In this document: positions 1 to 64,000 of the stretch, one piece after another
Numbering within the stretch: position 1 is the first letter of the stretch
Layout: every line of letters starts with the position of its first letter
Origin: an uncultured Pirellulaceae bacterium
GTDB taxonomy: Bacteria; Planctomycetota; Planctomycetia; Pirellulales; Pirellulaceae
Direction of reading: 5' to 3'
Assembly (NCBI GenBank): GCA_938036435.1
Contig: CALHPU010000118.1
Span: 1-64,000, forward strand
Length of the DNA: 64,000 nt
Position numbers and translations under genes: made by a program
The notes under the pieces: model-generated
Databases searched by the model: none
What the model saw: the letters and a program-made list of their open reading frames with translations, nothing else
Told to the model about the DNA's origin: nothing

Positions 1-2753
1 AAAAGCGCATTGGCCAAACCAAGATTAGCCGCAACATCATTGGGCAAGCACTGTACTGCAGCAGAATATACTCCTATCGAATCTTCGAATCGTAACAACG
101 CATCCAAACGTTTCGCGACACGCATTTGAGTATCGAAATCATCGCTGGTGATCGACGCTCCTTGCATTAGCAATTCGGCCTCTCGATCAGGTTGCTTTGC
201 TTCGGCAGCCTGCACCGCAGCGGCAAACGAGATCTTCGCCAAGTACTGACCTCGACTTAGATCTGGCAAAGTCTCCGAAGCTTTCCGGTAGTGACCGATT
301 GCCTTGTTCGCCCAGCCTTGGTCTTGCAGAACTTCGTGGTGAGCCATCAAAAGCAACTCGGCAATCGCCTTCTTCAAATCTCCTTGTCGACGGGCCGACG
401 CATCAAAGAGACCGATGCTATCGGCTTGCTCTAGCAACACGCCAAGCATCTCTAGATTTTCAACTCGATTGGATTTCAATTTTTCGATGCGCGTATCAAA
501 CGAAACGCGCTCAAGCAACGGACGGTTCAACGTATTTGCTTCGACCTGTTCCAACGCTTCGGTCGAACGATCACTACCGGTGAATGATGGCATTTTCATC
601 CAGCCCATCGCTCGAATATCATCGGCGTTTCGCCAAAAGTAACCGTTGAGAGATTCTGCATCTGCCGAAACAAGATACTGATCAATCATTTTTGGATCGC
701 ACTTCACGGGTCGATTGCTACCGACCAGATATAACGAATTGGGTGTCGCAATCGCGACGTAAGCGTAAGGGAACGACTGGGCAAACGTTCTGATGACAAT
801 CTGAGTTTCACGCACATCGGCGTCCAATGAGACCCACTGGACAAACAAACCTTGCTCGGCCAATCTCTCAGCGGCGCTAGAATAGTAGTCCAGAGAAAAG
901 AAAGCAGAGTTACCGACATGCCCGGGGCGTGACTTACCATCGCTGATAATGGCGTCGAATTTCCGAGCCTGTTTTTTCAGCCACCAAACACCATCAGCTT
1001 GAACGGTGAGGGACTGTGCGACCGCCGGTCTACTCAAATCGGCAAACTGTTCCGCTGCCTCGATCACTGATGGCGAAAGTTCGACGCTGGTGACCGAAGC
1101 GACGCCGTCAACGGCCGCCAGTTCACGAGATAGAATTCCAGACCCCAAACCAATCACTACCGTATCTTTCGCTGGATTTCCGCCAGCGCTTAGCATCGGA
1201 GCCAAATGAGCCAGCAGAAGCTGTTTCTCTTCGATGTTGTCTCCACTTTGCCCGACCACGATTCCGTCAACGCTTAACCGCCGATGCGTCGGTCGATCGG
1301 ACTCGGCCAAAACGGCAACCGTGTGGGCCGGCCCCTCACGATAGTACAACAATGTGTCTTCTAAAGTCGTCACAATACCGATTGGTTGCAGCCAAAACCA
1401 TTTCGCAATCCCGACAAAACCTAAAGCAATTGTCAGAACAACCGCCGTCTGACTAAAATTGGCTCCAACGATCATCCAAACCGCGACTGCCGTTATCGCA
1501 ACCAGCACCAACAAAGAAACTTGCAGGCCAAACGCTGGTACCAAATAGAATCCTGTCAGGATGACTCCGGCAACATTTCCCAACGCGACCAAAGAATAGA
1601 CCTTGGCCGCCAAAGTCGCCAATTCGGTTCTCCCTAAACTTTCATTGTCCCGCCCGCCAGTGAGCGCTCGCAATAGCAGCGGCCACGATGCTCCGTAGAC
1701 GGCCGCCGGAAACAGAAGCAAACCGCAGCACAAGGCAAAACGCTTCAGTAGAGGTGATTCCATGATGTCGAGCGAATCGTTCAACCACGCTTGGCCCGGC
1801 CCGGAGGCCAAATACACTAGCGCTGACAGAACAAGCACCGACACCAACGCACCCGCCAATTGCAGCACGGCCACGCGCGAGGCCCATGTTTCCCAAGAGT
1901 TTTCGATCGATCTCGTATCAACCTTCAGCCAGAGCGCTGCCAAAGCGGCCCCGAGGGCGATACCGATCAGATAGGCCACCACGACGATCGTCAGGCTGTA
2001 CGCGTCAGTCCCCACCAGCAAAATCAGCACGCGCTGCCAAATGACTTCCAGCCCCAACGACGCAATTCCAGCCAAGAAAATCGCCAAACCAATCAGCGGG
2101 CTGAACTTGAACAGGGCAGCGTTCTTGTTTTCGGACAAGTGAGAATCTCCGTCAACGACAGAATCTTGGCTCACCCGCCAGACACCTCCTCCCACTATCA
2201 TCGCAGCAGCACCGCAAACCAGCAGCGTCAGCTGCATCCCCCAAAGTTCTATCAACAGGCAACCAGCCAGAGTTGCTCCAATGCATCCTCCAACCGTTTC
2301 GGCGGCGGCAATGCTGCCGGCGGTCGATGCTGTCGAATCTTCTCTATGAAGCAACGCCGGAAACACTGCACCCGCAAAAAAGTGCACAAGCAGTACTGGA
2401 GAAGCCACCGCCAAAACCCACAAACTGCCAACGTTACTTCCACCGGTAATTGGCGAGTCAAAAAATGTCGCATCGATCGCCGAGACCAACGCAAACATCG
2501 CTGGCAACAGCAGGACAGCCAGACCGGTTCCGCACAGCAGAACGCCGGCGAACTTCGATGGCGAACCCAAACGAAGCTTCTGCCCGCCCCAAAGATTACC
2601 CAACGCCAGCCCCAACAGCGACATTCCGATCACCGAAGCGATCGTCAGCGATGACACGCCTAGCAATTGGGTGACGTAGCGCACCCAAACCAGTTGAGCG
2701 ATGATCGCCGCCATCCCTGCCATCAAGGCCGTTGAGTTTTGTGTCAGACGCAT
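1..2753 (-). CDS. Membrane-fused spermidine-synthase-like protein with C-terminal TPR-like region (partial, 3' end outside window)
   Basis: Reading leftwards from the ATG at 2753 the frame stays open to the window edge, about 917 codons, so the C-terminus is missing. The first ~480 residues form many hydrophobic helices (start MRLTQNSTALMAGMAAIIAQ), resembling the MFS-like membrane half of fused spermidine synthases. A class-I methyltransferase-like Rossmann fold follows, with VVIGLGSGILSRELA, then VTSVELSPSVIEAA and DAIISDGKSRPG. These match the nucleotide-binding and acidic motifs of spermine/spermidine synthases. The last visible residues (AQAAEAK...PNDVAANLGLANAL) look like TPR helices. 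Members of this fused family are common in planctomycetes and their substrate is usually unknown, so polyamine synthesis should not be assumed. It is transcribed away from the 2.8 kb repeat and has no close partner gene. Confidence 0.8.
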   Translation of the reverse strand, partial: MRLTQNSTALMAGMAAIIAQLVWVRYVTQLLGVSSLTIASVIGMSLLGLALGNLWGGQKLRLGSPSKFAGVLLCGTGLAVLLLPAMFALVSAIDATFFDSPITGGSNVGSLWVLAVASPVLLVHFFAGAVFPALLHREDSTASTAGSIAAAETVGGCIGATLAGCLLIELWGMQLTLLVCGAAAMIVGGGVWRVSQDSVVDGDSHLSENKNAALFKFSPLIGLAIFLAGIASLGLEVIWQRVLILLVGTDAYSLTIVVVAYLIGIALGAALAALWLKVDTRSIENSWETWASRVAVLQLAGALVSVLVLSALVYLASGPGQAWLNDSLDIMESPLLKRFALCCGLLLFPAAVYGASWPLLLRALTGGRDNESLGRTELATLAAKVYSLVALGNVAGVILTGFYLVPAFGLQVSLLVLVAITAVAVWMIVGANFSQTAVVLTIALGFVGIAKWFWLQPIGIVTTLEDTLLYYREGPAHTVAVLAESDRPTHRRLSVDGIVVGQSGDNIEEKQLLLAHLAPMLSAGGNPAKDTVVIGLGSGILSRELAAVDGVASVTSVELSPSVIEAAEQFADLSRPAVAQSLTVQADGVWWLKKQARKFDAIISDGKSRPGHVGNSAFFSLDYYSSAAERLAEQGLFVQWVSLDADVRETQIVIRTFAQSFPYAYVAIATPNSLYLVGSNRPVKCDPKMIDQYLVSADAESLNGYFWRNADDIRAMGWMKMPSFTGSDRSTEALEQVEANTLNRPLLERVSFDTRIEKLKSNRVENLEMLGVLLEQADSIGLFDASARRQGDLKKAIAELLLMAHHEVLQDQGWANKAIGHYRKASETLPDLSRGQYLAKISFAAAVQAAEAKQPDREAELLMQGASITSDDFDTQMRVAKRLDALLRFEDSIGVYSAAVQCLPNDVAANLGLANAL

Positions 2754-2760
2754 AGGGGAT

Positions 2761-2876
2761 TGTTGGTTTAATAAATGAATTGAGATTAACGACGTAGCAA
2801 TGGGCACTCCTGCCCGTTCAAGGCTATCGATCTCGGCCAATCGTGGCCAAGCTACGACTAAATCAACAAGCTCATA
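2761..2876. repeat. Intergenic repeat with two inverted GTAG hairpins (copy 1)
   Basis: Contains GTAG at 2794-2797 followed by an 8-bp stem (AATGGGCA / TGCCCGTT, loop CTCC). On the other strand GTAG (2852-2855) is followed by a second stem (CTTGGCCA / TGGCCGAG). An inverted, diverged copy lies at 18015-18126, and the similarity extends through the flanks, for example AATGAATTGAGATTAACGAC. The arrangement is that of a bacterial interspersed mosaic element made from REP units. Confidence 0.75.
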
Positions 2877-2902
2877 AAGTTCGGTGTCTCAGATGTGGTC
2901 CG

Positions 2903-4201
2903 TCAAGAAGATTCGGAACGGTTGATGTCCAGCACTTCAATTCGGACCCTCCGAATCTCGCGACGATTTACTTCCTTGACCTCAAATCGCACGTTTCCAA
3001 CAACCAACTGCTGGCCCGGACGAGGCAGTTGCTTCAGTTCCCACATTAACAGCCCCGCCACGGTTGTAAAATCATCGACCTCTGGAAGCTGAGTCGCCAG
3101 TTCTTCATTGATCATATCGATTGGTGCTCGACCGACCACCTCGATCGCCTGTTTCCCGCACCTACGAATAAGCACCTCCTCTTCGGCGTCAGTTTCGTCA
3201 ACGATCTCGCCAACGATTTCCTCTAACACATCTTCAATGGTCACCACGCCCGCCAGACCTCCGTACTCATCCCGCACAATCGCCATGTGCATGCGTCCGT
3301 CAAGAAACTTTCGCAGCATCGTGTCCAACTGGGTGGTGGCCAACACCGTCATCGGCGGACGTATCAATTTCTCAAGCGATTTGCGTTTGTTCATCTTCTT
3401 GAGTGATTCGCGCAAGAGATCTTTTGCGAACAGGATGCCGACGATATTGTCGATATTGCCATCAAAGATTGGGATGCGCGTCCGGCCAGATTTAACAACG
3501 AACGTCAGCATTTCCTCCCAGTCAGTACTCACGTCCATGGCATCGACACCCGACCGTGGTTTCATAACCTTGACCACCGTAAAATCGTCGAGGTCCATAA
3601 TCCCTTCGATCATATCGACCGTCTGGGATTCCAGCAGTCCATCGTGCTGGGCTTCGGAAGCCAAAGAAAGGATTTCGTCCTCGACAGCTTCCTCTTCGGC
3701 GTCTTGATCCTCCTCTTGTCCGGAAGCCCGCGCGAACATCTGGGAGACGAACCGCTCGCCCACCAAGAAAGGAAAACTTACAACGGACACCATCCTCCAC
3801 CAACGCCACGTCCGATAAAGAAACGCTGGCGCCGCGATCTTGGCTACCGCGCGTGGAATCCAGACCTGCGTTACTACCATCGCAAAGGCGATCAAACCAG
3901 CAATCGTCACCAGTCGGCCGAAGGGCAACTGGGATACACCAGTTGGGCTCGAAACCCAAGCAACAGTCGACAAAAGGGCGATCGCTAGAGCTACCATCTG
4001 AAGGACGCCTGCTCCCAGTTCCATTTCCTCGCGCAGGTCAAAAATAATGCCGAAGAGATCGGATTTATCTTTCTGGTTTCTTAATTTGCAATAGTCCTCC
4101 ATCTCATGCCAAGGCATTTCTTTGATCACATGGAACGCAATCACTGAAAATGTCGCGATGGCAAACCCGATCAGCATCATCCACAAAAATGGCTCGATCA
4201 T
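2903..4201 (-). CDS. CorC/HlyC-type CBS-domain membrane protein
   Basis: A 432-residue protein of the CNNM/CorC (hemolysin C-like) family. The N-terminus has three to four hydrophobic helices (from MIEPFLWMMLIGFAIATF), a DUF21-like membrane part. The middle carries a CBS-domain pair (VMKPRSGVDAMDVSTDWEEM ... GRTRIPIFDGNIDNIVGILF ... IVRDEYGGLAGVVTIEDVLE). The end is a CorC/HlyC transporter-associated domain (GRAPIDMINEEL...VAGLLMWEL). Family members are linked to Mg2+/Co2+ export or membrane protection; the substrate here is not shown. The ATG at 4201 overlaps the ybeY TGA by four bases, implying translational coupling; an in-frame ATG five codons upstream (4216) is possible. It sits last in the phoH-pgpH-ybeY-corC run, matching the common ybeY-corC neighbourhood. 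Confidence 0.88.
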   Translation of the reverse strand: MIEPFLWMMLIGFAIATFSVIAFHVIKEMPWHEMEDYCKLRNQKDKSDLFGIIFDLREEMELGAGVLQMVALAIALLSTVAWVSSPTGVSQLPFGRLVTIAGLIAFAMVVTQVWIPRAVAKIAAPAFLYRTWRWWRMVSVVSFPFLVGERFVSQMFARASGQEEDQDAEEEAVEDEILSLASEAQHDGLLESQTVDMIEGIMDLDDFTVVKVMKPRSGVDAMDVSTDWEEMLTFVVKSGRTRIPIFDGNIDNIVGILFAKDLLRESLKKMNKRKSLEKLIRPPMTVLATTQLDTMLRKFLDGRMHMAIVRDEYGGLAGVVTIEDVLEEIVGEIVDETDAEEEVLIRRCGKQAIEVVGRAPIDMINEELATQLPEVDDFTTVAGLLMWELKQLPRPGQQLVVGNVRFEVKEVNRREIRRVRIEVLDINRSESS

Positions 4202-4656
4202 TGGCAGCGTTCCCAATGGTGCTCAATCCCAAATCGGCCCAAATAGTCTGCTTCTGCCGCACGCATCTTTTCGGCCGACTCTGGATCGGTATCGTCAAAA
4301 CCAACCAAGTGCAGCATTCCATGAATGACATACAGCAACACCTCGTGCTCCATGGGGACGCCAATCTGCTGGCCCATTTTGTCGGCCGTGTCGGTGCTGA
4401 CTAGTAACTGACCCGTCAGCGCTGTTTCGGATTCCTCTAACACAAAACTGATCACGTCCGTCTCGTAGTCGTGATTTAGGTACTGTTTATTCAGATCTCG
4501 AATGGTGGGATCATCGACAAAAGCGATGCTGATCTCGGATTGGTCATAACCAAAATCGTCCACGATCATGCGGGCGACTTCCGTGCAATCAGAAAAATTT
4601 AGAGAGCGCTGTTGTTGGTCAGAGATCTCGATACGGTGCGAATTTTCGCTGGCCAT
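4198..4656 (-). CDS. ybeY: Endoribonuclease YbeY (rRNA maturation factor)
   Basis: 152 residues, the usual length. YbeY is a zinc-dependent single-strand RNase that takes part in 16S rRNA 3' maturation and ribosome quality control. The signature helix is present as HGMLHLVGFDDTD at residues 112-124. The first two metal-ligand histidines (H112, H116) are intact, but the third position of the canonical HGxLHLxGYDH motif is Asp (D122). Whether Asp binds the metal, or the nearby D124 or H residues compensate, is unknown. The upstream acidic stretch SIAFVDDPTIRDLNKQYL and DVISF match the family. It overlaps the corC start by 4 bp and lies 212 bp downstream of the pgpH stop, in a gene order seen across many bacteria. 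Confidence 0.93.
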   Translation of the reverse strand: MASENSHRIEISDQQQRSLNFSDCTEVARMIVDDFGYDQSEISIAFVDDPTIRDLNKQYLNHDYETDVISFVLEESETALTGQLLVSTDTADKMGQQIGVPMEHEVLLYVIHGMLHLVGFDDTDPESAEKMRAAEADYLGRFGIEHHWERCQ

Positions 4657-4696
4657 TTGTGCTTCTATCGATGAGATGGATTTCCGAAACTTCTAT

Positions 4697-4726
4697 TTAA
4701 AGCGTTTGGGCGCGAGCCCTCCGGTT
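4697..4726. repeat. Short hairpin repeat, sibling of 50583-50611
   Basis: TTAAAGCG followed by the stem-loop GGGC-GCGA-GCCC and then CCGGT. A second occurrence at 50583-50611 has TTAAAGCG, the stem CGGC-GCAA-GCCG and AGGT. The outer pair changes from G-C to C-G in both arms, so the stem is conserved by compensation although the sequence differs. Confidence 0.5.
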
Positions 4727-4868
4727 TCACAAAGTTTCACTCTAATAAAACCGAGCAGCTTGCGCTGCACCGCCACAAAGTAAGTGCGATTGGACTAACT
4801 GCCAAATGGCCAAGGGTGCAAAAGCAATTTCCAATAACACCACAGCCTGAGAGCCAAACGCGACGTTC

Positions 4869-7178
4869 TTAAACCGGCTGGGTTTCTGGATACTTTACGC
4901 GTGCATGATACACGGCGTTGAGCGATTTTATCAGACTCGACTGGATCGTGTGAAGCTGTTCAACGGTAATCGGGCATTCATCGAACTGCCCATCATCGAA
5001 TTTCTTTTTGGAAATCTCTTTGACAAGGCTCTCCAACCGAGCCGGCGTCGGTTCGCGCAATGCTCGACTGGCGCTTTCCACCGTATCGGCCAGCATCATC
5101 ACCGCCGCTTCAGCAGTTTGAGGTTTGGGGCCCGGATAGCGATAGTCGGCTTGATCGACCGGCGCTCCGTCCTGCTCCTCTTCGCTAATTTTGGTCGCGC
5201 GGCGATAGAAGTACTCCACCAGCGTCGTGCCGTGATGTTGTTCCACCAGATCGATGATCCGCCGCGGCAACCGATGTTTTTTGGCAATTTCGACGCCGTC
5301 TTTGACATGAGCAATAATCACCAGCGTACTCATCGTAGGTACAAGATCATCGTGTTTGTTTGCGCCGCCGGCTTGGTTCTCAATAAAGTAATCCGGCTTT
5401 CTCAATTTGCCCACATCATGAAAGTATGCTCCGACGCGGCACAACAGCCCGTTGGCGCCGATCGCTTCGGCGGCCGCTTCGCTGATGGAGGCGACATTGA
5501 TGCTGTGGTTATAGGTACCGGGCGCGCGTTGAACCAACTCCTTCAACAGCGGATGGTTCGCATCGCTGAACTCCAGCAGGTTGATATCCGTTTGAATGTC
5601 AAACCATTGTTCTAGGTAGGGAAGCAAGCTGTTCATCAACAGTCCTGCCAAAAACGTTCCACCGGCAAACCAAGCGGCGTCCAGCAACAGCGGAAAACCA
5701 AGTGGTTGGCCCAGCATATACAGAACGCCAAGCGCTGTTGGAAACACGATGGACGCTGCAATGAGGCCAACGTTGACTAATTTTGTGCGGCTACGAATTT
5801 GGCGGCACATAATGGCCGATGTTGTCGCGGCGGTCGTCAGAATGACAAACTCACCCAAACCAAAACCGTGAGCCACTGTGAACGCCAACGCAACGAGCGT
5901 CGAGATCATCATCGCCAATTCAATATGGTAGGCGATAGCGATCGTGAGAGCAAAAATTACAATCGGCAACACCTCAGCGCGAAAATCGACTGCTTTGGCC
6001 GCGATCCAAGCGGTCACCAACGTGATCAACATCAGCCCCAGCAAAAGTGCGAAGTGGCGAATATCCGTCAACAGATGCCGGTCCCGGTAATACAAATACT
6101 GGCACAGCATTGCGAACATTGCCGCAAAAAGTCCGAAGAAGAACAGGCTTCGCATGGTGCGTTGCAGCCAGTTCTCAGAGGCGACCAATGCTTCGTGTTC
6201 GGCGCGAAGAAGTTTAATATCGTCATCGCTCAGCGGGCGGTTGGCGCGAATGCCCTGACGATCGTAGTCGCCGCCACTAAATTGCTCCAACAAATCGCCA
6301 ACCTCGTAAGTCCGTTTGGCAATTTCAACATCACGCGCCGCTTGATTGGCTGCTTTCTTTGAAGCCGCCTCATCCCAAGTGAGTGTCGACTTGAGCTGAG
6401 GAGTCAGCCAATCAAACATGCGCTCAGCAACAACGCTGCCGTTGTCGATCACATCGGAAGCCTTTAGGATTTCAGCAATTAGTTTTCGATAAAGATCTTC
6501 GCCTGCCTCGCCAAGTCGCACGTCAGAAACCGAAACCCGCCTTGCGGCTTGGATGTTTCCTGTCGGGTAGACCTGAATCTCGGTCATGCTGCCTTGACCA
6601 ATCTCATGGGTCAGGTCTTCCAGCAGACCATTCTTTTCGAAGTCCAAAAATGCCGCCGAAAGAGCAGCCTGAAGTGCTTTGAGTTTTTCATCCTTGCTGA
6701 TCGAATTCTTGAAGTTCTCAAATTCAGCCGCGCGGACATCTTCGTCAATGGCTTCTTCGCTGGGCTTGAAAAATTTATCCCAGACCTGTGACTCACGCAC
6801 TTCTAGATAGGTCTTTTGTTTGACCTCAAAAATATCGTCGATCAACGCCTGCTTCAGTTGCTCTAGCGGCAGCGGATCATTGGTGTAAAAGCAAAGCGTG
6901 TTCTGGCGTGCGCGGCGACGGTTGGCGTCGGTGGCTTCGAAGTCGTCAAAATCAAATTTGACCCGTGCGTTTAAGTCACGTTGCGGAGCCTCCCGCAACC
7001 GATAGGAAAACGGCGGTGCCCAGCCAAACATCACCACCCACAAGATCACCGTGATCAGCGCGCAAAGTCCAATTCGGTTCCAGACGTCCGGGTTGGAAAG
7101 GAAGTCTTTGACCTTGGCAAAAGGCTTTTTACGCGCTGGCAGCATCCAGCGATTGCGATTATTGGCGGCGTTGGACAT
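4869..7178 (-). CDS. pgpH: PgpH-like 7TM-HD phosphohydrolase (probable cyclic-dinucleotide phosphodiesterase)
   Basis: 769 residues. After a cytoplasmic N-terminus and one TM (GLCALITVILWVVMFGWAPP) comes a ~250-residue extracellular region of 7TMR-HDED type. Seven membrane helices follow (about residues 340-535), then a cytoplasmic HD domain. HD-domain residues visible are NHSINVASISEAAAEAIGAN, the HD pair in YFHDVGKLRKPDYF, and later HHGTTLVEYFY. In PgpH-type proteins the HD domain hydrolyses c-di-AMP; whether this organism makes c-di-AMP cannot be judged here. Only 6 bp separate its start from the phoH stop, so the two are co-transcribed. The phoH-pgpH-ybeY order is widely conserved, which supports the assignment. 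Confidence 0.88.
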   Translation of the reverse strand: MSNAANNRNRWMLPARKKPFAKVKDFLSNPDVWNRIGLCALITVILWVVMFGWAPPFSYRLREAPQRDLNARVKFDFDDFEATDANRRRARQNTLCFYTNDPLPLEQLKQALIDDIFEVKQKTYLEVRESQVWDKFFKPSEEAIDEDVRAAEFENFKNSISKDEKLKALQAALSAAFLDFEKNGLLEDLTHEIGQGSMTEIQVYPTGNIQAARRVSVSDVRLGEAGEDLYRKLIAEILKASDVIDNGSVVAERMFDWLTPQLKSTLTWDEAASKKAANQAARDVEIAKRTYEVGDLLEQFSGGDYDRQGIRANRPLSDDDIKLLRAEHEALVASENWLQRTMRSLFFFGLFAAMFAMLCQYLYYRDRHLLTDIRHFALLLGLMLITLVTAWIAAKAVDFRAEVLPIVIFALTIAIAYHIELAMMISTLVALAFTVAHGFGLGEFVILTTAATTSAIMCRQIRSRTKLVNVGLIAASIVFPTALGVLYMLGQPLGFPLLLDAAWFAGGTFLAGLLMNSLLPYLEQWFDIQTDINLLEFSDANHPLLKELVQRAPGTYNHSINVASISEAAAEAIGANGLLCRVGAYFHDVGKLRKPDYFIENQAGGANKHDDLVPTMSTLVIIAHVKDGVEIAKKHRLPRRIIDLVEQHHGTTLVEYFYRRATKISEEEQDGAPVDQADYRYPGPKPQTAEAAVMMLADTVESASRALREPTPARLESLVKEISKKKFDDGQFDECPITVEQLHTIQSSLIKSLNAVYHARVKYPETQPV

Positions 7179-7184
7179 GGTTGT

Positions 7185-8192
7185 TTAGTGGGATGCACCA
7201 TTTGAACCGGAGGATTCCCGCTGGCCGCTGTGATGCCCGTTGCGACCTTGACTAACGGGTTCGTCGTAGGCTTTAACGATATTGGTGACCAAGCGGTGCC
7301 GGACAATGTCTTCGGCAGTTAATTTGGCAATGGCAACACCGTCGATGCGACCGAGCCGCTGAAGTGCATCGACTAATCCGCTTTTGGTGTGCTTGGGCAG
7401 ATCGACCTGAGTTGCGTCGCCCGAGACAACGATTTTGGAATGATGCCCCATGCGTGTGAGGAACATTTTCATCTGTGACGTGGTCGTGTTCTGAGCCTCG
7501 TCCAAAATAATAAACGCGTTGTTGAGCGTCCGGCCTCGCATGTAGGCCAGCGGACAGACCTCTATCACGCCGCGCTCGATTAGATTCCGCGCCTGTTCGT
7601 AACCAATCATCTCGTGGATCGCGTCAAGCAGTGGTCGCAAATAGGGATTGATTTTGGCTTGCATATCACCCGGCAAAAAGCCAAGACTCTCACCGGCCTC
7701 AACGGCTGGGCGGACCAGCACGATGCGCTGAACCATTTGGTTCTTTAGCGCTTCGACGGCCATGGCGACAGCCAGATAAGTCTTTCCCGATCCAGCCGGC
7801 CCGACGGCAAAAACTAGATCTTTGTTTCGGATCGCATCCACGTAGCGGCCTTGGCCTGCAGTGCGCGGACGAATTTCTTTTCCGGTCTGCAGAGTTTCGA
7901 TGGAGGCGTGCTTCTTCGCAGGAGCGGACTTACCGCTGGCTCGTGCAACGGTCTCGTTGAAAAGGTCGGGCGTCAGATTACCTCGGCGACGAACGATCTC
8001 TGTTAGCTGTTCGAGAACATCAATGGCTTGAGATACGGCTTTATCATCGTCGCCGGTGACTGTAATTTTCCCGTTGCGATGGATGATGTTGACGTCGAAT
8101 TCTTGGCGAAGTCGACGAAGGTGCTGATCCTTGGCACCGAAAAGCGGCAAAACGATTTGCTGCTCGATAGGAGAGATTGTGGCTTCAGTCAT
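7185..8192 (-). CDS. PhoH-family ATPase (PhoL type)
   Basis: 335 residues. The N-terminal ~90 residues form a small KH-like domain (LPLFGAKDQHLRRLRQEF ... GKITVTGDDDKAVSQAIDVL). The PhoH ATPase core follows, with Walker A GPAGSGKT at 131-138, Walker B-like AFIILDEAQN and the sensor motif VVSGDATQVDLP. PhoH/PhoL proteins are cytoplasmic ATPases, often next to ybeY, linked to RNA metabolism and ribosome processing. It is the first gene of the minus-strand cluster continuing into pgpH 6 bp away. The C-terminal tail is short, polar and Ser/Gly/His-rich. The ATG at 8192 gives the standard family N-terminus. Confidence 0.92.
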   Translation of the reverse strand: MTEATISPIEQQIVLPLFGAKDQHLRRLRQEFDVNIIHRNGKITVTGDDDKAVSQAIDVLEQLTEIVRRRGNLTPDLFNETVARASGKSAPAKKHASIETLQTGKEIRPRTAGQGRYVDAIRNKDLVFAVGPAGSGKTYLAVAMAVEALKNQMVQRIVLVRPAVEAGESLGFLPGDMQAKINPYLRPLLDAIHEMIGYEQARNLIERGVIEVCPLAYMRGRTLNNAFIILDEAQNTTTSQMKMFLTRMGHHSKIVVSGDATQVDLPKHTKSGLVDALQRLGRIDGVAIAKLTAEDIVRHRLVTNIVKAYDEPVSQGRNGHHSGQRESSGSNGASH

Positions 8193-8560
8193 TAAATGCC
8201 GCGATGATTTTTACACCGCTTCCTGATGCTCGAATAGTAATGTGTTATCAATTATAGCCAATGGTTAAGTGAGTGCGGGCCGCCTGTTAGGTTCGGGCGG
8301 GTTACGCGATTTTTACTCGTTCAACCCTACCGGTGTTAAGGATTCTGCTCCTGTGCGTAATGGTTGTAGCGAAAAATGGGCCTCTTGTAGAGGCGAATAA
8401 GGACAGGATTAAGCCTAGACCTGCTGTTGACAACTTTTCCACCACGATGACGGTTTGCGGTCGATTCCCTATTATAGATGGGGCGCTGAGTTTACTGTTG
8501 TTAGTTAGACGACAGCAAATCGCTTGGATTCCCGAAAAATGGACTTAACATCGCAGAATC
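8193..8560. other. Divergent intergenic region
   Basis: This spacer between phoH (minus) and the B3/B4 gene (plus) should hold both promoters. Small hairpins are visible, for instance GCCTC-TTGTA-GAGGC near 8380-8396. I see no convincing promoter pair or coding sequence; the 71-codon frame inside has no domain or codon support. Confidence 0.5.
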
Positions 8561-9211
8561 ATGGAAATTCATCAGGAAACATATCCCGGTTTGATGGTTG
8601 TCGCAGTCACGGCGGTCTTCGATTCGCCGTTGGGAAATCTTGAAACTCCAGCCGAGATTTTTGAGATGCTGGACACTCAATTCGCGTCACCGATAAGCAA
8701 AGACGAAAACACCAAGACACTTGTGCGAGACGTCCTGCGTCAAACGGGTTACAAACCCACGGGGCGCGGTAAGCCTGCGTCGGAGTACTTGATCAAAGCC
8801 GTTTCTGAAAATCGTTTGAGCACGATCAATCCGTGCGTCGATGTTTTGAACATTGTTTCTCTGCACTGCGGTTTTCCAATTAGCGTCGTCGATCTGGATT
8901 TGGTCAACGATCCACTGACCATAAAGCCGACGCCGCCTGAGACCAGCTACGTCTTCAACGCCAGCGGTCAGGAGATAAAACTGGACGGACTGGTTTGTCT
9001 TTACGATGATCTCGGGCCATGTGCCAACGGAGTCAAGGACTCCCAACGCACCAAGACCAATGCAACCACGACTAAAACACTGTCTGTGTTCTGGGGAGTG
9101 CAATCACTTGAGTACCAAGTCAACGCGGGCGTTGCTTGGTATGCGGAGTTACTGAGAAAGGTCGGTGCTGTGGTGGAGCCGGTGCCAATTTCTCTCACGG
9201 ACACAGTTTAA
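8561..9211 (+). CDS. B3/B4 tRNA-binding-domain protein
   Basis: 216 residues, beginning MEIHQETYPGLMVVAVTA. The central part (GKPASEYLIKAVSENRLSTI, then INPCVDVLNIVSLHCGFPIS, then VCLYDD) matches the B3/B4 domain of the phenylalanyl-tRNA synthetase beta chain, which also exists as a stand-alone protein. In the synthetase this domain has editing activity against misacylated tRNA. Free-standing versions may edit or bind tRNA, but no function is firmly established. The end resembles the usual close of the family (SLEYQVNAGVAWYAELLRK). It is monocistronic and converges on the gene at 9250. Start chosen at the only sensible ATG; no strong Shine-Dalgarno is seen. Confidence 0.75.
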   Translation: MEIHQETYPGLMVVAVTAVFDSPLGNLETPAEIFEMLDTQFASPISKDENTKTLVRDVLRQTGYKPTGRGKPASEYLIKAVSENRLSTINPCVDVLNIVSLHCGFPISVVDLDLVNDPLTIKPTPPETSYVFNASGQEIKLDGLVCLYDDLGPCANGVKDSQRTKTNATTTKTLSVFWGVQSLEYQVNAGVAWYAELLRKVGAVVEPVPISLTDTV

Positions 9212-9249
9212 GAGGCAACTTTTTTTCATCTGCAATTGTTACCTAACCG

Positions 9250-9912
9250 CTAGTGCTCTGTTACAAGGATCACCCTACAGTTCGGCAGCGCGGCACGCAG
9301 TGCTGCAATATCGCTTTCGGTTCCCCATTCGATCTTCAATTTCCGCAGCGACTGCAGTTGGGGAAAACATTCGCACGCCGGAGCCGTAAAACGATCGTCC
9401 CACGCGCAAATGAAGAGTTCCTCTAACGATTCTAAATCAGCAATCAACTGCATCCGAGAGCGAATTCGAGCGCTATGATCTTTACTCCGAGACAGCCCCT
9501 CGTTTTTAGTTTGGAACAAATCAGTTCCGTCCAAAACAAGAGAAGTCAATCCGGAAGGCAGCGACTTTAAAAATTCGGCAGTGTTCTGTGTGTGCCCCAA
9601 GACTACTTTTTTTAGATTAACAAGTTTTTGAACTGGTTTCGAATACTCTGAAAGATCGTGAAACAAAGTTAATTCACGAAGGTATCTAACGAACTTTTCA
9701 TCGTCCACCGCGGAAGCAAAAATGGACGGATGCGGGCTCGACCACAACCTACGAGTGCCACCTCGCACTTCTTCAACATCACTAACAGTGCGTTGCTCCC
9801 ATGAGGGCTGGGGATAAAACACGCTGTCGTATCCAAACAGACCGTCATACAACCAGTTGATTGCAAACAAGCCAGCCATAGCAATCAGAAATCGCGCTGC
9901 GTTTGGTGACAT
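9250..9912 (-). CDS. Membrane-anchored protein of unknown function, weak leucine-rich-repeat character
   Basis: 220 residues from the ATG at 9912, chosen because AAGGAG lies 7 nt upstream; the longer frame to 9963 lacks this. One N-terminal hydrophobic segment (FLIAMAGLFAINWLYDGL) probably anchors or exports it. The rest has short leucine-spaced units (LTLFHDLSEYSKPVQKLVNL, LKSLPSGLTSLVLDGTDL, LESLEELFI, LQSLRKLKIEW) at about 20-25 residue intervals, the pattern of loose leucine-rich repeats. I do not recognise the family. It converges on the B3/B4 gene with 38 bp between stops. Confidence 0.6.
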   Translation of the reverse strand: MSPNAARFLIAMAGLFAINWLYDGLFGYDSVFYPQPSWEQRTVSDVEEVRGGTRRLWSSPHPSIFASAVDDEKFVRYLRELTLFHDLSEYSKPVQKLVNLKKVVLGHTQNTAEFLKSLPSGLTSLVLDGTDLFQTKNEGLSRSKDHSARIRSRMQLIADLESLEELFICAWDDRFTAPACECFPQLQSLRKLKIEWGTESDIAALRAALPNCRVILVTEH

Positions 9913-10134
9913 AGCAGGGCTCCTTCTTAATAGGAGGGGAATAATGAGTTTCTCGACGTACAAAACCCGGCAGAGAAACCCTAGGTCGAAAAGACTTCAT
10001 CGATCTGCCTTTTTTCTGCCAAGCTCCCCCAGCATCTAGATAGATGGCGGATTACAACAATGATGCGGCCTCAGCGCGCACATTTCACGGCCCAAGCAAC
10101 GCGATTGTTGACGCGGCCGCCGAGGGGGCCAACC

Positions 10135-11388
10135 CTACGAGACAAACAGCGGCTTGAGATGGCGCTCGTAGAGGTTGTCAGTTACGTTGCGACTGATCGA
10201 CTCTTCGCATTGGACTAGCATATCAAGATATCGGTCGCCCATTTTAGCGGCGATCTTATAACCGACGTGCAATAGTTGGCGAACGGACGGATTGAACTCC
10301 GGATGGTCTGGCTCGTGACGCAACGCGTTTACGTATTGGCTGGCCGTCCAGCCTTGCACTTCTTCGGGCGAGGGGAGTTTAGCGTAATCAATGTCGATCA
10401 CTGACGCGTAAGGCTCGCACAAAGCATCTTTGTGCTCGAACGCCTGAGCATAAACGTCTTTGGCTAATGCTAATCCGTCACCATCGGCTTCGGCCAATCC
10501 GATTAACTCTTCCAGCCAAGTCGTGCCAGCTGTCTTGATGTGTAGTCCAGCGCCAGTTTTCTCCAAACAGCGTCGAATGGGTCCGTAGATCGAAAACTTA
10601 TCGCTACCGGAGTGAACGCTTAATTTTAAGTTCGCCGGCAGGCCGTATTTTTTCACCGCGAAGGCAATCACAGCCAGATCGTCGGAGAATTCTTTTTCGA
10701 ATTGGTCTGCGTCGCCGACATAGTCAACGCCCTTGTTGAACCGACCGGTAAACTTGGGGGCGATGGTCTGGACTGGAACATTTTCTTGCGCCAAGGCTGC
10801 CAAAATGATCAGCAATTCGGGCGGCGTCTGAGGGCTGTCTGTTTCGTCCATCGAAACTTCAGTGATGAAATTCCCTTCGCCCTTTTTGTCAGCGATATAG
10901 CGATAGATCTCGCCGGCAGACTGAACGGCTTTGAGGAACTTGTTCGCTGTATCTGTAATCAGTTGTTCGGAGATGTTCAGCTCTTCTTCGATGCCGTCAA
11001 TCTTCAATGATCCGATCAAGTCTTTAACGCTATCGACGAAAGCAGCAACGTCCTCAGAAGACGCCGCCGATCCGATCGCGTCGGCCACATCGAGCGTGAA
11101 GAAGTCGCTATTGGGAAGGAAACCATCGACCAAGTCCAAATTAATGTGGTCAGCATCGACGTAGTGAGATTTCTCCCAGCCCATCTCTTTGCAAGCCGCG
11201 TCGGCAGCATCGCGAGTCGATTGCGGGACCGAGCCAATCGTCGTGTGTTCGCGATTGGATTTGTTCCAGACAGGGACGATCTCCACGCCTTGTTCGGCGG
11301 CCTTCATCACAGCAGCCAATTGTGCTTTGGCTTGGTGCGCAAAACGATCACCAACGCCGAACGAAAATTTCTCAATAGTTAACGACAT
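10135..11388 (-). CDS. Tagaturonate epimerase family protein (UxaE-like)
   Basis: 417 residues from the ATG at 11388 (MSLTIEKFSFGVGDRFAHQA); a codon four triplets upstream is also in frame. The sequence matches UxaE-type proteins, which interconvert D-tagaturonate and D-fructuronate in uronate catabolism. Visible motifs are HYVDADHINLDLVDGFL, SDFFTLDVADAIG, VSMDETDSPQTPPELL, FTGRFNKGVDYVGD and KLSVHSGSDKFSIY, with His/Asp/Glu residues suited to a metal-dependent TIM-barrel enzyme. It is divergent from a zinc dehydrogenase and an amidohydrolase starting at 11600, forming a plausible sugar-acid module. Substrate is inferred from family only. Confidence 0.8.
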   Translation of the reverse strand: MSLTIEKFSFGVGDRFAHQAKAQLAAVMKAAEQGVEIVPVWNKSNREHTTIGSVPQSTRDAADAACKEMGWEKSHYVDADHINLDLVDGFLPNSDFFTLDVADAIGSAASSEDVAAFVDSVKDLIGSLKIDGIEEELNISEQLITDTANKFLKAVQSAGEIYRYIADKKGEGNFITEVSMDETDSPQTPPELLIILAALAQENVPVQTIAPKFTGRFNKGVDYVGDADQFEKEFSDDLAVIAFAVKKYGLPANLKLSVHSGSDKFSIYGPIRRCLEKTGAGLHIKTAGTTWLEELIGLAEADGDGLALAKDVYAQAFEHKDALCEPYASVIDIDYAKLPSPEEVQGWTASQYVNALRHEPDHPEFNPSVRQLLHVGYKIAAKMGDRYLDMLVQCEESISRNVTDNLYERHLKPLFVS

Positions 11389-11599
11389 CAACAGTTCCAT
11401 TTCTCAGGCTGAAGGTAATTTGACCTCAACCTTATAGCGGATCACTATCGACTTTGCGAGGCGTCAGCTAGCGCAGGAAGCGGAATACTGGGTTGCCAAA
11501 TATCGGCCATGATTGAGAATATCGCTCAGCCAAGGGTAAGCGAAGCTAACCCGCGTCTCATTTTCACTAACAAATCCGCAAGACATCTATAGGCCCGCC

Positions 11600-12628
11600 G
11601 TGAAAGCTATTTCGTTCGACGCAAAAGAATCTATTTCTGTTATCGATGTCGATGCACCGGGAGCACCGGGGCCCGGCGAAGCAAGAGTCGCCGTGCATCG
11701 CGTCGGAATTTGTGGAACCGATACATCGGCGTATCTTGGCAAATTCCCTTTCTTTCAATTCCCTCGGACACCAGGACACGAACTTGGCGTCGAGGTACTG
11801 GCCGTTGGCGACGGTGTAACCAATGTCAAACCGGGCGACGCATGTTCGGTCGAACCCTACATGAACGATCCGGAAAGCTACTCCAGCAAACGAGGCAGGC
11901 CCAATTGCTGTGACAACCTCCAGGTCATCGGCGTTCACTGTCACGGTGGAATGTGCGAAGAGTTTATTATCCCTGCTCATAAACTGCACGTGGGCAATGG
12001 ACTCAAGTACGACCAACTGGCATTGGTGGAAACGCTTGCGATCGGTTGCCACGCCGTCAACCGCGCGGACCCGGCGAAAGGAGAAAACGTCTTAGTCATC
12101 GGATGCGGTCCCATCGGCTTAACCGTCGTCGAATTTCTCAAGATCCGTGGTTGCCGCACGATCATGATGGACATGAATCAAGATCGACTCGACTTCGCAA
12201 AGAACGAAATGGGAGTGGACGCCACGATTCAGGTTCAAAAAGATGGATCGGAATTGGAGCAACTATCGTCATTAACCGACGGGAACCTCTGCGAGGCGGT
12301 CATCGATGCTACCGGAAACAAATTCAGCATGTCGCGCGCCCTAGAATTTGTAGCGTTCGCTGGAAAATTAGTTTATGTTGGCGTAACGGGCGAGGAAGTC
12401 TCATTCCCGCATCCGCTTATGCATCGCCGTGAAATGACGATCATGGGCAGCCGAAATGCGCTCGCGGAAGACTTCACTCAGATTATTGAATTGATGAAGC
12501 AGGGAAAAATCGACACTGATGCTTGGATCACTCATCGTACCGACATGGAGAAACTGGCCGATGATTTCCCGACGTATCTGGACCCTGCGTCAAAGGTGCT
12601 CAAGGCGATGATTCACATTAGTGAATAA
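11600..12628 (+). CDS. Zinc-type medium-chain alcohol dehydrogenase (sugar-acid dehydrogenase-like)
   Basis: 342 residues: GroES-like catalytic domain, then a Rossmann domain. Catalytic zinc residues are visible in GICGTDTSAYLG (Cys) and TPGHELGVEV (His-Glu); the cofactor loop is VLVIGCGPIGLTVVEF. The family resembles RspB/LgoD-type dehydrogenases acting on sugar acids such as L-galactonate; substrate is not proven. In the structural-zinc lobe the usual first cysteines appear replaced (EPYMNDPESYSSKRGRPNCC keeps only the last two), so that zinc site is probably lost. The amidohydrolase starts 52 bp downstream, suggesting one transcript, and the tagaturonate epimerase is divergent. Confidence 0.85.
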   Translation: MKAISFDAKESISVIDVDAPGAPGPGEARVAVHRVGICGTDTSAYLGKFPFFQFPRTPGHELGVEVLAVGDGVTNVKPGDACSVEPYMNDPESYSSKRGRPNCCDNLQVIGVHCHGGMCEEFIIPAHKLHVGNGLKYDQLALVETLAIGCHAVNRADPAKGENVLVIGCGPIGLTVVEFLKIRGCRTIMMDMNQDRLDFAKNEMGVDATIQVQKDGSELEQLSSLTDGNLCEAVIDATGNKFSMSRALEFVAFAGKLVYVGVTGEEVSFPHPLMHRREMTIMGSRNALAEDFTQIIELMKQGKIDTDAWITHRTDMEKLADDFPTYLDPASKVLKAMIHISE

Positions 12629-12680
12629 CGCTGCCGTCCAACCCACTCAATCACATACCGCTTTACCCTCGGAGATTCAC

Positions 12681-13529
12681 ATGCCACCAATCGTTGACGC
12701 TCACCACCATCTCTGGGATCGATCGATGACTCAATTTGATCATAAGTGGCATGAGGACAAAGGCCATGAAAAGATCTGCAAGAACTTTCTGCCGGCTGAC
12801 CTCGAACCTTTGATCAAAGCCAAAGGTGTTGAGAAAACCGTCTTCGTGCAGACCCAGCACGACACACGCGAGAACGATTGGGTGCTGGACCTTGCTGACC
12901 AATATGACTGGATGGTTGGCGTGGTCGGCTGGGTTGATCTGGCCAGCGACGATTGCGAGGCTCAGATCGAAAAGTACAAATCGAAATCAAAGTTTGTCGG
13001 TGTGCGACATATTGTGCAGGGCGAGAAAGACGACGATTTCATCTTGCGCAACGACATCAGCAAGGGACTGGGATTGCTGGAGAAACATGACCTCGCCTAC
13101 GACTTGCTGTTCTTCGTCAAACACCTAAAACACGCGAAAACGGTCGCTGCGAAATTTCCAAATTTACGATTGGTGATCGATCACTTGGCCAAACCTGTCA
13201 TCAAAAAACAAGACATGACGGGATGGAAAGAGGATTTCGTCGCTGCTGCCAAGCACGAGAACGTTTACTGCAAACTCTCCGGCATGGTCACCGAAGCAGA
13301 TTGGAAGAACTGGAAACCGGCTGACCTGAGGCCTTACGTCGAAACGGCACTGGAAGCGTTCGGAGCAGAACGATGTATGTTTGGCAGCGACTGGCCGGTG
13401 TGCGAACTAGCGGCCAGCTACGGTGAAACATTCGACGCATTGATGGACTGCATCGGCGGCGTTTCAGAGGCCGAACGAGGTCATATCTTAGGACAGAACG
13501 CAATCGATTTTTACCGGTTGAAGGTGTAG
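12681..13529 (+). CDS. Amidohydrolase-2 family protein (sugar lactonase-like)
   Basis: 282 residues from ATG 12681, preceded by GGAG at a 6-nt spacing; the frame could extend to 12621 but would then overlap the dehydrogenase. It is a TIM-barrel amidohydrolase of the L-fuconolactonase type: N-terminal metal motif IVDAHHHLWD, central RLVIDHLAKP, and the C-terminal MFGSDWPVCELAASYGE carrying the catalytic Asp. Such enzymes open sugar-acid lactones or act on related esters. With the dehydrogenase upstream it would deliver an open-chain aldonate. Its TAG stop is formed by the GTAG head of the left RAYT repeat (13526-13529), so the repeat abuts the gene exactly. Confidence 0.85.
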   Translation: MPPIVDAHHHLWDRSMTQFDHKWHEDKGHEKICKNFLPADLEPLIKAKGVEKTVFVQTQHDTRENDWVLDLADQYDWMVGVVGWVDLASDDCEAQIEKYKSKSKFVGVRHIVQGEKDDDFILRNDISKGLGLLEKHDLAYDLLFFVKHLKHAKTVAAKFPNLRLVIDHLAKPVIKKQDMTGWKEDFVAAAKHENVYCKLSGMVTEADWKNWKPADLRPYVETALEAFGAERCMFGSDWPVCELAASYGETFDALMDCIGGVSEAERGHILGQNAIDFYRLKV

Positions 13530-13623
13530 ATTCGGTTTTCAACCGAATTCGAATTCCGATCGTAGCACCTGTCAGATAATTTTGTTCGGTTGGTAATTTT
13601 GTTCGGTTAGAAACCGAACCTAC
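13526..13623. repeat. Left GTAG palindromic repeat flanking the RAYT gene
   Basis: 98 bp. Begins GTAG + ATTCGGTT-TTC-AACCGAAT and ends, on the other strand, with GTAG + GTTCGGTT...AACCGAAC. Between them is a 17-bp tandem duplication (TAATTTTGTTCGGTTGG). It is near-identical (about 5 mismatches) to 14303-14400, in the same orientation. Its first TAG is the stop codon of the preceding amidohydrolase. Confidence 0.92.
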
Positions 13624-13637
13624 GTTGTGGGGGCAAT

Positions 13638-14306
13638 ATGGAATTCCAACCCTTCGACCAACAGAAGCCTGTTCAAATCTATTTCACGTCGATGCCTCAC
13701 TGGCGGCAGGAAGGATGCATCTACTTCGTCACTTATCGATTGGCGGACTCTATTCCTGAGAAAGTAATCGTGGAATGGGATTTCGAAAAACTAAAGTGGA
13801 TTCAGGCAAGAATTCAGTCGTCAAGAAACAGTGACCGATGGCATGATTTGTTTCCACTGCTGTCTGCGAAAGACAAATACGCCTTCTTGAAGTGCTTCAA
13901 TCGAAAATTGAATACTTATCTTGATGGTTGCCATGGAAAATGCCCTCTTCGCAATCCCGAGCGTGCGGCGGTCGTCCTACAGGGATGGGAGTACTTCAAT
14001 AGCCAGCGCTATGAACTTGGTGATCTGGTCGTGATGCCGAATCACGTACACGTTTTAGTAAAGCCCAAAACCGGATTCAAACTGGAAGATATCCTTCGCA
14101 GTCAAAAACGATACTCGGCTAGGGAATGCAACAGGCTCTCTCATACCTCCGGCGCCTTATGGCAAAAACATAGCTACGATCACATCGTGCGCGACTCAAA
14201 AGAACTACTCGCCTTCCAACAATACATCGCGAGCAACCCCTTAAAGGCCAATTTACGTGATGGAGAATTTTTACTTCGCAAGCACAACTGGAAGTTGCCT
14301 ACGTAG
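13638..14306 (+). CDS. REP-associated tyrosine transposase (RAYT, Y1/HUH family)
   Basis: 222 residues. The fold is that of IS200-like Y1 transposases and RAYTs: N-terminal HWRQEGCIYFVTYRLADSIP, the HUH-type pair in MPNHVHVLVKP, a region for target contact (DILRSQKRYSARECNRLS) and the candidate nucleophile Tyr in FQQYIASNPLKANL. RAYTs nick single-stranded DNA at REP sequences and are usually single-copy, domesticated genes rather than active insertion sequences. The gene sits between two 98-bp repeats; its stop TAG lies in the GTAG that opens the right repeat. No second transposase gene is in the window, though GTAG hairpins of other types are scattered through it. Confidence 0.93.
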   Translation: MEFQPFDQQKPVQIYFTSMPHWRQEGCIYFVTYRLADSIPEKVIVEWDFEKLKWIQARIQSSRNSDRWHDLFPLLSAKDKYAFLKCFNRKLNTYLDGCHGKCPLRNPERAAVVLQGWEYFNSQRYELGDLVVMPNHVHVLVKPKTGFKLEDILRSQKRYSARECNRLSHTSGALWQKHSYDHIVRDSKELLAFQQYIASNPLKANLRDGEFLLRKHNWKLPT

Positions 14307-14400
14307 ATTCGGTTTTCAACCGAATTCGAATTCCGATCGTAGCGCCTGTCAAGTAATTTTGTTCGGTTGGTAATTTTGTTCGGTTGAAAACCGAACCTAC
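14303..14400. repeat. Right GTAG palindromic repeat flanking the RAYT gene
   Basis: Same 98-bp element as 13526-13623. The opening GTAG (14303-14306) contains the RAYT stop codon. The closing CTAC (14397-14400) contains, on the minus strand, the TAG stop of thymidine kinase. Confidence 0.92.
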
Positions 14401-14978
14401 TTGACGGGCGAAACCTTATCCAACTCGAACTCTTTACGACTTAGCGCGACGTAGTTGTGTCCGATGGCGATTTGGTCGCCTTCGAAAACGCGATTACCAT
14501 TTTCGTCCATTCGCGCGTTCATAATGGCTTTCTTGCCGCTGGTGCAAATCGTTTTAATCTCGCCTAACTCGTCCGCCCAAGCCAGCAAATACTTGCTGCC
14601 TTCAAAAGGCTCGCCTTGAAAGTCTGTGCGCAGTCCATAGCACAGCACAGGTATTCCAACGCGATCGCAGACTAAGGTCAATTGCAGGACCTGTTTGGCC
14701 GTCAGGAACTGGCACTCGTCCACAAACACGCAACTGATTTTGGCCTCGTCATGCTGGCCCTGAATGTAGTCGAGCAGATCGAACTCTCGTTCAAACGCAT
14801 ACGCCTCGCGTTCTAGTCCGATGCGCGAGGAGATCTTGCCGACGCCTGCTCGATCATCGATTGTCGGCGTGAACAGCAATACCTTCATCCCCTGTTCTTC
14901 GTAGTTGTGCGCGGCTTGAAGTAGCGTTGTGCTCTTGCCCGCATTCATCGCCGAATAATAAAAGTACAGTTTGGCCAT
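14397..14978 (-). CDS. tdk: Thymidine kinase (type II)
   Basis: 193 residues, typical of bacterial Tdk. It phosphorylates thymidine in the salvage route to dTMP. Motifs: P-loop [14 protein letters not shown] near residue 10, the Mg/substrate segment VFVDECQFL, the lasso region [18 protein letters not shown] and the C-terminal [13 protein letters not shown]. The zinc ribbon of the family looks degenerate: after [20 protein letters not shown] only one Cys remains, and the late Cys of the usual YVSVCRKH-like segment is Ser. Its TAG stop is supplied by the right RAYT repeat, so the natural C-terminus may have been altered by that insertion. Confidence 0.93.
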
Positions 14979-15096
14979 CGTGACTTCCGCTGGTGTGTTT
15001 CGATTTTTTTGAAACGCTGTTTATCCCACATTTTCCCCCGCGCGATAACGGGGCAAGCAAAAAAGATCCCGAAACTCGTCTTTGCAGTTCACGGCT

Positions 15097-16434
15097 CTAT
15101 TTTGTCTGCTCAAGCACCTTGCGAATAACGGCACCAGTCGAGGCGGCCATTGAGCCCGAGTTGCGATTCAAATGCACCGACTGTTGGCCGCGCTGCCCTA
15201 ACGCTCGACGGTGTTCGGGGCGTTTGATTAGATCTTCCATGGCGTCCGCCCACGATTGGGCCGAACCGGGCGCGACCAGCACACCGCCTCCAGTCGAGTC
15301 GATCATCTCGGGGAAAACTCCATGAGCGGGAAGCACGACAGGCGTTCCTGCTGCCATCGACTCAAGCGCATAAAGTCCTTTGGGCTCAAGAAATCCGGTC
15401 GGAACAGACAGAACATCAATATTCTGCAACAGCTCAATTTTCGCAGGTTGCTCCGGCGAGCCAAGATTTTGCCAATCGTCCTGAAGCCCAGCGCCGGCGA
15501 GCTTCTTCCACTGGGCCTCGGTGTAATCCTTCCATTGATCACTCTGCCAGCCCGCGATCAACAGTTTGGCATGTTGGCAACCGGGCCGCTGCTTCAGCAA
15601 GATGAATCCATCGACCAGATGATGCAGCCCCTTCTCAGGTGCCAGCCGAGCCAAATAACCAATGTTAAACGGCGCGTCGACCGGACGCGGCCCTGCATCG
15701 TTTTGAATTTCGTGGCTACTCCAAAACGGTCGCACGTCTAGTCCCAACGGCGTAATGTGAAACTTGCTGCGATCGATGCCAAAGTAATCAGAGATATAGT
15801 CTGCGTAGAAATTTGAATGAACGATGAAGCCATCAACGGAATCCGCAATGCTGCCAATCCAATCAATGCATTGCTGTTTAAACTTTGGCAACAGACTGTC
15901 CAGAAAAACATCATCGCCTTGCAGCGTCACCAAAACGGGAACGTTCAGTTCTTTTTTGATTTGTGGGATACAACCACCGACAAGAATATTTGAAAAAACC
16001 AGCACGTCAGGTTTGGCCAGTCCCAGCCATTTGATCATTCGAAGAACTTCTGTGCGTTGGTTGCCTTTGATCCCTTTTAGCATCGAAACTGCCAGAGGCC
16101 CTAGTGTTTTGGGATCCGCGCCTGCGGCATTGGACGTAAAGCGGCGGATGAGTTTGGGGCTGTCAAGGAACCGACTTACTATTGCGGGCAGATAGCGGAA
16201 CAAAGGTATCTTTTGTTGCAAGTAAACGTTCAGCCCACCGAAGAGAACTTGGTCGACACTGACGTCGACTTCGTCGGTACGGATTGGCGTGTAGGTTGAG
16301 ACCAATTGAACGTCCCAACCGGCTCCCTTGAGTCCTACCGTAAGCGCATTGTCATGCATGCAACTGCCGCAGAACATACCGCCCGCCCCAGAGGTCAGGT
16401 AGATAACTTTTGTCTGGGCGTTTGTTTTAGACAT
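15097..16434 (-). CDS. Glycosyltransferase family 4 protein
   Basis: 445 residues with two Rossmann-like lobes (GT-B). The N-terminus VIYLTSGAGGMFCGSCMHDN is the nucleotide-sugar enzyme type with a Gly-rich loop. The C-terminal lobe has FNIGYLARLAPEKGLHHLVD and the E-x7-E-type donor motif in PTGFLEPKGLYALESMAAGT, ending in PVVLPAHGVFPEMI. It is a retaining GT4 enzyme, probably for surface glycans or glycolipids; donor and acceptor are unknown. The start overlaps the glutamine synthetase stop by 8 bp, so it is translated from the glnA message, an unusual partner for nitrogen assimilation. Confidence 0.85.
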   Translation of the reverse strand: MSKTNAQTKVIYLTSGAGGMFCGSCMHDNALTVGLKGAGWDVQLVSTYTPIRTDEVDVSVDQVLFGGLNVYLQQKIPLFRYLPAIVSRFLDSPKLIRRFTSNAAGADPKTLGPLAVSMLKGIKGNQRTEVLRMIKWLGLAKPDVLVFSNILVGGCIPQIKKELNVPVLVTLQGDDVFLDSLLPKFKQQCIDWIGSIADSVDGFIVHSNFYADYISDYFGIDRSKFHITPLGLDVRPFWSSHEIQNDAGPRPVDAPFNIGYLARLAPEKGLHHLVDGFILLKQRPGCQHAKLLIAGWQSDQWKDYTEAQWKKLAGAGLQDDWQNLGSPEQPAKIELLQNIDVLSVPTGFLEPKGLYALESMAAGTPVVLPAHGVFPEMIDSTGGGVLVAPGSAQSWADAMEDLIKRPEHRRALGQRGQQSVHLNRNSGSMAASTGAVIRKVLEQTK

Positions 16435-17839
16435 CGTAGTACAAACAGAACTCGTAAGGATGCGGTCGGCGGCTGATTGCCTCGACCTCGCTGTCGCGTT
16501 TGAAAGCGATCCAGTGTTCTATGACGTCTTTGGTGAACACATCACCCCGCAGGAGAAATTCATGGTTGGCTTCCAACGCGTCAAGCGCTTGGGCAAGCGA
16601 CCCCGGCGTTTTCGCCACGTCACCTAGTTCTTCTGGTGGCAGGTCATAGATATCCTTATCCAGTGGATCGCCCGGGTCGATCTTATTTTCAATCCCATCC
16701 AGTGCCGCCATCAGTATGGCTGAAAATGCTAGATAGGGATTGCAGCTTGGGTCAGGACAGCGGAACTCAATTCTTTTGGACGCCGGAGCGTTACTGTAAA
16801 CCGGGATTCGGCAGGCGGCCGACCGATTCCGCTGTGAGTAAGCGAGATTGATCGGTGCCTCAAAGCCCGGCGTGAGCCGTTTGTAACTGTTGGTGGTCGG
16901 ATTGGTGATGGCCAGCAGGGCAGGGGCGTGTGTGAGAATTCCACCGATCGCATACATAGCCATCTGGCTTAAACCTGAATATCCGTCACCGGCAAACAGG
17001 GGCTGGTCGTCCTTCCACAAAGACAAATGCGTGTGCATTCCCGAACCGGCGTCCCCAAAAATTGGTTTGGGCATGAAGGTGACCGTTTTGCCATTCTGGT
17101 AGGCGACGTTTTTAACAATGTACTTATACATCATCATCTTGTCGGCCATCGAGACCAGTTGTTCGTATTTTAGATTCAGTTCCGATTGGCCTGCGGTGGC
17201 GACTTCGTGGTGTTGGCATTCCACATCCAGTCCACAGTCGATCATCGTTTGCATCATCGAGCTGCGAATGTCCATCATTTGATCGACCGGCGTACACGGC
17301 AGGTAGCCTTGCTGGTAGCGGATCTTGTTGCCAAGATTCGGCTGTTCTTGGCTGCCGCGATTCCACTGGCCCTCAACGGAATTGACATGATAAAACGCCG
17401 AGTGCTCGTTTTGATCAAAGCGCACATCGTCAAAAATAAAGAACTCGGCTTCCGAACCAAAATAGGCCGCGCCCGCCACACCGGTGCTGCTTAAATAATT
17501 GACGGCCTTTCGCGCGATGAATCTTGGATCGCGACTGTAATCCTCGTGGGTAATCGGATCGACAATGTTGCAGATCAAATTAAGCGTCGGAAGTTTCGTG
17601 AACGGATCAAGAAAGCAGTTCTCGGTTTGCGGGATCAGCAACATGTCGCTTTCGTCAACACGCTGCCAGCCACGCATGCTTGAACCATCAAAGCCAACGC
17701 CGTCAACGAACGTGGCTTCGGTTAGCTTACTGACGGGGACAGTGGTATGAGCCCACTGGCCAATAAAGTCCATAAAACGCAGATCAACGGCCTTCACATC
17801 GTTTTCACGACAAAACGCCAAAACTTCTTTCGGAGTCAA
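16427..17839 (-). CDS. glnA: Glutamine synthetase type I
   Basis: 470 residues, full length for GSI-beta. It forms glutamine from glutamate, ammonia and ATP. Motifs: VDLRFMDFIGQWAHTTVPVS, the latch/metal region GVGFDGSSMRGW, NGKTVTFMPKPIFGDAGSGMH for ATP and glutamate, and RIEFRCPDPSCNPYLAFSA. The adenylylation loop DKDIYDLPPEE keeps the Tyr that GlnE modifies in enteric bacteria, so covalent regulation is possible. The start is TTG at 17839, with AAGG 9 nt upstream. It is divergent from a type II synthetase at 18592, separated by 752 bp. Confidence 0.95.
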   Translation of the reverse strand: MTPKEVLAFCRENDVKAVDLRFMDFIGQWAHTTVPVSKLTEATFVDGVGFDGSSMRGWQRVDESDMLLIPQTENCFLDPFTKLPTLNLICNIVDPITHEDYSRDPRFIARKAVNYLSSTGVAGAAYFGSEAEFFIFDDVRFDQNEHSAFYHVNSVEGQWNRGSQEQPNLGNKIRYQQGYLPCTPVDQMMDIRSSMMQTMIDCGLDVECQHHEVATAGQSELNLKYEQLVSMADKMMMYKYIVKNVAYQNGKTVTFMPKPIFGDAGSGMHTHLSLWKDDQPLFAGDGYSGLSQMAMYAIGGILTHAPALLAITNPTTNSYKRLTPGFEAPINLAYSQRNRSAACRIPVYSNAPASKRIEFRCPDPSCNPYLAFSAILMAALDGIENKIDPGDPLDKDIYDLPPEELGDVAKTPGSLAQALDALEANHEFLLRGDVFTKDVIEHWIAFKRDSEVEAISRRPHPYEFCLYYDV

Positions 17840-18591
17840 AACAACACACCTTTGCTTAGATTTTTACCCTACCGACACCGCGCTCGGATCAACGATTCAA
17901 AAGGATGTTGGTATCAATCATCGGTCTTGGTCTCGATTGTAACCGGTTTGCGGGAATTTTGGCTTGGTGCTGGGCGATTCGGTTAGAGAAAACCGCATCC
18001 CCCAAATTCAAAGGCGTGTTGATTTAGCGGTAGTGTTGACGACTCTCAGCCGAGATTGATTAATTTGAACCGGTACAAATGCCCGTTGCTATGTCGTTAA
18101 TCTCAATTCATTTACTAAACCAGCAAGCTCTTGAGAGTAGGGCAGGTGAGGAAATTGCTTACGCACGACCGGTTGCGGGTGCGAACAATCCCTCATCCGC
18201 CAATACCGCGCTCTGGTTTCCCCAAGTGGCCTGATGGCCCAACGGCGGCTGAATTTCAGGGATAGCAAAACTGGGAATCCCAGGTCGGTTTTACCGAAGC
18301 GCGTGAGCGGTTTTGTCGGTTCTTTGCTCGGTTTGAGAATCTCGGACCCTGTAAAAAGCCGTTTTTGCCTGCTATCATCAGAGACTTCTTCAACAGCGTG
18401 AGGAAATCGTTTTTAGCGCAAGGGAAGAACTAGAACAACCGCATGAGACACAATCTCGGCGGATGCTCAAACCCACAACCACCATTGATCTCAAGGTCAA
18501 CTTTTGCGAGCCAGAATGTTGTACCACTCGGAATTTCGTTTCGCACACGGTAGTGCCTCACCCTCAGAGATATCTGGAGTAATTTCAAAAG
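17840..18591. other. Long control region between the two glutamine synthetase genes
   Basis: 752 bp with no credible gene. It holds a copy of the 2.8 kb repeat at 18015-18126. I found no clear sigma-54 promoter or known riboswitch. The last 230 bp (18360-18591) are the leader of glnII and include a TATCAT box at about 18371 that could be a -10, without a clear -35. Confidence 0.5.
18015..18126. repeat. Intergenic GTAG repeat (copy 2, inverted relative to 2761-2876)
   Basis: Reverse complement aligns over ~110 bp with 2761-2876. Shared blocks include AATGAATTGAGATTAACGAC and CTAAATCAACA. The left head is GTAG (18030-18033). The right head is ATAG instead of GTAG and its hairpin (AACCGGT...GCCCGTT) is imperfect, so this copy has decayed. 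Confidence 0.75.
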
Positions 18592-19599
18592 ATGAGTAAA
18601 TCCAAACTTGAGTACATCTGGCTTGACGGTTATCAGCCAACACAAAGCCTGCGTAGTAAAACCAAAATCGTTGCAGATTTCAGCGGCGAACTAAAGGACT
18701 GCCCTCAATGGTGCTTCGATGGAAGCTCGACTGAGCAAGCCGAAGGTGGTTCCTCTGACTGCCTGCTTGAGCCAGTGGCAATCATTCCTGATCCTGACCG
18801 CAGAAATGCTTTTTTGGTAATGTGCGAAGTGCTCAACCCCGATGGCACACCTCACGAGTCTAATGGTCGTGCAACCATCGAAGACGACGATAACGATTTC
18901 TGGTTTGGCTTCGAGCAAGAGTACTTCTTGTGGGATACTGAAACCAACCGCCCACCCGGATTCCCTGTAGGCGGATACCCTGAACCACAGGGACCGTATT
19001 ACTGTTCCGTCGGTGCCAAAAACGCTTACTGCCGCGAATTGGTAGAAGAGCATTTGGATCTTTGCTTGGAAGCCGGTCTTAACGTAGAAGGCATCAACGC
19101 TGAGGTTGCTGCGGGGCAGTGGGAATTCCAAATCTTCTCAAAAGGTGCCAAAGAAGCCGGCGATCAGATCTGGCTTGCCCGCTACCTGCTTGAGCGTGTT
19201 GGCGAAAAGTATGGTCTGGCAATTGAGTACCATCCGAAACCGATGGGCGCGACTGACTGGAACGGTTCAGGTATGCACGCTAACTTTTCAAACTCAACAC
19301 TGCGCGAGTGTGGTGACAAAGCCGTCTATGACAAGATCTGTCAAGCGTTCGAGCCACGTGTTAAAGAGCATATCGCTGTTTACGGTGCCGACAATGATCA
19401 GCGTCTGACCGGTGACCATGAAACGCAACGTATCGACGAATTCAGCTACGGCGTTTCTGATCGCGGAGCTTCGATCCGTATCCCTGTTGGAACAGTTACC
19501 AGCGGCTGGAAGGGCTGGTTGGAAGATCGCCGCCCGGCCTCCAATGCAGATCCTTACAAGGTTGCTGCTGAAATCATCAAGACCGTCAAGACTGCCTAG
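18592..19599 (+). CDS. glnII: Glutamine synthetase type II (eukaryote-like)
   Basis: 335 residues, the length of GSII. Motifs: EYIWLDGYQPTQSLRSKTKI, the beta-grasp segment PQWCFDGSSTEQAEGGSSDC, WFGFEQEYFLWD, NAEVAAGQWEFQIF for metals and glutamate, and NGSGMHANFSN. The flexible loop and the arginine motif ASIRIPVGTV are complete. GSII lacks the adenylylation loop and is normally controlled at transcription. A strong intrinsic terminator follows 30 bp after the stop, so the gene is a single transcription unit. Co-occurrence with GSI suggests the two isozymes serve different nitrogen states. Confidence 0.95.
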   Translation: MSKSKLEYIWLDGYQPTQSLRSKTKIVADFSGELKDCPQWCFDGSSTEQAEGGSSDCLLEPVAIIPDPDRRNAFLVMCEVLNPDGTPHESNGRATIEDDDNDFWFGFEQEYFLWDTETNRPPGFPVGGYPEPQGPYYCSVGAKNAYCRELVEEHLDLCLEAGLNVEGINAEVAAGQWEFQIFSKGAKEAGDQIWLARYLLERVGEKYGLAIEYHPKPMGATDWNGSGMHANFSNSTLRECGDKAVYDKICQAFEPRVKEHIAVYGADNDQRLTGDHETQRIDEFSYGVSDRGASIRIPVGTVTSGWKGWLEDRRPASNADPYKVAAEIIKTVKTA

Positions 19600-19629
19600 A
19601 TCAGGCAACTGCGAATTTGATTCCGAATC

Positions 19630-19658
19630 AACCCTGTCGGTTTCCGGCGGGGTTTTTT
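19630..19658 (+). terminator. Intrinsic terminator of glnII
   Basis: Stem AACCCTGTCGG / CCGGCGGGGTT (11 bp with two G-U pairs), loop TTT, followed by four further T residues. Confidence 0.9.
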
Positions 19659-19731
19659 CGTTGACTTTGATGAATTGCCGCGCCCTGCGTCAAAACAATC
19701 GTTCGGCGCGGGCATAGCCTGAAGGCACGGT

Positions 19732-20385
19732 TTGAGTCATAATCTTGTTATGTGGCCAGAAAAAGATCAAACGTTAGAACTTCTGCAGCAAGCGCGTCAG
19801 GGTGACGAGTCTGCGGTCAACGAACTGATGGACCGGCACCGAAACTCCCTTCGGCAGCTAGTTCGCATGCGGTTGGACCAGAAGATTCAAAAACGCGTCG
19901 ATGTCAGCGATGTGGTTCAGGATGTTTTGGTGGAAGCCAATCGCCGCCTGCAACGGTATTTGGATAATCCCGTCATGCCGTTTCATCTTTGGATGCGGCA
20001 GATTGCCAAAGACCGCATCATTGATGCCCATCGACGACACCGCGTTTCGGCCAAGCGGTCCGTTGATCGCGAACAACAGATGGTTGCCCCGCGCGGGTAC
20101 GACCAATCTTCGATCCACCTAGCCTCGCTGTTGGGAGACCAACGTCTGACTCCGGCAGCTGCCGCTTTACAGCAAGAGATGGCCAAGAAAGTCGAACAGG
20201 CCATTTCCAAGCTGGATGAAAAAGATTGTGAAATCATTGTGATGCGGCACTATGAACATTTGACCAACCAAGAAATTGGCAAGGTGCTGGATCTGACAGA
20301 GCCCGCCGCCAGCATGAGGTATCTCCGTGCTATTCGTCGACTGAGACAGGTGATGCAGGACGACGGAGAATCCGGCGAAAAATAA
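19732..20385 (+). CDS. ECF-type RNA polymerase sigma factor
   Basis: 217 residues from a TTG at 19732, supported by GAAGG six bases upstream; ATG 19750 is the alternative (211 aa) but has no Shine-Dalgarno. Region 2 is visible as DVSDVVQDVLVEANRRL and FHLWMRQIAKDRIIDAHRRH; region 4 as DCEIIVMRHYEHLTNQEIGK and ASMRYLRAIRRLRQ. It belongs to the planctomycete/verrucomicrobial ECF groups that sit beside Ser/Thr kinases. The kinase gene begins 77 bp downstream on the same strand, so phosphorylation may replace an anti-sigma factor (inference). No anti-sigma gene is present. Confidence 0.88.
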   Translation: MSHNLVMWPEKDQTLELLQQARQGDESAVNELMDRHRNSLRQLVRMRLDQKIQKRVDVSDVVQDVLVEANRRLQRYLDNPVMPFHLWMRQIAKDRIIDAHRRHRVSAKRSVDREQQMVAPRGYDQSSIHLASLLGDQRLTPAAAALQQEMAKKVEQAISKLDEKDCEIIVMRHYEHLTNQEIGKVLDLTEPAASMRYLRAIRRLRQVMQDDGESGEK

Positions 20386-20386
20386 A

Positions 20387-20434
20387 GCTTGGGTTCAGAA
20401 GTAGGGCTTGGGTTCGGAAGTAGGGCTTGGATTC
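20387..20434. repeat. 19-bp tandem repeat between sigma factor and kinase
   Basis: Two full units (GCTTGGGTTCAGAAGTAGG and the same with one change) and a third partial one directly follow the sigma-factor stop codon. They push the kinase Shine-Dalgarno away from the upstream gene. Slippage could alter this spacing. Confidence 0.8.
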
Positions 20435-20462
20435 TTGAGTAATTAACGACAGAGGTAGGCCA

Positions 20463-22118
20463 ATGGTCGGTCAAGAAAAACAGACTGCAAAAGAATTAGA
20501 ATACGACCAATCACTAGCAAATCTAATCACGGAACTTGCCGACCGAACCAACGCTGGAGAAAGAGTCGAACTTGAGGCCACGTGCAAGAAGTACCCACAG
20601 TTTGAATCTGACTTGCGCGATTTATGGGGAACGATCGTTGTCACTCGTGCCGCGGCTGACGAAATGGCCACGCGCTCGTTTTCACCAGATTCCGACATCC
20701 GCATTCCCGGGCTTGAGGTTCCCTACGACTTAGGCAAATATGTGCTCGAAGAGGAAATCGGGCGCGGCGGCATGGGCATCGTCTACCGAGCCAAGCGAAA
20801 ATCTGATGGCGTGTCGATCGCGATCAAGATGATCCTCAAGGGCGATTTCGCCTCGGCGGTCGAGCGTGAACGGTTTCAGGCCGAGGCGGAAGCCGCGGCA
20901 AGGCTGACTCACAAAAATATCGCCCCGATCTACGAAATCGGTGAGCACGAGGGGCTCGCATTTTTCTGCATGAAACTCGTCGAAGGAGGCACGCTGACCG
21001 AGAAATTGGCTAGCGGCCCATTGCGTGCTCGTAACGCCGGGATGGTGATGGCTGATCTGAGCGATGCGATCAGCTACGCTCACTCACAAGGCGTACTTCA
21101 CCGCGACTTGAAACCATCGAATGTTTTGCTGGACGCTGACGGACATGCCTATGTCGTAGATTTTGGATTGGCCAAACAAACCACCAGTCATGCCAGCCTA
21201 ACCCGTTCGGGAGCCATTCTTGGAACGCCGGCTTATATGTCCCCCGAACAAGCCGCCGGTGCACGGGGAGAGGTCGGCGATGTCAGCGACGTCTATAGCC
21301 TTGGAGCCATTCTTTATCACATGCTGACCGGTCGGCCGCCGTTTCTCGGTCCCTCACCTGTCGACACGCTGTTAATGGTAATGGAGCAGGATCCGATCAT
21401 GCCGCGAGTGCTCAATCGGCGGGTGGACCGGCGGTTGGAGATGATCGCACTTCGCTGCCTGCAGAAACCTCAGGACTTGCGATACGCCTCAGCGAAAGAT
21501 TTAAAGAACGACTTAAAGGCCTATCTAAACAACGAGTCTATTTCGGCCAGAGAAGGTCGGTTCATGCAGGTCATTGGTAATGTATTCCGCGAAACTCATC
21601 ATGCCCAAGTACTCGAAAACTGGGGAGTGATCTGGATGTGGCATTCGCTGGTGCTTCTGATTGCAAGCCTTGCGACGAATATGCTGGCTTTGTTTCGCGA
21701 CGACAATCGGATTCACTATTGGTTGATGTGGACGGTGGGACTGGGCACTTGGGCCATCGTGTTCTGGTTTGTCAGGCGTACGATGGGGCCGGTGACCTTT
21801 GTTGAACGCCAGATCGCCCATGTTTGGGCGGCGGCGATGGCCTGTGTTGCGTTTCTATTTCCATTGGAGGCGGCACTTGGCCTAGAAGCGCTGTCCTTGG
21901 CACCGCTATTGGGAGTCGTCGCGGCGATGGTGTTCCTGATTAAAGCCGGAATTCTTTCGGGCACTTTCTATATTCAGGCCGCGGTCATGTTTGGGACGGC
22001 AATTCTGATGGCCTGTCTGCCGAAATGCGCGATGATACTATTTGGCTTTAATTCGGCCGCATGCTTCTTCACCGCCGGTTGGAAGTACAGTCGGCGGCGT
22101 CGCCGATCGATGGCCTGA
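20463..22118 (+). CDS. Membrane Ser/Thr protein kinase
   Basis: 551 residues. An ~90-residue N-terminal segment precedes a complete Hanks kinase: Gly loop GRGGMGIVYRA (from 100), Lys122 in SIAIKMI, catalytic loop HRDLKPSNVLLD, DFGLAKQ, activation-segment end GTPAYMSPEQAAG and SDVYSLGAILYHMLTGRPPF. All catalytic residues are present. The last ~170 residues form about five hydrophobic helices (for example VIWMWHSLVLLIASLATNML and AAAMACVAFLFPLEAALG), so it is membrane-bound with the kinase in the cytoplasm and no large sensor domain outside. AGAGG upstream of ATG 20463 supports the start. Pairing with the preceding ECF factor suggests a regulator-target pair. Confidence 0.92.
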   Translation: MVGQEKQTAKELEYDQSLANLITELADRTNAGERVELEATCKKYPQFESDLRDLWGTIVVTRAAADEMATRSFSPDSDIRIPGLEVPYDLGKYVLEEEIGRGGMGIVYRAKRKSDGVSIAIKMILKGDFASAVERERFQAEAEAAARLTHKNIAPIYEIGEHEGLAFFCMKLVEGGTLTEKLASGPLRARNAGMVMADLSDAISYAHSQGVLHRDLKPSNVLLDADGHAYVVDFGLAKQTTSHASLTRSGAILGTPAYMSPEQAAGARGEVGDVSDVYSLGAILYHMLTGRPPFLGPSPVDTLLMVMEQDPIMPRVLNRRVDRRLEMIALRCLQKPQDLRYASAKDLKNDLKAYLNNESISAREGRFMQVIGNVFRETHHAQVLENWGVIWMWHSLVLLIASLATNMLALFRDDNRIHYWLMWTVGLGTWAIVFWFVRRTMGPVTFVERQIAHVWAAAMACVAFLFPLEAALGLEALSLAPLLGVVAAMVFLIKAGILSGTFYIQAAVMFGTAILMACLPKCAMILFGFNSAACFFTAGWKYSRRRRRSMA

Positions 22119-22527
22119 TGTCGCTTGCCAAGGCCATCTTCTGAGGAAGCCTTAACACGGTGGATAGATTGGGTGCGCCGTTACAACCCTCACAAGTGTG
22201 ACAGGTCCAACGAAAACGTGCTCAAACCTAACCAAAACCACCTGTTCAGAGCAACCGAAACAAAAATCCGCTTTTTCTTGACCGTTAAAGTTTGACATCC
22301 TCCAGCTGTGTCATAGGTTTGTGTGAGTTCAGCAACGGACCATTTGGAAACGAGTTGGCTCGCTGCGAGAACCATACGGTTCAAGCAGTAACCTGCAATT
22401 TTGTTTTTACGGGAACGCTGATTCATGCAGGGCAGGCGCAAGTCTGTTCAGTTCTGTCCCACCTTTTTGAGCCCCTTGGCTCACGCCACTTTTCAGGCGC
22501 TTTTTTATTCCGTCGGAGGAAAAAATT
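22119..22527 (+). promoter_or_regulatory. Leader/promoter region of flp with terminator-like hairpins
   Basis: 408 bp without a gene. Just before the flp Shine-Dalgarno are two tandem hairpins, TGAGCC-CCTT-GGCTCA (22468-22483) and CGCC...GGCG (22484-22499), then six T (22501-22506). This looks like a weak terminator placed where it could attenuate flp. The ribosome site GGAGG follows at 22515-22519. No known riboswitch consensus was recognised. Confidence 0.45.
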
Positions 22528-22710
22528 ATGAAAAACCTAATGACTAAAGTTCAAAACTTCATCAAAGACGAATCTGGCCCAACAGCTGTTGAATACGCTG
22601 TGATGCTTGCTCTGATCATCGTTGTATGTATCGGAACAATCACTACTTTGGGTACTCAGGTTGATTCAACCTTCCAAGGTGTACAAGCTGGTCTGCCTGG
22701 TGCTAACTAG
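22528..22710 (+). CDS. flp: Flp/Fap-type pilin of a Tad pilus
   Basis: 60 residues. A short charged leader (MKNLMTKVQNFIKDESGPTA) precedes the hallmark Glu-Tyr pair in VEYAVMLALIIVVCI and one hydrophobic helix. Flp prepilins are cleaved by TadV before the helix and polymerise into thin adhesive pili. Strong GGAGG Shine-Dalgarno 8 nt before ATG. Short codon-biased gene with a strong terminator immediately after, consistent with high expression as the major subunit. First of five Tad-type genes on this strand. Confidence 0.93.
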   Translation: MKNLMTKVQNFIKDESGPTAVEYAVMLALIIVVCIGTITTLGTQVDSTFQGVQAGLPGAN

Positions 22711-22739
22711 TGCAGATTCGGTTGTCTAACGACATCCAA

Positions 22740-22775
22740 AGTCCCCGTGGCATTTGCTGCGGGGGCTTTTTTTTT
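22740..22775 (+). terminator. Intrinsic terminator of flp
   Basis: Stem AGTCCCCG / CGGGGGCT (8 bp) followed by nine T. Confidence 0.93.
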
Positions 22776-22979
22776 GGCGCAGGTTAAGCGTGTCAGTTGA
22801 ACCCGCTTTTAGCCTAATTTGCGTTTTTTCCCGACATTTGCCGTAACTGCGGGCTAAGTTTTACTCGTTCGGAGAAACCTGATCATAGGAAAGCCCGAGC
22901 AAAACACGACTTTCAAAAGAGATTTGCGGTCCGCCCTTGGGCTGCCTGTTCCCCAGACAAATCAGAGTAGGATTTTACG

Positions 22980-23558
22980 ATGTACGACCTTTTGACCCCA
23001 GACAACTGGATGCAATTTGGATATTGGACAGTCGCCATTTTTGCGGTTGTTGCCGCTTGGATCGACGGCACAGAACTGCGTGTCCCCAACAAATTGACGC
23101 TGCCCTTCGTCGTCGCAGGTTGGGTCTTCAGTATGATTGCCTTCGAACTTCAAGGTGGCGATTGGTACACAGGACTGGGTTATAGTCTGCTGGGAACGGC
23201 TGTTGGCTGTTTGACACTGCTTCCGTTCTACGCGATCGGTGGCATGGGCGGTGGCGACGTGAAAATGATGATGGGAATCGGAGCATGGGTCGGCGCAACG
23301 ATCGTCTTCTACTCATTTTGTGTTGGAGCGGTTGTCGGGGGCGTGATGGCCGTCGCAATGGCCGTTCAAGCCGGCCAGTGGACGAAGCACTACAACCAGT
23401 TCTTCTCAATCTTTAACGAGATCATGACCGTACGCGACCCAGAGAAACTAGCCGAAATCGCCGGAGCAAGAAAACCATCAATGCGTCTGTTGCCCTATGG
23501 AATTCCAATGGCAATCGGCACTTTAATGTACATGGGCTGGGAAGGAATGCTTGTTTGA
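22980..23558 (+). CDS. tadV: Prepilin peptidase TadV/CpaA (A24 family)
   Basis: 192 residues, six hydrophobic helices. The two catalytic aspartates of the A24 family are visible: the first in AAWIDGTELRVPNKLT and the second in the GxGD motif GGMGGGDVKMMMG. It should process the Flp prepilin encoded just upstream. There is no N-terminal methylase domain, as is usual for CpaA/TadV. It has its own leader of about 200 bp and its own terminator, unlike the compact operons usual for Tad loci. Confidence 0.93.
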   Translation: MYDLLTPDNWMQFGYWTVAIFAVVAAWIDGTELRVPNKLTLPFVVAGWVFSMIAFELQGGDWYTGLGYSLLGTAVGCLTLLPFYAIGGMGGGDVKMMMGIGAWVGATIVFYSFCVGAVVGGVMAVAMAVQAGQWTKHYNQFFSIFNEIMTVRDPEKLAEIAGARKPSMRLLPYGIPMAIGTLMYMGWEGMLV

Positions 23559-23601
23559 TCTTCCCGTTCTAGGGTAGCACAAACAGAACCAATCAACTTT
23601 T

Positions 23602-23640
23602 AAGACCGACAGGGTGATAAACCCTGTCGGTCTTGGCGTT
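23602..23640 (+). terminator. Intrinsic terminator of tadV
   Basis: Perfect 13-bp stem AAGACCGACAGGG / CCCTGTCGGTCTT with a 7-nt loop, followed by a T-rich run starting four bases after the stem. Confidence 0.93.
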
Positions 23641-23830
23641 TTTTACGAACCACAATTTTAATCAACAGTGTCTAACGCAGGACGCCGAAGACAAAGAATG
23701 CAAGCATTGCCGCTAGCAAAGCTGACGCCCTATGCTCCAAGATGGAAGCAACTGTACCCAGGAGGGGATCGCGTCGAAATTCAACCATCTTACTATGCGG
23801 ACTAAGTCCGAGACTTTTTGGGGTACTCAG

Positions 23831-24847
23831 ATGAAATCAAAAACGTTAATCGCACTCTTTATTGCCCTTGGCTGTGGAATTCTCGCTGCCGTAGGGATCG
23901 TGAATGCAATCGGGGACAACAGTGGGGCCGTCGCTGAAGCAACCGCTCCGGTTCTGGTGGCAAATGAACCTCTGGACATTCACACTCCGTTAACAGAAGA
24001 AAACTGCCATATCGAACACTGGCCTGTGAAGCTGATTCCCGAAGATGCTGTCTCTGATTTTGCTGGCTTGGAAGGGATGTTCAACAAAATGCGTCTGTCT
24101 GAAGGCTACCCAATCATGGCCGAGCAGATCGCCAACGAGTCATTTTTCCAACAGGACATGATTCCGCCAGGGCACAAAGTCGTTGCCGTCAAAGTGAAAG
24201 AAGACGACACGATTTCTGGATTGTTAAAGCCTGGCCAGCAAGTTGACATCATTGGTGTCGTCGATGTGCCGTCCAAAGGAAACAACCGTGACCGGCTGAA
24301 GATTGCCAAGACGTTTCTCAAAGGGATACGTGTTTATTCGATTAATGGCGTGCGTGACGGATCGGCCGCCTCTGAGGAGAAAGGCCGACGTAGCGACGCT
24401 GTGGTCGGCGTGTTGGTTACCGAGAAACAGTCTGAACAAATCGTCCTAGTGCAACGAGTGGGAGCTTTGAAATTGGTCCTACGCGGGAAAACGGACAACC
24501 TAGAGCCCGAAGTAAATCCAGACTTCAACCAGCTGTTTGCTGGCATTATCTCGGATCCATCGGCAGCCCAAGAAGAGCCTGAGACACCGAAATTTGATGT
24601 GGATGTCGATACAGCTCCAAGTTTTGTGATGACGGTCTATAATGGGATGGAGTCAAAAAGCCATAGTTTCGACGAAAATGGCCGGTTGCAGACGCCCGAA
24701 AAGCCTTCGGGAGGATTCACCTATGGAAGAAATCACCGCCCTGAGGGTAGTGGCTCGCGCGGCCAAGACTCCGAAACAGAGGTGAGCTTCGATGGACCGA
24801 ATGACTTCAGCGAAGAGTTCGAAGAAGATCAATACCAAGGCGAATAA
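23831..24847 (+). CDS. cpaB: Flp pilus assembly protein CpaB/RcpC
   Basis: 338 residues from ATG 23831; upstream in-frame ATGs (23732, 23795) exist but lack a signal-anchor start. N-terminal hydrophobic segment TLIALFIALGCGILAAVGIV, then an SAF domain (VLVANEPLDIHTPLTEENCH ... EGYPIMAEQI) and the RcpC/CpaB domain (GHKVVAVKVKEDDTISGLLK, VDIIGVVDV). CpaB is a periplasmic Tad component that works with the secretin. The last ~70 residues are disordered, polar and acidic. The CpaB leader contains CGGAC-TAA-GTCCG and a T-run at 23801-23818. A terminator follows the gene. Confidence 0.88.
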   Translation: MKSKTLIALFIALGCGILAAVGIVNAIGDNSGAVAEATAPVLVANEPLDIHTPLTEENCHIEHWPVKLIPEDAVSDFAGLEGMFNKMRLSEGYPIMAEQIANESFFQQDMIPPGHKVVAVKVKEDDTISGLLKPGQQVDIIGVVDVPSKGNNRDRLKIAKTFLKGIRVYSINGVRDGSAASEEKGRRSDAVVGVLVTEKQSEQIVLVQRVGALKLVLRGKTDNLEPEVNPDFNQLFAGIISDPSAAQEEPETPKFDVDVDTAPSFVMTVYNGMESKSHSFDENGRLQTPEKPSGGFTYGRNHRPEGSGSRGQDSETEVSFDGPNDFSEEFEEDQYQGE

Positions 24848-24886
24848 TTCCCAAGGCGAGTAGTTCCGGTTTTTTCGAATAATAGC

Positions 24887-24918
24887 AAGGCACCAGCGAT
24901 TCCGTTGGTGCCTTTTTT
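24887..24918 (+). terminator. Intrinsic terminator of cpaB
   Basis: Perfect 9-bp stem AAGGCACCA / TGGTGCCTT, 10-nt loop, then a T-run. Confidence 0.93.
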
Positions 24919-25064
24919 ACTGCTAAAAATTTCTATTTCGACTTATCTGGTCGGTCATGTTATACCGATAGTGCTTGAGGTTCCTGATGTCATGGATGAT
25001 GTCGGCAAAAGCACTGGCTAGCCATTAAGCAATGGTTGAGCTGCCGCAACGCGAGGATTCACGG

Positions 25065-26666
25065 ATGAACATGCGTATCAAGTTAATTATTCTGGGTTGC
25101 CTTACAGCCCTGTTCTGCGTCTGCCCGGGCAGCGCCTTTGCTCTTCAAGGGATTTCAGGCCCTCGCTTCGAGGTCAATGAGTCTGTCGAATCTCTCGATA
25201 TCATTTCTGGTTCAGCGCGAAGACTTAAATTCGCTTATCAGGTTCCTGAACTGATGGTGGAGAACCCTGAGGTAATTCAGGCCTCGCCAGTTTCTCCTAA
25301 TGAGATTCTCGTTACGGGGCTCAAGCCGGGCGTTTCGTCGATCACGATCAGTGACCCGGATAAGAATCTCCAAACCATCGCCATTGAGGTGCTTGTTGAC
25401 ACTCGCAAGCTAGAACTGGCGTTCAACAATTACTTCCCTAATTCACAGATCAAAGTACATCCGCTTAACTCGGGAGTCATTTTGGCTGGGCACGTTGCAC
25501 GAGCCGATCAGGTGGCCAACATCATGAAGGTGGCCTCTGATTATTTCCCGACCAACGTCGTGAACCAGCTCCAAGTCAACGGCAATCAAAACATCGCCAT
25601 CAAAGTTGAGGTGTTTGAAGTCTCACGCACGAAACTTCGCGAATTGGGCGTGGATTGGGCTGTCTTTGCTGGCCGTGTTAGATCCTTCACCAGCATCTCT
25701 GATATCCTGAGCCTCTCAACCGACGGCGAACTCCAGACCAGCAACGATGATACATTTTCCTTTGGCGTACTTAACAACGACGAATTCTTCCAAACCGTCA
25801 TCAGGGCACTGGAACAGAACAACGTTGCCAAATTGCTTGATCAACCAGTTTTGGTTGCTCAAAACGGCCGCCCCGCTGAGTTCCTTTCCGGCGGTGAAAT
25901 TCCGATTCAAACTGCCGCTGGCCTAGGATCAACGCAAGTCGAATTCCGCCCGTTTGGCACAAAATTGGATATGGTTCCTATCGTTCACGGCAACGGCGAG
26001 CTTACATTGGAGGTTCGTGCCGAAGTCTCTGAAGTGGCTCCTGAACTGGCCAACAACGGTATCCCAGGCTTTCGTGTCCGCAGAGTCAACACTGGCGTAA
26101 AAATGCGTGCCGGCCACACACTGGCTTTGGCAGGAGACTATCGCGAGCTGACAGCCACCGAAAGCCGGGGCATTCCTAAACTGAAGCACTCACCGTTCTT
26201 TGGACCTCTGTTCCGCAGCGTCAGCGATGAAGTGAACGAGACAGAATTGGTCTTTTTGATCACACCACGTTTCGTTAGCGACGTCGAGGCTTCGCAGTTG
26301 CCAGCAGATCGCCCAGGACGCTTGACAGCATCTCCTTCGGATCGGGAACTGTATGTTGACGGTTACACGGAAGTTCCAAAGTGTAACGACGACTGTCCAG
26401 TCAACGATTCATTCGGATCAAGCGGGATTAACGTCGCATCCCAACAAATGTCTATGCAAGGTGGATATCCACAAAGCGGCATGGAATACCAACAACCAAG
26501 CATGGAATACCAACAACCAGGCATGGGATATCCATCACCTCAAATGCCAGCGGCCCAGCCTTACGGACAACAAATGTATGGCCCAGTCGGAACAGCCCGT
26601 CAGCCACGCCCTGACCGAAGTGCAAACTCCGGATTTGCATGGCCAACGAGTCCGAGGACCAGATAA
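25065..26666 (+). CDS. cpaC: Tad-pilus secretin (RcpA/CpaC)
   Basis: 533 residues from ATG 25065, chosen for GAGG 8 nt upstream and a following signal peptide (LIILGCLTALFCVCPGSAFA). N-terminal pilus-formation domain (ELMVENPEVIQASPVSPNEI and LVTGLKPGVSSITIS), a BON-like segment (VILAGHVARADQVANIMKVA) and the type II/III secretin core ending VNETELVFLITPRFV. This forms the outer-membrane channel for the Flp pilus. The C-terminal ~110 residues are Gln/Pro/Met-rich with a tandem octapeptide (MEYQQPSM then MEYQQPGM), perhaps facing the surface or the periplasm. No terminator with a T-run follows; a GTAG hairpin does. Confidence 0.92.
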   Translation: MNMRIKLIILGCLTALFCVCPGSAFALQGISGPRFEVNESVESLDIISGSARRLKFAYQVPELMVENPEVIQASPVSPNEILVTGLKPGVSSITISDPDKNLQTIAIEVLVDTRKLELAFNNYFPNSQIKVHPLNSGVILAGHVARADQVANIMKVASDYFPTNVVNQLQVNGNQNIAIKVEVFEVSRTKLRELGVDWAVFAGRVRSFTSISDILSLSTDGELQTSNDDTFSFGVLNNDEFFQTVIRALEQNNVAKLLDQPVLVAQNGRPAEFLSGGEIPIQTAAGLGSTQVEFRPFGTKLDMVPIVHGNGELTLEVRAEVSEVAPELANNGIPGFRVRRVNTGVKMRAGHTLALAGDYRELTATESRGIPKLKHSPFFGPLFRSVSDEVNETELVFLITPRFVSDVEASQLPADRPGRLTASPSDRELYVDGYTEVPKCNDDCPVNDSFGSSGINVASQQMSMQGGYPQSGMEYQQPSMEYQQPGMGYPSPQMPAAQPYGQQMYGPVGTARQPRPDRSANSGFAWPTSPRTR

Positions 26667-26677
26667 CGATTATATCA

Positions 26678-26718
26678 GTAGGGTCGGCATCTCTCACTTT
26701 TCCAGTGTCAGGTGCCGA
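26678..26718. repeat. GTAG-headed hairpin after the secretin gene
   Basis: GTAG (26678-26681) then the stem TCGGCATC / GGTGCCGA enclosing an inner hairpin CACT-TTTCC-AGTG. No T-run follows, so it is listed with the REP-like hairpins rather than as a terminator. Confidence 0.5.
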
Positions 26719-26792
26719 TGATCCTTCTGGTTGATATGAGCAAGTCCCGCGCGGCAATAAGATCGTTTGAGTAATATTTGGAACGGAATTCA

Positions 26793-27998
26793 ATGAGCGG
26801 AACCCTTCGTGTTGTCATTTGCGACCCAAATGAATCCACTCGAAACAGCCTCAAGAAATCCCTCATGGGGATGGATGAGATCTGGCTAGAAGGAGATGCG
26901 TCGCAGTACAGCCTTTTTCCAGAGGTTGCCGAAAAGGCAGTCCCAGATGTTGCCATCGTAGATATTGATTCCGATGAGCACGAGGCTTTAGAGACAGTCA
27001 AGGCAGTTTCAAAGGCCCTGCCCAAGTGCGGAATCATCGTCGTCAGCTCACAGGCAGATGGCCAATTAATTCTGAAGTCGATGCGGGCCGGAGCCAAGGA
27101 GTTTCTGAACTCGCCTCTGAAACTTGATGAACTAATTGCTGCCATTGAAAGAGTTGACTCAGCTGTAGGTGGTGGGAAACGCTCCAAGGGAGGTGAAATC
27201 ATCACAATCGCGGGGGCTTCAGGTGGAGTTGGATCGACTTCAGTTGCCGTCAACGTTGCTGTTGCCATGGCTCAGCATCCCGGCAACACAGTCGCGTTGG
27301 TCGATCTAGATTTCGCGCTCGGTGATGCCGATGTTTTTCTGGACATGATACCCGAGTATACACTCCTTGATGTTACACAAAACGTCGCGCGTCTTGATCT
27401 GGCCCTCCTGCGAAAGTCATTGACCAAACATGATTCAGGTGTCTACCTTCTGCCGAGACCAGTACAAATAGAAGATATCAGCATTGTTCCTTCAGACGAT
27501 TTTCGCCGCGTCCTGGGATTGCTCAAGGCGTCTTTCTCGCACGTGATCGTTGATCTTTCTAAGACCTACAATCGCTTGGACAAGGCCGCCTTGGAAGCGT
27601 CCAACACGGTGATTCTGCTGACGCAACTGGACCTTCCCTGCCTCAGGAACGTGGTCCGACTTTTCTCCGCTTTCGAACAACTCGAAGGCGTTTCTTCAAA
27701 GGCTAAAGTCGTTGTCAACCGTAGCGGATTGGACAAAATGCAAATCAGTGCAGACAAAGCCGAAGAGACGATTGACCGCGAAATCTACGCACGAATTCCA
27801 AACAACTACTTCGTCATCTCTGAATGCCGTAACAATGGTGTACCGCTTCTAATGCAAGCGCCAAAAACGGCAATCACTCAAGCCATTCAAGAACTGGCTA
27901 ACAAGCTCATCGGAATCCAACCTGATGAAATGGATGAATCTGATGAAAGCGGTGGCAAGAAGAGTTGGTTGAAGTTCCTCTCCAAAGGCACCGGATAA
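26793..27998 (+). CDS. tadZ: TadZ/CpaE-like receiver-ATPase of the Tad pilus
   Basis: 401 residues from ATG 26793 (a TTG 15 bp upstream is also in frame). N-terminal receiver-like domain (LRVVICDPNESTRNSLKKSL, VAIVDIDSDEHEA, VVSSQADGQLILKSMRAGAK) and C-terminal MinD/ParA-like ATPase. The Walker A region reads GASGGVGSTSVAVN and lacks the Lys of the deviant MinD motif, which is known for TadZ proteins. VALVDLDFALGDADVFLDM is the Walker A' region. TadZ marks the pole or assembly site for the secretion motor. The motor genes tadA, tadB and tadC do not follow; the next gene is on the other strand. Confidence 0.9.
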   Translation: MSGTLRVVICDPNESTRNSLKKSLMGMDEIWLEGDASQYSLFPEVAEKAVPDVAIVDIDSDEHEALETVKAVSKALPKCGIIVVSSQADGQLILKSMRAGAKEFLNSPLKLDELIAAIERVDSAVGGGKRSKGGEIITIAGASGGVGSTSVAVNVAVAMAQHPGNTVALVDLDFALGDADVFLDMIPEYTLLDVTQNVARLDLALLRKSLTKHDSGVYLLPRPVQIEDISIVPSDDFRRVLGLLKASFSHVIVDLSKTYNRLDKAALEASNTVILLTQLDLPCLRNVVRLFSAFEQLEGVSSKAKVVVNRSGLDKMQISADKAEETIDREIYARIPNNYFVISECRNNGVPLLMQAPKTAITQAIQELANKLIGIQPDEMDESDESGGKKSWLKFLSKGTG

Positions 27999-28052
27999 CT
28001 GTAGATCGCCATCGTCTAAATTTGACGTTATCGTGACTGCTAGTGACCACTG

Positions 28053-28673
28053 TTAGGGCCCGCTGCACTCGCGGAAGTGTTCGTTTTGGGTGGGAATCAG
28101 ACAGTCGATTATCTCGCGCAACACCTCGGCCGGCGACCCGTTAGCATCCACCTCGGCGATCATCTCAGTTGAAAAACAGGCCAATAACGGGGCCGATCTC
28201 TCTCTATAGACCTCAAATCGTCGTCGAACAACGTCTTCGTTACCATCGTCGGCTCGATTCTCACGGATGGCACGCCTTCGCATCCGATGGATCATATCCT
28301 CCTCGTCACTGCATTTCATGTGGACCACTTTAAGGATGTCCAGATGATCTTTCACCAGTTCGGTCTGTTCTACGTTCCTTGGAATACCGTCGAGCACCAG
28401 CAGGTCTTCGCGCGGCTTGAACCGAGACAGCGCCACGTAGGCATGCAACGCTTTCTTCCAAATGCGCACCGTTAGCTCATCAGGCACCAACCGGCCCTGT
28501 GAGCTGTACTGATAGACTTGTTTCCCGTCCTCGCTACCAATATCGATCGAGCGAAATACCTCACCGACGGAGAGGTGAAAAAAACCGGGAACCGTCCCAA
28601 GTATTGAACCTTGGGTGCCTTTGCCCACACCGGGAGGGCCAAACAACAGGATTGAGCGAAACTTTTCTTCCAT
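28053..28673 (-). CDS. Adenylate-kinase-like nucleoside monophosphate kinase
   Basis: 206 residues. Walker A GPPGVGKGTQ at 12-21, the NMP-binding segment (FHLSVGEVFRSIDIGSEDGK), the VLDGIPRNVEQTE motif (Ile where most have Phe) and a short LID lacking the four-Cys zinc knuckle. RRRAIRENRADDGNEDVVRR provides the catalytic arginines. It probably balances adenine nucleotides. Divergence from standard Adk (the altered NMP-binding segment and the GIPR motif) means another NMP may be preferred. It begins 22 bp after the seleno-peroxiredoxin gene ends, so the two are probably co-transcribed. Confidence 0.82.
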   Translation of the reverse strand: MEEKFRSILLFGPPGVGKGTQGSILGTVPGFFHLSVGEVFRSIDIGSEDGKQVYQYSSQGRLVPDELTVRIWKKALHAYVALSRFKPREDLLVLDGIPRNVEQTELVKDHLDILKVVHMKCSDEEDMIHRMRRRAIRENRADDGNEDVVRRRFEVYRERSAPLLACFSTEMIAEVDANGSPAEVLREIIDCLIPTQNEHFRECSGP

Positions 28674-28695
28674 GAGCCTTACCTTTTAGCGGGAA

Positions 28696-29370
28696 CTATT
28701 TCTTTGCTGAGCCAGCTGCCTTCGCGGCTGAACCAGCTTTAGTTGCAGAACCACCCTTGGCAGCGGCAACTTCAATCGCCTTCTTGAGGATCTCATCAAC
28801 CGAATGACGTTTCTTGAAGTCCTCTTTGAAAAGTTTTCCCTTTACAACTCCGTCTTTGCCAATGACAAATGTGCCGGGGTAGGGCAGTCCGCGTTGGTAT
28901 TCCAAATCAATCGCCTTGATCGTTTTACTTCCTTCATCACTGACCAACGGATACGAGATCTTTTTCGCCTTCGCGAATGTCGCCAATTTCGAAACCGAAT
29001 CATAGGACAACCCTACTACCTGTAGTCCGTTTTTGGTGAACTCGGATTGCTTCTTCTGCAGTTGAACCAACTGCCGCTTGCAGAAAGGTCACCAATCAGC
29101 CGATCGATAGACCACAAGCACTACTGGCCCATCAGTCAGTGCTTTTTTCAGACCAAATAATTTCCCATCTTGATCCTTCAGCTCAAAATTGGGGAACACT
29201 GCACCAACTTGTATGCTGCGCGATTGAACCGTGACTTTGCTGTCAGCAGTTTTTGCCGGCGCGTCCTTCATCGTCACTTGGCCATGGCAATATCCTGCAA
29301 GCGAGACGGCAAGTGCTAATCCGAACAACGGCAGCCAAGCCAAAGATAGAAGTGATTTTCGACGAACCAT
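28696..29370 (-). CDS. Candidate selenoprotein: peroxiredoxin/AhpC-TSA-like thiol protein with in-frame UGA
   Basis: The frame from ATG 29370 to the stop at 28696 is one phase of 224 residues interrupted only by TGA at 29091-29089. The residues around it read VVLVVYRSADW-UGA-PFCKRQLVQLQ. In AhpC/TSA-like homologues this place is normally Cys in a WCPFC-type CxxC motif, so UGA at residue 94 would be selenocysteine in a UxxC motif. Sequence on both sides is well preserved: signal peptide (LLSLAWLPLFGLALAVSLAG), PNFELKDQDGKLFGLKKAL, then VVGLSYDSVSKLATFA, RGLPYPGTFVIGKDGVV. The C-terminal ~30 residues are Ala/Gly/Lys-rich. GAAGG precedes the ATG. A hairpin just downstream resembles a SECIS. Alternatives are a nonsense mutation or a sequencing error. 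Probably an exported peroxidase or thiol oxidoreductase. Confidence 0.78.
29058..29074 (-). promoter_or_regulatory. SECIS-like hairpin downstream of the UGA
   Basis: In the mRNA, GCAGUUG-GUU-CAACUGC forms a perfect 7-bp stem with a GUU loop. The stem begins 14 nt after the UGA and the first loop base is nt 22. Bacterial SECIS elements lie within the coding sequence shortly after the UGA and carry a G at the start of a small loop, so placement and loop fit. An outer UUCUGC/GCAGAA pairing is also possible. Confidence 0.6.
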
Positions 29371-29484
29371 AAGTAGCCTTCAAATTACGAGGGGGAGGAA
29401 ATACAACATCGTGACTCCAGTATAGTAGCACAAGCGGTCTATTGCTAATTCCTTCGCTCGACTTTGGCGACGATCAGCGGACTC

Positions 29485-29907
29485 TTACTTCTGGCGAATC
29501 AGCACCACCGATTGGTCGATCATTTTCATTTGGCCAACAACATCTTCGGCCCGAAACCCAAGCTTCGTCGTCAAGAACATTCCATAGGGATCTTGCTTGT
29601 CAAACAATCCCAGCGGAGGGTCCCAGCGGTACCTCACCGAGAAAACAGACTCGGGCGTCAGGCGTGTCAGCTCCGTAAGATGAGACTGCTCGACACGACA
29701 GATCATGGTCGTCGTTTCCTTTCCGGGGATCGAACACTGGCACGCCAAGTCCCCACGCAACACGCCGGCGTTGTCCACGCGCAGCTGATTGGACAGCACT
29801 TCAAACTGTGCCTCCGCAAATCCAGCTTGGGACAAATAACCGAGAGCAAACGCGACCAACCCGATCACGACCAACAATGTCGCCAAATTAAATCGAAAAA
29901 ACTTCAT
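29485..29907 (-). CDS. Small membrane-anchored protein of unknown function
   Basis: 140 residues. One N-terminal helix (LATLLVVIGLVAFALGYLS) followed by a soluble part with two cysteines in DLACQCSIPG and one in MICRVEQ. I do not recognise the family. Its ATG overlaps the TGA of the ZnuA-like gene by 4 bp, so it is the last cistron of the ABC-transporter operon (32766 to 29485) and probably acts with it at the membrane. The region resembles planctomycete proteins with short anchors, with no conserved motif to name. Confidence 0.7.
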   Translation of the reverse strand: MKFFRFNLATLLVVIGLVAFALGYLSQAGFAEAQFEVLSNQLRVDNAGVLRGDLACQCSIPGKETTTMICRVEQSHLTELTRLTPESVFSVRYRWDPPLGLFDKQDPYGMFLTTKLGFRAEDVVGQMKMIDQSVVLIRQK

Positions 29908-30908
29908 TGCGAACCATCTTTAATCTCAACTGAAGCTTTCACTCCTTCAACCAACAACTTGAAATTATCTTTCACGCGTCTTGAAATCCCCTTTTGCGAA
30001 TCAGGTGACTCAATCAAGTCAAGCTGAACCCACTTAAGCCCCGAGACAAGATCGCACTCGTCCGAAGTAGGATCCCGTGCCCACAGCAGAAGGGACTGTC
30101 CATCAGTTTTCTTTTGAGCGATCTTTTCTTGCAGATGTTCTTTGGCCAACTGTAACTCTTCAGGTTCAAACCACAACAAACAGTCGGCTTCTGCCCCCAA
30201 CGCCCTCGCAAAGTGCTTTAGTCTTGGATCGCTTAACAACAGGCTCGTTTTCTTAGCCTTGAGCAAATCCTTGCACGCATCGGCCGCCTTTGATGCTTCC
30301 TTCAACGAGCTCTCCAGCACTTCGAAGTTTGCACGAAATGAATCCGCATCTTCGGGATACATTTCACACAACTTATCGCAGACCTCTTTTCCTTGCAGCA
30401 AAGCCAAACGAGGATTCAACCAACAATGCGGCACCATCCAGAAATGCGAATGCTCGCCTTCGCCACCATGGGAGTGGACGATTTTATGTTCTCGGACCTG
30501 AATGAAATCAGTCAACTCAAAACTGTGCGTCGTGGTCTCGAAGATCTTCTTACGATCCAGAGTAACCATTGGCAACCAAGTCGCATACGCGGTCCCCGGA
30601 CCATTGGTCAGCAGCACATCTGAACTTTGGAGCCTACGTATCTCCTCCGCTGAAGGAATCTTATCCGCTTTGGCTGGCATCCAAACTTCGTATTCTTCAC
30701 CGGTGATTGAACCGGCCATCGCCACCAGTGGATAACTGGTGGCCGCAATTTTTCTGCTCTGCGTCTTGTCCTGAAGTTGTTGAAAAACGCTCACGCTTTC
30801 TGGGCCATCAGTAGGGCGTTCACATCCCCAGCCAAGACAAAAGATCAACGGCAAAGCCAATATTATCAAACTACGACTACTCACTAACTTCCTCCGCGCG
30901 TGATCCAA
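29904..30908 (-). CDS. ZnuA-like metal-binding lipoprotein
   Basis: 334 residues. Lipoprotein signal with lipobox LGWGC near residue 29. The body resembles cluster A-I metal-binding proteins: KIAATSYPLVAMAGSITGEE, a clear domain of VLLTNGPGTAYATWLPM type, a His-rich loop (HKIVHSHGGEGEHSHFW), PHCWLNPRLALLQGKEV and a long linker helix. Such proteins capture Zn or Mn for an ABC importer. Here the operon supplies a MacB/LolD-type ATPase and FtsX-type permease instead of ZnuB/C, which is an odd match. The start overlaps the permease end by 25 bp. Confidence 0.8.
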   Translation of the reverse strand: MDHARRKLVSSRSLIILALPLIFCLGWGCERPTDGPESVSVFQQLQDKTQSRKIAATSYPLVAMAGSITGEEYEVWMPAKADKIPSAEEIRRLQSSDVLLTNGPGTAYATWLPMVTLDRKKIFETTTHSFELTDFIQVREHKIVHSHGGEGEHSHFWMVPHCWLNPRLALLQGKEVCDKLCEMYPEDADSFRANFEVLESSLKEASKAADACKDLLKAKKTSLLLSDPRLKHFARALGAEADCLLWFEPEELQLAKEHLQEKIAQKKTDGQSLLLWARDPTSDECDLVSGLKWVQLDLIESPDSQKGISRRVKDNFKLLVEGVKASVEIKDGSQ

Positions 30909-32086
30909 CTGTCAAAATAACTGCCGGCCAGTGAAGAACCAAACCAAGAAACGGCTAGAACCAAAACCGTGGCAACGACGCCCACGATCAGCATCTCCAT
31001 GACTTGTAATGCTATGATCGTTCCGCCGCGACAGCCTAGCTTAAACATCGTTTCTCGTTCCCCGTGGCGGAGCTTCAACGACAACAGCAACACCAGCGCA
31101 GTCAGCAACAGTGTGGACACCGCGATCAAGATCGTATTGATCATAAAGAACTGTCGCACGCGCAACAGCACCGACATCATTTCTTTGATCGATTCGACCG
31201 GCCGAACGAACTGCACCCCACGGTCGTTATTTTGGTATCGCGCCTCCAGTAGCGTTTGGCTCTTGATGTCTTTGGGAACGGCAATAATGGCAGAAACTGG
31301 GAACGAACTGGTGTCGCCGTGAAAATGAAACGACTCAATATTGCTTTCAGTGATCTCCGTGTAGGGGACCACTTTGGACGGCAAGGCCTTGATCTGCCCA
31401 TCTTGCCGAACCACATTCTCATCCTGTTCGGGCGATTGCAAGTCTTGGTGACCATGGCCAAGTCCTTGGATAATCCACGCCGTTTTGAGATCAACAAACA
31501 CGCCTTTATCATCCGGTGAACCATTTTTCGCCAGCACGCCGGCCACTGTCATTTTCAGTGGATAGTCTCCTGCGAGGTCTAGTAACTTCGGACGATCGGA
31601 AAGCAGTTGATCACCGGGGACTAGCCCAAGTTCGCCGGCACAATCTGCGCCAAGCAGACACTCACCAAGAATTGCCAGTGGCTCTCCTTGCGCGATCTTC
31701 AGATTGCGAAAACGAAAGTAGTCTCCTGTCGTTGCTACAATGGGAAACTGCTTGGCCTCGTAAAGGCAGTGAATCGGTATCGCAATCGCTAAACCATCGC
31801 GCAATACTTCTTCCTGTTCCGACATGGAAATGGTCTTAAGCCGATCTTCCCCAGAACCGCGATTGAAATAAAGCGCCCGCAGAGTCAGATCCAACGCACT
31901 TCCCTCGGGCCCAATCACGACAGGAGTCATTTCAGATCTTGTGTAGATCGATTTTTCAAACGATCGGATCAGTCCTGAAATGGTTACCGGCAGTATTGCC
32001 GTCAGAAACAAACAAGCAATCATCACGGCCGTTTTCCAACGGTGATAGAGAATGTAATTGAACGTCAGATAAAGCAGCCCTTTCAT
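30884..32086 (-). CDS. FtsX/MacB-type ABC transporter permease
   Basis: 400 residues. One N-terminal helix (VMIACLFLTAILPVTISGLI), a ~220-residue extracytoplasmic domain and three C-terminal helices (INTILIAVSTLLLTALVLLL; VMEMLIVGVVATVLVLAVSW). This is the 4-TM layout of FtsX/LolC/MacB permeases, which move lipoproteins, peptides or exert mechanical work rather than importing ions. The start overlaps the ATPase stop by 4 bp (ATGA), so both subunits are translated together. Confidence 0.85.
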   Translation of the reverse strand: MKGLLYLTFNYILYHRWKTAVMIACLFLTAILPVTISGLIRSFEKSIYTRSEMTPVVIGPEGSALDLTLRALYFNRGSGEDRLKTISMSEQEEVLRDGLAIAIPIHCLYEAKQFPIVATTGDYFRFRNLKIAQGEPLAILGECLLGADCAGELGLVPGDQLLSDRPKLLDLAGDYPLKMTVAGVLAKNGSPDDKGVFVDLKTAWIIQGLGHGHQDLQSPEQDENVVRQDGQIKALPSKVVPYTEITESNIESFHFHGDTSSFPVSAIIAVPKDIKSQTLLEARYQNNDRGVQFVRPVESIKEMMSVLLRVRQFFMINTILIAVSTLLLTALVLLLSLKLRHGERETMFKLGCRGGTIIALQVMEMLIVGVVATVLVLAVSWFGSSLAGSYFDSWITRGGS

Positions 32087-32766
32087 GAAACTGCCTCGCC
32101 TGTTTTCAATTGATGATGGAAGCTGGAAAAGTCGATCATCCGATCACACTTTTGGGCCACCGACTGATCGTGAGTGACCACAACAAACGTGCGTGTGCGA
32201 GCCTCAAACTCGCTCAACATTAGATCAAGGATGATTTCTTTGTTGGCGGGATCCAGATTTCCAGTCGGTTCGTCCGCCAGAATAAGTGGAGGCGAGAGGA
32301 TTAACGCGCGGCAGATCGCGACGCGCTGCTGTTCACCTTGCGATAGCTGGCGCGGGTAGCGTTTCAACAGGCTGGCAATTCCGACCGTATCGGCCAACCC
32401 CATCATGCGATGACGAACTTCTGGAGTGCAATCAACAGAAGGGTTAATTAAGAACGGGAACAGAATGTTGTCACTGACATTAAGGTATTCGATCAGCTCG
32501 AACCTCTGAAAAACAAACCCAATTTTCGCCACTCTGAAATCTCGGCGCTGTTTGTCTGAGAGGGAACCAACGTGGTTTCCTGCCACTTCAATGGTCCCCG
32601 ACCGAGCAAGCGTGATGCCAGAAATCAGATTTAGCAGCGTTGTCTTTCCACTGCCACTGGGACCGACAAACGCAACTTTTTCCCCCGTCTCAATTTTGAG
32701 ATCATTGATCACCAACTGAAACGCTGCGCGCGGATATCGAAAGTCGAGATTTTGAATGTGAATCAT
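32083..32766 (-). CDS. LolD/MacB-type ABC transporter ATPase
   Basis: 227 residues, a single ABC domain. Walker [18 protein letters not shown] near residue 35, Q-loop [14 protein letters not shown], signature [17 protein letters not shown], Walker [14 protein letters not shown] and H-loop VVVTHDQ. The spacing and the signature LSQGEQQRV place it in the LolD/MacB/FtsE group, agreeing with the FtsX-type permease that follows. First gene of a four-gene operon (ATPase, permease, ZnuA-like lipoprotein, small membrane protein). No promoter motif identified. Confidence 0.92.
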
Positions 32767-32835
32767 GCGAGCTCAGAAGAAGCAGTACTTCGGATCGCAC
32801 CATTCTAACACAACAGCGATTAATCAAAGGGGTAT

Positions 32836-33117
32836 TTAGCAGGCCACCATCTCGACCGGCATCACATATTGCCAAGCAGGTTTGAGCGAAACGTTGGAAC
32901 AGTTCTTGAGATAGAAAACTCGTGGAGCCTCACGACACAAACACAGCGCGATGAATCGCTCGGGAGTAACAAATCGGATCGGACTGACCACACGTCGATT
33001 GACGGCACCTTTTGAATCTCGATATTCCAGCTCGATGACCTGATTGTCGGCGTCTTGCATGGCGCGAATGATATCTTGACGCATGTTGATTGGGGCAATA
33101 GTGTCTGTGGTTTGCAT
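32836..33117 (-). CDS. Small WYL-like domain protein
   Basis: 93 residues from ATG 33117, preceded by AGGA at about 8 nt; the longer frame to 33177 lacks a ribosome site. The sequence DNQVIELEYRDSKGAVNRRV followed by VSPIRFVTPERFIALCLCRE and RVFYLKNCSNVSL resembles a WYL domain core, although the WYL triplet itself is not obvious. WYL domains bind nucleic-acid or nucleotide ligands and are normally fused to HTH regulators. Here the domain stands alone with no DNA-binding part. Monocistronic, with REP hairpins just upstream. Function unknown. Confidence 0.55.
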   Translation of the reverse strand: MQTTDTIAPINMRQDIIRAMQDADNQVIELEYRDSKGAVNRRVVSPIRFVTPERFIALCLCREAPRVFYLKNCSNVSLKPAWQYVMPVEMVAC

Positions 33118-33284
33118 GGCGTACGTCCTGTTTTGATGACCAAACTGTCTGATGTAAACATCATCGCAGGGCCACATGACACGTTAGGTCACACCGGCGA
33201 GAGAAACTTGTGAATCTTTCTTCAAGAAACTTTCCTCAAGTCAGTCAAAACAAGGCGAGTGGTCTGTCAACATTTAATTTTAGG

Positions 33285-33468
33285 GTAGCTGGATTCGCCA
33301 GAATTCAGTTCAGCAGTATAAAACCGAAGTCTGGCGACTCCGGCTACGATGACACAATCTAACTTCCATCCCTGACAAACCACTAGGGTGCACTTTAAAT
33401 CCAGTAGTGAACTTTGCCAGAAGTCCGATTCATCCCAAGACTAAAGGAATTCTGGCGAATCCCACTAC
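33285..33468. repeat. Two inverted pairs of GTAG hairpins
   Basis: Pair 1: GTAG (33285-33288) with stem GGATTC-GCCA-GAATTC, and CTAC (33344-33347) closing the inverted CCGGAGTC-GCCA-GACTTCGG. Pair 2: GTAG (33404-33407) with an imperfect stem, and CTAC (33465-33468) closing the inverted GGGATTC-GCCA-GAATTCC. Loops are GCCA throughout while stems vary, with compensating changes. The spacer 33118-33502 holds nothing else that I can support. Confidence 0.8.
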
Positions 33469-33502
33469 GGACAATCTAACAATTCGGGTTGTGCAATGTC
33501 TT

Positions 33503-34003
33503 CTACTTTTTCCCCATCGCACGCTTGTTGCGGAAGAACTCGGTCAAGATGTCCCCGCAATCTTGGGCGAAAACGCCACTGGTCACCACCGATTTATGAT
33601 TCAGACGCGCATCGGAGAGCAGCGTGTACATCGACTCAACCGCCCCTCCCTTAGGATCTGCCGCACCAAAGACCACGTTGGGAATTCGCGCCTGCAAGAT
33701 CGCGCCCGCGCACATTGGGCAAGGCTCGAGCGTCGCGTACAGCGTACAATCCTCCAATCGCCAGTCACCGATCGCCTCAGCCGCTTGAGTAATTGCCATC
33801 ATTTCGGCGTGGGCGGTTGGATCGCGCAGTTGTACCGTCATGTTGTGAGCCGCGCCAATGACGCGCTGCTGGTGAACAATGACCGCACCTACAGGAACTT
33901 CGTCCGCTTCAAAAGCAGCGACTGCCTGCTGCATCGCCAACTTCATATAGTGCTCATGCGGTAACGCATCATCAGCTTCGCTGTAGTCGTTAGATTTGAT
34001 CAT
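33503..34003 (-). CDS. tadA: tRNA-specific adenosine deaminase TadA
   Basis: 166 residues. Converts adenosine to inosine at the wobble position of tRNA-Arg(ACG). Zinc and catalytic residues: H65 and E67 in TAHAEMMAI, C95 and C98 in EPCPMCAGAI. The segment FGAADPKGGAVES and the C-terminal EFFRNKRAMGKK are typical of TadA rather than other cytidine deaminases. The start overlaps the stop of the upstream DUF1080 gene by 4 bp, an incidental translational coupling. This is the tRNA enzyme, unrelated to the pilus ATPase of the same symbol. Confidence 0.94.
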   Translation of the reverse strand: MIKSNDYSEADDALPHEHYMKLAMQQAVAAFEADEVPVGAVIVHQQRVIGAAHNMTVQLRDPTAHAEMMAITQAAEAIGDWRLEDCTLYATLEPCPMCAGAILQARIPNVVFGAADPKGGAVESMYTLLSDARLNHKSVVTSGVFAQDCGDILTEFFRNKRAMGKK

Positions 34004-34707
34004 TTTGCGTCAATCTCATTTGAGTTTGTTTTGCTCTGTGTTTTAGTGGGCAAACGCACCAATTCAACTTTACGTATGGCCGCAGTCGTGATGAAAGAAG
34101 CGATTCCCAACGGGCGACACGGAATCATTTCATTTCTCAACGAGATTTTTCTGCCGACGGTATTTAGGTCAACCACCTTTTCATCATCGATCCATGCCGA
34201 AATATTGTCTCCGGTAACACGCAGTCGAATTTTGTACCAGCGATTGCCCTCGAACTTTTTCAACGTGCGGGTTTCATTCATCGAAGCGTCTTCACCGTCA
34301 ATCGAAGACAGTCCGACCAGCGTTCCTGCCCAACCACCGACAACTAACGAGCAGAACGAATCGCCGACAGGAAACGTAACGGTGGCAAAAAAATCAGTTC
34401 CCTCAACACGTTTTGCCTCAACCAATAATTCATAATTGTCCGTCGGCAAGTCATACTCATCAAGCAAATTGATTGCCGTCAGTGGGTCGCCTGCCGCCAT
34501 CACAATCGCTCCGTCTTTGACGTTGCAATCCCCCTCACCGCCGAAGCTGGTCAGCTCCCAGCCGTCGAGTGATTTACCATCAAACAGGACTTCGGGCTGA
34601 GCAATCACTTTTTCCGGCGATTGAGTTTTGACAGCGCTCATTCTTGTTTCGTTCGGTGAATACTCACAGCCCGAGCAAAACATCACCACTAACAGCAGGG
34701 TAAGCAT
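34000..34707 (-). CDS. DUF1080 lipoprotein (3-keto-disaccharide hydrolase-like)
   Basis: 235 residues from ATG 34707, chosen because AAAGG precedes it and a lipoprotein signal follows at once (LTLLLVVMFCSGCEY). The frame is open to 34836 but those 43 residues are polar. The concanavalin-like DUF1080 domain is visible: LFDGKSLDGWELTSFGGEGD, AIVMAAGDPLTAINL, NYELLVEAKRVEGTDFFATV, RWYKIRLRVTGDNISAWID. Family members in planctomycetes include 3-keto-glycoside hydrolases, and many are of unknown role. Overlaps tadA by 4 bp. Confidence 0.8.
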   Translation of the reverse strand: MLTLLLVVMFCSGCEYSPNETRMSAVKTQSPEKVIAQPEVLFDGKSLDGWELTSFGGEGDCNVKDGAIVMAAGDPLTAINLLDEYDLPTDNYELLVEAKRVEGTDFFATVTFPVGDSFCSLVVGGWAGTLVGLSSIDGEDASMNETRTLKKFEGNRWYKIRLRVTGDNISAWIDDEKVVDLNTVGRKISLRNEMIPCRPLGIASFITTAAIRKVELVRLPTKTQSKTNSNEIDAK

Positions 34708-34839
34708 CCAGTACCTTTGTTCCCCCTCTCCCCGCAAAGCCGGACGGAGCAGCTCAACAATAGGATTGAACGTTCTCCAAATTTTTTGGGAGAGGGGAGT
34801 AAAGTCTGCTGTAGTGGAATTTCTGAGGCTCATCACAAC

Positions 34840-37800
34840 TTACACCTGCCTGATTTTGGCGAATTGTTTCTCCAATCGCTTGGCTGAAACCGTAATGCTC
34901 GTCCCGAGCGACTGAGCAAACAACGATACGCGGTACTCTTCGATCATCCAGCGAAAGTGGTCAAGCTCGGGATCCACTAGCGACTGAGCATCATGGCGTA
35001 CTTTCAGTTCATGATACTTTTGAAGATAGTGCTCAATCTCCGCTGTTTGCATTTTGTCTTTGTCGACCGGTGTAGAAGACAGTTTGTCAACGCGAAACCC
35101 AATCGCCTCGAAGAATCTCGGATACTCGACCAACCAATCCCAAGAGGTTTCCGACAGAAACTGTCCCTCAGTCAGCAATGCTATTTGAGCGCGAATATCA
35201 CCTTTGACCGGACTCCGAGCGGCCGGAATATCTTCTATCTGCAAGAACGCTTGATGTACCGACGCCGACAGCCGGGGCAACCAACGTGATACTTCATGTG
35301 CGGCCTTACTCAATTGCTCCCGCGCACCTTCCTGAAGCGTTTCAAATTCGCCGACGGTGCGTGGGATCTTCTTTAGGTGCACAAACGCAACGCGCACAAT
35401 CAAATCTCCCAACTGCTTGCGTAACTGCTTCGATGGAATAATTCTCGACAGCTTAAGAGCATGCTGCTCTATATTTGACATCCCACTGACTTGCGCCCGC
35501 ACACTTTTCTTATGCAAGACCGCCAGCAAGCGTACCAATCCCTGCCGCGTCACTTGATCGCTGGCAACGCGTGAATCGACAAGTCGCAAACCGACTGTTT
35601 CTTCCTGATCGACGATCGCGGGAAAAGCAGACAGCTGTGTCGCTCCACGCGTGATGGTAATCTCTTTTGGGAATTCGTCCCAATCCCAAGTGACAATTCC
35701 ATCACGGTGCCAATCGGAATCTGATACTTCAACGACATTGCTGGCATGTTCGGCCCCCAATTCCTCACGTAATTTTGCCACCGAACGCCCCTCGGCAATC
35801 ACGTTCCCCTCTTCGTCGGTGACCTGAAGATTGACGCTCAAATGATCCGAAACCTTTTCAAGCTTGAACATGGCTGGCGTCACGGGAAGACCACCAATAC
35901 GCGTCAGCTGCGCGGCGACAGCCTGGTTGAAAAATCCACTGCCGAAATTGATTTTCTCAACGACCTCGTCCGCCGTTTCCGGGGCAGGCACGAGATTCCT
36001 GCGAATCTGTTTTGGGAGGCTACGAATCAGCGCAATCACGCGATCCTTCATTAACCCCGGCACCAACCAGCCAGTCTGAGCATCATCTAGCTGCCCCAGC
36101 CCCTCCACTGGAATCTTGATCGTAGCGCCGTCGTCGTTGGCCCCCGGCGTGAACTGATAGTTAACAGGAATCTGCATCGTTCCGACGAGCACTTGATCGG
36201 GATAGAGATGCTGCGAATCTTCTAAATTGGCCCCGGGCAATATATCCGCGCGTGTCATTCGCAGCTGCTGATCCAATTCTGGCGTGTCCTTAATCACACG
36301 ATTGAGCGAACGCTGATCAAAAACATCCTCGGGCAACTTCGATTCGTAAAACAAGACAACATCATTGGGGTCGATGACCAGATCGCGGGCGCGTGTTTTG
36401 GCCGCTTCACCAGTAAGTTCCTCTATCAACCATTGATTGTGTACGCGAAAGTCTTGGCTGCCAGTGAACTGATCTGTCGCTAACCCGTCACGAATGAATA
36501 TCTCGCGCGATGCAGCCGGATCAATCTTCCCGTAGTGGATAGCGCGGCCTGCGACCACTGGCAACCCAAACAAACTCACGTGCTCCGACGCCATCACGGA
36601 TTGCTGTTTTTTACTGAACCGCGGATCGGCATAGCGGCGTTTGACAAGGTGACCGGCGATCGGTTCAAGCCAATCGGAATTGATCTTCGCACAAACTCGA
36701 CCGTACGTTTTGCTGGTCTCGACAATTTCGCTGACCATGACCCACTTGGGTTTGCCGCCAAAAATGCAGGATCCCGGCCACAGGTTGAACTTGATCCCGC
36801 CAGCACCGGTGTACAGATGCTTGTCGCTCAACATCGCTGTTCCTGAGAGCAATCCCGTCAGCAGACTGCGATGAATCGCATCGTAGTCATTCCGACGCTT
36901 GGTGGGTTTAAGTCGTTGCGATGCGACGGTCGATTTGAGCTGTCGATAAATGTCCTCCCACTGCCGCATCAGTGAATACGAGAGAAAATTTTGTTGGCAA
37001 GCTTTCTTCAGGCGTCCACGTGAAAGATCTTTTTTCAATTGATGGTAGAAATCCCAAACGTTCAACAGAGCGATAAAGTCCGATCGTTCGTCGGCGAACT
37101 GCTCGTGGGCCTCATCAGCCGCTTTCTGTTTCTCGACCGGCCGGGATCTTGGATCTTGAATTTCTAGCGCTGCGGCAATGATCAAAATCTCGGCCAACGC
37201 TCCCTCTTTATCGGCCGCAAAGATCATGCGGCTGATGCGTGGATCGACAGGCAGCCGCGCGATCTTGCGTCCCAGCGATGTCAAGTTTCGTCGGTCATCG
37301 ATCGCACCAATTTCGAAAAGTGTTTTGTAGCCGTCGTTGATCGCATCCGGACGCGGCGGGTCAATAAACGGAAACTGTTCGATCGCTCCAAGCTTCAGTG
37401 CGAGCGTCTGTAGAATCACTGACGCCAAATTCGTTCGGCGTATCTCTGGCACCGTAAAGTCGATGCGTTGAAGAAAATCTTCTTCAGAGTAAAGCCTGAC
37501 ACAGACTCCCGGCCCGATCCGCCCACAGCGGCCGGCGCGCTGGTTAGCCGATGCCTTTGACACCGCCTGAATCGGTAACCGTTGGACTTTGCTGCGAGGT
37601 GAGTAATGACTGATTCGCGCGGTGCCAGAATCGATCACAAATCGAATGCGTGGAACCGTCACCGAAGATTCGGCGACGTTGGTCGCTAAGACGATCCGCC
37701 GCTGCTTTCCCGGATTGAAAATCAGATTCTGTTGATCCGTGGAGAGCCGCGCGTAAAGCGGCAACACTTCCGTCTGGCGTCCTTTGAGATGCGTGTTGCG

Positions 37801-38745
37801 AAGTTTCTTTGCCGTAGAACGAATGTCGCCTTCGGTCGGAAGAAAGATCAACATATCGCCATCGTCTTCTTCGGCCAGTTGCTGGCAGGTATCAGCGATG
37901 TGGTCGTAGAGATCGATCTGTTTGGCATCTTCAGTCTCCTGGGGCCGATAGATGATCTCAACTGGATAGGTTCGACCTTCCACACTAATGACGGGCACTG
38001 GTGTTCCAGTGGCCTCCTCGAAGTGCCGTGCAAAACTATCTGTGTTGATTGTCGCCGAAGTAATCACCAGCCGCAAATCAGGGCGCTTGGCCAGAATACG
38101 AGCCAAACTGCCCAGCAAAAAATCAATATTCAATGAGCGCTCATGTGCCTCGTCGATGATGATCAGATCATAGCGATCGAGAAACCGATCCGTTTGCGTT
38201 TCGGCCAGCAGAATTCCGTCAGTCATTAGTTTGACGTACGTGGAATCGGATGTTTTGTCGTCAAAACGAATCTTGAAACCGACATCCGTTCCTTGCGACG
38301 ATCCTAACTGAGAGGCAATGCGCGCCGACACGCCACGCGCCGCGATCCGCCGCGGTTGTGTGTGACCAATGAAGCCCGAGATACCAAACCCTGCCTCCAG
38401 TGCAATAAGTGGAAGCTGTGTTGATTTTCCACTGCCCGTTTCGCCGCTGATGACGACGACCTGATGCTCGATGATGGCGTTGGCGATCTCGTCCTTGCGC
38501 TGGTAGATCGGAAGCTCGGTATCGAATTTTAGATTTGGGACCCGTTGCTTTCGATCTTCCAAACGTTGTGCTGATGTCGACACCGCCTCGAAAAGTTGCT
38601 GCAGCACCTCTGGTGTACGCGCTGAGGCTTTCAGCTTTTTGATCCGGCCAAACTCTCTGCGCAGGCGAAACCGATCAGACTGCATCGTCGATTCGATTAA
38701 CTTGCCAATCTTCGGTAGGTCTAGCGTGGAGTGTTGGTCGTCCAA
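34840..38745 (-). CDS. hrpA: ATP-dependent RNA helicase HrpA
   Basis: 1301 residues, matching full-length bacterial HrpA. DEAH helicase core: motif I VISGETGSGKSTQLPLIAL near residue 95, motif Ia TQPRRIAARGVSAR, motif II IIDEAHERSLN, motif III ITSATINTD, motif VI NQRAGRCGRIGPG. After the core come the HA2/OB regions and the long bacterial C-terminal domain (DUF3418-like). HrpA helps rescue stalled or collided ribosomes and unwinds mRNA. It stands alone, 95 bp after the scramblase-like stop to its right and divergent from nothing nearby. Confidence 0.95.
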   Translation of the reverse strand: MDDQHSTLDLPKIGKLIESTMQSDRFRLRREFGRIKKLKASARTPEVLQQLFEAVSTSAQRLEDRKQRVPNLKFDTELPIYQRKDEIANAIIEHQVVVISGETGSGKSTQLPLIALEAGFGISGFIGHTQPRRIAARGVSARIASQLGSSQGTDVGFKIRFDDKTSDSTYVKLMTDGILLAETQTDRFLDRYDLIIIDEAHERSLNIDFLLGSLARILAKRPDLRLVITSATINTDSFARHFEEATGTPVPVISVEGRTYPVEIIYRPQETEDAKQIDLYDHIADTCQQLAEEDDGDMLIFLPTEGDIRSTAKKLRNTHLKGRQTEVLPLYARLSTDQQNLIFNPGKQRRIVLATNVAESSVTVPRIRFVIDSGTARISHYSPRSKVQRLPIQAVSKASANQRAGRCGRIGPGVCVRLYSEEDFLQRIDFTVPEIRRTNLASVILQTLALKLGAIEQFPFIDPPRPDAINDGYKTLFEIGAIDDRRNLTSLGRKIARLPVDPRISRMIFAADKEGALAEILIIAAALEIQDPRSRPVEKQKAADEAHEQFADERSDFIALLNVWDFYHQLKKDLSRGRLKKACQQNFLSYSLMRQWEDIYRQLKSTVASQRLKPTKRRNDYDAIHRSLLTGLLSGTAMLSDKHLYTGAGGIKFNLWPGSCIFGGKPKWVMVSEIVETSKTYGRVCAKINSDWLEPIAGHLVKRRYADPRFSKKQQSVMASEHVSLFGLPVVAGRAIHYGKIDPAASREIFIRDGLATDQFTGSQDFRVHNQWLIEELTGEAAKTRARDLVIDPNDVVLFYESKLPEDVFDQRSLNRVIKDTPELDQQLRMTRADILPGANLEDSQHLYPDQVLVGTMQIPVNYQFTPGANDDGATIKIPVEGLGQLDDAQTGWLVPGLMKDRVIALIRSLPKQIRRNLVPAPETADEVVEKINFGSGFFNQAVAAQLTRIGGLPVTPAMFKLEKVSDHLSVNLQVTDEEGNVIAEGRSVAKLREELGAEHASNVVEVSDSDWHRDGIVTWDWDEFPKEITITRGATQLSAFPAIVDQEETVGLRLVDSRVASDQVTRQGLVRLLAVLHKKSVRAQVSGMSNIEQHALKLSRIIPSKQLRKQLGDLIVRVAFVHLKKIPRTVGEFETLQEGAREQLSKAAHEVSRWLPRLSASVHQAFLQIEDIPAARSPVKGDIRAQIALLTEGQFLSETSWDWLVEYPRFFEAIGFRVDKLSSTPVDKDKMQTAEIEHYLQKYHELKVRHDAQSLVDPELDHFRWMIEEYRVSLFAQSLGTSITVSAKRLEKQFAKIRQV

Positions 38746-38884
38746 AGCAATGGTCGCTGGTGGCTGGAATTACGATTGGGTGGCGGAACGTCGCGAGCTT
38801 CAACAAGGGCGTCGAAAAAAGCAAAACGGCCCCGCAGTGTAACTGGGGACCGGATCATTGTCTTTAGATTTTGCCGATTGAAAA

Positions 38885-39472
38885 CTACTCTTTCAACACC
38901 ATGTCGATACACATGACGGCAGCTAGGATCAATTGACGCACCGGCTGGTTCGGGGGAACGTCTTCCGAAATCTGCAAAACGTAGTTATCGGCCGAAGTAA
39001 ATAATTCCTTACCAAGCCCGGACCATTTTTTGGTGACCGTTGCCAGTTCTGCAGTCCCGCTGAGAAATTTGAATTCCCAGCTGGTCCATTTGCCTTTGAG
39101 ATCGCACAACTTCTGGTCGTTGGCGTCGAGCACGCTGAAGGCTCCGCCGATCGAAAAAAACTTTTGCTTGAAGCCGCCAATCTTTTGGTTTTGTTCGTCG
39201 AAGACTTCCACCTTGGAAACAAACAAAGAAACACCACGCTTGATCGTAATGATCGAGCGGCCGTCAGGCAGTTGAATCTGGATTTCGAACGGCGTGTATC
39301 GCTTCCAGTCAGTGAACCGGAGAAGTTTTGTGAACATCCCAAGATTTGGTTCACGGCACAGCAATAGTGGCGTACCGGTGGCAGGGTCCAGAACATCGAA
39401 GTTGTTGGCTGCTTTGAACATGCCAACGTGTTCTTTTACTAAGTATACATTTCGGGCCAGAACCGGGTTCAT
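38885..39472 (-). CDS. LURP-one/scramblase-related protein
   Basis: 195 residues. Beta-rich tubby-like fold of the LOR/scramblase family: VYLVKEHVGMFKAANNFDVL, TPFEIQIQLPDGRSIITIKR, VEVFDEQNQKIGGFKQKFFS, GGAFSVLDANDQKLCDLKGK, and a hydrophobic C-terminal helix LILAAVMCIDMVL typical of the buried or anchoring tail. Bacterial members have no settled function; some may bind phospholipid. Monocistronic in appearance. Confidence 0.8.
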   Translation of the reverse strand: MNPVLARNVYLVKEHVGMFKAANNFDVLDPATGTPLLLCREPNLGMFTKLLRFTDWKRYTPFEIQIQLPDGRSIITIKRGVSLFVSKVEVFDEQNQKIGGFKQKFFSIGGAFSVLDANDQKLCDLKGKWTSWEFKFLSGTAELATVTKKWSGLGKELFTSADNYVLQISEDVPPNQPVRQLILAAVMCIDMVLKE

Positions 39473-39572
39473 AGCGTACTCACCATCTCGCTTGTGTGTT
39501 GTTTCAGCAATATCCGCCTGCGAAACATTCTAGTCGACCGCCAAGACGAAATGTTCTGGGCGATGGGAAAAA

Positions 39573-40937
39573 CTATTGGGAAACGAGAGTCACTAATTTT
39601 GCGTCACCTTGATAGACATCTGCCATTCCTAAGGTGACTTTCTGAACCTGCTGGCCGAATGATTTGCCAACTGCTTTGTACTGAATCGCCACTTCTTGGC
39701 GAGATCCAAGGGATGCAAGCTCCCATGAGATTGTATTGTCTGCGTCATTGACCCACGCTTCGCGATCCAAGGTCGTGATCTTTATTCCTCGCGGAATGGC
39801 CAACTGCACAACGATGTTCGACGCCTCTGAGTAGTTCGGATTCTTGACAACGATCGCAAAATCGCCGGTCTGACCGGCAGCCAACATCACAGGCCCTTCG
39901 ACTGTCGCCGACAGATTGCCGTTGCCCGCAATTACTGGAGAAGCATCAGTTGACTCTGCGTGCTTAAACGAAACCAACGAGGTTCCCTCAACCGGCGTGT
40001 TGACAATAGACGTTGCCGAAGCGGTGCCAGCGAAGTTCTTCTCCGGAAGAGTTAATCCATGAAAACTGCGTTTCGTCTCAAGTGTCAGACTAGTGTCAAA
40101 TGTCACATCAAAGGTCGTTGGTTCAATTTCAACTTCAAGAATTGCTTTCGCTCCGGCCTTGAGGTCGTTGATGCGTACAATCGCATGACGGGCCGTCGAT
40201 GAAGCAGAATCAGCAACCACCTGCTTAAGAATGACTCCAGCAGGAACACGCAGATCAACGCGTGTGCTAACCGCATCCACCGTACCAATGTTCTCGACCA
40301 CAAACAGGTAACGATTCGGGTTGCCCGGCTGTACAAAAGGCGACCGAACGACAACCGACGGAGTCGTGGCAGCTAGTGGAAAATCATTGTTCATGACAAC
40401 TGCGTTCTTGCTTGTTGCCACAAGTGCGGATTTCGGCAGCGGCGTTAACATCGATGAAGGCAGTTTGGCAGTCGTCGCGACAGGCGATTGAACTGCTGAC
40501 TCCATTATGCTCTCAGCCTGTGGCACTTCCGCGGGTGTAGAGATCGGCTCAGCAGACTTAACGCCCGAAATTGCCAGCAACCTGCCAAGTTCGGCTTGGT
40601 TCACTTTGTGAGCCGGAATTTGCCTAATCGAAGGAGCAGGTTTCTGCGGAAGCTTTGGCGTAAAGACCGGACGCTGTGCAAATTTGACGATCGGAGCTCC
40701 CGGTTCTGCCATTGGCTTAAGCGGATTGTAATAACGCGATTTCCCGGCTTTTGGCACTTTCTGGGCAGCGGGATCCACATCAAAGAAAATCGATTCTTCT
40801 TTGTCAGTGCTACTGGCCACGCTCGCCGGCGGCAGTGGTAACAAAGGACTGCGGCGCTGAGCTAGCGATTCCGATACTCCGGGAGCCCAAATGAGCAAAA
40901 TGGCACAGATCGTCGTGATTTTTTTCCAAAGCGGCAT
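39573..40937 (-). CDS. Exported DUF11-repeat protein
   Basis: 454 residues from ATG 40937, preceded by AGGAG at 8 nt; the longer frame to 40967 lacks this. Signal peptide (ITTICAILLIWAPGVSESLA), a ~180-residue Pro/Ala-rich linker, then two DUF11-type beta-sandwich repeats (NRYLFVVENIGTVDAVSTRV and FAIVVKNPNYSEASNIVVQL), each with the LxVPxGV-like and WELxSLxxG-like signatures (IPRGIKITTLDRE, ISWELASLGSRQEVAIQYKA). Planctomycetes carry many such proteins, thought to be cell-surface or wall-associated. No membrane or sorting signal at the C-terminus. Confidence 0.78.
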   Translation of the reverse strand: MPLWKKITTICAILLIWAPGVSESLAQRRSPLLPLPPASVASSTDKEESIFFDVDPAAQKVPKAGKSRYYNPLKPMAEPGAPIVKFAQRPVFTPKLPQKPAPSIRQIPAHKVNQAELGRLLAISGVKSAEPISTPAEVPQAESIMESAVQSPVATTAKLPSSMLTPLPKSALVATSKNAVVMNNDFPLAATTPSVVVRSPFVQPGNPNRYLFVVENIGTVDAVSTRVDLRVPAGVILKQVVADSASSTARHAIVRINDLKAGAKAILEVEIEPTTFDVTFDTSLTLETKRSFHGLTLPEKNFAGTASATSIVNTPVEGTSLVSFKHAESTDASPVIAGNGNLSATVEGPVMLAAGQTGDFAIVVKNPNYSEASNIVVQLAIPRGIKITTLDREAWVNDADNTISWELASLGSRQEVAIQYKAVGKSFGQQVQKVTLGMADVYQGDAKLVTLVSQ

Positions 40938-41337
40938 TGAAGCGCTCCTGAGCAGGGTTTTCAGCAAATCATTAGTAAGATCACTAAAAAAAGGCCGTCT
41001 CAGCGACGGTCAAAGTAATCGTTACGAAAGTCATAATCGGAAAGAACACCTGCCGGCTACGGAAAAACCGGATTCGTCGTCAAACTTTACCAACCTTACG
41101 GTTGAAAGCTCCCGATGTTGAAATAGTCACGCTAGCACTTACGACCAATCACCTAATAACCCCCCTGTTTATTCAAGATGCACGTGAATTCTGCAAGCAT
41201 TCAAACGGTATCCACAAGGTCTGGGAACTAATTGTTCGAACCTACGACCTAAGGTGTCACAGGGGTCAGCGAAGATAGGAATAGTCAGAGAAAGCAAGTC
41301 GCTTCTCTCACGTCCCCCCATTTAAAGGATTAAAGAC
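40938..41337. other. Divergent region between the DUF11 gene and csrA
   Basis: 400 bp with no supported gene. It must contain both promoters. No convincing -35/-10 pair recognised; the last 20 bp hold the csrA ribosome site. Confidence 0.5.
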
Positions 41338-41631
41338 ATGCTTGTACTTTCACGAAAAGTAAACGACAACATCATCATCGGTGACAATATCAAGATTCAG
41401 GTCATCAAGATCAAAGGCAATACGGTCCGCTTAGGTATTGAAGCACCATCGGATGTGAAAATTCTTCGAGGCGAACTGGCACCTTATGGTGTTGCTTCGG
41501 ATCAAGAGACCGATACGAAATCTTGTCAGCAGCCAAAGCAACGATTTGCGAACAGCGCTCCAGTTGTCGAATTCGAAGTGACGACAGAAGAGCTCGAAGC
41601 GTTACCCAATCCGTTTGCTCACGCAGGCTAA
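41338..41631 (+). CDS. csrA: Carbon storage regulator CsrA with extended C-terminus
   Basis: 97 residues; the first 60 are CsrA (MLVLSRKVNDNIIIGDNIKI, IKGNTVRLGIEAPSDVKILR with the RNA-contacting Arg). A ~37-residue polar extension follows, absent from most CsrA proteins. CsrA dimers bind GGA motifs in mRNA leaders and block or stabilise translation. The leader here has AAAGGATTAAAGAC directly before the ATG, so a GGA lies in its own Shine-Dalgarno, and another GGA is at about 41278, consistent with autoregulation (inference). No FliW or flagellar gene is nearby. Confidence 0.93.
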   Translation: MLVLSRKVNDNIIIGDNIKIQVIKIKGNTVRLGIEAPSDVKILRGELAPYGVASDQETDTKSCQQPKQRFANSAPVVEFEVTTEELEALPNPFAHAG

Positions 41632-41684
41632 TTGACGGGTTGTGCCCGATGCAACTGAGCCAAGATATCAGCTACCGATTTTCC

Positions 41685-41752
41685 GTAGCCGAAGTCGCGA
41701 GACTTTGGATTCCCTGAAGACAAATTATCCAATCTCTTGCGAGATCGGCTAC
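41685..41752. repeat. Inverted pair of GTAG hairpins between csrA and uvrB
   Basis: GTAG (41685-41688) then CCGAAGTC-GCGA-GACTTTGG. On the other strand GTAG (41749-41752) then CCGATCTC-GCAA-GAGATTGG. Both stems are 8 bp with one G-U pair and GNRA-like loops. The stems are the same class as those at 33285-33347 with compensated differences. Confidence 0.8.
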
Positions 41753-41816
41753 GAGAACAGGCGGATGGCAGACTTCCAATCTCTTGTGAAATGGGCAACC
41801 ACGGCTGAACGCTGCA

Positions 41817-43901
41817 TCAGTTCTGTTTTCGAGGTCGGGGCACTTTGGATCCGCGTCGTTTTGACGCCTTGCGTCCGCGTCGCTTTCCTTTTTTACCGCC
41901 AGCCGATGGCTTCGAATCAACGCTGTCTAGTGGTTGACCGATAGCATTTTTCAGCTGCCCAATGCGATCGCGTAGAATACCGGCGCGCTCAAACTCCAAA
42001 TCCTCCGCCGCCTTGAGCATCTCGGTCTGCAGTTCTTCGATCAATTCTTCAGTGATGTAAACCGTTTTGTCGTTGCGAGCCACGGCATCGGTGGCCTCTT
42101 TGCGACTACGAATTGTTTGGGCGATATCCGTGCCAATCGGTTTGATGATTGTCTGGGGTGTAATACCGTGCTCTTGGTTGTAAGCCATTTGAAGACTGCG
42201 ACGTCGATCGGTCTCTTGGATGGCGTTCTTCATCGCCGCGGTAACTTTATCGCCGTAAAGAATCACACGTGCCTTGACGTTTCTGGCCGACCGTCCAATC
42301 GTCTGAATCAGTGACGTTTCGCTGCGGAGAAATCCTTGTTTGTCAGCGTCCAAAATCGCCACCAACGAAACTTCCGGCAGGTCTAAGCCTTCACGCAACA
42401 AGTTCACACCAACCAGCACATCAAACTTTCCCATTCGCAAATCACGCAAGTGCTCGACGCGCTCGAACGCGTCCAACTCGCTGTGCATCCATTTGCACGC
42501 CACTCCATTGTCGCACAAATACGCTGACAGATCCTCCGCCAAACGTTTCGTTAACGCCGTCACCAAAACCCGATCGCCACCGGCGATACACTGCTTGATC
42601 TCACCCAACAGGTGGGCAACCTGTCCGCTAGCCGGGACGACGTCAACGATCGGATCCAGCAAGCCCGTTGGACGAATAATTTGCTCAACCATCTCCCCGC
42701 CGGTTTGCTCTAGCTCGTAGTCATTGGGAGTAGCCGAAACATAAACGACCTCGTTTAGACGCGCCTCCCATTCCTCGAACTTGAACGGGCGATTATCCAT
42801 TGCGCTGGGCAAGCGAAATCCATGTGAAACCAGCGTCTCTTTGCGACTGCGATCGCCGGCATACATCGCGCCAATCTGCGAAACGGTAACGTGTGATTCA
42901 TCGATAAAAAGCAGAAAGTCGTCCGGGAAGAAGTTGTACAACGTCTCTGGCTGCTCGCCTTCAGCGCGACCGGCCAGATGACGGCTGTAGTTCTCGATCC
43001 CCGGGCAGTGTCCAACATTCTCTAACATTTCGATGTCAAAACGTGTTCGCGCATTGAGACGCTGAGCTTCCAGCAGTTTTCCCTCGTTTTGAAATTTCTC
43101 CAGCTGCTCTTTCAGCTCTTTCTTAATCCGCCGGACGCCCTGCTGAATTCGGTCTTCGGAGGTCACGAAATGCTTGGCCGGGTAGATGAAGATCTGATCC
43201 TCATTGGAAACACCTTCTCCAGTCAGCGGATTGATGATCGAGATCTTCTCAATTTCGTCGCCCCAAAATTCGACCCGATAGGCGAACTCTTCGTACGACG
43301 GCCAAATTTCAACACTGTCGCCACGTACGCGAAAGCGCGAACGCTCGAACGCGATGTCGTTGCGTTGATACTGGATGTCGATAAATTTTCCCAACATCTT
43401 GTCGCGGTCGATCGTTTCACCAACCTTCAACGCGACCATCATCGTTCGATAGTCTTCTGGCGAACCCAATCCGTAAATGCTCGATACGCTGGCGATGATG
43501 ATCACGTCTTTGCGACTGACCAGCGAACTGGTCGTGGCAAGCCGCAAGCGATCGATGTCTTCATTGATCGATGCGTCTTTCTCGATGTAGATGTCGCGCT
43601 GCGGAATGTAGGCTTCCGGCTGGTAGTAGTCGTAGTAGCTAACGAAGTAATGGACCGCGTTACGGGGAAAGAACTCGCGGAATTCGGAATAGAGCTGAGC
43701 GGCGAGCGTCTTGTTGTGCGAGATCACCAGCGTGGGCTTTTTCATCTCTTGGATGACGTTCGCCATAGTGAACGTTTTTCCAGAGCCCGTCACACCCATC
43801 AGCAGCTGTTTCTTTTGTCCAGCCTTTAGATTCGAGACGATTTTTTTAATCGCCTGAGGCTGATCACCGGCAGGCTTGAACTTAGATGAGAGCTTGAACA
43901 T
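41817..43901 (-). CDS. uvrB: Excinuclease ABC subunit UvrB
   Basis: 694 residues, standard length. Nucleotide-excision repair damage-verification helicase: Walker A GVTGSGKTFTMANVI at 36-43, the beta-hairpin region (YYDYYQPEAYIPQRDIYIEK), DESHVTVSQIGAMY, helicase motifs V and VI (GLDLPEVSLVAILDADKQGF, QTIGRSARN) and the UvrC-binding UVR motif near the end (ELQTEMLKAAEDLEFERAGI). A Lys/Arg-rich tail of ~35 residues follows (GGKKGKRRGRKASKRRGSK), unusual in length. No SOS box identified upstream. Monocistronic. Confidence 0.97.
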   Translation of the reverse strand: MFKLSSKFKPAGDQPQAIKKIVSNLKAGQKKQLLMGVTGSGKTFTMANVIQEMKKPTLVISHNKTLAAQLYSEFREFFPRNAVHYFVSYYDYYQPEAYIPQRDIYIEKDASINEDIDRLRLATTSSLVSRKDVIIIASVSSIYGLGSPEDYRTMMVALKVGETIDRDKMLGKFIDIQYQRNDIAFERSRFRVRGDSVEIWPSYEEFAYRVEFWGDEIEKISIINPLTGEGVSNEDQIFIYPAKHFVTSEDRIQQGVRRIKKELKEQLEKFQNEGKLLEAQRLNARTRFDIEMLENVGHCPGIENYSRHLAGRAEGEQPETLYNFFPDDFLLFIDESHVTVSQIGAMYAGDRSRKETLVSHGFRLPSAMDNRPFKFEEWEARLNEVVYVSATPNDYELEQTGGEMVEQIIRPTGLLDPIVDVVPASGQVAHLLGEIKQCIAGGDRVLVTALTKRLAEDLSAYLCDNGVACKWMHSELDAFERVEHLRDLRMGKFDVLVGVNLLREGLDLPEVSLVAILDADKQGFLRSETSLIQTIGRSARNVKARVILYGDKVTAAMKNAIQETDRRRSLQMAYNQEHGITPQTIIKPIGTDIAQTIRSRKEATDAVARNDKTVYITEELIEELQTEMLKAAEDLEFERAGILRDRIGQLKNAIGQPLDSVDSKPSAGGKKGKRRGRKASKRRGSKVPRPRKQN

Positions 43902-44239
43902 AAAGGAAGGCTAAAGCGGACGCGAGATAGGGCAAACATTACAGTTTACCCTTTCGCCGCGTTTGGTGTACCTCAATTGGAACAAATGCACTGGGCTAAG
44001 AGCCGGGCAAACTTGTCGACCACCTTCTCTTAAAGCTAGAGGGCATTTCAAAAAGCAAATTCATTGGTTATTCGCAGTGGGACCGGCCGGAATTCCTTTT
44101 GTCCCTGAGACCAATCGGACTTCTGGCGAAGTCCACTATCGGTTGTGAAATGCCCGCTAGGAATTCTGGCACGTTGCCATACACAGCCCGAGCGCACATA
44201 GGCGAATAGGCACATAGGCGAACTGTTACCAAACGAGCC
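43902..44239. repeat. Repeat-rich spacer between uvrB and the HerA-like gene
   Basis: Contains TAGAGGGCATTTCAAAA (44037-44053), repeated exactly at 46741-46757. Next is a diverged GCAG hairpin at 44075-44096, facing a good inverted GGACTTC-GCCA-GAAGTCC at 44118-44140 (head ATAG). After that GCACATAGGCGAA appears twice (44194-44206 and 44210-44222). No gene seen. Confidence 0.7.
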
Positions 44240-46690
44240 TTAATATGCCGGATCCTCGTCACCTGATTCGTCCACCACAAACGGCAGCCAACATACGCCG
44301 AATTGCTCGATCGAAATATCACTTTTGCGAGAAGGCACTCGCAATTCTTCAAATTCCATCTCATCGACGGTCAATTTTTCGTCGAGATCATCCATGTCTT
44401 GCGTGAAGTCCGCTTCGAGATCCTCGTATTTCTCAACGGCTGCTGCTAGTTCTTCTTCAGCGCGGCCGATATCGGCCTTCTCTTTTGAAACGCGTCCAGC
44501 CGCCCTCATGGAACTGCCCGCTCTCCGTGCACTAGTGGCACTAACCAAACTGCGACCAAACAGCGCGCCCAGCACGGTCGTTCCGATCGAGATCATGCTG
44601 CTCCTCTGGCTTTGCTTGTACTGGTCTTCCTGCACTTCCACTTTGTCCTCGGCGCGGCGGATGCGGTCTCGCAAAGTGGAAAGTTTTGAGGCGTACTTCT
44701 TCTCCAATTTTTCTTTGGCTTCATCGCGCTTCTCGGAGGCCATCTGCTCCAGACGGACCTTGAAATCTCCCAACTCTTCGCCCGGCTGGCTGTAGACTTT
44801 CAAATCGGTGCACTTGTAAATCGTCAACGCCTTCTCACGATAGAGAAATTCCTTTAACTCTTTCTTCCACGATGTGTAATTCTTTGATTTCTGCATGTCG
44901 CCCGGCAGTTCGCCAAATTCAGCATCCGGATCTGGTTTTCGAGAGAAGTCAAGCGCTTCGACCAACGGGTCGGCATCGCTCCAAATCTCATCGGGAAGAT
45001 CACCGTTTTCCACTTCCGCCAAAAACTTCAGTTCCATCCATTTGTCGATCTTGTAAGTCGCACGGACGTAGTGCACACGCCCCTCGCCAATGAGCGTCGG
45101 CCGATAGATCAACCGCTGACCGTCACCAATGCGTCGGTTGCACTCAACAAAGAACTGATCCACCGAAGATGGGACCAATTGCTGTTGATTGACTTGAGGC
45201 GTCAACGAAGCACTCTTCTTACGCGTTCCGGGCCTAGCGTTGGATGTCGCCTCAGCCGCGGCTGAAGCATCAAAGTTTGGATCCTCGTCGGTAATTTTTT
45301 GCAATTGAGAGCGCGTCAGCGGCCCACGCAGATAGGACATCGCCCATCGCGTTTCAAAGGTAACAGGCTGGTTTTCATGGACGTTGTTCATCAGGAACAC
45401 GCGATTACCAAGTCCAGCCAAGATCTCTTCCATCGCGCCTTTGTCAAAACTACTTCCGGCTTGGGTGGAAGCTCCTTCGAGCCCCTCCAGCACGCGAGCC
45501 TTATCGCGTTCGGTTTGCAGGCGGCCAAGGAACCACGTTCCGGCGTTAGACAATCCCTTGTAGTCAAGGTCGACCGGATTCTGTGTCGCCAAAACACAGC
45601 CCACCCCAAACGCACGCGCTTGTTTCAACAGCGTCAACATTGGCTGTTTGGATGGTGGGTTCTTCACCGGCGGGAAATAGCCAAACACTTCATCCATATA
45701 CAGAATCGCGCGAAGGCTGGACGTACCGGCTTGCGTCCGCATCCACGCCAACACTTCATTGAGTAAAATCGTGACGAAGAACATGCGTTCTTCTTCAGAA
45801 AGATGAGCAATCGAAACAATCGAAACGCAAGGCTTGCCTTCGCTGGTGTGCAGCATGCGTTTGATGTCCACCGGCTCACCCACCATCCAGCTGGAGAAAC
45901 TGGGCGACGCCAAAAGATTGTTCAACGTCATCGCCAACTCGCGGCGATCTTTCTCTGGATAGAACTTATCCAATTCCATGATACCCACGCGCTCGAATGG
46001 AGGATCCTGAATTTTGCTGATCATGGTTCCCAGATCGAGGTTCTGTCCCTTGCTCCAAGTGTGGTTAAGAATATTCGAAATCAGAATATGTTCTTTGGAT
46101 CGAATAGGATCGGCATCGATTCCTAACAACGACAACAAACCAGAAGAAGTCGAGCTAATTCGATCGGCCAGAAGATCTGCATCATTGAGGACCTGTTCGT
46201 TAGGCGCATCAAACGACTTGAGGATCGTCAGCGGTCGTCCAAAGGTTGCCCCCGGTGTGTAGACGCGCATCTCTACCGTGTCGCGCATCATGCGGATACG
46301 CTCCGCATCCTGCCCCCAACTCTCAAGGCCTTTCTTCCATTTTTCGGCTTCGTTGGTGGCAAACACCTCCGGCGTAACCCCTTCTCGATCGGCTTGGCCT
46401 TCATCGATCCACGGACGAAACTCTTCAGGAGTCAGATTCGGAAACGAAAGCAACAGGTTGGAGATATCGCCTTTGGGGTCAATGATGATCGACGGAATTC
46501 GATCAATCGCCGCTTCCTCAAGAAGGTTCACACACAGCCCCGTTTTTCCCGAGCCAGTCATTCCGACGACAACCGCATGCGTACAGAGATCTTTGGAGTT
46601 GTACAGCAGCAGATCTTCTTTACCGGCCCGTTGGGCAATATCATATTCGCGGCCGAGATAGAATGCGCCAAGTTTTTCGAAGTCTTGCAT
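44240..46690 (-). CDS. HerA-like DUF87 ATPase
   Basis: 816 residues. A RecA/HerA-type ATPase: N-terminal region then Walker A VVVGMTGSGKTGLCVNLL near residue 41, SIIIDPKGDISNLLLSFPNL, Walker B ILYMDEVFGYFPPVKN and the sensor QARAFGVGCVLATQNPVDLD. The last 250 residues are charged and coiled-coil-like (EKLEKKYASKLSTLRDRIRR, AAVEKYEDLEADFTQDMDDL) with a short central hydrophobic stretch. Family members pump or process DNA, and some act in anti-phage systems or unknown membrane roles. No nuclease partner (NurA) or other defence gene is adjacent. It is flanked on both sides by the same 17-bp repeat. Confidence 0.82.
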   Translation of the reverse strand: MQDFEKLGAFYLGREYDIAQRAGKEDLLLYNSKDLCTHAVVVGMTGSGKTGLCVNLLEEAAIDRIPSIIIDPKGDISNLLLSFPNLTPEEFRPWIDEGQADREGVTPEVFATNEAEKWKKGLESWGQDAERIRMMRDTVEMRVYTPGATFGRPLTILKSFDAPNEQVLNDADLLADRISSTSSGLLSLLGIDADPIRSKEHILISNILNHTWSKGQNLDLGTMISKIQDPPFERVGIMELDKFYPEKDRRELAMTLNNLLASPSFSSWMVGEPVDIKRMLHTSEGKPCVSIVSIAHLSEEERMFFVTILLNEVLAWMRTQAGTSSLRAILYMDEVFGYFPPVKNPPSKQPMLTLLKQARAFGVGCVLATQNPVDLDYKGLSNAGTWFLGRLQTERDKARVLEGLEGASTQAGSSFDKGAMEEILAGLGNRVFLMNNVHENQPVTFETRWAMSYLRGPLTRSQLQKITDEDPNFDASAAAEATSNARPGTRKKSASLTPQVNQQQLVPSSVDQFFVECNRRIGDGQRLIYRPTLIGEGRVHYVRATYKIDKWMELKFLAEVENGDLPDEIWSDADPLVEALDFSRKPDPDAEFGELPGDMQKSKNYTSWKKELKEFLYREKALTIYKCTDLKVYSQPGEELGDFKVRLEQMASEKRDEAKEKLEKKYASKLSTLRDRIRRAEDKVEVQEDQYKQSQRSSMISIGTTVLGALFGRSLVSATSARRAGSSMRAAGRVSKEKADIGRAEEELAAAVEKYEDLEADFTQDMDDLDEKLTVDEMEFEELRVPSRKSDISIEQFGVCWLPFVVDESGDEDPAY

Positions 46691-47011
46691 CGCTGAATGA
46701 TCCTGTAATATTTCCTGAGAGACTTAAATCAATTTTTGATTAGAGGGCATTTCAAAACATGAGCAGCACGACTCTTCGAGTCGTATTGGCAAGGCGAACA
46801 ACGACTCGAAGAGTCGTTCCACATTGCGTCACGTTCAGAATTCGAAATCTGAAACGTCCTCTAGACGATTAATCAAAATTTGTGCGGGGAAAACAGTATC
46901 GCAATTTGTCATCCGGTCGCCAAGGCGTCTGGTCAATGCCAGCGATGTGTGTCACGATTCTGCTATTGTCTAAATCCTTGATTGACCGAACAAAAGCGGT
47001 GAGAACGCCTT
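46691..47011. repeat. Spacer with inverted ACGACTC hairpin pair, upstream of pyrC
   Basis: TAGAGGGCATTTCAAAA (46741-46757) precedes two hairpins: ACGACTC-TTC-GAGTCGT (46768-46784) and ACGACTC-GAA-GAGTCGT (46801-46817). They are an inverted repeat of one another with heads GCAG and, on the minus strand, GTGG. The rest, 46860-47011, presumably carries the pyrC promoter. Confidence 0.65.
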
Positions 47012-48340
47012 ATGAGCACCCTGATTCGCAACGTCAACGCCGTCATCGACGGACAGTTGGTCGAAACTTCTTTATTGATCGCCGACGGTAAGATTGTCGA
47101 TATCGCTCCAGCGCAACAGGTGGGTGCGGACGAAGTAGTCGATGGCGGTGGAAAAATCTTGATCCCCGGCGTGGTCGATGATCAAGTTCACTTTCGCGAA
47201 CCCGGGCTGACCGCTAAAGAAGATCTAACGCACGCCTCACGCGCCTGTGCCAAAGGCGGCGTCACCAGTTTTCTGGAGATGCCTAACACGATTCCCAATG
47301 CGATTACCCAAAGTTTGATCGATGACAAATTGGCGATAGCAGCAAAAAAGAGCATCGTCAATTTTGGATTCTATATTGGAGCGACTCCCAACAACGCATC
47401 CGAACTGAAACATGCAGTACGCACACCGGGCATCAAGATCTTCATTGGGTCGAGTACTGGCAATCTACTGGTCGACGAACAAGCCGCCTTGGAGACCATC
47501 TTTGCCGAAACGACGTTGACCATTTGCGCTCACTGCGAGGACGAAACCACCGTACGCGCCAACGCTGCGAAATACGCCGACCGCACCGACGTCGCTGCTC
47601 ACTCGCTGGTCCGCGATTACGAGGCAGCAAAAATCGCAACCGCCCGAGCGATTGCACTGGCTGAAAAACACCAACATCGATTTCACGTGCTGCACGTTTC
47701 GACGGCGGACGAAGTCGAACTGATCCGAGCCGCAAAAGCAAAGCACGACCTCATCACCGCCGAGGCGTGCCCGCATCACTTGTTCTTCTCCGTGGAAGAC
47801 TATGAAACACTTGGCTCGCTAGTGAAGATGAACCCCTCGATTAAGAGTAAAGCTGACAATAAAGCGTTGTTTGCTGCACTGCTCGACGGCACGATCGAAG
47901 TCATTGCTACCGACCATGCACCTCATACAATCGAGGAAAAACAGCTTCCCTATCCCAAGTGCCCTTCGGGACTACCGGCAGTGGAGAACTCGTTGGCTTT
48001 GATGCTGAACGAAGTCAATCAAGGACGATGCTCGATTGAGCAAGTGGTTGGTTGGATGTGTGAAGCGCCGGCGCGTGTCTGGGACATGAAGCATAAAGGA
48101 GAAATCGCCGTAGGATATGATGCAGATCTCGTCTTGGTCGACATGGAACTAAAAATTGAAGTCAAAAACGAAGACCAACAAACGAAATGTGGCTGGACGC
48201 CATGGCATGGAACAACCTTGCAGGGATGGCCCGTCAGAACATGGGTCATGGGCCATGAGGTCTTTCGCAAACAGGAGGGCAAGGATCAGTTCGAGCAAAA
48301 CGTGTTCGGACGCGCGATCCAATACGCTCACCCAACGTAA
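47012..48340 (+). CDS. pyrC: Dihydroorotase
   Basis: 442 residues of the class I (PyrC/AllB-like) type. Metal motif [11 protein letters not shown] for the first two ligands, [22 protein letters not shown]-like region, [31 protein letters not shown] and the catalytic Asp in [14 protein letters not shown]. It forms the pyrimidine ring precursor dihydroorotate. Start ATG 47012. It is followed 112 bp later by an unknown protein on the same strand, with a hairpin cluster between them. Confidence 0.92.
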
Positions 48341-48365
48341 CACAAAAGTTGCGATTGTATTGTTG

Positions 48366-48442
48366 GCAAGCGAGACGCTTACCCCACGTAAAACAAGCGT
48401 CCCGCTTGTTAAAATCAGTAGCAAGCGAAACGCTTGCACTAC
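48366..48442. repeat. Cluster of three AAGCG hairpins
   Basis: Three hairpins: GCAAGCG-AGA-CGCTTAC (48366-48382), AACAAGCG-TCC-CGCTTGTT (48392-48410, 8-bp perfect) and GTAG with GCAAGCG-AAA-CGCTTGC closed by CTAC (48418-48442). Same stem core, varied loops. Confidence 0.8.
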
Positions 48443-48452
48443 GAAAGATTGC

Positions 48453-49124
48453 ATGAACAGTTTCGCTCACGCCTTACCTTTTCTTGATCGTCCGCTAATT
48501 GCGATCGGCGCGAGTCTACCGGACTGGATGGCTGCGGCGGATAGGAAGTGCAGATTGCGTGAGAAACGCGCAAAACCGCTGATGGACGATGAAAATCCGA
48601 TCCTCGCTGAACTGGCCCAAGGCGTTGTTCAGCACCACCGTGACGACTACTGGTTCCACACCTCGCCGGCGTTCCGCGACTTCGAAATGAAGTTGGCGAT
48701 CGAGATCCGGGAAATTTACGGCACCGAACACGGCATGCGGTCCGGTTTTGTCGCACACGTTATGGTCGAAATGTTCCTTGACTCTTTCTTACAGAAGAAA
48801 TTCACCGGCCAGCTAGAACGATATTACAAAATCGTTGATGACGCAGATGCTGTCCAAATTCAAGACGCGATCAATAAGTTTGCGACTCGACCAACAGACA
48901 AACTGGTTCCCGCCATGAGACGTTTTGTCAGTGAGCGCTTCATTTTTGACTACCTAACTGACCAAGGCGCGGTAAAACGAATGAACGGCGTATTGAGACG
49001 CATCGGCCTCGAACCGTTGGACGAACGAATCCTACCATGGGCCGCTACCGCCAGAACGCGTGTTTACGACCGAGTTGACGAACTACTTTGCGAATATGCA
49101 CTCGACGTCAGCAAAGCCGAATAG
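48453..49124 (+). CDS. Conserved protein of unknown function, weak ACP-phosphodiesterase-like character
   Basis: 223 residues from ATG 48453; the frame is open upstream but that part overlaps pyrC and the hairpin cluster. The N-terminus MNSFAHALPFLDRPLIAIGA and the segment VVQHHRDDYWFHTSPAFRDF, then HVMVEMFLDSFLQ, resemble the metal-dependent HD-like fold of acyl-carrier-protein phosphodiesterase (spaced His/Asp), but identity cannot be claimed. It is soluble, with no signal or membrane segment. The fusion gene arsC-nadC begins 59 bp after its stop. Confidence 0.55.
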   Translation: MNSFAHALPFLDRPLIAIGASLPDWMAAADRKCRLREKRAKPLMDDENPILAELAQGVVQHHRDDYWFHTSPAFRDFEMKLAIEIREIYGTEHGMRSGFVAHVMVEMFLDSFLQKKFTGQLERYYKIVDDADAVQIQDAINKFATRPTDKLVPAMRRFVSERFIFDYLTDQGAVKRMNGVLRRIGLEPLDERILPWAATARTRVYDRVDELLCEYALDVSKAE

Positions 49125-49135
49125 CGCACCTCACA

Positions 49136-49179
<44 letters not shown>

Positions 49180-49183
49180 ACCC

Positions 49184-50542
49184 ATGTCAAAACGCGTACT
49201 CATTCTCTGCACCGGAAACTCCTGCCGCAGCCAAATGGCCGAAGTAATCTGGAACTCTATCAGCGACCAACATGGACTTGGCTGGCAAGCCATCTCTGCG
49301 GGAAGCAAGCCCAGCGGTTACGTCCATCCGATGTCAATCGTTGCGATGAAAGAGAAAGGCTTATCGACTGACGGTTTGAAAAGCAAATCATCGGAGCCGT
49401 TTGTCAATGAAGATTTTGATCTAGTCGTCACGGTCTGCGGTAACGCGAAAGACGCTTGCCCCGTCTGGCCGGGAGCAAAACAACTTTTTCACTGGCCTTT
49501 CGAAGATCCGGCCGACGCAACTGGAAGCGACCAAGAGAAACAAAGTTGCTTCAACGAGATCCGCGATCAAATTTGGGGCAAGATCGAAAGCTATCTTCTT
49601 GGACGCCCTGAATTTGATGCTGCCACCCAAGCCGATTGTTTGAAACTGCTGGCGATGGCGCTGACCGAAGATACCGGCAGCCCCACACTTGATGGTGGTG
49701 TCGATTGTACAACCCAGTCAGTAATCCCAGACGCCGCGACGGCGTCCGCATCGTTTGTCAGTCGCGCTGAGGGCATTGTTTGCGGTGTCGAGATCGCGAA
49801 ACTTGCCATTTCAACACTTGCCCCAGAATTGGAACTCGAATGCCACATTAACGACGGCGATCAAGTTCACCCCGGAGACAAGATCGCGACGTTCCGAGGA
49901 TCGGCGCACCAAATTCTGACGATGGAACGTACTTGCCTCAATTTTATGTGCAGACTCTCAGGCATTAGCACGCTGGCGGCCCGTTTTACAGAACAGGTCA
50001 AAGGCACTAACGTCAAAGTGTTAGACACGCGCAAGACCACGCCCGGGTATCGGCGTTTGGAAAAATACGCTGTCGCTTGCGGTGGTGGAGCAAACCATCG
50101 GATGGGTTTGTACGACGCAATTATGATTAAGGACAATCATCTGGCGTTTTATCGCCAGTGGAACAAAGAGTCAAAAGATGCGATCGTCGAGGGTCTGCAA
50201 CTGGCCCGGGATTGGGTTGAGACAAATAAAGCTTCTCTCCCCAACGGCGCTGATACAGTCGTCCAGCTGGAAGTCGATACGTTGGAGCAATTTGAACGGG
50301 CGCTGCCATCGATGCCCGACATTGTGCTGTTGGATAATATGACCAACGAGCAATTGAAGACCGCCGTCGATCGTCGCAACGAAGTCTCTCCCCGCGTGCT
50401 ATTAGAGGCTTCTGGCGGGGTGAATCTGGAGACGATTTATGACATCGCCAAGACGGGAGTCGACCGGATCAGCATCGGTGCGCTGACCCATTCGGCCGTC
50501 AATTTCGACGTTGGTTTGGATTGGACGATTGAAAAGTCCTAG
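49184..50542 (+). CDS. Fusion of arsenate-reductase/LMW-phosphatase-like domain with nicotinate-nucleotide pyrophosphorylase NadC
   Basis: 452 residues, uninterrupted. Residues 1 to ~138 form an LMW protein tyrosine phosphatase/ArsC-type domain: P-loop VLILCTGNSCRSQMAE, cysteines in VTVCGNAKDACPVWPG, and FHWPFEDPADATGS. From ~145 the quinolinate phosphoribosyltransferase follows: LLAMALTEDTGSPTLDGGVD, ERTCLNFMCRLSGISTLAA, LDTRKTTPGYRRLEKYAVAC, GGANHRMGLYDAIMIKDNH, VQLEVDTLEQF and LEASGGVNLETIYDIAKTGV. All NadC active-site residues are intact, so NAD synthesis from quinolinate is expected. The linker is only about 6-10 residues (GRPEFDAA). The 7-bp repeat lies immediately upstream. I know of no reason to think the two functions are related. 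Confidence 0.9.
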   Translation: MSKRVLILCTGNSCRSQMAEVIWNSISDQHGLGWQAISAGSKPSGYVHPMSIVAMKEKGLSTDGLKSKSSEPFVNEDFDLVVTVCGNAKDACPVWPGAKQLFHWPFEDPADATGSDQEKQSCFNEIRDQIWGKIESYLLGRPEFDAATQADCLKLLAMALTEDTGSPTLDGGVDCTTQSVIPDAATASASFVSRAEGIVCGVEIAKLAISTLAPELELECHINDGDQVHPGDKIATFRGSAHQILTMERTCLNFMCRLSGISTLAARFTEQVKGTNVKVLDTRKTTPGYRRLEKYAVACGGGANHRMGLYDAIMIKDNHLAFYRQWNKESKDAIVEGLQLARDWVETNKASLPNGADTVVQLEVDTLEQFERALPSMPDIVLLDNMTNEQLKTAVDRRNEVSPRVLLEASGGVNLETIYDIAKTGVDRISIGALTHSAVNFDVGLDWTIEKS

Positions 50543-50582
50543 TGCTTCATCCAGATTCAATTTTCGGGTTGCCGGTTCGCTC

Positions 50583-50611
50583 TTAAAGCGTAACGGCGCA
50601 AGCCGCCAGGT
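50583..50611. repeat. Short hairpin repeat, sibling of 4697-4726
   Basis: TTAAAGCG + CGGC-GCAA-GCCG; see the sibling for the compensatory change. Confidence 0.5.
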
Positions 50612-50723
50612 ATAAAAACCAATTGATTAACGGTGGGGACCGGAGGGCGCGCGTTCTTTCGCGTCAGAGCGCGGGCATCGCCAATACGGCTAATTAGAGA
50701 TAGGCCGTCACTTAAATCGGCGC

Positions 50724-50774
50724 AAAAAAAAGGACGGTAAGGCCCCTTTGGCATCCAAGCCAATCCTTACCGTC
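50724..50774 (-). terminator. Intrinsic terminator on the minus strand
   Basis: Perfect 10-bp stem GACGGTAAGG / CCTTACCGTC with a 22-nt loop, followed on the minus strand by one C and eight T. It points to a minus-strand transcript ending here, although no supported minus-strand gene precedes it. Confidence 0.85.
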
Positions 50775-50900
50775 ACACCTAGCTCGTTGCTCCCCAGCAC
50801 AAGCAGGCACCGGAAACCTATGTCAGATTCCTCCAGAGTCAAAGGAAATTCCCAAGACATAAAAAAACTGTCCGTTTCAGTTTGCCAATCATCTAACAAT
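50724..50900 (-). ncRNA. Candidate structured non-coding RNA (5' end uncertain)
   Basis: Upstream of the minus-strand terminator is a second strong structure: a 12-bp stem with two single-base bulges and a GGGG loop at 50807-50778. A 63-codon minus-strand frame spans the same DNA but runs into the terminator T-tract (Phe-Phe-Leu), so it is doubtful. The 5' end is set arbitrarily at 50900; it could lie further upstream. Confidence 0.4.
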
Positions 50901-51199
50901 CGCCAAGGATGTTCTCAAAACGCCTCAAAGCGGTTCTCCCCGGTTGATTCTCGCCACCTCGAAGTGTTGTAAAAATACAACGATGAGGCCCTAAAACGAC
51001 CCAACAACGTGGCATTTGTGAAACGCCAGTTGAACCCGAGCGAAGTCCCGAGCAGCGGGTTCTTGAGGATTTTCGCTTGTTTTCTCTCTCTTTTACGAAA
51101 AAATACGGGCCGTGGCGTTTCCGTATCTTCCCTTTGCTCCCATTGGCATCCTCCGTGCTACTCAACGATTGCATCAATCGACCTTCCACGGAGCCCAAC
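50901..51199. promoter_or_regulatory. Upstream region of the primary sigma factor gene
   Basis: Two hairpins: GTTGTA-AAAA-TACAAC (50966-50981) and GAACCCG...CGGGTTC (51032-51062). CGGAG precedes ATG 51200. No promoter pair was assigned with confidence. Confidence 0.5.
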
Positions 51200-52723
51200 A
51201 TGGCAAAAGCAAAACAGATCCCTGCATCTTCATCTAGCAAAAAAATCGGCAGTTTGAAATCCGACACAGATGCATCGGCAGAATCAAAGTTTTCTGATCG
51301 CCTAGACGAATCGGCCGTTGATGATCCGGTACGCATGTATCTGATGCAAATGGGCCGTATTCCACTGCTGACCCGGGACGAAGAAGTCGATGCGGCGACA
51401 AAGATTGACAAAGCTCGGTTCGAATTTCGTAACACGATGCTGGCCACCGATTTTATGCTCAAAGGCGCCTACGATGCGTTGCTCAAGGTCTCCATGAAGC
51501 AACTGCGCCTTGATCGCACGATTGAGGTCTCTGTTACCAACAAAGCAGAGAAGGAACGAATCATGAAACGTATCGTTCCCAATCTGAAAACACTCAAACA
51601 TCTGCTGATGGCCAACAAGCAAGACTTCTTGACTGCGATCAGTAAGACGACAACCGCCAAGAACCGGAAACAAGCATGGGAACGTCTGACTCGACGCCGC
51701 AACAAATGCGTTCTGCTGGTTGAGGAACTCAACCTGCGGTACAGCAAACTTCAGCCAATTTTCAACCAGCTGCAACAGATTAACACACGCATGAAGCAGC
51801 TTCACGAGCTTTTGCAGAAGGCAAAAGATCCAAATTACGTGGGCTCACCTTGCTCGGAAATCAAAGCCGAATTGAACTCATTGATGCTGCAAACATTTGA
51901 AAGTCCTGCGACGCTTGATCGCCGCATTCAAAAGACTGGTCAACTGCACGAAATCCAAGATTCGGCGAAAAGAATTCTCTCTGCCGGCAACCTACGTCTT
52001 GTGGTCTCGATCGCCAAAAAATACCGCAACCGCGGACTTAGCTTTTTAGATCTGATTCAAGAAGGCAACACGGGCTTGATGCGAGCGGTCGACAAATTCG
52101 AACATCAACGCGGCTATAAATTTTCGACATACGCCACTTGGTGGATCCGCCAAGCGATCACGCGAGCGATTGCCGATCAAAGCCGCACCATTCGCGTGCC
52201 GGTGCACATGATCGATACCATGAGCAAGGTTCGCGCGGTAATGCGTGAGCTAGTACAAGAACTGGGACGCGAACCGTCGCCCGAAGAGACCGCCGAACGA
52301 GCCAATCTTTCTCTGGATGACACCCGCGTGATCATGAAGATGTCGCGCTCTCCGTTGTCCCTTGATCAACCGGTAGGCGACAGCGACGAAAGTTTCTTCG
52401 GCGAGTTCCTAGAAGACTATCGCGACGACGATCCACTTTACGAGACCCATCAAGCGGCACTGAAGGTCCGCATTGAAGAGGCCATGGAGCACCTGAACTA
52501 TCGTGAGCGTGAAATACTTCGTCTGCGATATGGTCTGGCCGACGGGTATTCTTACACTCTCGAAGAGGTCGGTAAGATCTTCTCTGTGACGCGTGAACGT
52601 GTCCGCCAGATTGAATCCAAAGCGGTCAGGAAACTTCAACAACCTTACCGCAACCGTGGTTTGTCAAGCTTTATCGATGGTGTTGAGCAACAGCCTTGGG
52701 AAAGACCAGCGATGGAGAACTAG
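51200..52723 (+). CDS. rpoD: Primary RNA polymerase sigma factor (RpoD/SigA)
   Basis: 507 residues from ATG 51200, supported by GGAG 7 bases upstream. Region 1.2 ([20 protein letters not shown]), a ~150-residue variable part, region 2 ([40 protein letters not shown]), region 3 ([20 protein letters not shown]) and region 4 ([40 protein letters not shown]). Recognition residues of region 2.4 and 4.2 are standard, so it should read TTGACA/TATAAT-like promoters. Shorter than E. coli RpoD because region 1.1 and part of the non-conserved region are reduced. Confidence 0.93.
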
Positions 52724-52741
52724 GCCTTGGCTTTAGTTTCC

Positions 52742-52765
52742 TCAAGTCTCGCCAAAGGCGACTAC
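52742..52765. repeat. GTAG-headed hairpin after rpoD
   Basis: Reading the minus strand from 52765: GTAG, AGTCGCC-TTT-GGCGAGACT with a two-base bulge. Lies between rpoD and the convergent phhB gene. Confidence 0.45.
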
Positions 52766-52773
52766 GCCAACGT

Positions 52774-53124
52774 TTAGCAACCAAGTTCGTCGATCTTAGC
52801 CGCAAGAATGAAGTCGTTCTCGCTCAAGCCACCAATCGCGTGCGTCCAAATTTCGATTCGCACGTTCTTGTAGCTTTCCAAATGCAAATCCGGATGATGG
52901 GCCTCGGCTTCTGCGACGTCACCAACTCGGCTAAAAAACGCCAACGCTTCGACGAAGTTTTTCATCTCCCACGTTTTGACGATCCTGACTTTGTCATCGC
53001 TCAACTCCCAACCGTCCAATGAAGCAAGTTGTTCGGTGACGAAGGGCAGGGGGCAAGGTTCAACGCCGCCCTCGCAAGGAACACATTTCTTTTGCGTCAG
53101 CTCTCTGGCAGATTGAATTTCCAT
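52774..53124 (-). CDS. phhB: 4a-hydroxytetrahydrobiopterin dehydratase (PhhB/PCD)
   Basis: 116 residues. The signature around the catalytic histidines is present in AEAEAHHPDLHLESYKNVRI and the later IEIWTHAIGGLSENDF. The N-terminal Cys-rich segment KKCVPCEGGVEPCP is a common feature of this group. It recycles pterin for aromatic amino-acid hydroxylases, but no hydroxylase is in the window; some members act as moonlighting transcription cofactors. Convergent with rpoD. Confidence 0.9.
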   Translation of the reverse strand: MEIQSARELTQKKCVPCEGGVEPCPLPFVTEQLASLDGWELSDDKVRIVKTWEMKNFVEALAFFSRVGDVAEAEAHHPDLHLESYKNVRIEIWTHAIGGLSENDFILAAKIDELGC

Positions 53125-53186
53125 GACGTGGCTTTCTATGCAATAAGGAGGCGATTGCCCCGTAGGTTCAATAACAACTTGTCGTT

Positions 53187-55412
53187 TTACTCGGTGCTAT
53201 CAGCATCTTCTTCGTCTTCGGCGTCAGCTTCTGCTTCGCCGGATTCTTCTTCGCCAGATTCTTCTTCGCCAGATTCTTCTTCAGTTTCGGCATCTGACAT
53301 TTCTGGCTCTGCCTCTTGTTCCTCAGATGCCTCCTCCTCAGATGCCTCCTTATCGGAACCGTCTTCTTTTTCTTCGCCGGCGTCGTCTTGATCAGCGGCT
53401 TCTTTTTCAGCAGCTGCTTCTTTCTCAGAGGTTTGCCGTTCTCGCCAAGGCTTTTCCATCTCGTAGCTGGCCAGTTCCTTTTTAAGACTCTTCAACTGAT
53501 CATTCTCGATTTTCATCCGGGCTTCCCGAACCTCTTCGTCTTTAATGGCTTCGTTATTCTTGATGGCTTCTAGGTCGGCGCGATTCACCTCGATCGCTTT
53601 CCTGCTCCATTCTCTGGCCTTTTCAAACTCACCCACCTCGGCATAACCGGATGCCAAGGTACTGAGAATGAATGCCTTCTTGAAATCTGTTATCTCTGCT
53701 GCAGTGGTCGCCAATTCAATCGCGCGCTCGCCATCTCGCACGTCGTCCATGGGTGATGTTGCCAGCACCCAAGCTAGATTATTGAGCAAACCGGAATCGC
53801 CGATGTATTCCTTATCTAATTCCGCTGTTAGCGCGTCCCACTTTTTCATGGTTTCCATTTGCAACTCCTCAGGAATACCATCACGAAATTTTGGAGGTTC
53901 CGGTCGAGGAAGCGCGCGTTTAAATTCCGCAATGTCTTCGGTCAAATCGACCCCCAACTCATAATCATCGACAGCATCTTGGTGATCTCCGGTATGCAAA
54001 TGACAATCGCCACGCAACCGTAGGGCCCTGAGCCTGCGCTGGGTAACCTCGTAACCGGCTTCAGGAGAAAGGTCATCCCAAACGCCCTCGCTGTATTGCT
54101 CCAATGCCTGATCGATAACTTCGACTGATTTGGAAGGTTGGTCGTTGCCCAGATATAATTCGGCCAGAGACATTTGGAGCCGAAAGTTTCCTTTATTGAG
54201 GTCGTTCAAGCGCTTACAATCCTCGATGGCCGCATCGAGATTTTCATCCATTTGGTGCAAGCCCATTCTTCGCAGAATGATCTCAGGTACGCTGGGAGCG
54301 ATTTCGTTTGCCCGATCGAGATCCGAAATGGCATCTTTCACTTTTCGCTGGTCCGCATTGATTGCCGACCGCATCATTAAGGCCTTGTAGTTGGAAGGAT
54401 CTGCCTCCAAGTTTTGATCGATCGCGGCCAAAGCTTCCTTCGGTTTGTCCATGGTCTGCAGCACAATCGCCTTGGCCAACAGCAACCTTGGCGCGGACTT
54501 GAGCTCCATTGCCTTGTCTAGGTACCGCAGCGCTGCGTTCTGCATGACGTCCGACTGAGCAAACGTTGGATTCTTCATCAACTGATCAGCTTGAGCAGCA
54601 TACGCATCGTAGCTACCTGCCGATTCCAAGACCGCATCTAAATCCTCGAACGCTTTTTCCATTTTCCCAGACCGCATCAACAGTTGACTGCGTAGTCCTC
54701 TGGCCTCACGGTTTTCAGGGTTCAGGCGAATCGCCTCGTCGACATCTTCCATGACAGATTCAGCGAGAATATCATCGGAGAGCCTCGCTTTTTCGATTAA
54801 CGCCTCAGACATTAGTTCGTCGTCCCCCTGAATCAAGGACATTGCTTGGTCAATCGCCTCTCTGCCTTTTTCCTTGTCGCCCAGCGGCAAGCGTTGGAGC
54901 TTAGCGGTCAAGACGTAGGCAGATGCCATCTCAGGATCGATTTCTACTGCTTTAGCCAAACGTCGCAGTGCTTCCCGTCGGAGTGGTTTCCATCTTGGGT
55001 CAGGTTTTCCAAAAGCGCCTGGAAGAATTCGCGCGCTCAACTGTTTTGCATGTTCGTAGTAAGCCGTTTTGGCCAACACTTTGGCTTGTTCTTCACCGGC
55101 CTCATTAAGCCCTTTTTCGATCGCCTGCTCACACAGCCGGGCGACTTTGTCTAGATCGCGCGTCGATTTGGAGCTAATCTTCAGATCGAACGCCTTGTCC
55201 AGATCATCCAACCCGGGTGTCTCCTCGGCCTTTCCATCGGCGCTATCCTGCCCGCCGGCAGCAGGCGGATCCGCAACCGGTGCCGGATTGGCAACTGGAG
55301 TATCCTGAGCCAATGTGAAAACGGCTCCAATGTTAGAGGTTCCCCATCCCACGCAAGCGATGAGAATGACCAACCGAAGAACTTTCACACCAACAGGCCT
55401 AACTACACACAT
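53187..55412 (-). CDS. Exported TPR-repeat protein with acidic tail
   Basis: 741 residues from ATG 55412; the frame reaches a TTG at 55460. An N-terminal hydrophobic segment (LRLVILIACVGWGTSNIGAV) and a Pro/Ala linker are followed by about a dozen TPR-like helical pairs (AVEIDPEMASAYVLTAKLQR, AIRLNPENREARGLRSQLLM, ALEQYSEGVWDDLSPEAGYE and others). The last ~100 residues are strongly acidic (Glu/Asp/Ser) with a 15-bp tandem repeat coding Glu-Glu-Ser-Gly-Glu units. TPR proteins scaffold complexes; partner unknown. It converges on nothing nearby and is preceded by a 480-bp spacer. Confidence 0.82.
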   Translation of the reverse strand: MCVVRPVGVKVLRLVILIACVGWGTSNIGAVFTLAQDTPVANPAPVADPPAAGGQDSADGKAEETPGLDDLDKAFDLKISSKSTRDLDKVARLCEQAIEKGLNEAGEEQAKVLAKTAYYEHAKQLSARILPGAFGKPDPRWKPLRREALRRLAKAVEIDPEMASAYVLTAKLQRLPLGDKEKGREAIDQAMSLIQGDDELMSEALIEKARLSDDILAESVMEDVDEAIRLNPENREARGLRSQLLMRSGKMEKAFEDLDAVLESAGSYDAYAAQADQLMKNPTFAQSDVMQNAALRYLDKAMELKSAPRLLLAKAIVLQTMDKPKEALAAIDQNLEADPSNYKALMMRSAINADQRKVKDAISDLDRANEIAPSVPEIILRRMGLHQMDENLDAAIEDCKRLNDLNKGNFRLQMSLAELYLGNDQPSKSVEVIDQALEQYSEGVWDDLSPEAGYEVTQRRLRALRLRGDCHLHTGDHQDAVDDYELGVDLTEDIAEFKRALPRPEPPKFRDGIPEELQMETMKKWDALTAELDKEYIGDSGLLNNLAWVLATSPMDDVRDGERAIELATTAAEITDFKKAFILSTLASGYAEVGEFEKAREWSRKAIEVNRADLEAIKNNEAIKDEEVREARMKIENDQLKSLKKELASYEMEKPWRERQTSEKEAAAEKEAADQDDAGEEKEDGSDKEASEEEASEEQEAEPEMSDAETEEESGEEESGEEESGEAEADAEDEEDADSTE

Positions 55413-55896
55413 CGTAAACCCTATTCTAAATTGTCGCTTCTTCAATGCGCGACATGCCAATCGAAACTGTGAGCTCTAACCCTTACTGGTCGGCTCCGAC
55501 TGCCATTCTACGTGATTTCTAGTTTGCCGTCATTGCCGATAGCAAGCCGTCATACAAAAGGCAGCGTTACTTTGGTGTATTCTTTGGTGGTATCTCGTCG
55601 GCATGCTTGATTTAGCTCAAACGATTCGGCGGCCCGTTCATGACGCACCTCCAACAACTGAGGACAGTTTGGAAGTTAGGCATCCCACTGATTGTTTCGA
55701 AGATCAATTCCAAACAAGAAGTAACTCAATCGAGTTGCTTGGTGGGTGTTCTGTATGAAACCGAGGGTCATTGGAAAGCCAAATTATTGAGAAAGAGAAA
55801 ATCAAAAGTTTTAGGCGAACACGGGGTTTTAATGGAATGAGAAAATGGCTTTAATATCCAACATTGCTCCATTATCGCATTCTAAGGTAAAACCAA
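55413..55896. other. Divergent spacer between the TPR gene and hppA
   Basis: About 480 bp without a supported gene; the 66-codon frame at 55640-55840 has no domain or codon signal. AAGG lies 9 nt before the hppA ATG. Confidence 0.5.
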
Positions 55897-58521
55897 ATGT
55901 CGTTCGACGGCTTATTTCACGCGATTTGTCGTGTTTGCTCACTTCCAGCAGCTGGAATCACTGCCTTTTGGGCATGTTCACCAACATCGGTGTTGGCTTT
56001 TGAGCCGCTTGCGCCCTCAGATGAAGCAGCAATAGCTTCAGCCAGTTCGGCATCCGAAGGCTGGGGCGATGCAACAGTGCGAAGCGAAGAATACGTGTTC
56101 TGGGCGTTACTGTTGGCAGCATCTTTGCTGGCCCTGTTTTTCGCTTTCAAGTTCTTCCGCGAAATGAAGCGAGCCGATCCCGGCACGCCTCGGATGGTTG
56201 AGATCGCCGACTACGTGACCACCGGTGCTCGGGCCTATCTGAAACAACAATATTTAGTCGTCTCCATTTTCTTTGTCATCGTTTTTGGATTGTTGTTGGC
56301 CGCACGTTGGGCAGGCATCCAACAGTACTGGGTTCCATTCGCATTTCTCACCGGCGGAATTTGGTCTGCCGTCGCGGGATATATTGGGATGACAACCGCA
56401 ACTGCCGCCAGCAGTCGAACCGCATCTGGCGCAATGCGATCGCTCAATGATGGCCTGCAAGTTGCGTTTCGCAGTGGCGCGGTGATGGGTTTGACCGTCG
56501 TCGGTTTAGGCACGCTCGATATGTCGATTTGGTACGCGGTGCTTCGATTCGTTTGCCACTTGGATCTACAAACGATTACCGTAACGATGTTGTGTTCGCT
56601 AATGGGTGCGTCCACACAAGCGCTCTTCGCCAGAGTCGGTGGAGGTATCTTCACCAAAGCGGCTGATGTGGGAGCAGATTTGGTTGGAAAGGTCGAGCAA
56701 GGTATTCCAGAAGACGACCCGCGCAACCCGGCGACGATCGCCGACAACGTGGGCGACAATGTGGGTGACGTTGCCGGCATGGGAGCTGATCTTTACGAAT
56801 CCTACTGCGGTTCGATTTTGGCGACGGCCTCTCTCGGCGTTGCCGCAATGGCAACGCTCGGTGGAGCCAGTGTGGCTGCAGACGAAATGCTATCGATGCA
56901 AGTGAGAGCATTATTTTTGCCAATGATGGTAGCGGCTATCGGAATCGCCATGTCGATCGCTTGTGTGTTTCTAGTGAAAGCCTCCGATGACGCCAGTCAA
57001 AAAGCGTTGCTCAAAGTAATCGGACGCGGAATCGACTCGGCGATGATCGGTACTTGGATCCTCAGCTCCATCGCCACATGGGCCTTGCTGGGAACGGATT
57101 ATCTTGGAGTTGCCGGCAGCATTACTGTCGGCCTGATCGCGGGTTTCGTGATTGGTAAGTGGACCGAATACGTCACCAGCGACGAATACGGCCCGACCCA
57201 AAAATTGGCCGCTCAAACCGAAACGGGAGCCGCCACCGTAATTATCGGAGGCGTAGCCGACGGCATGAAAAGCACTTGGATGCCGGTTTTGGTGGTTTGT
57301 ACAGCCATGATGCTGGCCTTCGGATTTGCCACAGGATTTGATTACGATCGCCCCGAACTTTATACCCTTGGACTTTACGGCGTCGGCATCGCGGCGGTCG
57401 GCATGCTATCGACGCTGGGGATCACCTTGGCAACAGACGCTTACGGACCGATTGCCGACAACGCCGGAGGCAACGCACAAATGGCCGAGCTTGATGAGAT
57501 TGTCCGAAATCGAACCGACGCCTTGGATAGCTTGGGCAACACAACGGCGGCGACGGGCAAAGGCTTTGCCATTGGGTCCGCTGCCCTCACCGCACTGGCG
57601 TTGTTGGCCGCCTATGTGGAACAAGTCAAAACGGGTTTTGATAACTGGGCTCAGTCGGTTGATCGGGCCGGCGTAGTGGCAGTCGAAGATACGTTTTATA
57701 AGCTGAACGATATGTTTCTAGTCCGCAAAAGCGGAGATGAAGTCAGGGGATTTTTCGTGCGGCCAGAGATCATTCGAAAACCGGCGATCGAAACAGCTTG
57801 GACTTCCGCGGAAGCATCGACCGCATTGCCAGCTGAGGTTCTCAGCCAGCGGGACGGACAATGGATGTTCACCGCGACGTCCGACGCTTTGATTCCTTTG
57901 GAATCTGCCACGATGTTAGACATTGCCGATCTGTACGACGCCACGGTGTTGAATCCGCGCGTTTTGATTGGCGTATTTCTTGGATGCATGGTGACGTTTG
58001 TCTTTTGTGCAATGACCATGAAAGCCGTTGGCCGTGCGGCATTCGGAATGGTAGAAGAGGTTCGCCGGCAGTTCAAAGAAGACAAAGGTATTATGGCGGG
58101 CACCTCCAAGCCCGATTATGCAAGACCGGTAGCGATCAGTACGAAGGCCGCCCAACAGGAGATGATCTTGCCTTCGCTGATGGGGATTCTCACGCCAATC
58201 GCTGTCGGATTGGTGTTGGGAGTTGGCGGTGTGCTGGGTTTATTGTTGGGTACGCTGTGCTGCGGTTTCTGCCTCGCGATTTTCATGTCAAACTCTGGCG
58301 GTTCGTGGGATAATGCCAAAAAGTTCATTGAAGCCGGTAATCACGGCGGCAAGAACTCCGATGCTCATAAAGCGGCTGTCGTTGGCGATACTGTTGGCGA
58401 CCCTTTCAAGGACACCAGTGGTCCGAGCCTGAATATTCTGATCAAGCTGATGAGTATCGTAAGTGTTGTCGCGGCAGGGTTGATCGTCCGATATTCCTTG
58501 GTAGCGATGGGGATTTTGTAG
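55897..58521 (+). CDS. hppA: Membrane-bound ion-pumping pyrophosphatase
   Basis: 874 residues, longer than the ~700 usual. About 16 hydrophobic helices. Pyrophosphate-binding motifs are intact: [52 protein letters not shown] and [20 protein letters not shown]. In [20 protein letters not shown] the Ala-Thr/Gly combination is that of K+-dependent enzymes (Lys in the K+-independent group). Whether H+ or Na+ is pumped cannot be said. About 100 extra residues (VEQVKTGF... to ...ATVLNPRVL) form a likely periplasmic loop between two helices near residues 575-690. The N-terminal helix ([20 protein letters not shown]) may be a signal. It is monocistronic. Confidence 0.93.
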
Positions 58522-58772
58522 CGATTCTTTAGTCGGGGCCAGCACTATTTTCCACCAGTCCGTGGACCAGCTGTCTAGGATCCCGAACCGGTTCTCAATG
58601 CCCATGTGGCCGCTCGAGCTGTCGCATAACCAATAGAACGCTTTCATTTTCTGGTTTTCTTGCTCCGTAACATGCTGGAAGCCAAAAAATCGTTGGAAAA
58701 ACCCTATTACCCGACTATTCTTACGGGTCGGAACTTCACAACTCACAAGTTCTTCTTTTGAGAACAACAACC

Positions 58773-59696
58773 ATGAATCAACTACTTCGATTTTCGATGG
58801 CCGTGCTTGCCGTTGTCGCTTTAACCGCTGGTGCGTTGGCCGATTCTCCTTCGGGCGAAGCCAAGCCAGAACGAATGACCAAAGAACAGCGACTTGAGAA
58901 AAAGCGCCTGTCACGGATCTCAAAAACAACCACGCCGGTAGAGGGTTTCGAGTCGGTTGAAATGTTCTCTGCTATGGCGTCCGGTGAGATCGAAGTCACC
59001 ATCAAAACGAAAAGCTCTGCTGATTCGAACATCCTCGTTGCCAATAACTCTGACAAGCCATTGGCGATCGGAATGCCGGCCGCGTTTTCTGCTGTTCCCG
59101 TTATGCGTCAGGGCTTCGGCGGCGGCGGATTGGGCGGCGGCGGTCGAGGTGGCGGAGGCGGTGGACTTGGTGGTGGTGGTGGCGGTGGCCAACAAGGTGT
59201 CGGCGGCGGTATCGGCGGCGGTGGCGGCGGCGGCGGATTCGGCGGCGGCGGTGGAGGCCGAGGTGGTGGAGGCGGTGGTGTCTTCAATATTCCTCCGGGC
59301 AAAGTCGGCAAAGTTGCAGTCAAAACAGTTTGCCTCGAACACGGCAAGAAAGACCCTAAGTCGCACATTGATTACGTCATCCAACCTTTGGAAGAGCTCA
59401 ACAGCGATCCTAAGATCAAGGAGATGTTGCTGATGCTGGCAGAAGACGAAGTATCACAAAATGTCGCTCAGGCTGCCGCATGGAATGTCACCGACGACTT
59501 AAGCTGGCAAGAACTCGCCGTGAAGAACCGCGTTGAAAGCAAAATGGGCGGACGCACCGAGCGGTACTTCAACCGCAATGAACTGCTCATTGCTCAACAG
59601 GCAGTTGCCGTTTCCATTGAACGCGTCAACGAAAAGGCCGCTCAAACCAAAGAATCACAAGATCCTAGCGAGTCTTACCCTTATTCAAACGAGTAG
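58773..59696 (+). CDS. Exported glycine-rich protein of unknown function
   Basis: 307 residues from ATG 58773. Signal peptide (FSMAVLAVVALTAGALADSP). The middle third is almost all glycine in GGG/GGR/GGQ blocks (about residues 115-172), followed by VFNIPPGKVGKVAVKTVCLE and a helical C-terminal part (MLLMLAEDEVSQNVAQAAAW). The two folded flanks suggest a periplasmic or surface protein with a flexible Gly spacer. Family not recognised. It is followed by a strong terminator. The glycine codons (mostly GGC/GGT) make the region a DNA low-complexity tract prone to length change. Confidence 0.75.
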   Translation: MNQLLRFSMAVLAVVALTAGALADSPSGEAKPERMTKEQRLEKKRLSRISKTTTPVEGFESVEMFSAMASGEIEVTIKTKSSADSNILVANNSDKPLAIGMPAAFSAVPVMRQGFGGGGLGGGGRGGGGGGLGGGGGGGQQGVGGGIGGGGGGGGFGGGGGGRGGGGGGVFNIPPGKVGKVAVKTVCLEHGKKDPKSHIDYVIQPLEELNSDPKIKEMLLMLAEDEVSQNVAQAAAWNVTDDLSWQELAVKNRVESKMGGRTERYFNRNELLIAQQAVAVSIERVNEKAAQTKESQDPSESYPYSNE

Positions 59697-59738
59697 ATCG
59701 ACCCTGATTGATCGCTGCGACTAAATCGAAACTTTTAA

Positions 59739-59768
59739 AATGCCGGCTTAACGCCGGTATTTTTTTTC
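59739..59768 (+). terminator. Intrinsic terminator after the glycine-rich gene
   Basis: Stem AATGCCGGC / ...GCCGGTATT (9 bp with one G-U), loop TTAA/AC, followed by a long T-run. Confidence 0.9.
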
Positions 59769-59990
59769 GCCTCTCTGTAGCTCTAGAACCCCGTTTTCGT
59801 ATTGTGAAAACGCCGCTGGAACCGACGTGTCCTGAATTTGCGAATTTCAATAGAATTCAGGCTCCCAGACGAATCGCCAATTCTGATCCGTCTGTTCTGC
59901 GTCTTTATATATCCAGTCGCGTTGTCCAATGCCCAAAGCACGCCCTCCTAGTATTCCATTGCAGCTCATTGTTCGGATGGAAGTATTTTC

Positions 59991-60051
59991 GTGGGGCAGA
60001 TTTTCAGCCTGCCAAGGGCTGAGATATGACAGGTTAAAAACCTGCCCCAAC
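59991..60051. repeat. Inverted pair of GGGGCAG hairpins
   Basis: GGGGCAGATTTTCAGCCTGCC (59993-60013) faces an inverted relative on the other strand, GGGGCAGGTTTTTAACCTGTC. Stems GGCAG/CTGCC and GCAGGTT/AACCTGT. Its presence inside the longest possible reading frame of the next gene argues that translation starts downstream. Confidence 0.6.
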
Positions 60052-60147
60052 ACATCCCGTTCGCAAATCGACTCCCCGAAAATAGAGCTGCGGTCTGATA
60101 CCAAAACACATTCTATCGCACATGATCTACCGACACCGGCAAGGAGA

Positions 60148-63100
60148 ATGCTTGCTCCTGTACTTCTTCTGGCCTGTGCTAGCCTACTTTGTTTTGGTTC
60201 GCTGAACATTGCGAAAGGGCAGCAGCCATACTCAAACCAATCGTCCAGCTTCCAAGGGTTTCGCCACGTCTCTAGCCCACTGCGACCTTCAAGGCCGACA
60301 ACGCGCGTTCAAGAGCAGCCTGATAAAGACGCAACAGACAAGCCTGACTTGAGTAAACCCTCATCGGCCAAGGCTCTCCCCGATCGCTCGAGCGCACTTC
60401 AAGACATTGAAGATGGATTGAAATTGCTCGATGATTACACGCAGCGCACGCCAGAGGCCTCCGAAGAAATCCAAGATTTAGTCGATAAAGCTAGAGTCAA
60501 TTTGAGCGAAGCGCGGGAAGCCATCGCGTCCGCTGCTGACTTCGACGAACGAACACGAGACGCACCGACAAAGATCGCGGCGTTGGAAAACAAGCTGGCC
60601 AATGACGATTTTGCAGTAGAACTTCCGTTCACCGAACAAACCTCAATTGGCAAACTACCTGAGCTCGATCAACTCCAAAACTATCTAGCCACCTATCAGG
60701 AGGCGCTCCAGCAAGCGCTTAAGCCGATAAAAATCCTCACGGCCGTGGAGCTGCGAGAAAGAATTTCCTTCATCAGGACCAAGGCAACTGCCACCGAAGC
60801 GAAACTTGATGAGATAGAGCATCAAATTCAAACCGATCCTCTCTCTACCGATGAACAATTCATCCAAGCCCGTCGGTGGAACTTGGAAGCAGAGCGGCTA
60901 AATCTAGAAGCCTCGCTTCAAACGGGCGACTCCGAAATTCGCTTCCGCGAGGCGACTTCGAACCTTCCTGAACTTCAAAATGCGGTGGCTCAAAAAAAGG
61001 CTGTTGAATTGGAAAAGGCGATCGCGATTACAGAAGGTGCGATCAATCGAATTCGCTCGCAAGAGATTCAGGATCTTGAACTTCAGACGCGCAGCACACA
61101 AGAAGCAGCCTCTCCACTCCTTCAAGCGATCGCGCAAAGCAATTCAGCGCTTATTCAAGAACTTTCGACTATCGCCGCTGAGATTAAGGCGCTCGACGAT
61201 GCCAAAGACGCGATCGAAGAAGATATAGTGCGCGTCAATCGAGAGGAGACGACGACCAGAACGCGTATCAAGGTGGTTGGCTTAAGCGACAGCTTCGGTC
61301 AAATGCTACAACGAAACCGTGCGGGACTCGCGGAAACCCAACAGCGGCACGTGCCCATAAATCAACGCAATCAACAAATCGCCGACTCGCAGATCGCGAT
61401 TTTCCGTTGGGAAGACGAACTAACTAAACTTTCAGACCTCTCTGCAGCCACGACTGCGACGATCAAACTTTTGCTCGCGCAGCGGCCCAGCGATTCCACC
61501 GATCGCACAAAATCTAACCAGCAACTGAAAGACGAGGCGCGCGATTTGTTAACGTTGCGTAAGGATGTTCTGACACAACTCAAGCAGCTCGAAAAAGAAA
61601 AGAACCAAAAACTAGTCGCACTTGAAGCTGAACAGAACCAGTTAACGACTGCCTGCGAAAGCTGTGCCTCACTGATCGACGAAAACATCCTCTGGGTACG
61701 TAGTTTACCGATGGTTGGTCTTTCCGACATAAGCGTGATCGAAAAGGTCTTCGGAGATTTAAAACAACCTTCGCTGTGGAATGGCGTTGGGGATGCGATC
61801 ATCAGAAGTTTTGGCAAACGTTTTTTCCTTTCAACTTTGATGACACTTGTAGTGGTAGCGCTGTTTCTATTCCGCGGAAGTATTATCGCGTCTTCGCGTC
61901 TGGACGGGCAAAAGGCGATCAAACGTAGTTGCCGTGACTTTGGCTTAACACTAACAACCTATTTGCGAACGGTAGCGCTTGCGATTGCGGTTCTGTCGCC
62001 GTTGGTTCTGCTAGGTTGGCTACTGACGAACAATTTTGAGACAACACTTTTTGCAGTCTCAATAGGAAAAGCTTGCTACTGGACCTTCTTGATTGGTTTG
62101 CCATTGGAGTTTCTGCGTCAAACATGTCGAATAGACGGGTTGGCACATTCACATTTCTCTTGGACCGAACGAACTCGAAACGTACTCTGGAACAACCTCA
62201 GTTGGTTCATTCCTATCGGCTTGCCATTAATTGCGTTGCTTATTTGGTTGCCAATGGTCGTAGTCGAGCACAGCATTCCCCCCGATGATGTTAACGCTGC
62301 CGCTGTTGCTCTGCTGGACTCACCGGTCGCGATAGATTTCTCAGGCACAAAATCCTCAATTGAAGAAGCTTCGATCAGTGCGTTTCCTTCAAAATTTGAG
62401 CTCTCAGGGAGCAATGATCGGAATCGACTTGGGCGCATCGTCCTGTCGATATTGCTGGTGATTGGCCTAATCTTTACTTTCAGGACGCTGCATCCTAACT
62501 ACGGTATCCGAATCGATTCAAGCGGCACAGTGTTCTCGCAAACCGTTTGGCTTCGAATTGGGTACGGGCTTTTTGTAAGCGCGATCGTGATTCCGTTAGT
62601 GCTTATGTTGATGGCGTTCGTCGGCTACTACTTTTCGTCGATACAAATCGGTAAAAGCCTGCTCACAACGATCGCGCTGGTCATCGGTGTCGCGGTAATC
62701 TACTCGGGCGCGATGCGGTTCTTGTTGGTTAGACGGCGGCACCTGAGATACGAACAGTTGGTCCACCAAAGGAATCAGGCAAGACTGGCATTGGAGAAAA
62801 AAGGTGGCCCTGAAGCAGCTGGCAACCCAGCAGAGATGATCGACATCGAACTCCAGAACGATCCCGGGCTGGACATCACGGATGTCTCGCGGCAAGCGCG
62901 CGAACTGACCAATGTTATTTTCTTGATGATTTCAGCCGTCATCTTGTGGGGCATTTGGCAGTACCTACTGCCCGCCTCCAAGATTATGGATGAATGGGAA
63001 CTTTGGCCTATCAGCATCGGTGGAAAAGTCGAATCAGTCACCATTCGCGACGTCCTTTTCTCTACCATAACGTTCCTCGTCACGTATTTTGGCGTCCGCA

Positions 63101-63837
63101 ATATTCCCGGCATGTTGGAGCTGTTGCTGCTCCAGAAACTACCGCTTGATGCGGGAGCGAGATATGCCGTTACGACAATTTTCAGATACCTGCTGCTGAT
63201 GGTGGGCTGTATTTTTGCGTTGGGCTACCTAAAAATTCCGTGGTCCAACTACAGTTGGCTAGTCGCGGCGATCTCCGTCGGCCTCGGTTTTGGTTTGCAA
63301 GAAATTGTCGCGAATTTCGTCTCCGGATTGATTCTATTGCTGGAACGTCCAGTGCGTGTCGGTGACGTCGTAACCATCGATGGTACAACGGGGGTGGTCT
63401 CCAGAATTCAAATGCGGGCAACAACGGTAACCAATTGGGACAACCAAGAACTGGTGGTTCCAAACAAGGATTTGATTTCGGGAAAATTACTTAATTGGAC
63501 ACTTTCCAGTGTCGTTAATCGAATCGCACTTAAATTTGGCGTCGCCTATGGAACCGATCCACAGCGCGTCCAGAAGGTCATACTCAACGCTATTGCATCC
63601 AATCGAGCGTTGTTAAAGGAGCCGCCTCCAGTGGTGACCTTTGAAGAGTTCGGGGATAGCAGCCTTAACTTCACTTTGCGCTGCTGCGTCTCAACAATCG
63701 AGCGTCGCTGGATTATTGTCCATGATTTAAACGTCGCCATTAACCAAGTGTTAGCGGCAGAGAACATTTCTATTCCGTTTCCGCAACGCGACGTTCACCT
63801 TATCCCTACGGAGGCCAGCAACCAAACAGATGTTTAA
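60148..63837 (+). CDS. Large mechanosensitive channel of the MscK/KefA type
   Basis: 1229 residues from ATG 60148. The frame is open to 59929, but that extension crosses a repeat pair. The ribosome site AAGGAG is only 1 nt before the ATG, so the start is the least certain part. Signal peptide LAPVLLLACASLLCFG, then ~500 periplasmic residues rich in coiled coil (KALPDRSSALQDIEDGLKLL, EKNQKLVALEAEQNQLTTAC). Next are about 11 membrane helices and the MscS core near residues 1040-1130: WSNYSWLVAAISVGLGFGLQ, EIVANFVSGLILLLERPVRV, GDVVTIDGTTGVVSRIQMRA. The conserved Gly/Ala helix TM3 and the beta-domain VVPNKDLISGKLLNWTLSS are present. It releases solutes at high membrane tension. Confidence 0.88.
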   Translation: MLAPVLLLACASLLCFGSLNIAKGQQPYSNQSSSFQGFRHVSSPLRPSRPTTRVQEQPDKDATDKPDLSKPSSAKALPDRSSALQDIEDGLKLLDDYTQRTPEASEEIQDLVDKARVNLSEAREAIASAADFDERTRDAPTKIAALENKLANDDFAVELPFTEQTSIGKLPELDQLQNYLATYQEALQQALKPIKILTAVELRERISFIRTKATATEAKLDEIEHQIQTDPLSTDEQFIQARRWNLEAERLNLEASLQTGDSEIRFREATSNLPELQNAVAQKKAVELEKAIAITEGAINRIRSQEIQDLELQTRSTQEAASPLLQAIAQSNSALIQELSTIAAEIKALDDAKDAIEEDIVRVNREETTTRTRIKVVGLSDSFGQMLQRNRAGLAETQQRHVPINQRNQQIADSQIAIFRWEDELTKLSDLSAATTATIKLLLAQRPSDSTDRTKSNQQLKDEARDLLTLRKDVLTQLKQLEKEKNQKLVALEAEQNQLTTACESCASLIDENILWVRSLPMVGLSDISVIEKVFGDLKQPSLWNGVGDAIIRSFGKRFFLSTLMTLVVVALFLFRGSIIASSRLDGQKAIKRSCRDFGLTLTTYLRTVALAIAVLSPLVLLGWLLTNNFETTLFAVSIGKACYWTFLIGLPLEFLRQTCRIDGLAHSHFSWTERTRNVLWNNLSWFIPIGLPLIALLIWLPMVVVEHSIPPDDVNAAAVALLDSPVAIDFSGTKSSIEEASISAFPSKFELSGSNDRNRLGRIVLSILLVIGLIFTFRTLHPNYGIRIDSSGTVFSQTVWLRIGYGLFVSAIVIPLVLMLMAFVGYYFSSIQIGKSLLTTIALVIGVAVIYSGAMRFLLVRRRHLRYEQLVHQRNQARLALEKKGGPEAAGNPAEMIDIELQNDPGLDITDVSRQARELTNVIFLMISAVILWGIWQYLLPASKIMDEWELWPISIGGKVESVTIRDVLFSTITFLVTYFGVRNIPGMLELLLLQKLPLDAGARYAVTTIFRYLLLMVGCIFALGYLKIPWSNYSWLVAAISVGLGFGLQEIVANFVSGLILLLERPVRVGDVVTIDGTTGVVSRIQMRATTVTNWDNQELVVPNKDLISGKLLNWTLSSVVNRIALKFGVAYGTDPQRVQKVILNAIASNRALLKEPPPVVTFEEFGDSSLNFTLRCCVSTIERRWIIVHDLNVAINQVLAAENISIPFPQRDVHLIPTEASNQTDV

Positions 63838-64000
63838 ATCTTGGAGAAAACTTTAGATCATTTCCGAATAGCAAAAGTAATCGATTGCACTTTTGATCGG
63901 CTCCAACTTAAATGAGGTTGACGGAGACGGACTGGACAACATTTTGATGGAGCAAAAATCGTGTGGGAAACATCACAGGGCATCCGAACCCTTGGCGGGG
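63838..64000. other. Right edge of window
   Basis: 163 bp after the mechanosensitive channel stop. In one plus frame from 63881 the translation includes VDGDGLDNIL, like a calcium-binding FG-GAP or EF-hand loop, but no start is clear and the window ends. Confidence 0.3.

Follow-up and report, generated by a model that had tools for sequence, protein, structure and literature searches.

A redoxin gene read through an in-frame UGA in a Pirellulaceae bacterium very probably encodes a selenoprotein of an already described peroxiredoxin-like type

Peroxiredoxin-like (Prx-like) thiol:disulfide oxidoreductases with a PF00578 domain and a UxxC motif are listed among predicted selenoproteins (PMC13188914, Table 1), the 'Prx-like 1' group of the Global Ocean Sampling set comprises 225 sequences (PMC2398784), and the Sargasso 'Prx-like' selenoprotein has UXXC in place of TXXU (PMC1088965). 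As far as their published descriptions go, these proteins share with the locus reported here an AhpC-TSA domain, the UxxC motif, a downstream SECIS-type hairpin and homologues with cysteine. Planctomycetes with the selenocysteine (Sec) trait and with selenoprotein candidates are already in print (PMC4807772), and it is possible that a planctomycete member has been listed among those candidates before. The main texts of PMC13188914 and PMC2398784 nowhere contain the string 'Planctomyc', and searches of the open-licence PMC literature turned up no account of a planctomycete redoxin selenoprotein subfamily. Here, we analysed a gene in a 64-kb window (the whole stretch of DNA under study, 64,000 nucleotides) from an uncultured Pirellulaceae bacterium. 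By its PF00578 domain and UxxC motif, the predicted protein matches the published description of the Prx-like thiol:disulfide oxidoreductase selenoproteins. The gene is thus an ordinary kind of find, which adds a member to a described type of selenoprotein. It gives the Planctomycetes a well-supported selenoprotein that simple gene calling would report as two fragments.

Translation of the minus strand gave a 224-residue frame (28699-29370) that is crossed by a single in-frame TGA at residue 94 (29091-29089), as an earlier note on this DNA had claimed, and that is ended by a TAG at 28698-28696 (Table 1). The peptide flanking the TGA reads RSADW-U-PFCKRQLVQLQ. The UGA lies, again as claimed, at the first Cys of a CxxC motif: the residues are U-P-F-C, and a Cys codon occupies the site in 79 of 114 loci. 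The expectation that conventional gene callers would split the gene agrees with the mechanical ORF listing, which gives one piece at 29089-29370 (93 aa) and another, TTG-started, at 28696-29070 (124 aa).

Table 1 Predicted features of the redoxin locus in the window.
Feature	Position	Strand	Remark
Putative Sec-containing Prx-like (AhpC/TSA) redox protein gene	28696..29370	-	224 codons through one UGA
UGA codon, predicted Sec94, first position of UxxC (U-P-F-C)	29089..29091	-	
TGC codon of Cys97, predicted partner of Sec94	29080..29082	-	Cys codon in all TGA loci and all but one Cys locus
Candidate bacterial SECIS-type hairpin	29058..29074	-	7-bp stem, starts 14 nt after UGA

We consider it almost certain, on the sequence evidence, that this UGA encodes selenocysteine and that the gene is a selenoprotein gene. 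The earlier note's proposal of Sec at this codon is supported by UGA/Cys exchange among homologues, a covarying hairpin, tRNA-Sec and SelD in the same genome, and SelB and SelA in the genus. In the proposed mechanism, SelB would bring tRNA-Sec with anticodon UCA to the UGA, under the guidance of the hairpin at 29074-29058, and Sec would be inserted there; the product would be a protein of peroxiredoxin fold whose Trp-Sec-Pro-Phe-Cys active site lies where a helix begins. We infer actual selenium incorporation from these features. Alternatively, the UGA could be a real stop in a pseudogene or a split gene created by nonsense mutation or sequencing error, a reading in line with the TTG start present downstream and with the fact that the organism's own assembly yielded no SelA or SelB.

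The window protein has an AhpC/TSA domain (PF00578, E 3.5e-31), and its relatives were collected from three sources. Named genome records yielded 79 of them. L001, which comes from a Pirellulaceae assembly, is the closest at 72% identity and has TGA at the same codon; of the remaining 78, 76 carry TGC or TGT at that place and two a Thr codon. In the family sample, 14 of 149 genomes had a match with an E-value of 1e-15 or lower, 13 of them with TGA at this codon; in the class sample, with E 1e-18 as the limit, 22 of 397 genomes had a match and 21 of these had the TGA. Over all 114 loci, window included, the exchange that the earlier note had named as a check was found at the exact codon, with TGA in 33, Cys (TGC/TGT) in 79 and Thr in two (L069 and L073); these loci share descent, and the counts are not independent. 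The 33 TGA loci comprise the 13 of the family, the 21 of the class and L001, with genomes G000 and G082 being in both samples. The 79 Cys loci came mostly from one scan of genome records, whose patterns included the peptide ADWCPFCK, so that this set is biased towards Cys forms of distant phyla; it also contains near-duplicates and a number of distant loci, and three of its members are from Planctomycetia (L115, L117 and L177). At the position of Cys97, a Cys codon is present in 33/33 TGA loci and 78/79 Cys loci (exception L117). Against a pseudogene or split gene, 32 further loci, 30-72% identical, share the TGA at this codon. One TGA gene, L113 in genome G016, has an extra in-frame TAG inside the hairpin region and is either a broken copy or an assembly error. 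A plasmid search yielded relatives below 60% identity only.

The coding sequence on both sides of the UGA was compared with that of L001. Upstream, dN was 0.18 and dS 0.96 (41 codons); downstream, dN was 0.08 and dS 1.07 or 2.6 depending on the method (104 codons, near saturation), one downstream sub-range being saturated and giving no NG86 value. The downstream dN below dS points to purifying selection past the UGA, and dN below dS on both sides argues against a pseudogene or split gene. Gene order is also kept in L001, with an ABC permease, a ZnuA-like protein, a small protein, the redoxin and the start of an adenylate-kinase-like gene (window 28053-32086), the names of the neighbours being assigned by reading the sequence. 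In L105, from a genome of the same genus, ZnuA-like and small genes adjoin the redoxin at 27-32% identity.

Bacterial SECIS-type hairpins lie just after the UGA and have a small loop holding a G (PMC1088965). The perfect 7-bp stem reported earlier at 14 nt past the UGA was found as described, with arms GCAGTTG (29074-29068) and CAACTGC (29064-29058) around the loop GTT (GUU in the RNA, 29067-29065). The loop, said to begin with G, does so in all 33 TGA loci, where it is GUU, GUC or GUG in 32 and GCC in one. The 24-nt hairpin folds at -8.8 kcal/mol, with 2/200 dinucleotide shuffles as good, and a longer 56-nt stretch is not unusually stable (z 0.14, 98/200 shuffles as good), so that folding stability alone is weak evidence. 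In the sequence comparison, it is conservation rather than stability that lifts the putative hairpin above chance. Counted with L113 and without the Thr loci L069 and L073, a mean of 6.73 of the seven pairs is formed in the 33 TGA loci (seven pairs in 25, six in 7, five in 1) versus 3.56 in the 79 Cys loci, a single one of which, L177, has all seven. Among 420 placements tried, that of the window hairpin has the highest mean pairs, and RNAalifold recovers the stem unaided with six pairs.

Two inner pairs vary together at synonymous positions of Gln/Leu codons. Over the 33 TGA loci, pair 21-31 is GC in 20, AU in 11 and GU in 2, and pair 22-30 is UA in 19, CG in 13 and otherwise (unpaired) in one. 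Double-sided changes amounted to 25 cells compared to 9.9 in shuffles (0/500 as high) and to at most 2 when the stem partner was slid. The number of pairs with a double change (3) and that of further pair types (5) were not above shuffles (224/500 and 500/500 as high, respectively). The protein motif QLVQL by itself favours stem pairing: synonymous re-coding of 32 of the 33 TGA loci, L113 being left out with its second stop TAG in the stem, gave a mean of 4.58 pairs, and P lay between 0.026 and 0.195 for the loci printed individually. In Rfam, RF00031 (SECIS_1) had no match in the own genome and none in 14 control genomes either, so that this result says nothing, and the hairpin region matched no family, its one match having an E of 3.7, far under the cut-off. 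With the shared TGA, the covarying hairpin and a dN lower than dS both before and after the UGA, we rejected a pseudogene or sequencing error; a genuine stop at this codon is, in our estimate, extremely improbable.

The selenocysteine machinery was sought in the organism's own assembly (4.57 Mb, 176 contigs, 89.75% complete). A tRNA-Sec with anticodon TCA (UCA) scored 70.3 bits, and SelD scored 269.4 bits in a 743-residue ORF on contig C60 (L101:4930-7161, minus strand). By eye, this ORF has an extra N-terminal part that is NADH-dehydrogenase-like and a Cys where some SelD have Sec; it is similar to the CxxC-containing Ndh-SelD fusions reported in PMC2398784. The profile search did not find SelA and SelB in this 89.75% complete assembly. 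A weak SelA candidate on C75 (28.9 bits) was rejected, its frame being read as a cysteine desulfurase, presumably of SufS type. The matches to the SelB model (best 146.7 bits, cut-off 242.25 bits) were also rejected as translation GTPase-like by score and frame length; we take them to be EF-Tu and other translation GTPases. Of the four genes whose absence from the genome the earlier note had named as a refutation, those for tRNA-Sec (selC) and SelD were thus detected in this assembly and selA and selB were not.

In the same genus, five other sampled genomes have SelB in 5/5 and SelA in 4/5 cases, and tRNA-Sec is present in all six sampled genomes, own included. SelB exceeds the cut-off in 31/33 TGA genomes (11/13 of the family and 20/20 further ones) and in 76/149 genomes of the family sample; the two TGA genomes without it, G000 (89.75% complete) and G063 (82% complete), both have tRNA-Sec. 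All 13 TGA genomes of the family are among the 82/149 with SelB or tRNA-Sec (hypergeometric 2.7e-4, a value that ignores kinship). That selA and selB sit in the missing part of the own assembly is the simplest account rather than a proved one, and we infer that SelA and SelB are present in the species.

These data also bear on a second alternative, in which a near-cognate or dedicated tRNA reads the UGA as Cys or Trp. As this alternative would have it, the own assembly yielded no SelA, the maker of Sec on the tRNA, but the genome does have a tRNA-Sec with a TCA anticodon and SelD, and four of the five genus mates have SelA. Moreover, a conserved hairpin follows the UGA, which is required for SelB-dependent decoding (PMC1794560). 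In the mechanical ORF set of the 64-kb window, TGA terminates 9 of 39 non-overlapping ORFs of at least 150 aa and is therefore apparently not reassigned throughout; genome-wide reassignment was rejected on this ground, and ordinary use of TGA as a stop likewise speaks against readthrough as Cys or Trp. We regard such readthrough as very improbable and retain the reading of the codon as Sec.

The AlphaFold model, computed from the window protein, L001 and 38 relatives, had a mean pLDDT of 83.9, low in residues 1-50 and in the C-terminal tail, and placed residue 94 just ahead of helix 95-106. (Protein set A3 holds 28 of 32 listed references, and set A4 holds 38 of 52 listed ones plus the window protein and L001.) The nearest solved folds in Foldseek were peroxiredoxins of the Bcp/PrxQ type, BcpB (5epf) and Bcp4 (3hjp), which have the same fold with TM-scores of 0.86 and 0.88 by target length and 0.60 and 0.63 by query length, respectively. 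Oxidoreductases of the ResA type (4nmu, 3c71), whose active site is CxxC, were also matched; they have the thioredoxin fold in common with the window protein, to which they are 24-26% identical over the structural match. The window protein stays below the cut-off of every NCBIfam model, scoring 51.1 of 170 bits with the ResA model; for the other 27 members the search gave E-values only, and the cut-off result applies to the window protein alone.

Peroxiredoxins act with a catalytic set of Pro, Thr and Cys (PxxxTxxC) and a conserved active-site Arg. In the window protein, residues 90-97 are S-A-D-W-U-P-F-C, without the PxxxTxxC motif, and in comparison to Bcp/PrxQ other residues occupy the positions of the catalytic Pro, Thr and Arg, with UxxC instead of TxxC. 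Ser90 aligns with the Pro of 2cx3 and 2ywn, Sec94 with the Thr of 5epf and 2ywn and the Ser of 2cx3, Cys97 with the motif Cys of all three structures (TxxC in 5epf and 2ywn, SxxC in 2cx3), and Pro165 with the Arg of 2cx3 and 2ywn, the alignment to 5epf ending before the Arg. The motif of Sec-containing peroxiredoxins is given as PxxxTxxU (PMC13188914). The earlier note's 'peroxiredoxin-like' holds for fold and Pfam family, and its 'Sec-peroxiredoxin' is unsupported as an enzyme, PxxxTxxC and the Arg being missing.

The missing catalytic set favours a thiol(selenol):disulfide oxidoreductase, which we consider the likely role. Sec94 would be the nucleophile that attacks the substrate and Cys97 the resolving residue via a Sec-Cys bridge, a predicted mode nearer to thioredoxin and ResA than to a true peroxiredoxin. 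A true peroxidase, in which Cys97 is peroxidatic and Sec94 its partner, would equally be a selenoprotein; it agrees with the best fold matches being peroxiredoxins and with Cys97 lying on the Cys of TxxC or SxxC in 5epf, 2cx3 and 2ywn. We judge it unlikely, given the Sec at the place of Thr or Ser in these structures, the replacement of the Pro and Arg of 2cx3 and 2ywn by Ser90 and Pro165, and UxxC/CxxC positions that are kept in the TGA and Cys homologues save one, as in thioredoxin-like oxidoreductases. For the favoured oxidoreductase, the predicted site of action is probably outside the cytoplasm: by eye, the N-termini of the redoxins resemble signal or lipoprotein peptides, and export of the window protein is plausible.

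A maximum-likelihood tree was computed from 98 of the 114 loci. L069, the block L071-L079, L013, L020, L064, L070, L113 and L196 were left out; those of the block are mostly distant, except that it includes L075, a near relative from Colwellia, and L013, L020, L064, L070, L113 and L196 are short or broken. L113 was excluded from the protein alignment as well. Every one of the 31 UGA rows belongs to a single 38-row clade (support 100/98), which also includes seven Cys rows, namely four of Opitutaceae, the fused proteins L115 and L117, and L177. The forks inside the clade are weaker (91/71, 84/78), the root is a midpoint root, and, taken alone, the starred branches require no more than one Sec/Cys change; several independent changes would be the shortest reading rather than a demonstrated one. 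Our own reading is that Sec may have come first, followed by three changes to Cys. For the wider proposal of a Planctomycetia-wide redoxin selenoprotein subfamily with ancestral Sec, which to judge from the window protein would lack its own NCBIfam model, and in which the Cys forms of Opitutaceae, of a redoxin fused to another domain and of one genome of family f20 (the last with its SECIS hairpin still intact) arose separately from Sec, we see about even chances. Sec, Cys and Cys-with-hairpin forms within one clade make a natural series for the study of Sec/Cys exchange.

L177 (genome G226, family f20) has TGC at the Sec position, an intact 7/7 hairpin and SelB in its genome, and its change from Sec to Cys is therefore perhaps recent, with a remnant SECIS. 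Remnant SECIS-like structures have been described before in Cys homologues (PMC1794560). The nesting of the Cys redoxins L006, L008, L016 and L047 of Opitutaceae (Verrucomicrobiota) inside the planctomycete UGA clade suggests transfer or, alternatively, common descent, and a change from Sec to Cys. The Cys paralogues L117 (own genome, C122:31246-31551) and L115 (genome G144) are N-terminal in frames of 498 and 539 aa, respectively, the rest of which is glycoside-hydrolase-like by eye, and in L117 the second Cys of the CxxC is Ser.

A covariance model of the hairpin region was run on the own genome, and 150 of 3213 first-look candidates were scored. Among these 150, the window gene was the one strong match (59.7 bits, E 5.3e-11), followed by three weak matches, the best at C53:334-377 (21.7 bits, E 0.09). 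The other two, L199 and L200, were rejected for having no coherent protein across the TGA. The best weak match led to L198:3-626 (minus strand, C53), where an in-frame TGA lies in an AhpC/TSA protein (PF00578, E 1.6e-19) in the context FFRGMW-U-PYCN; the gene is cut by the contig end and has AAAGGAG ahead of its ATG. A 6-bp stem follows 14 nt after the TGA (10/200 shuffles fold as well), and three plasmid-borne homologues aligned to it have Cys at the Sec position. The hairpin model has thus pointed to a further probable selenoprotein encoded by this genome.
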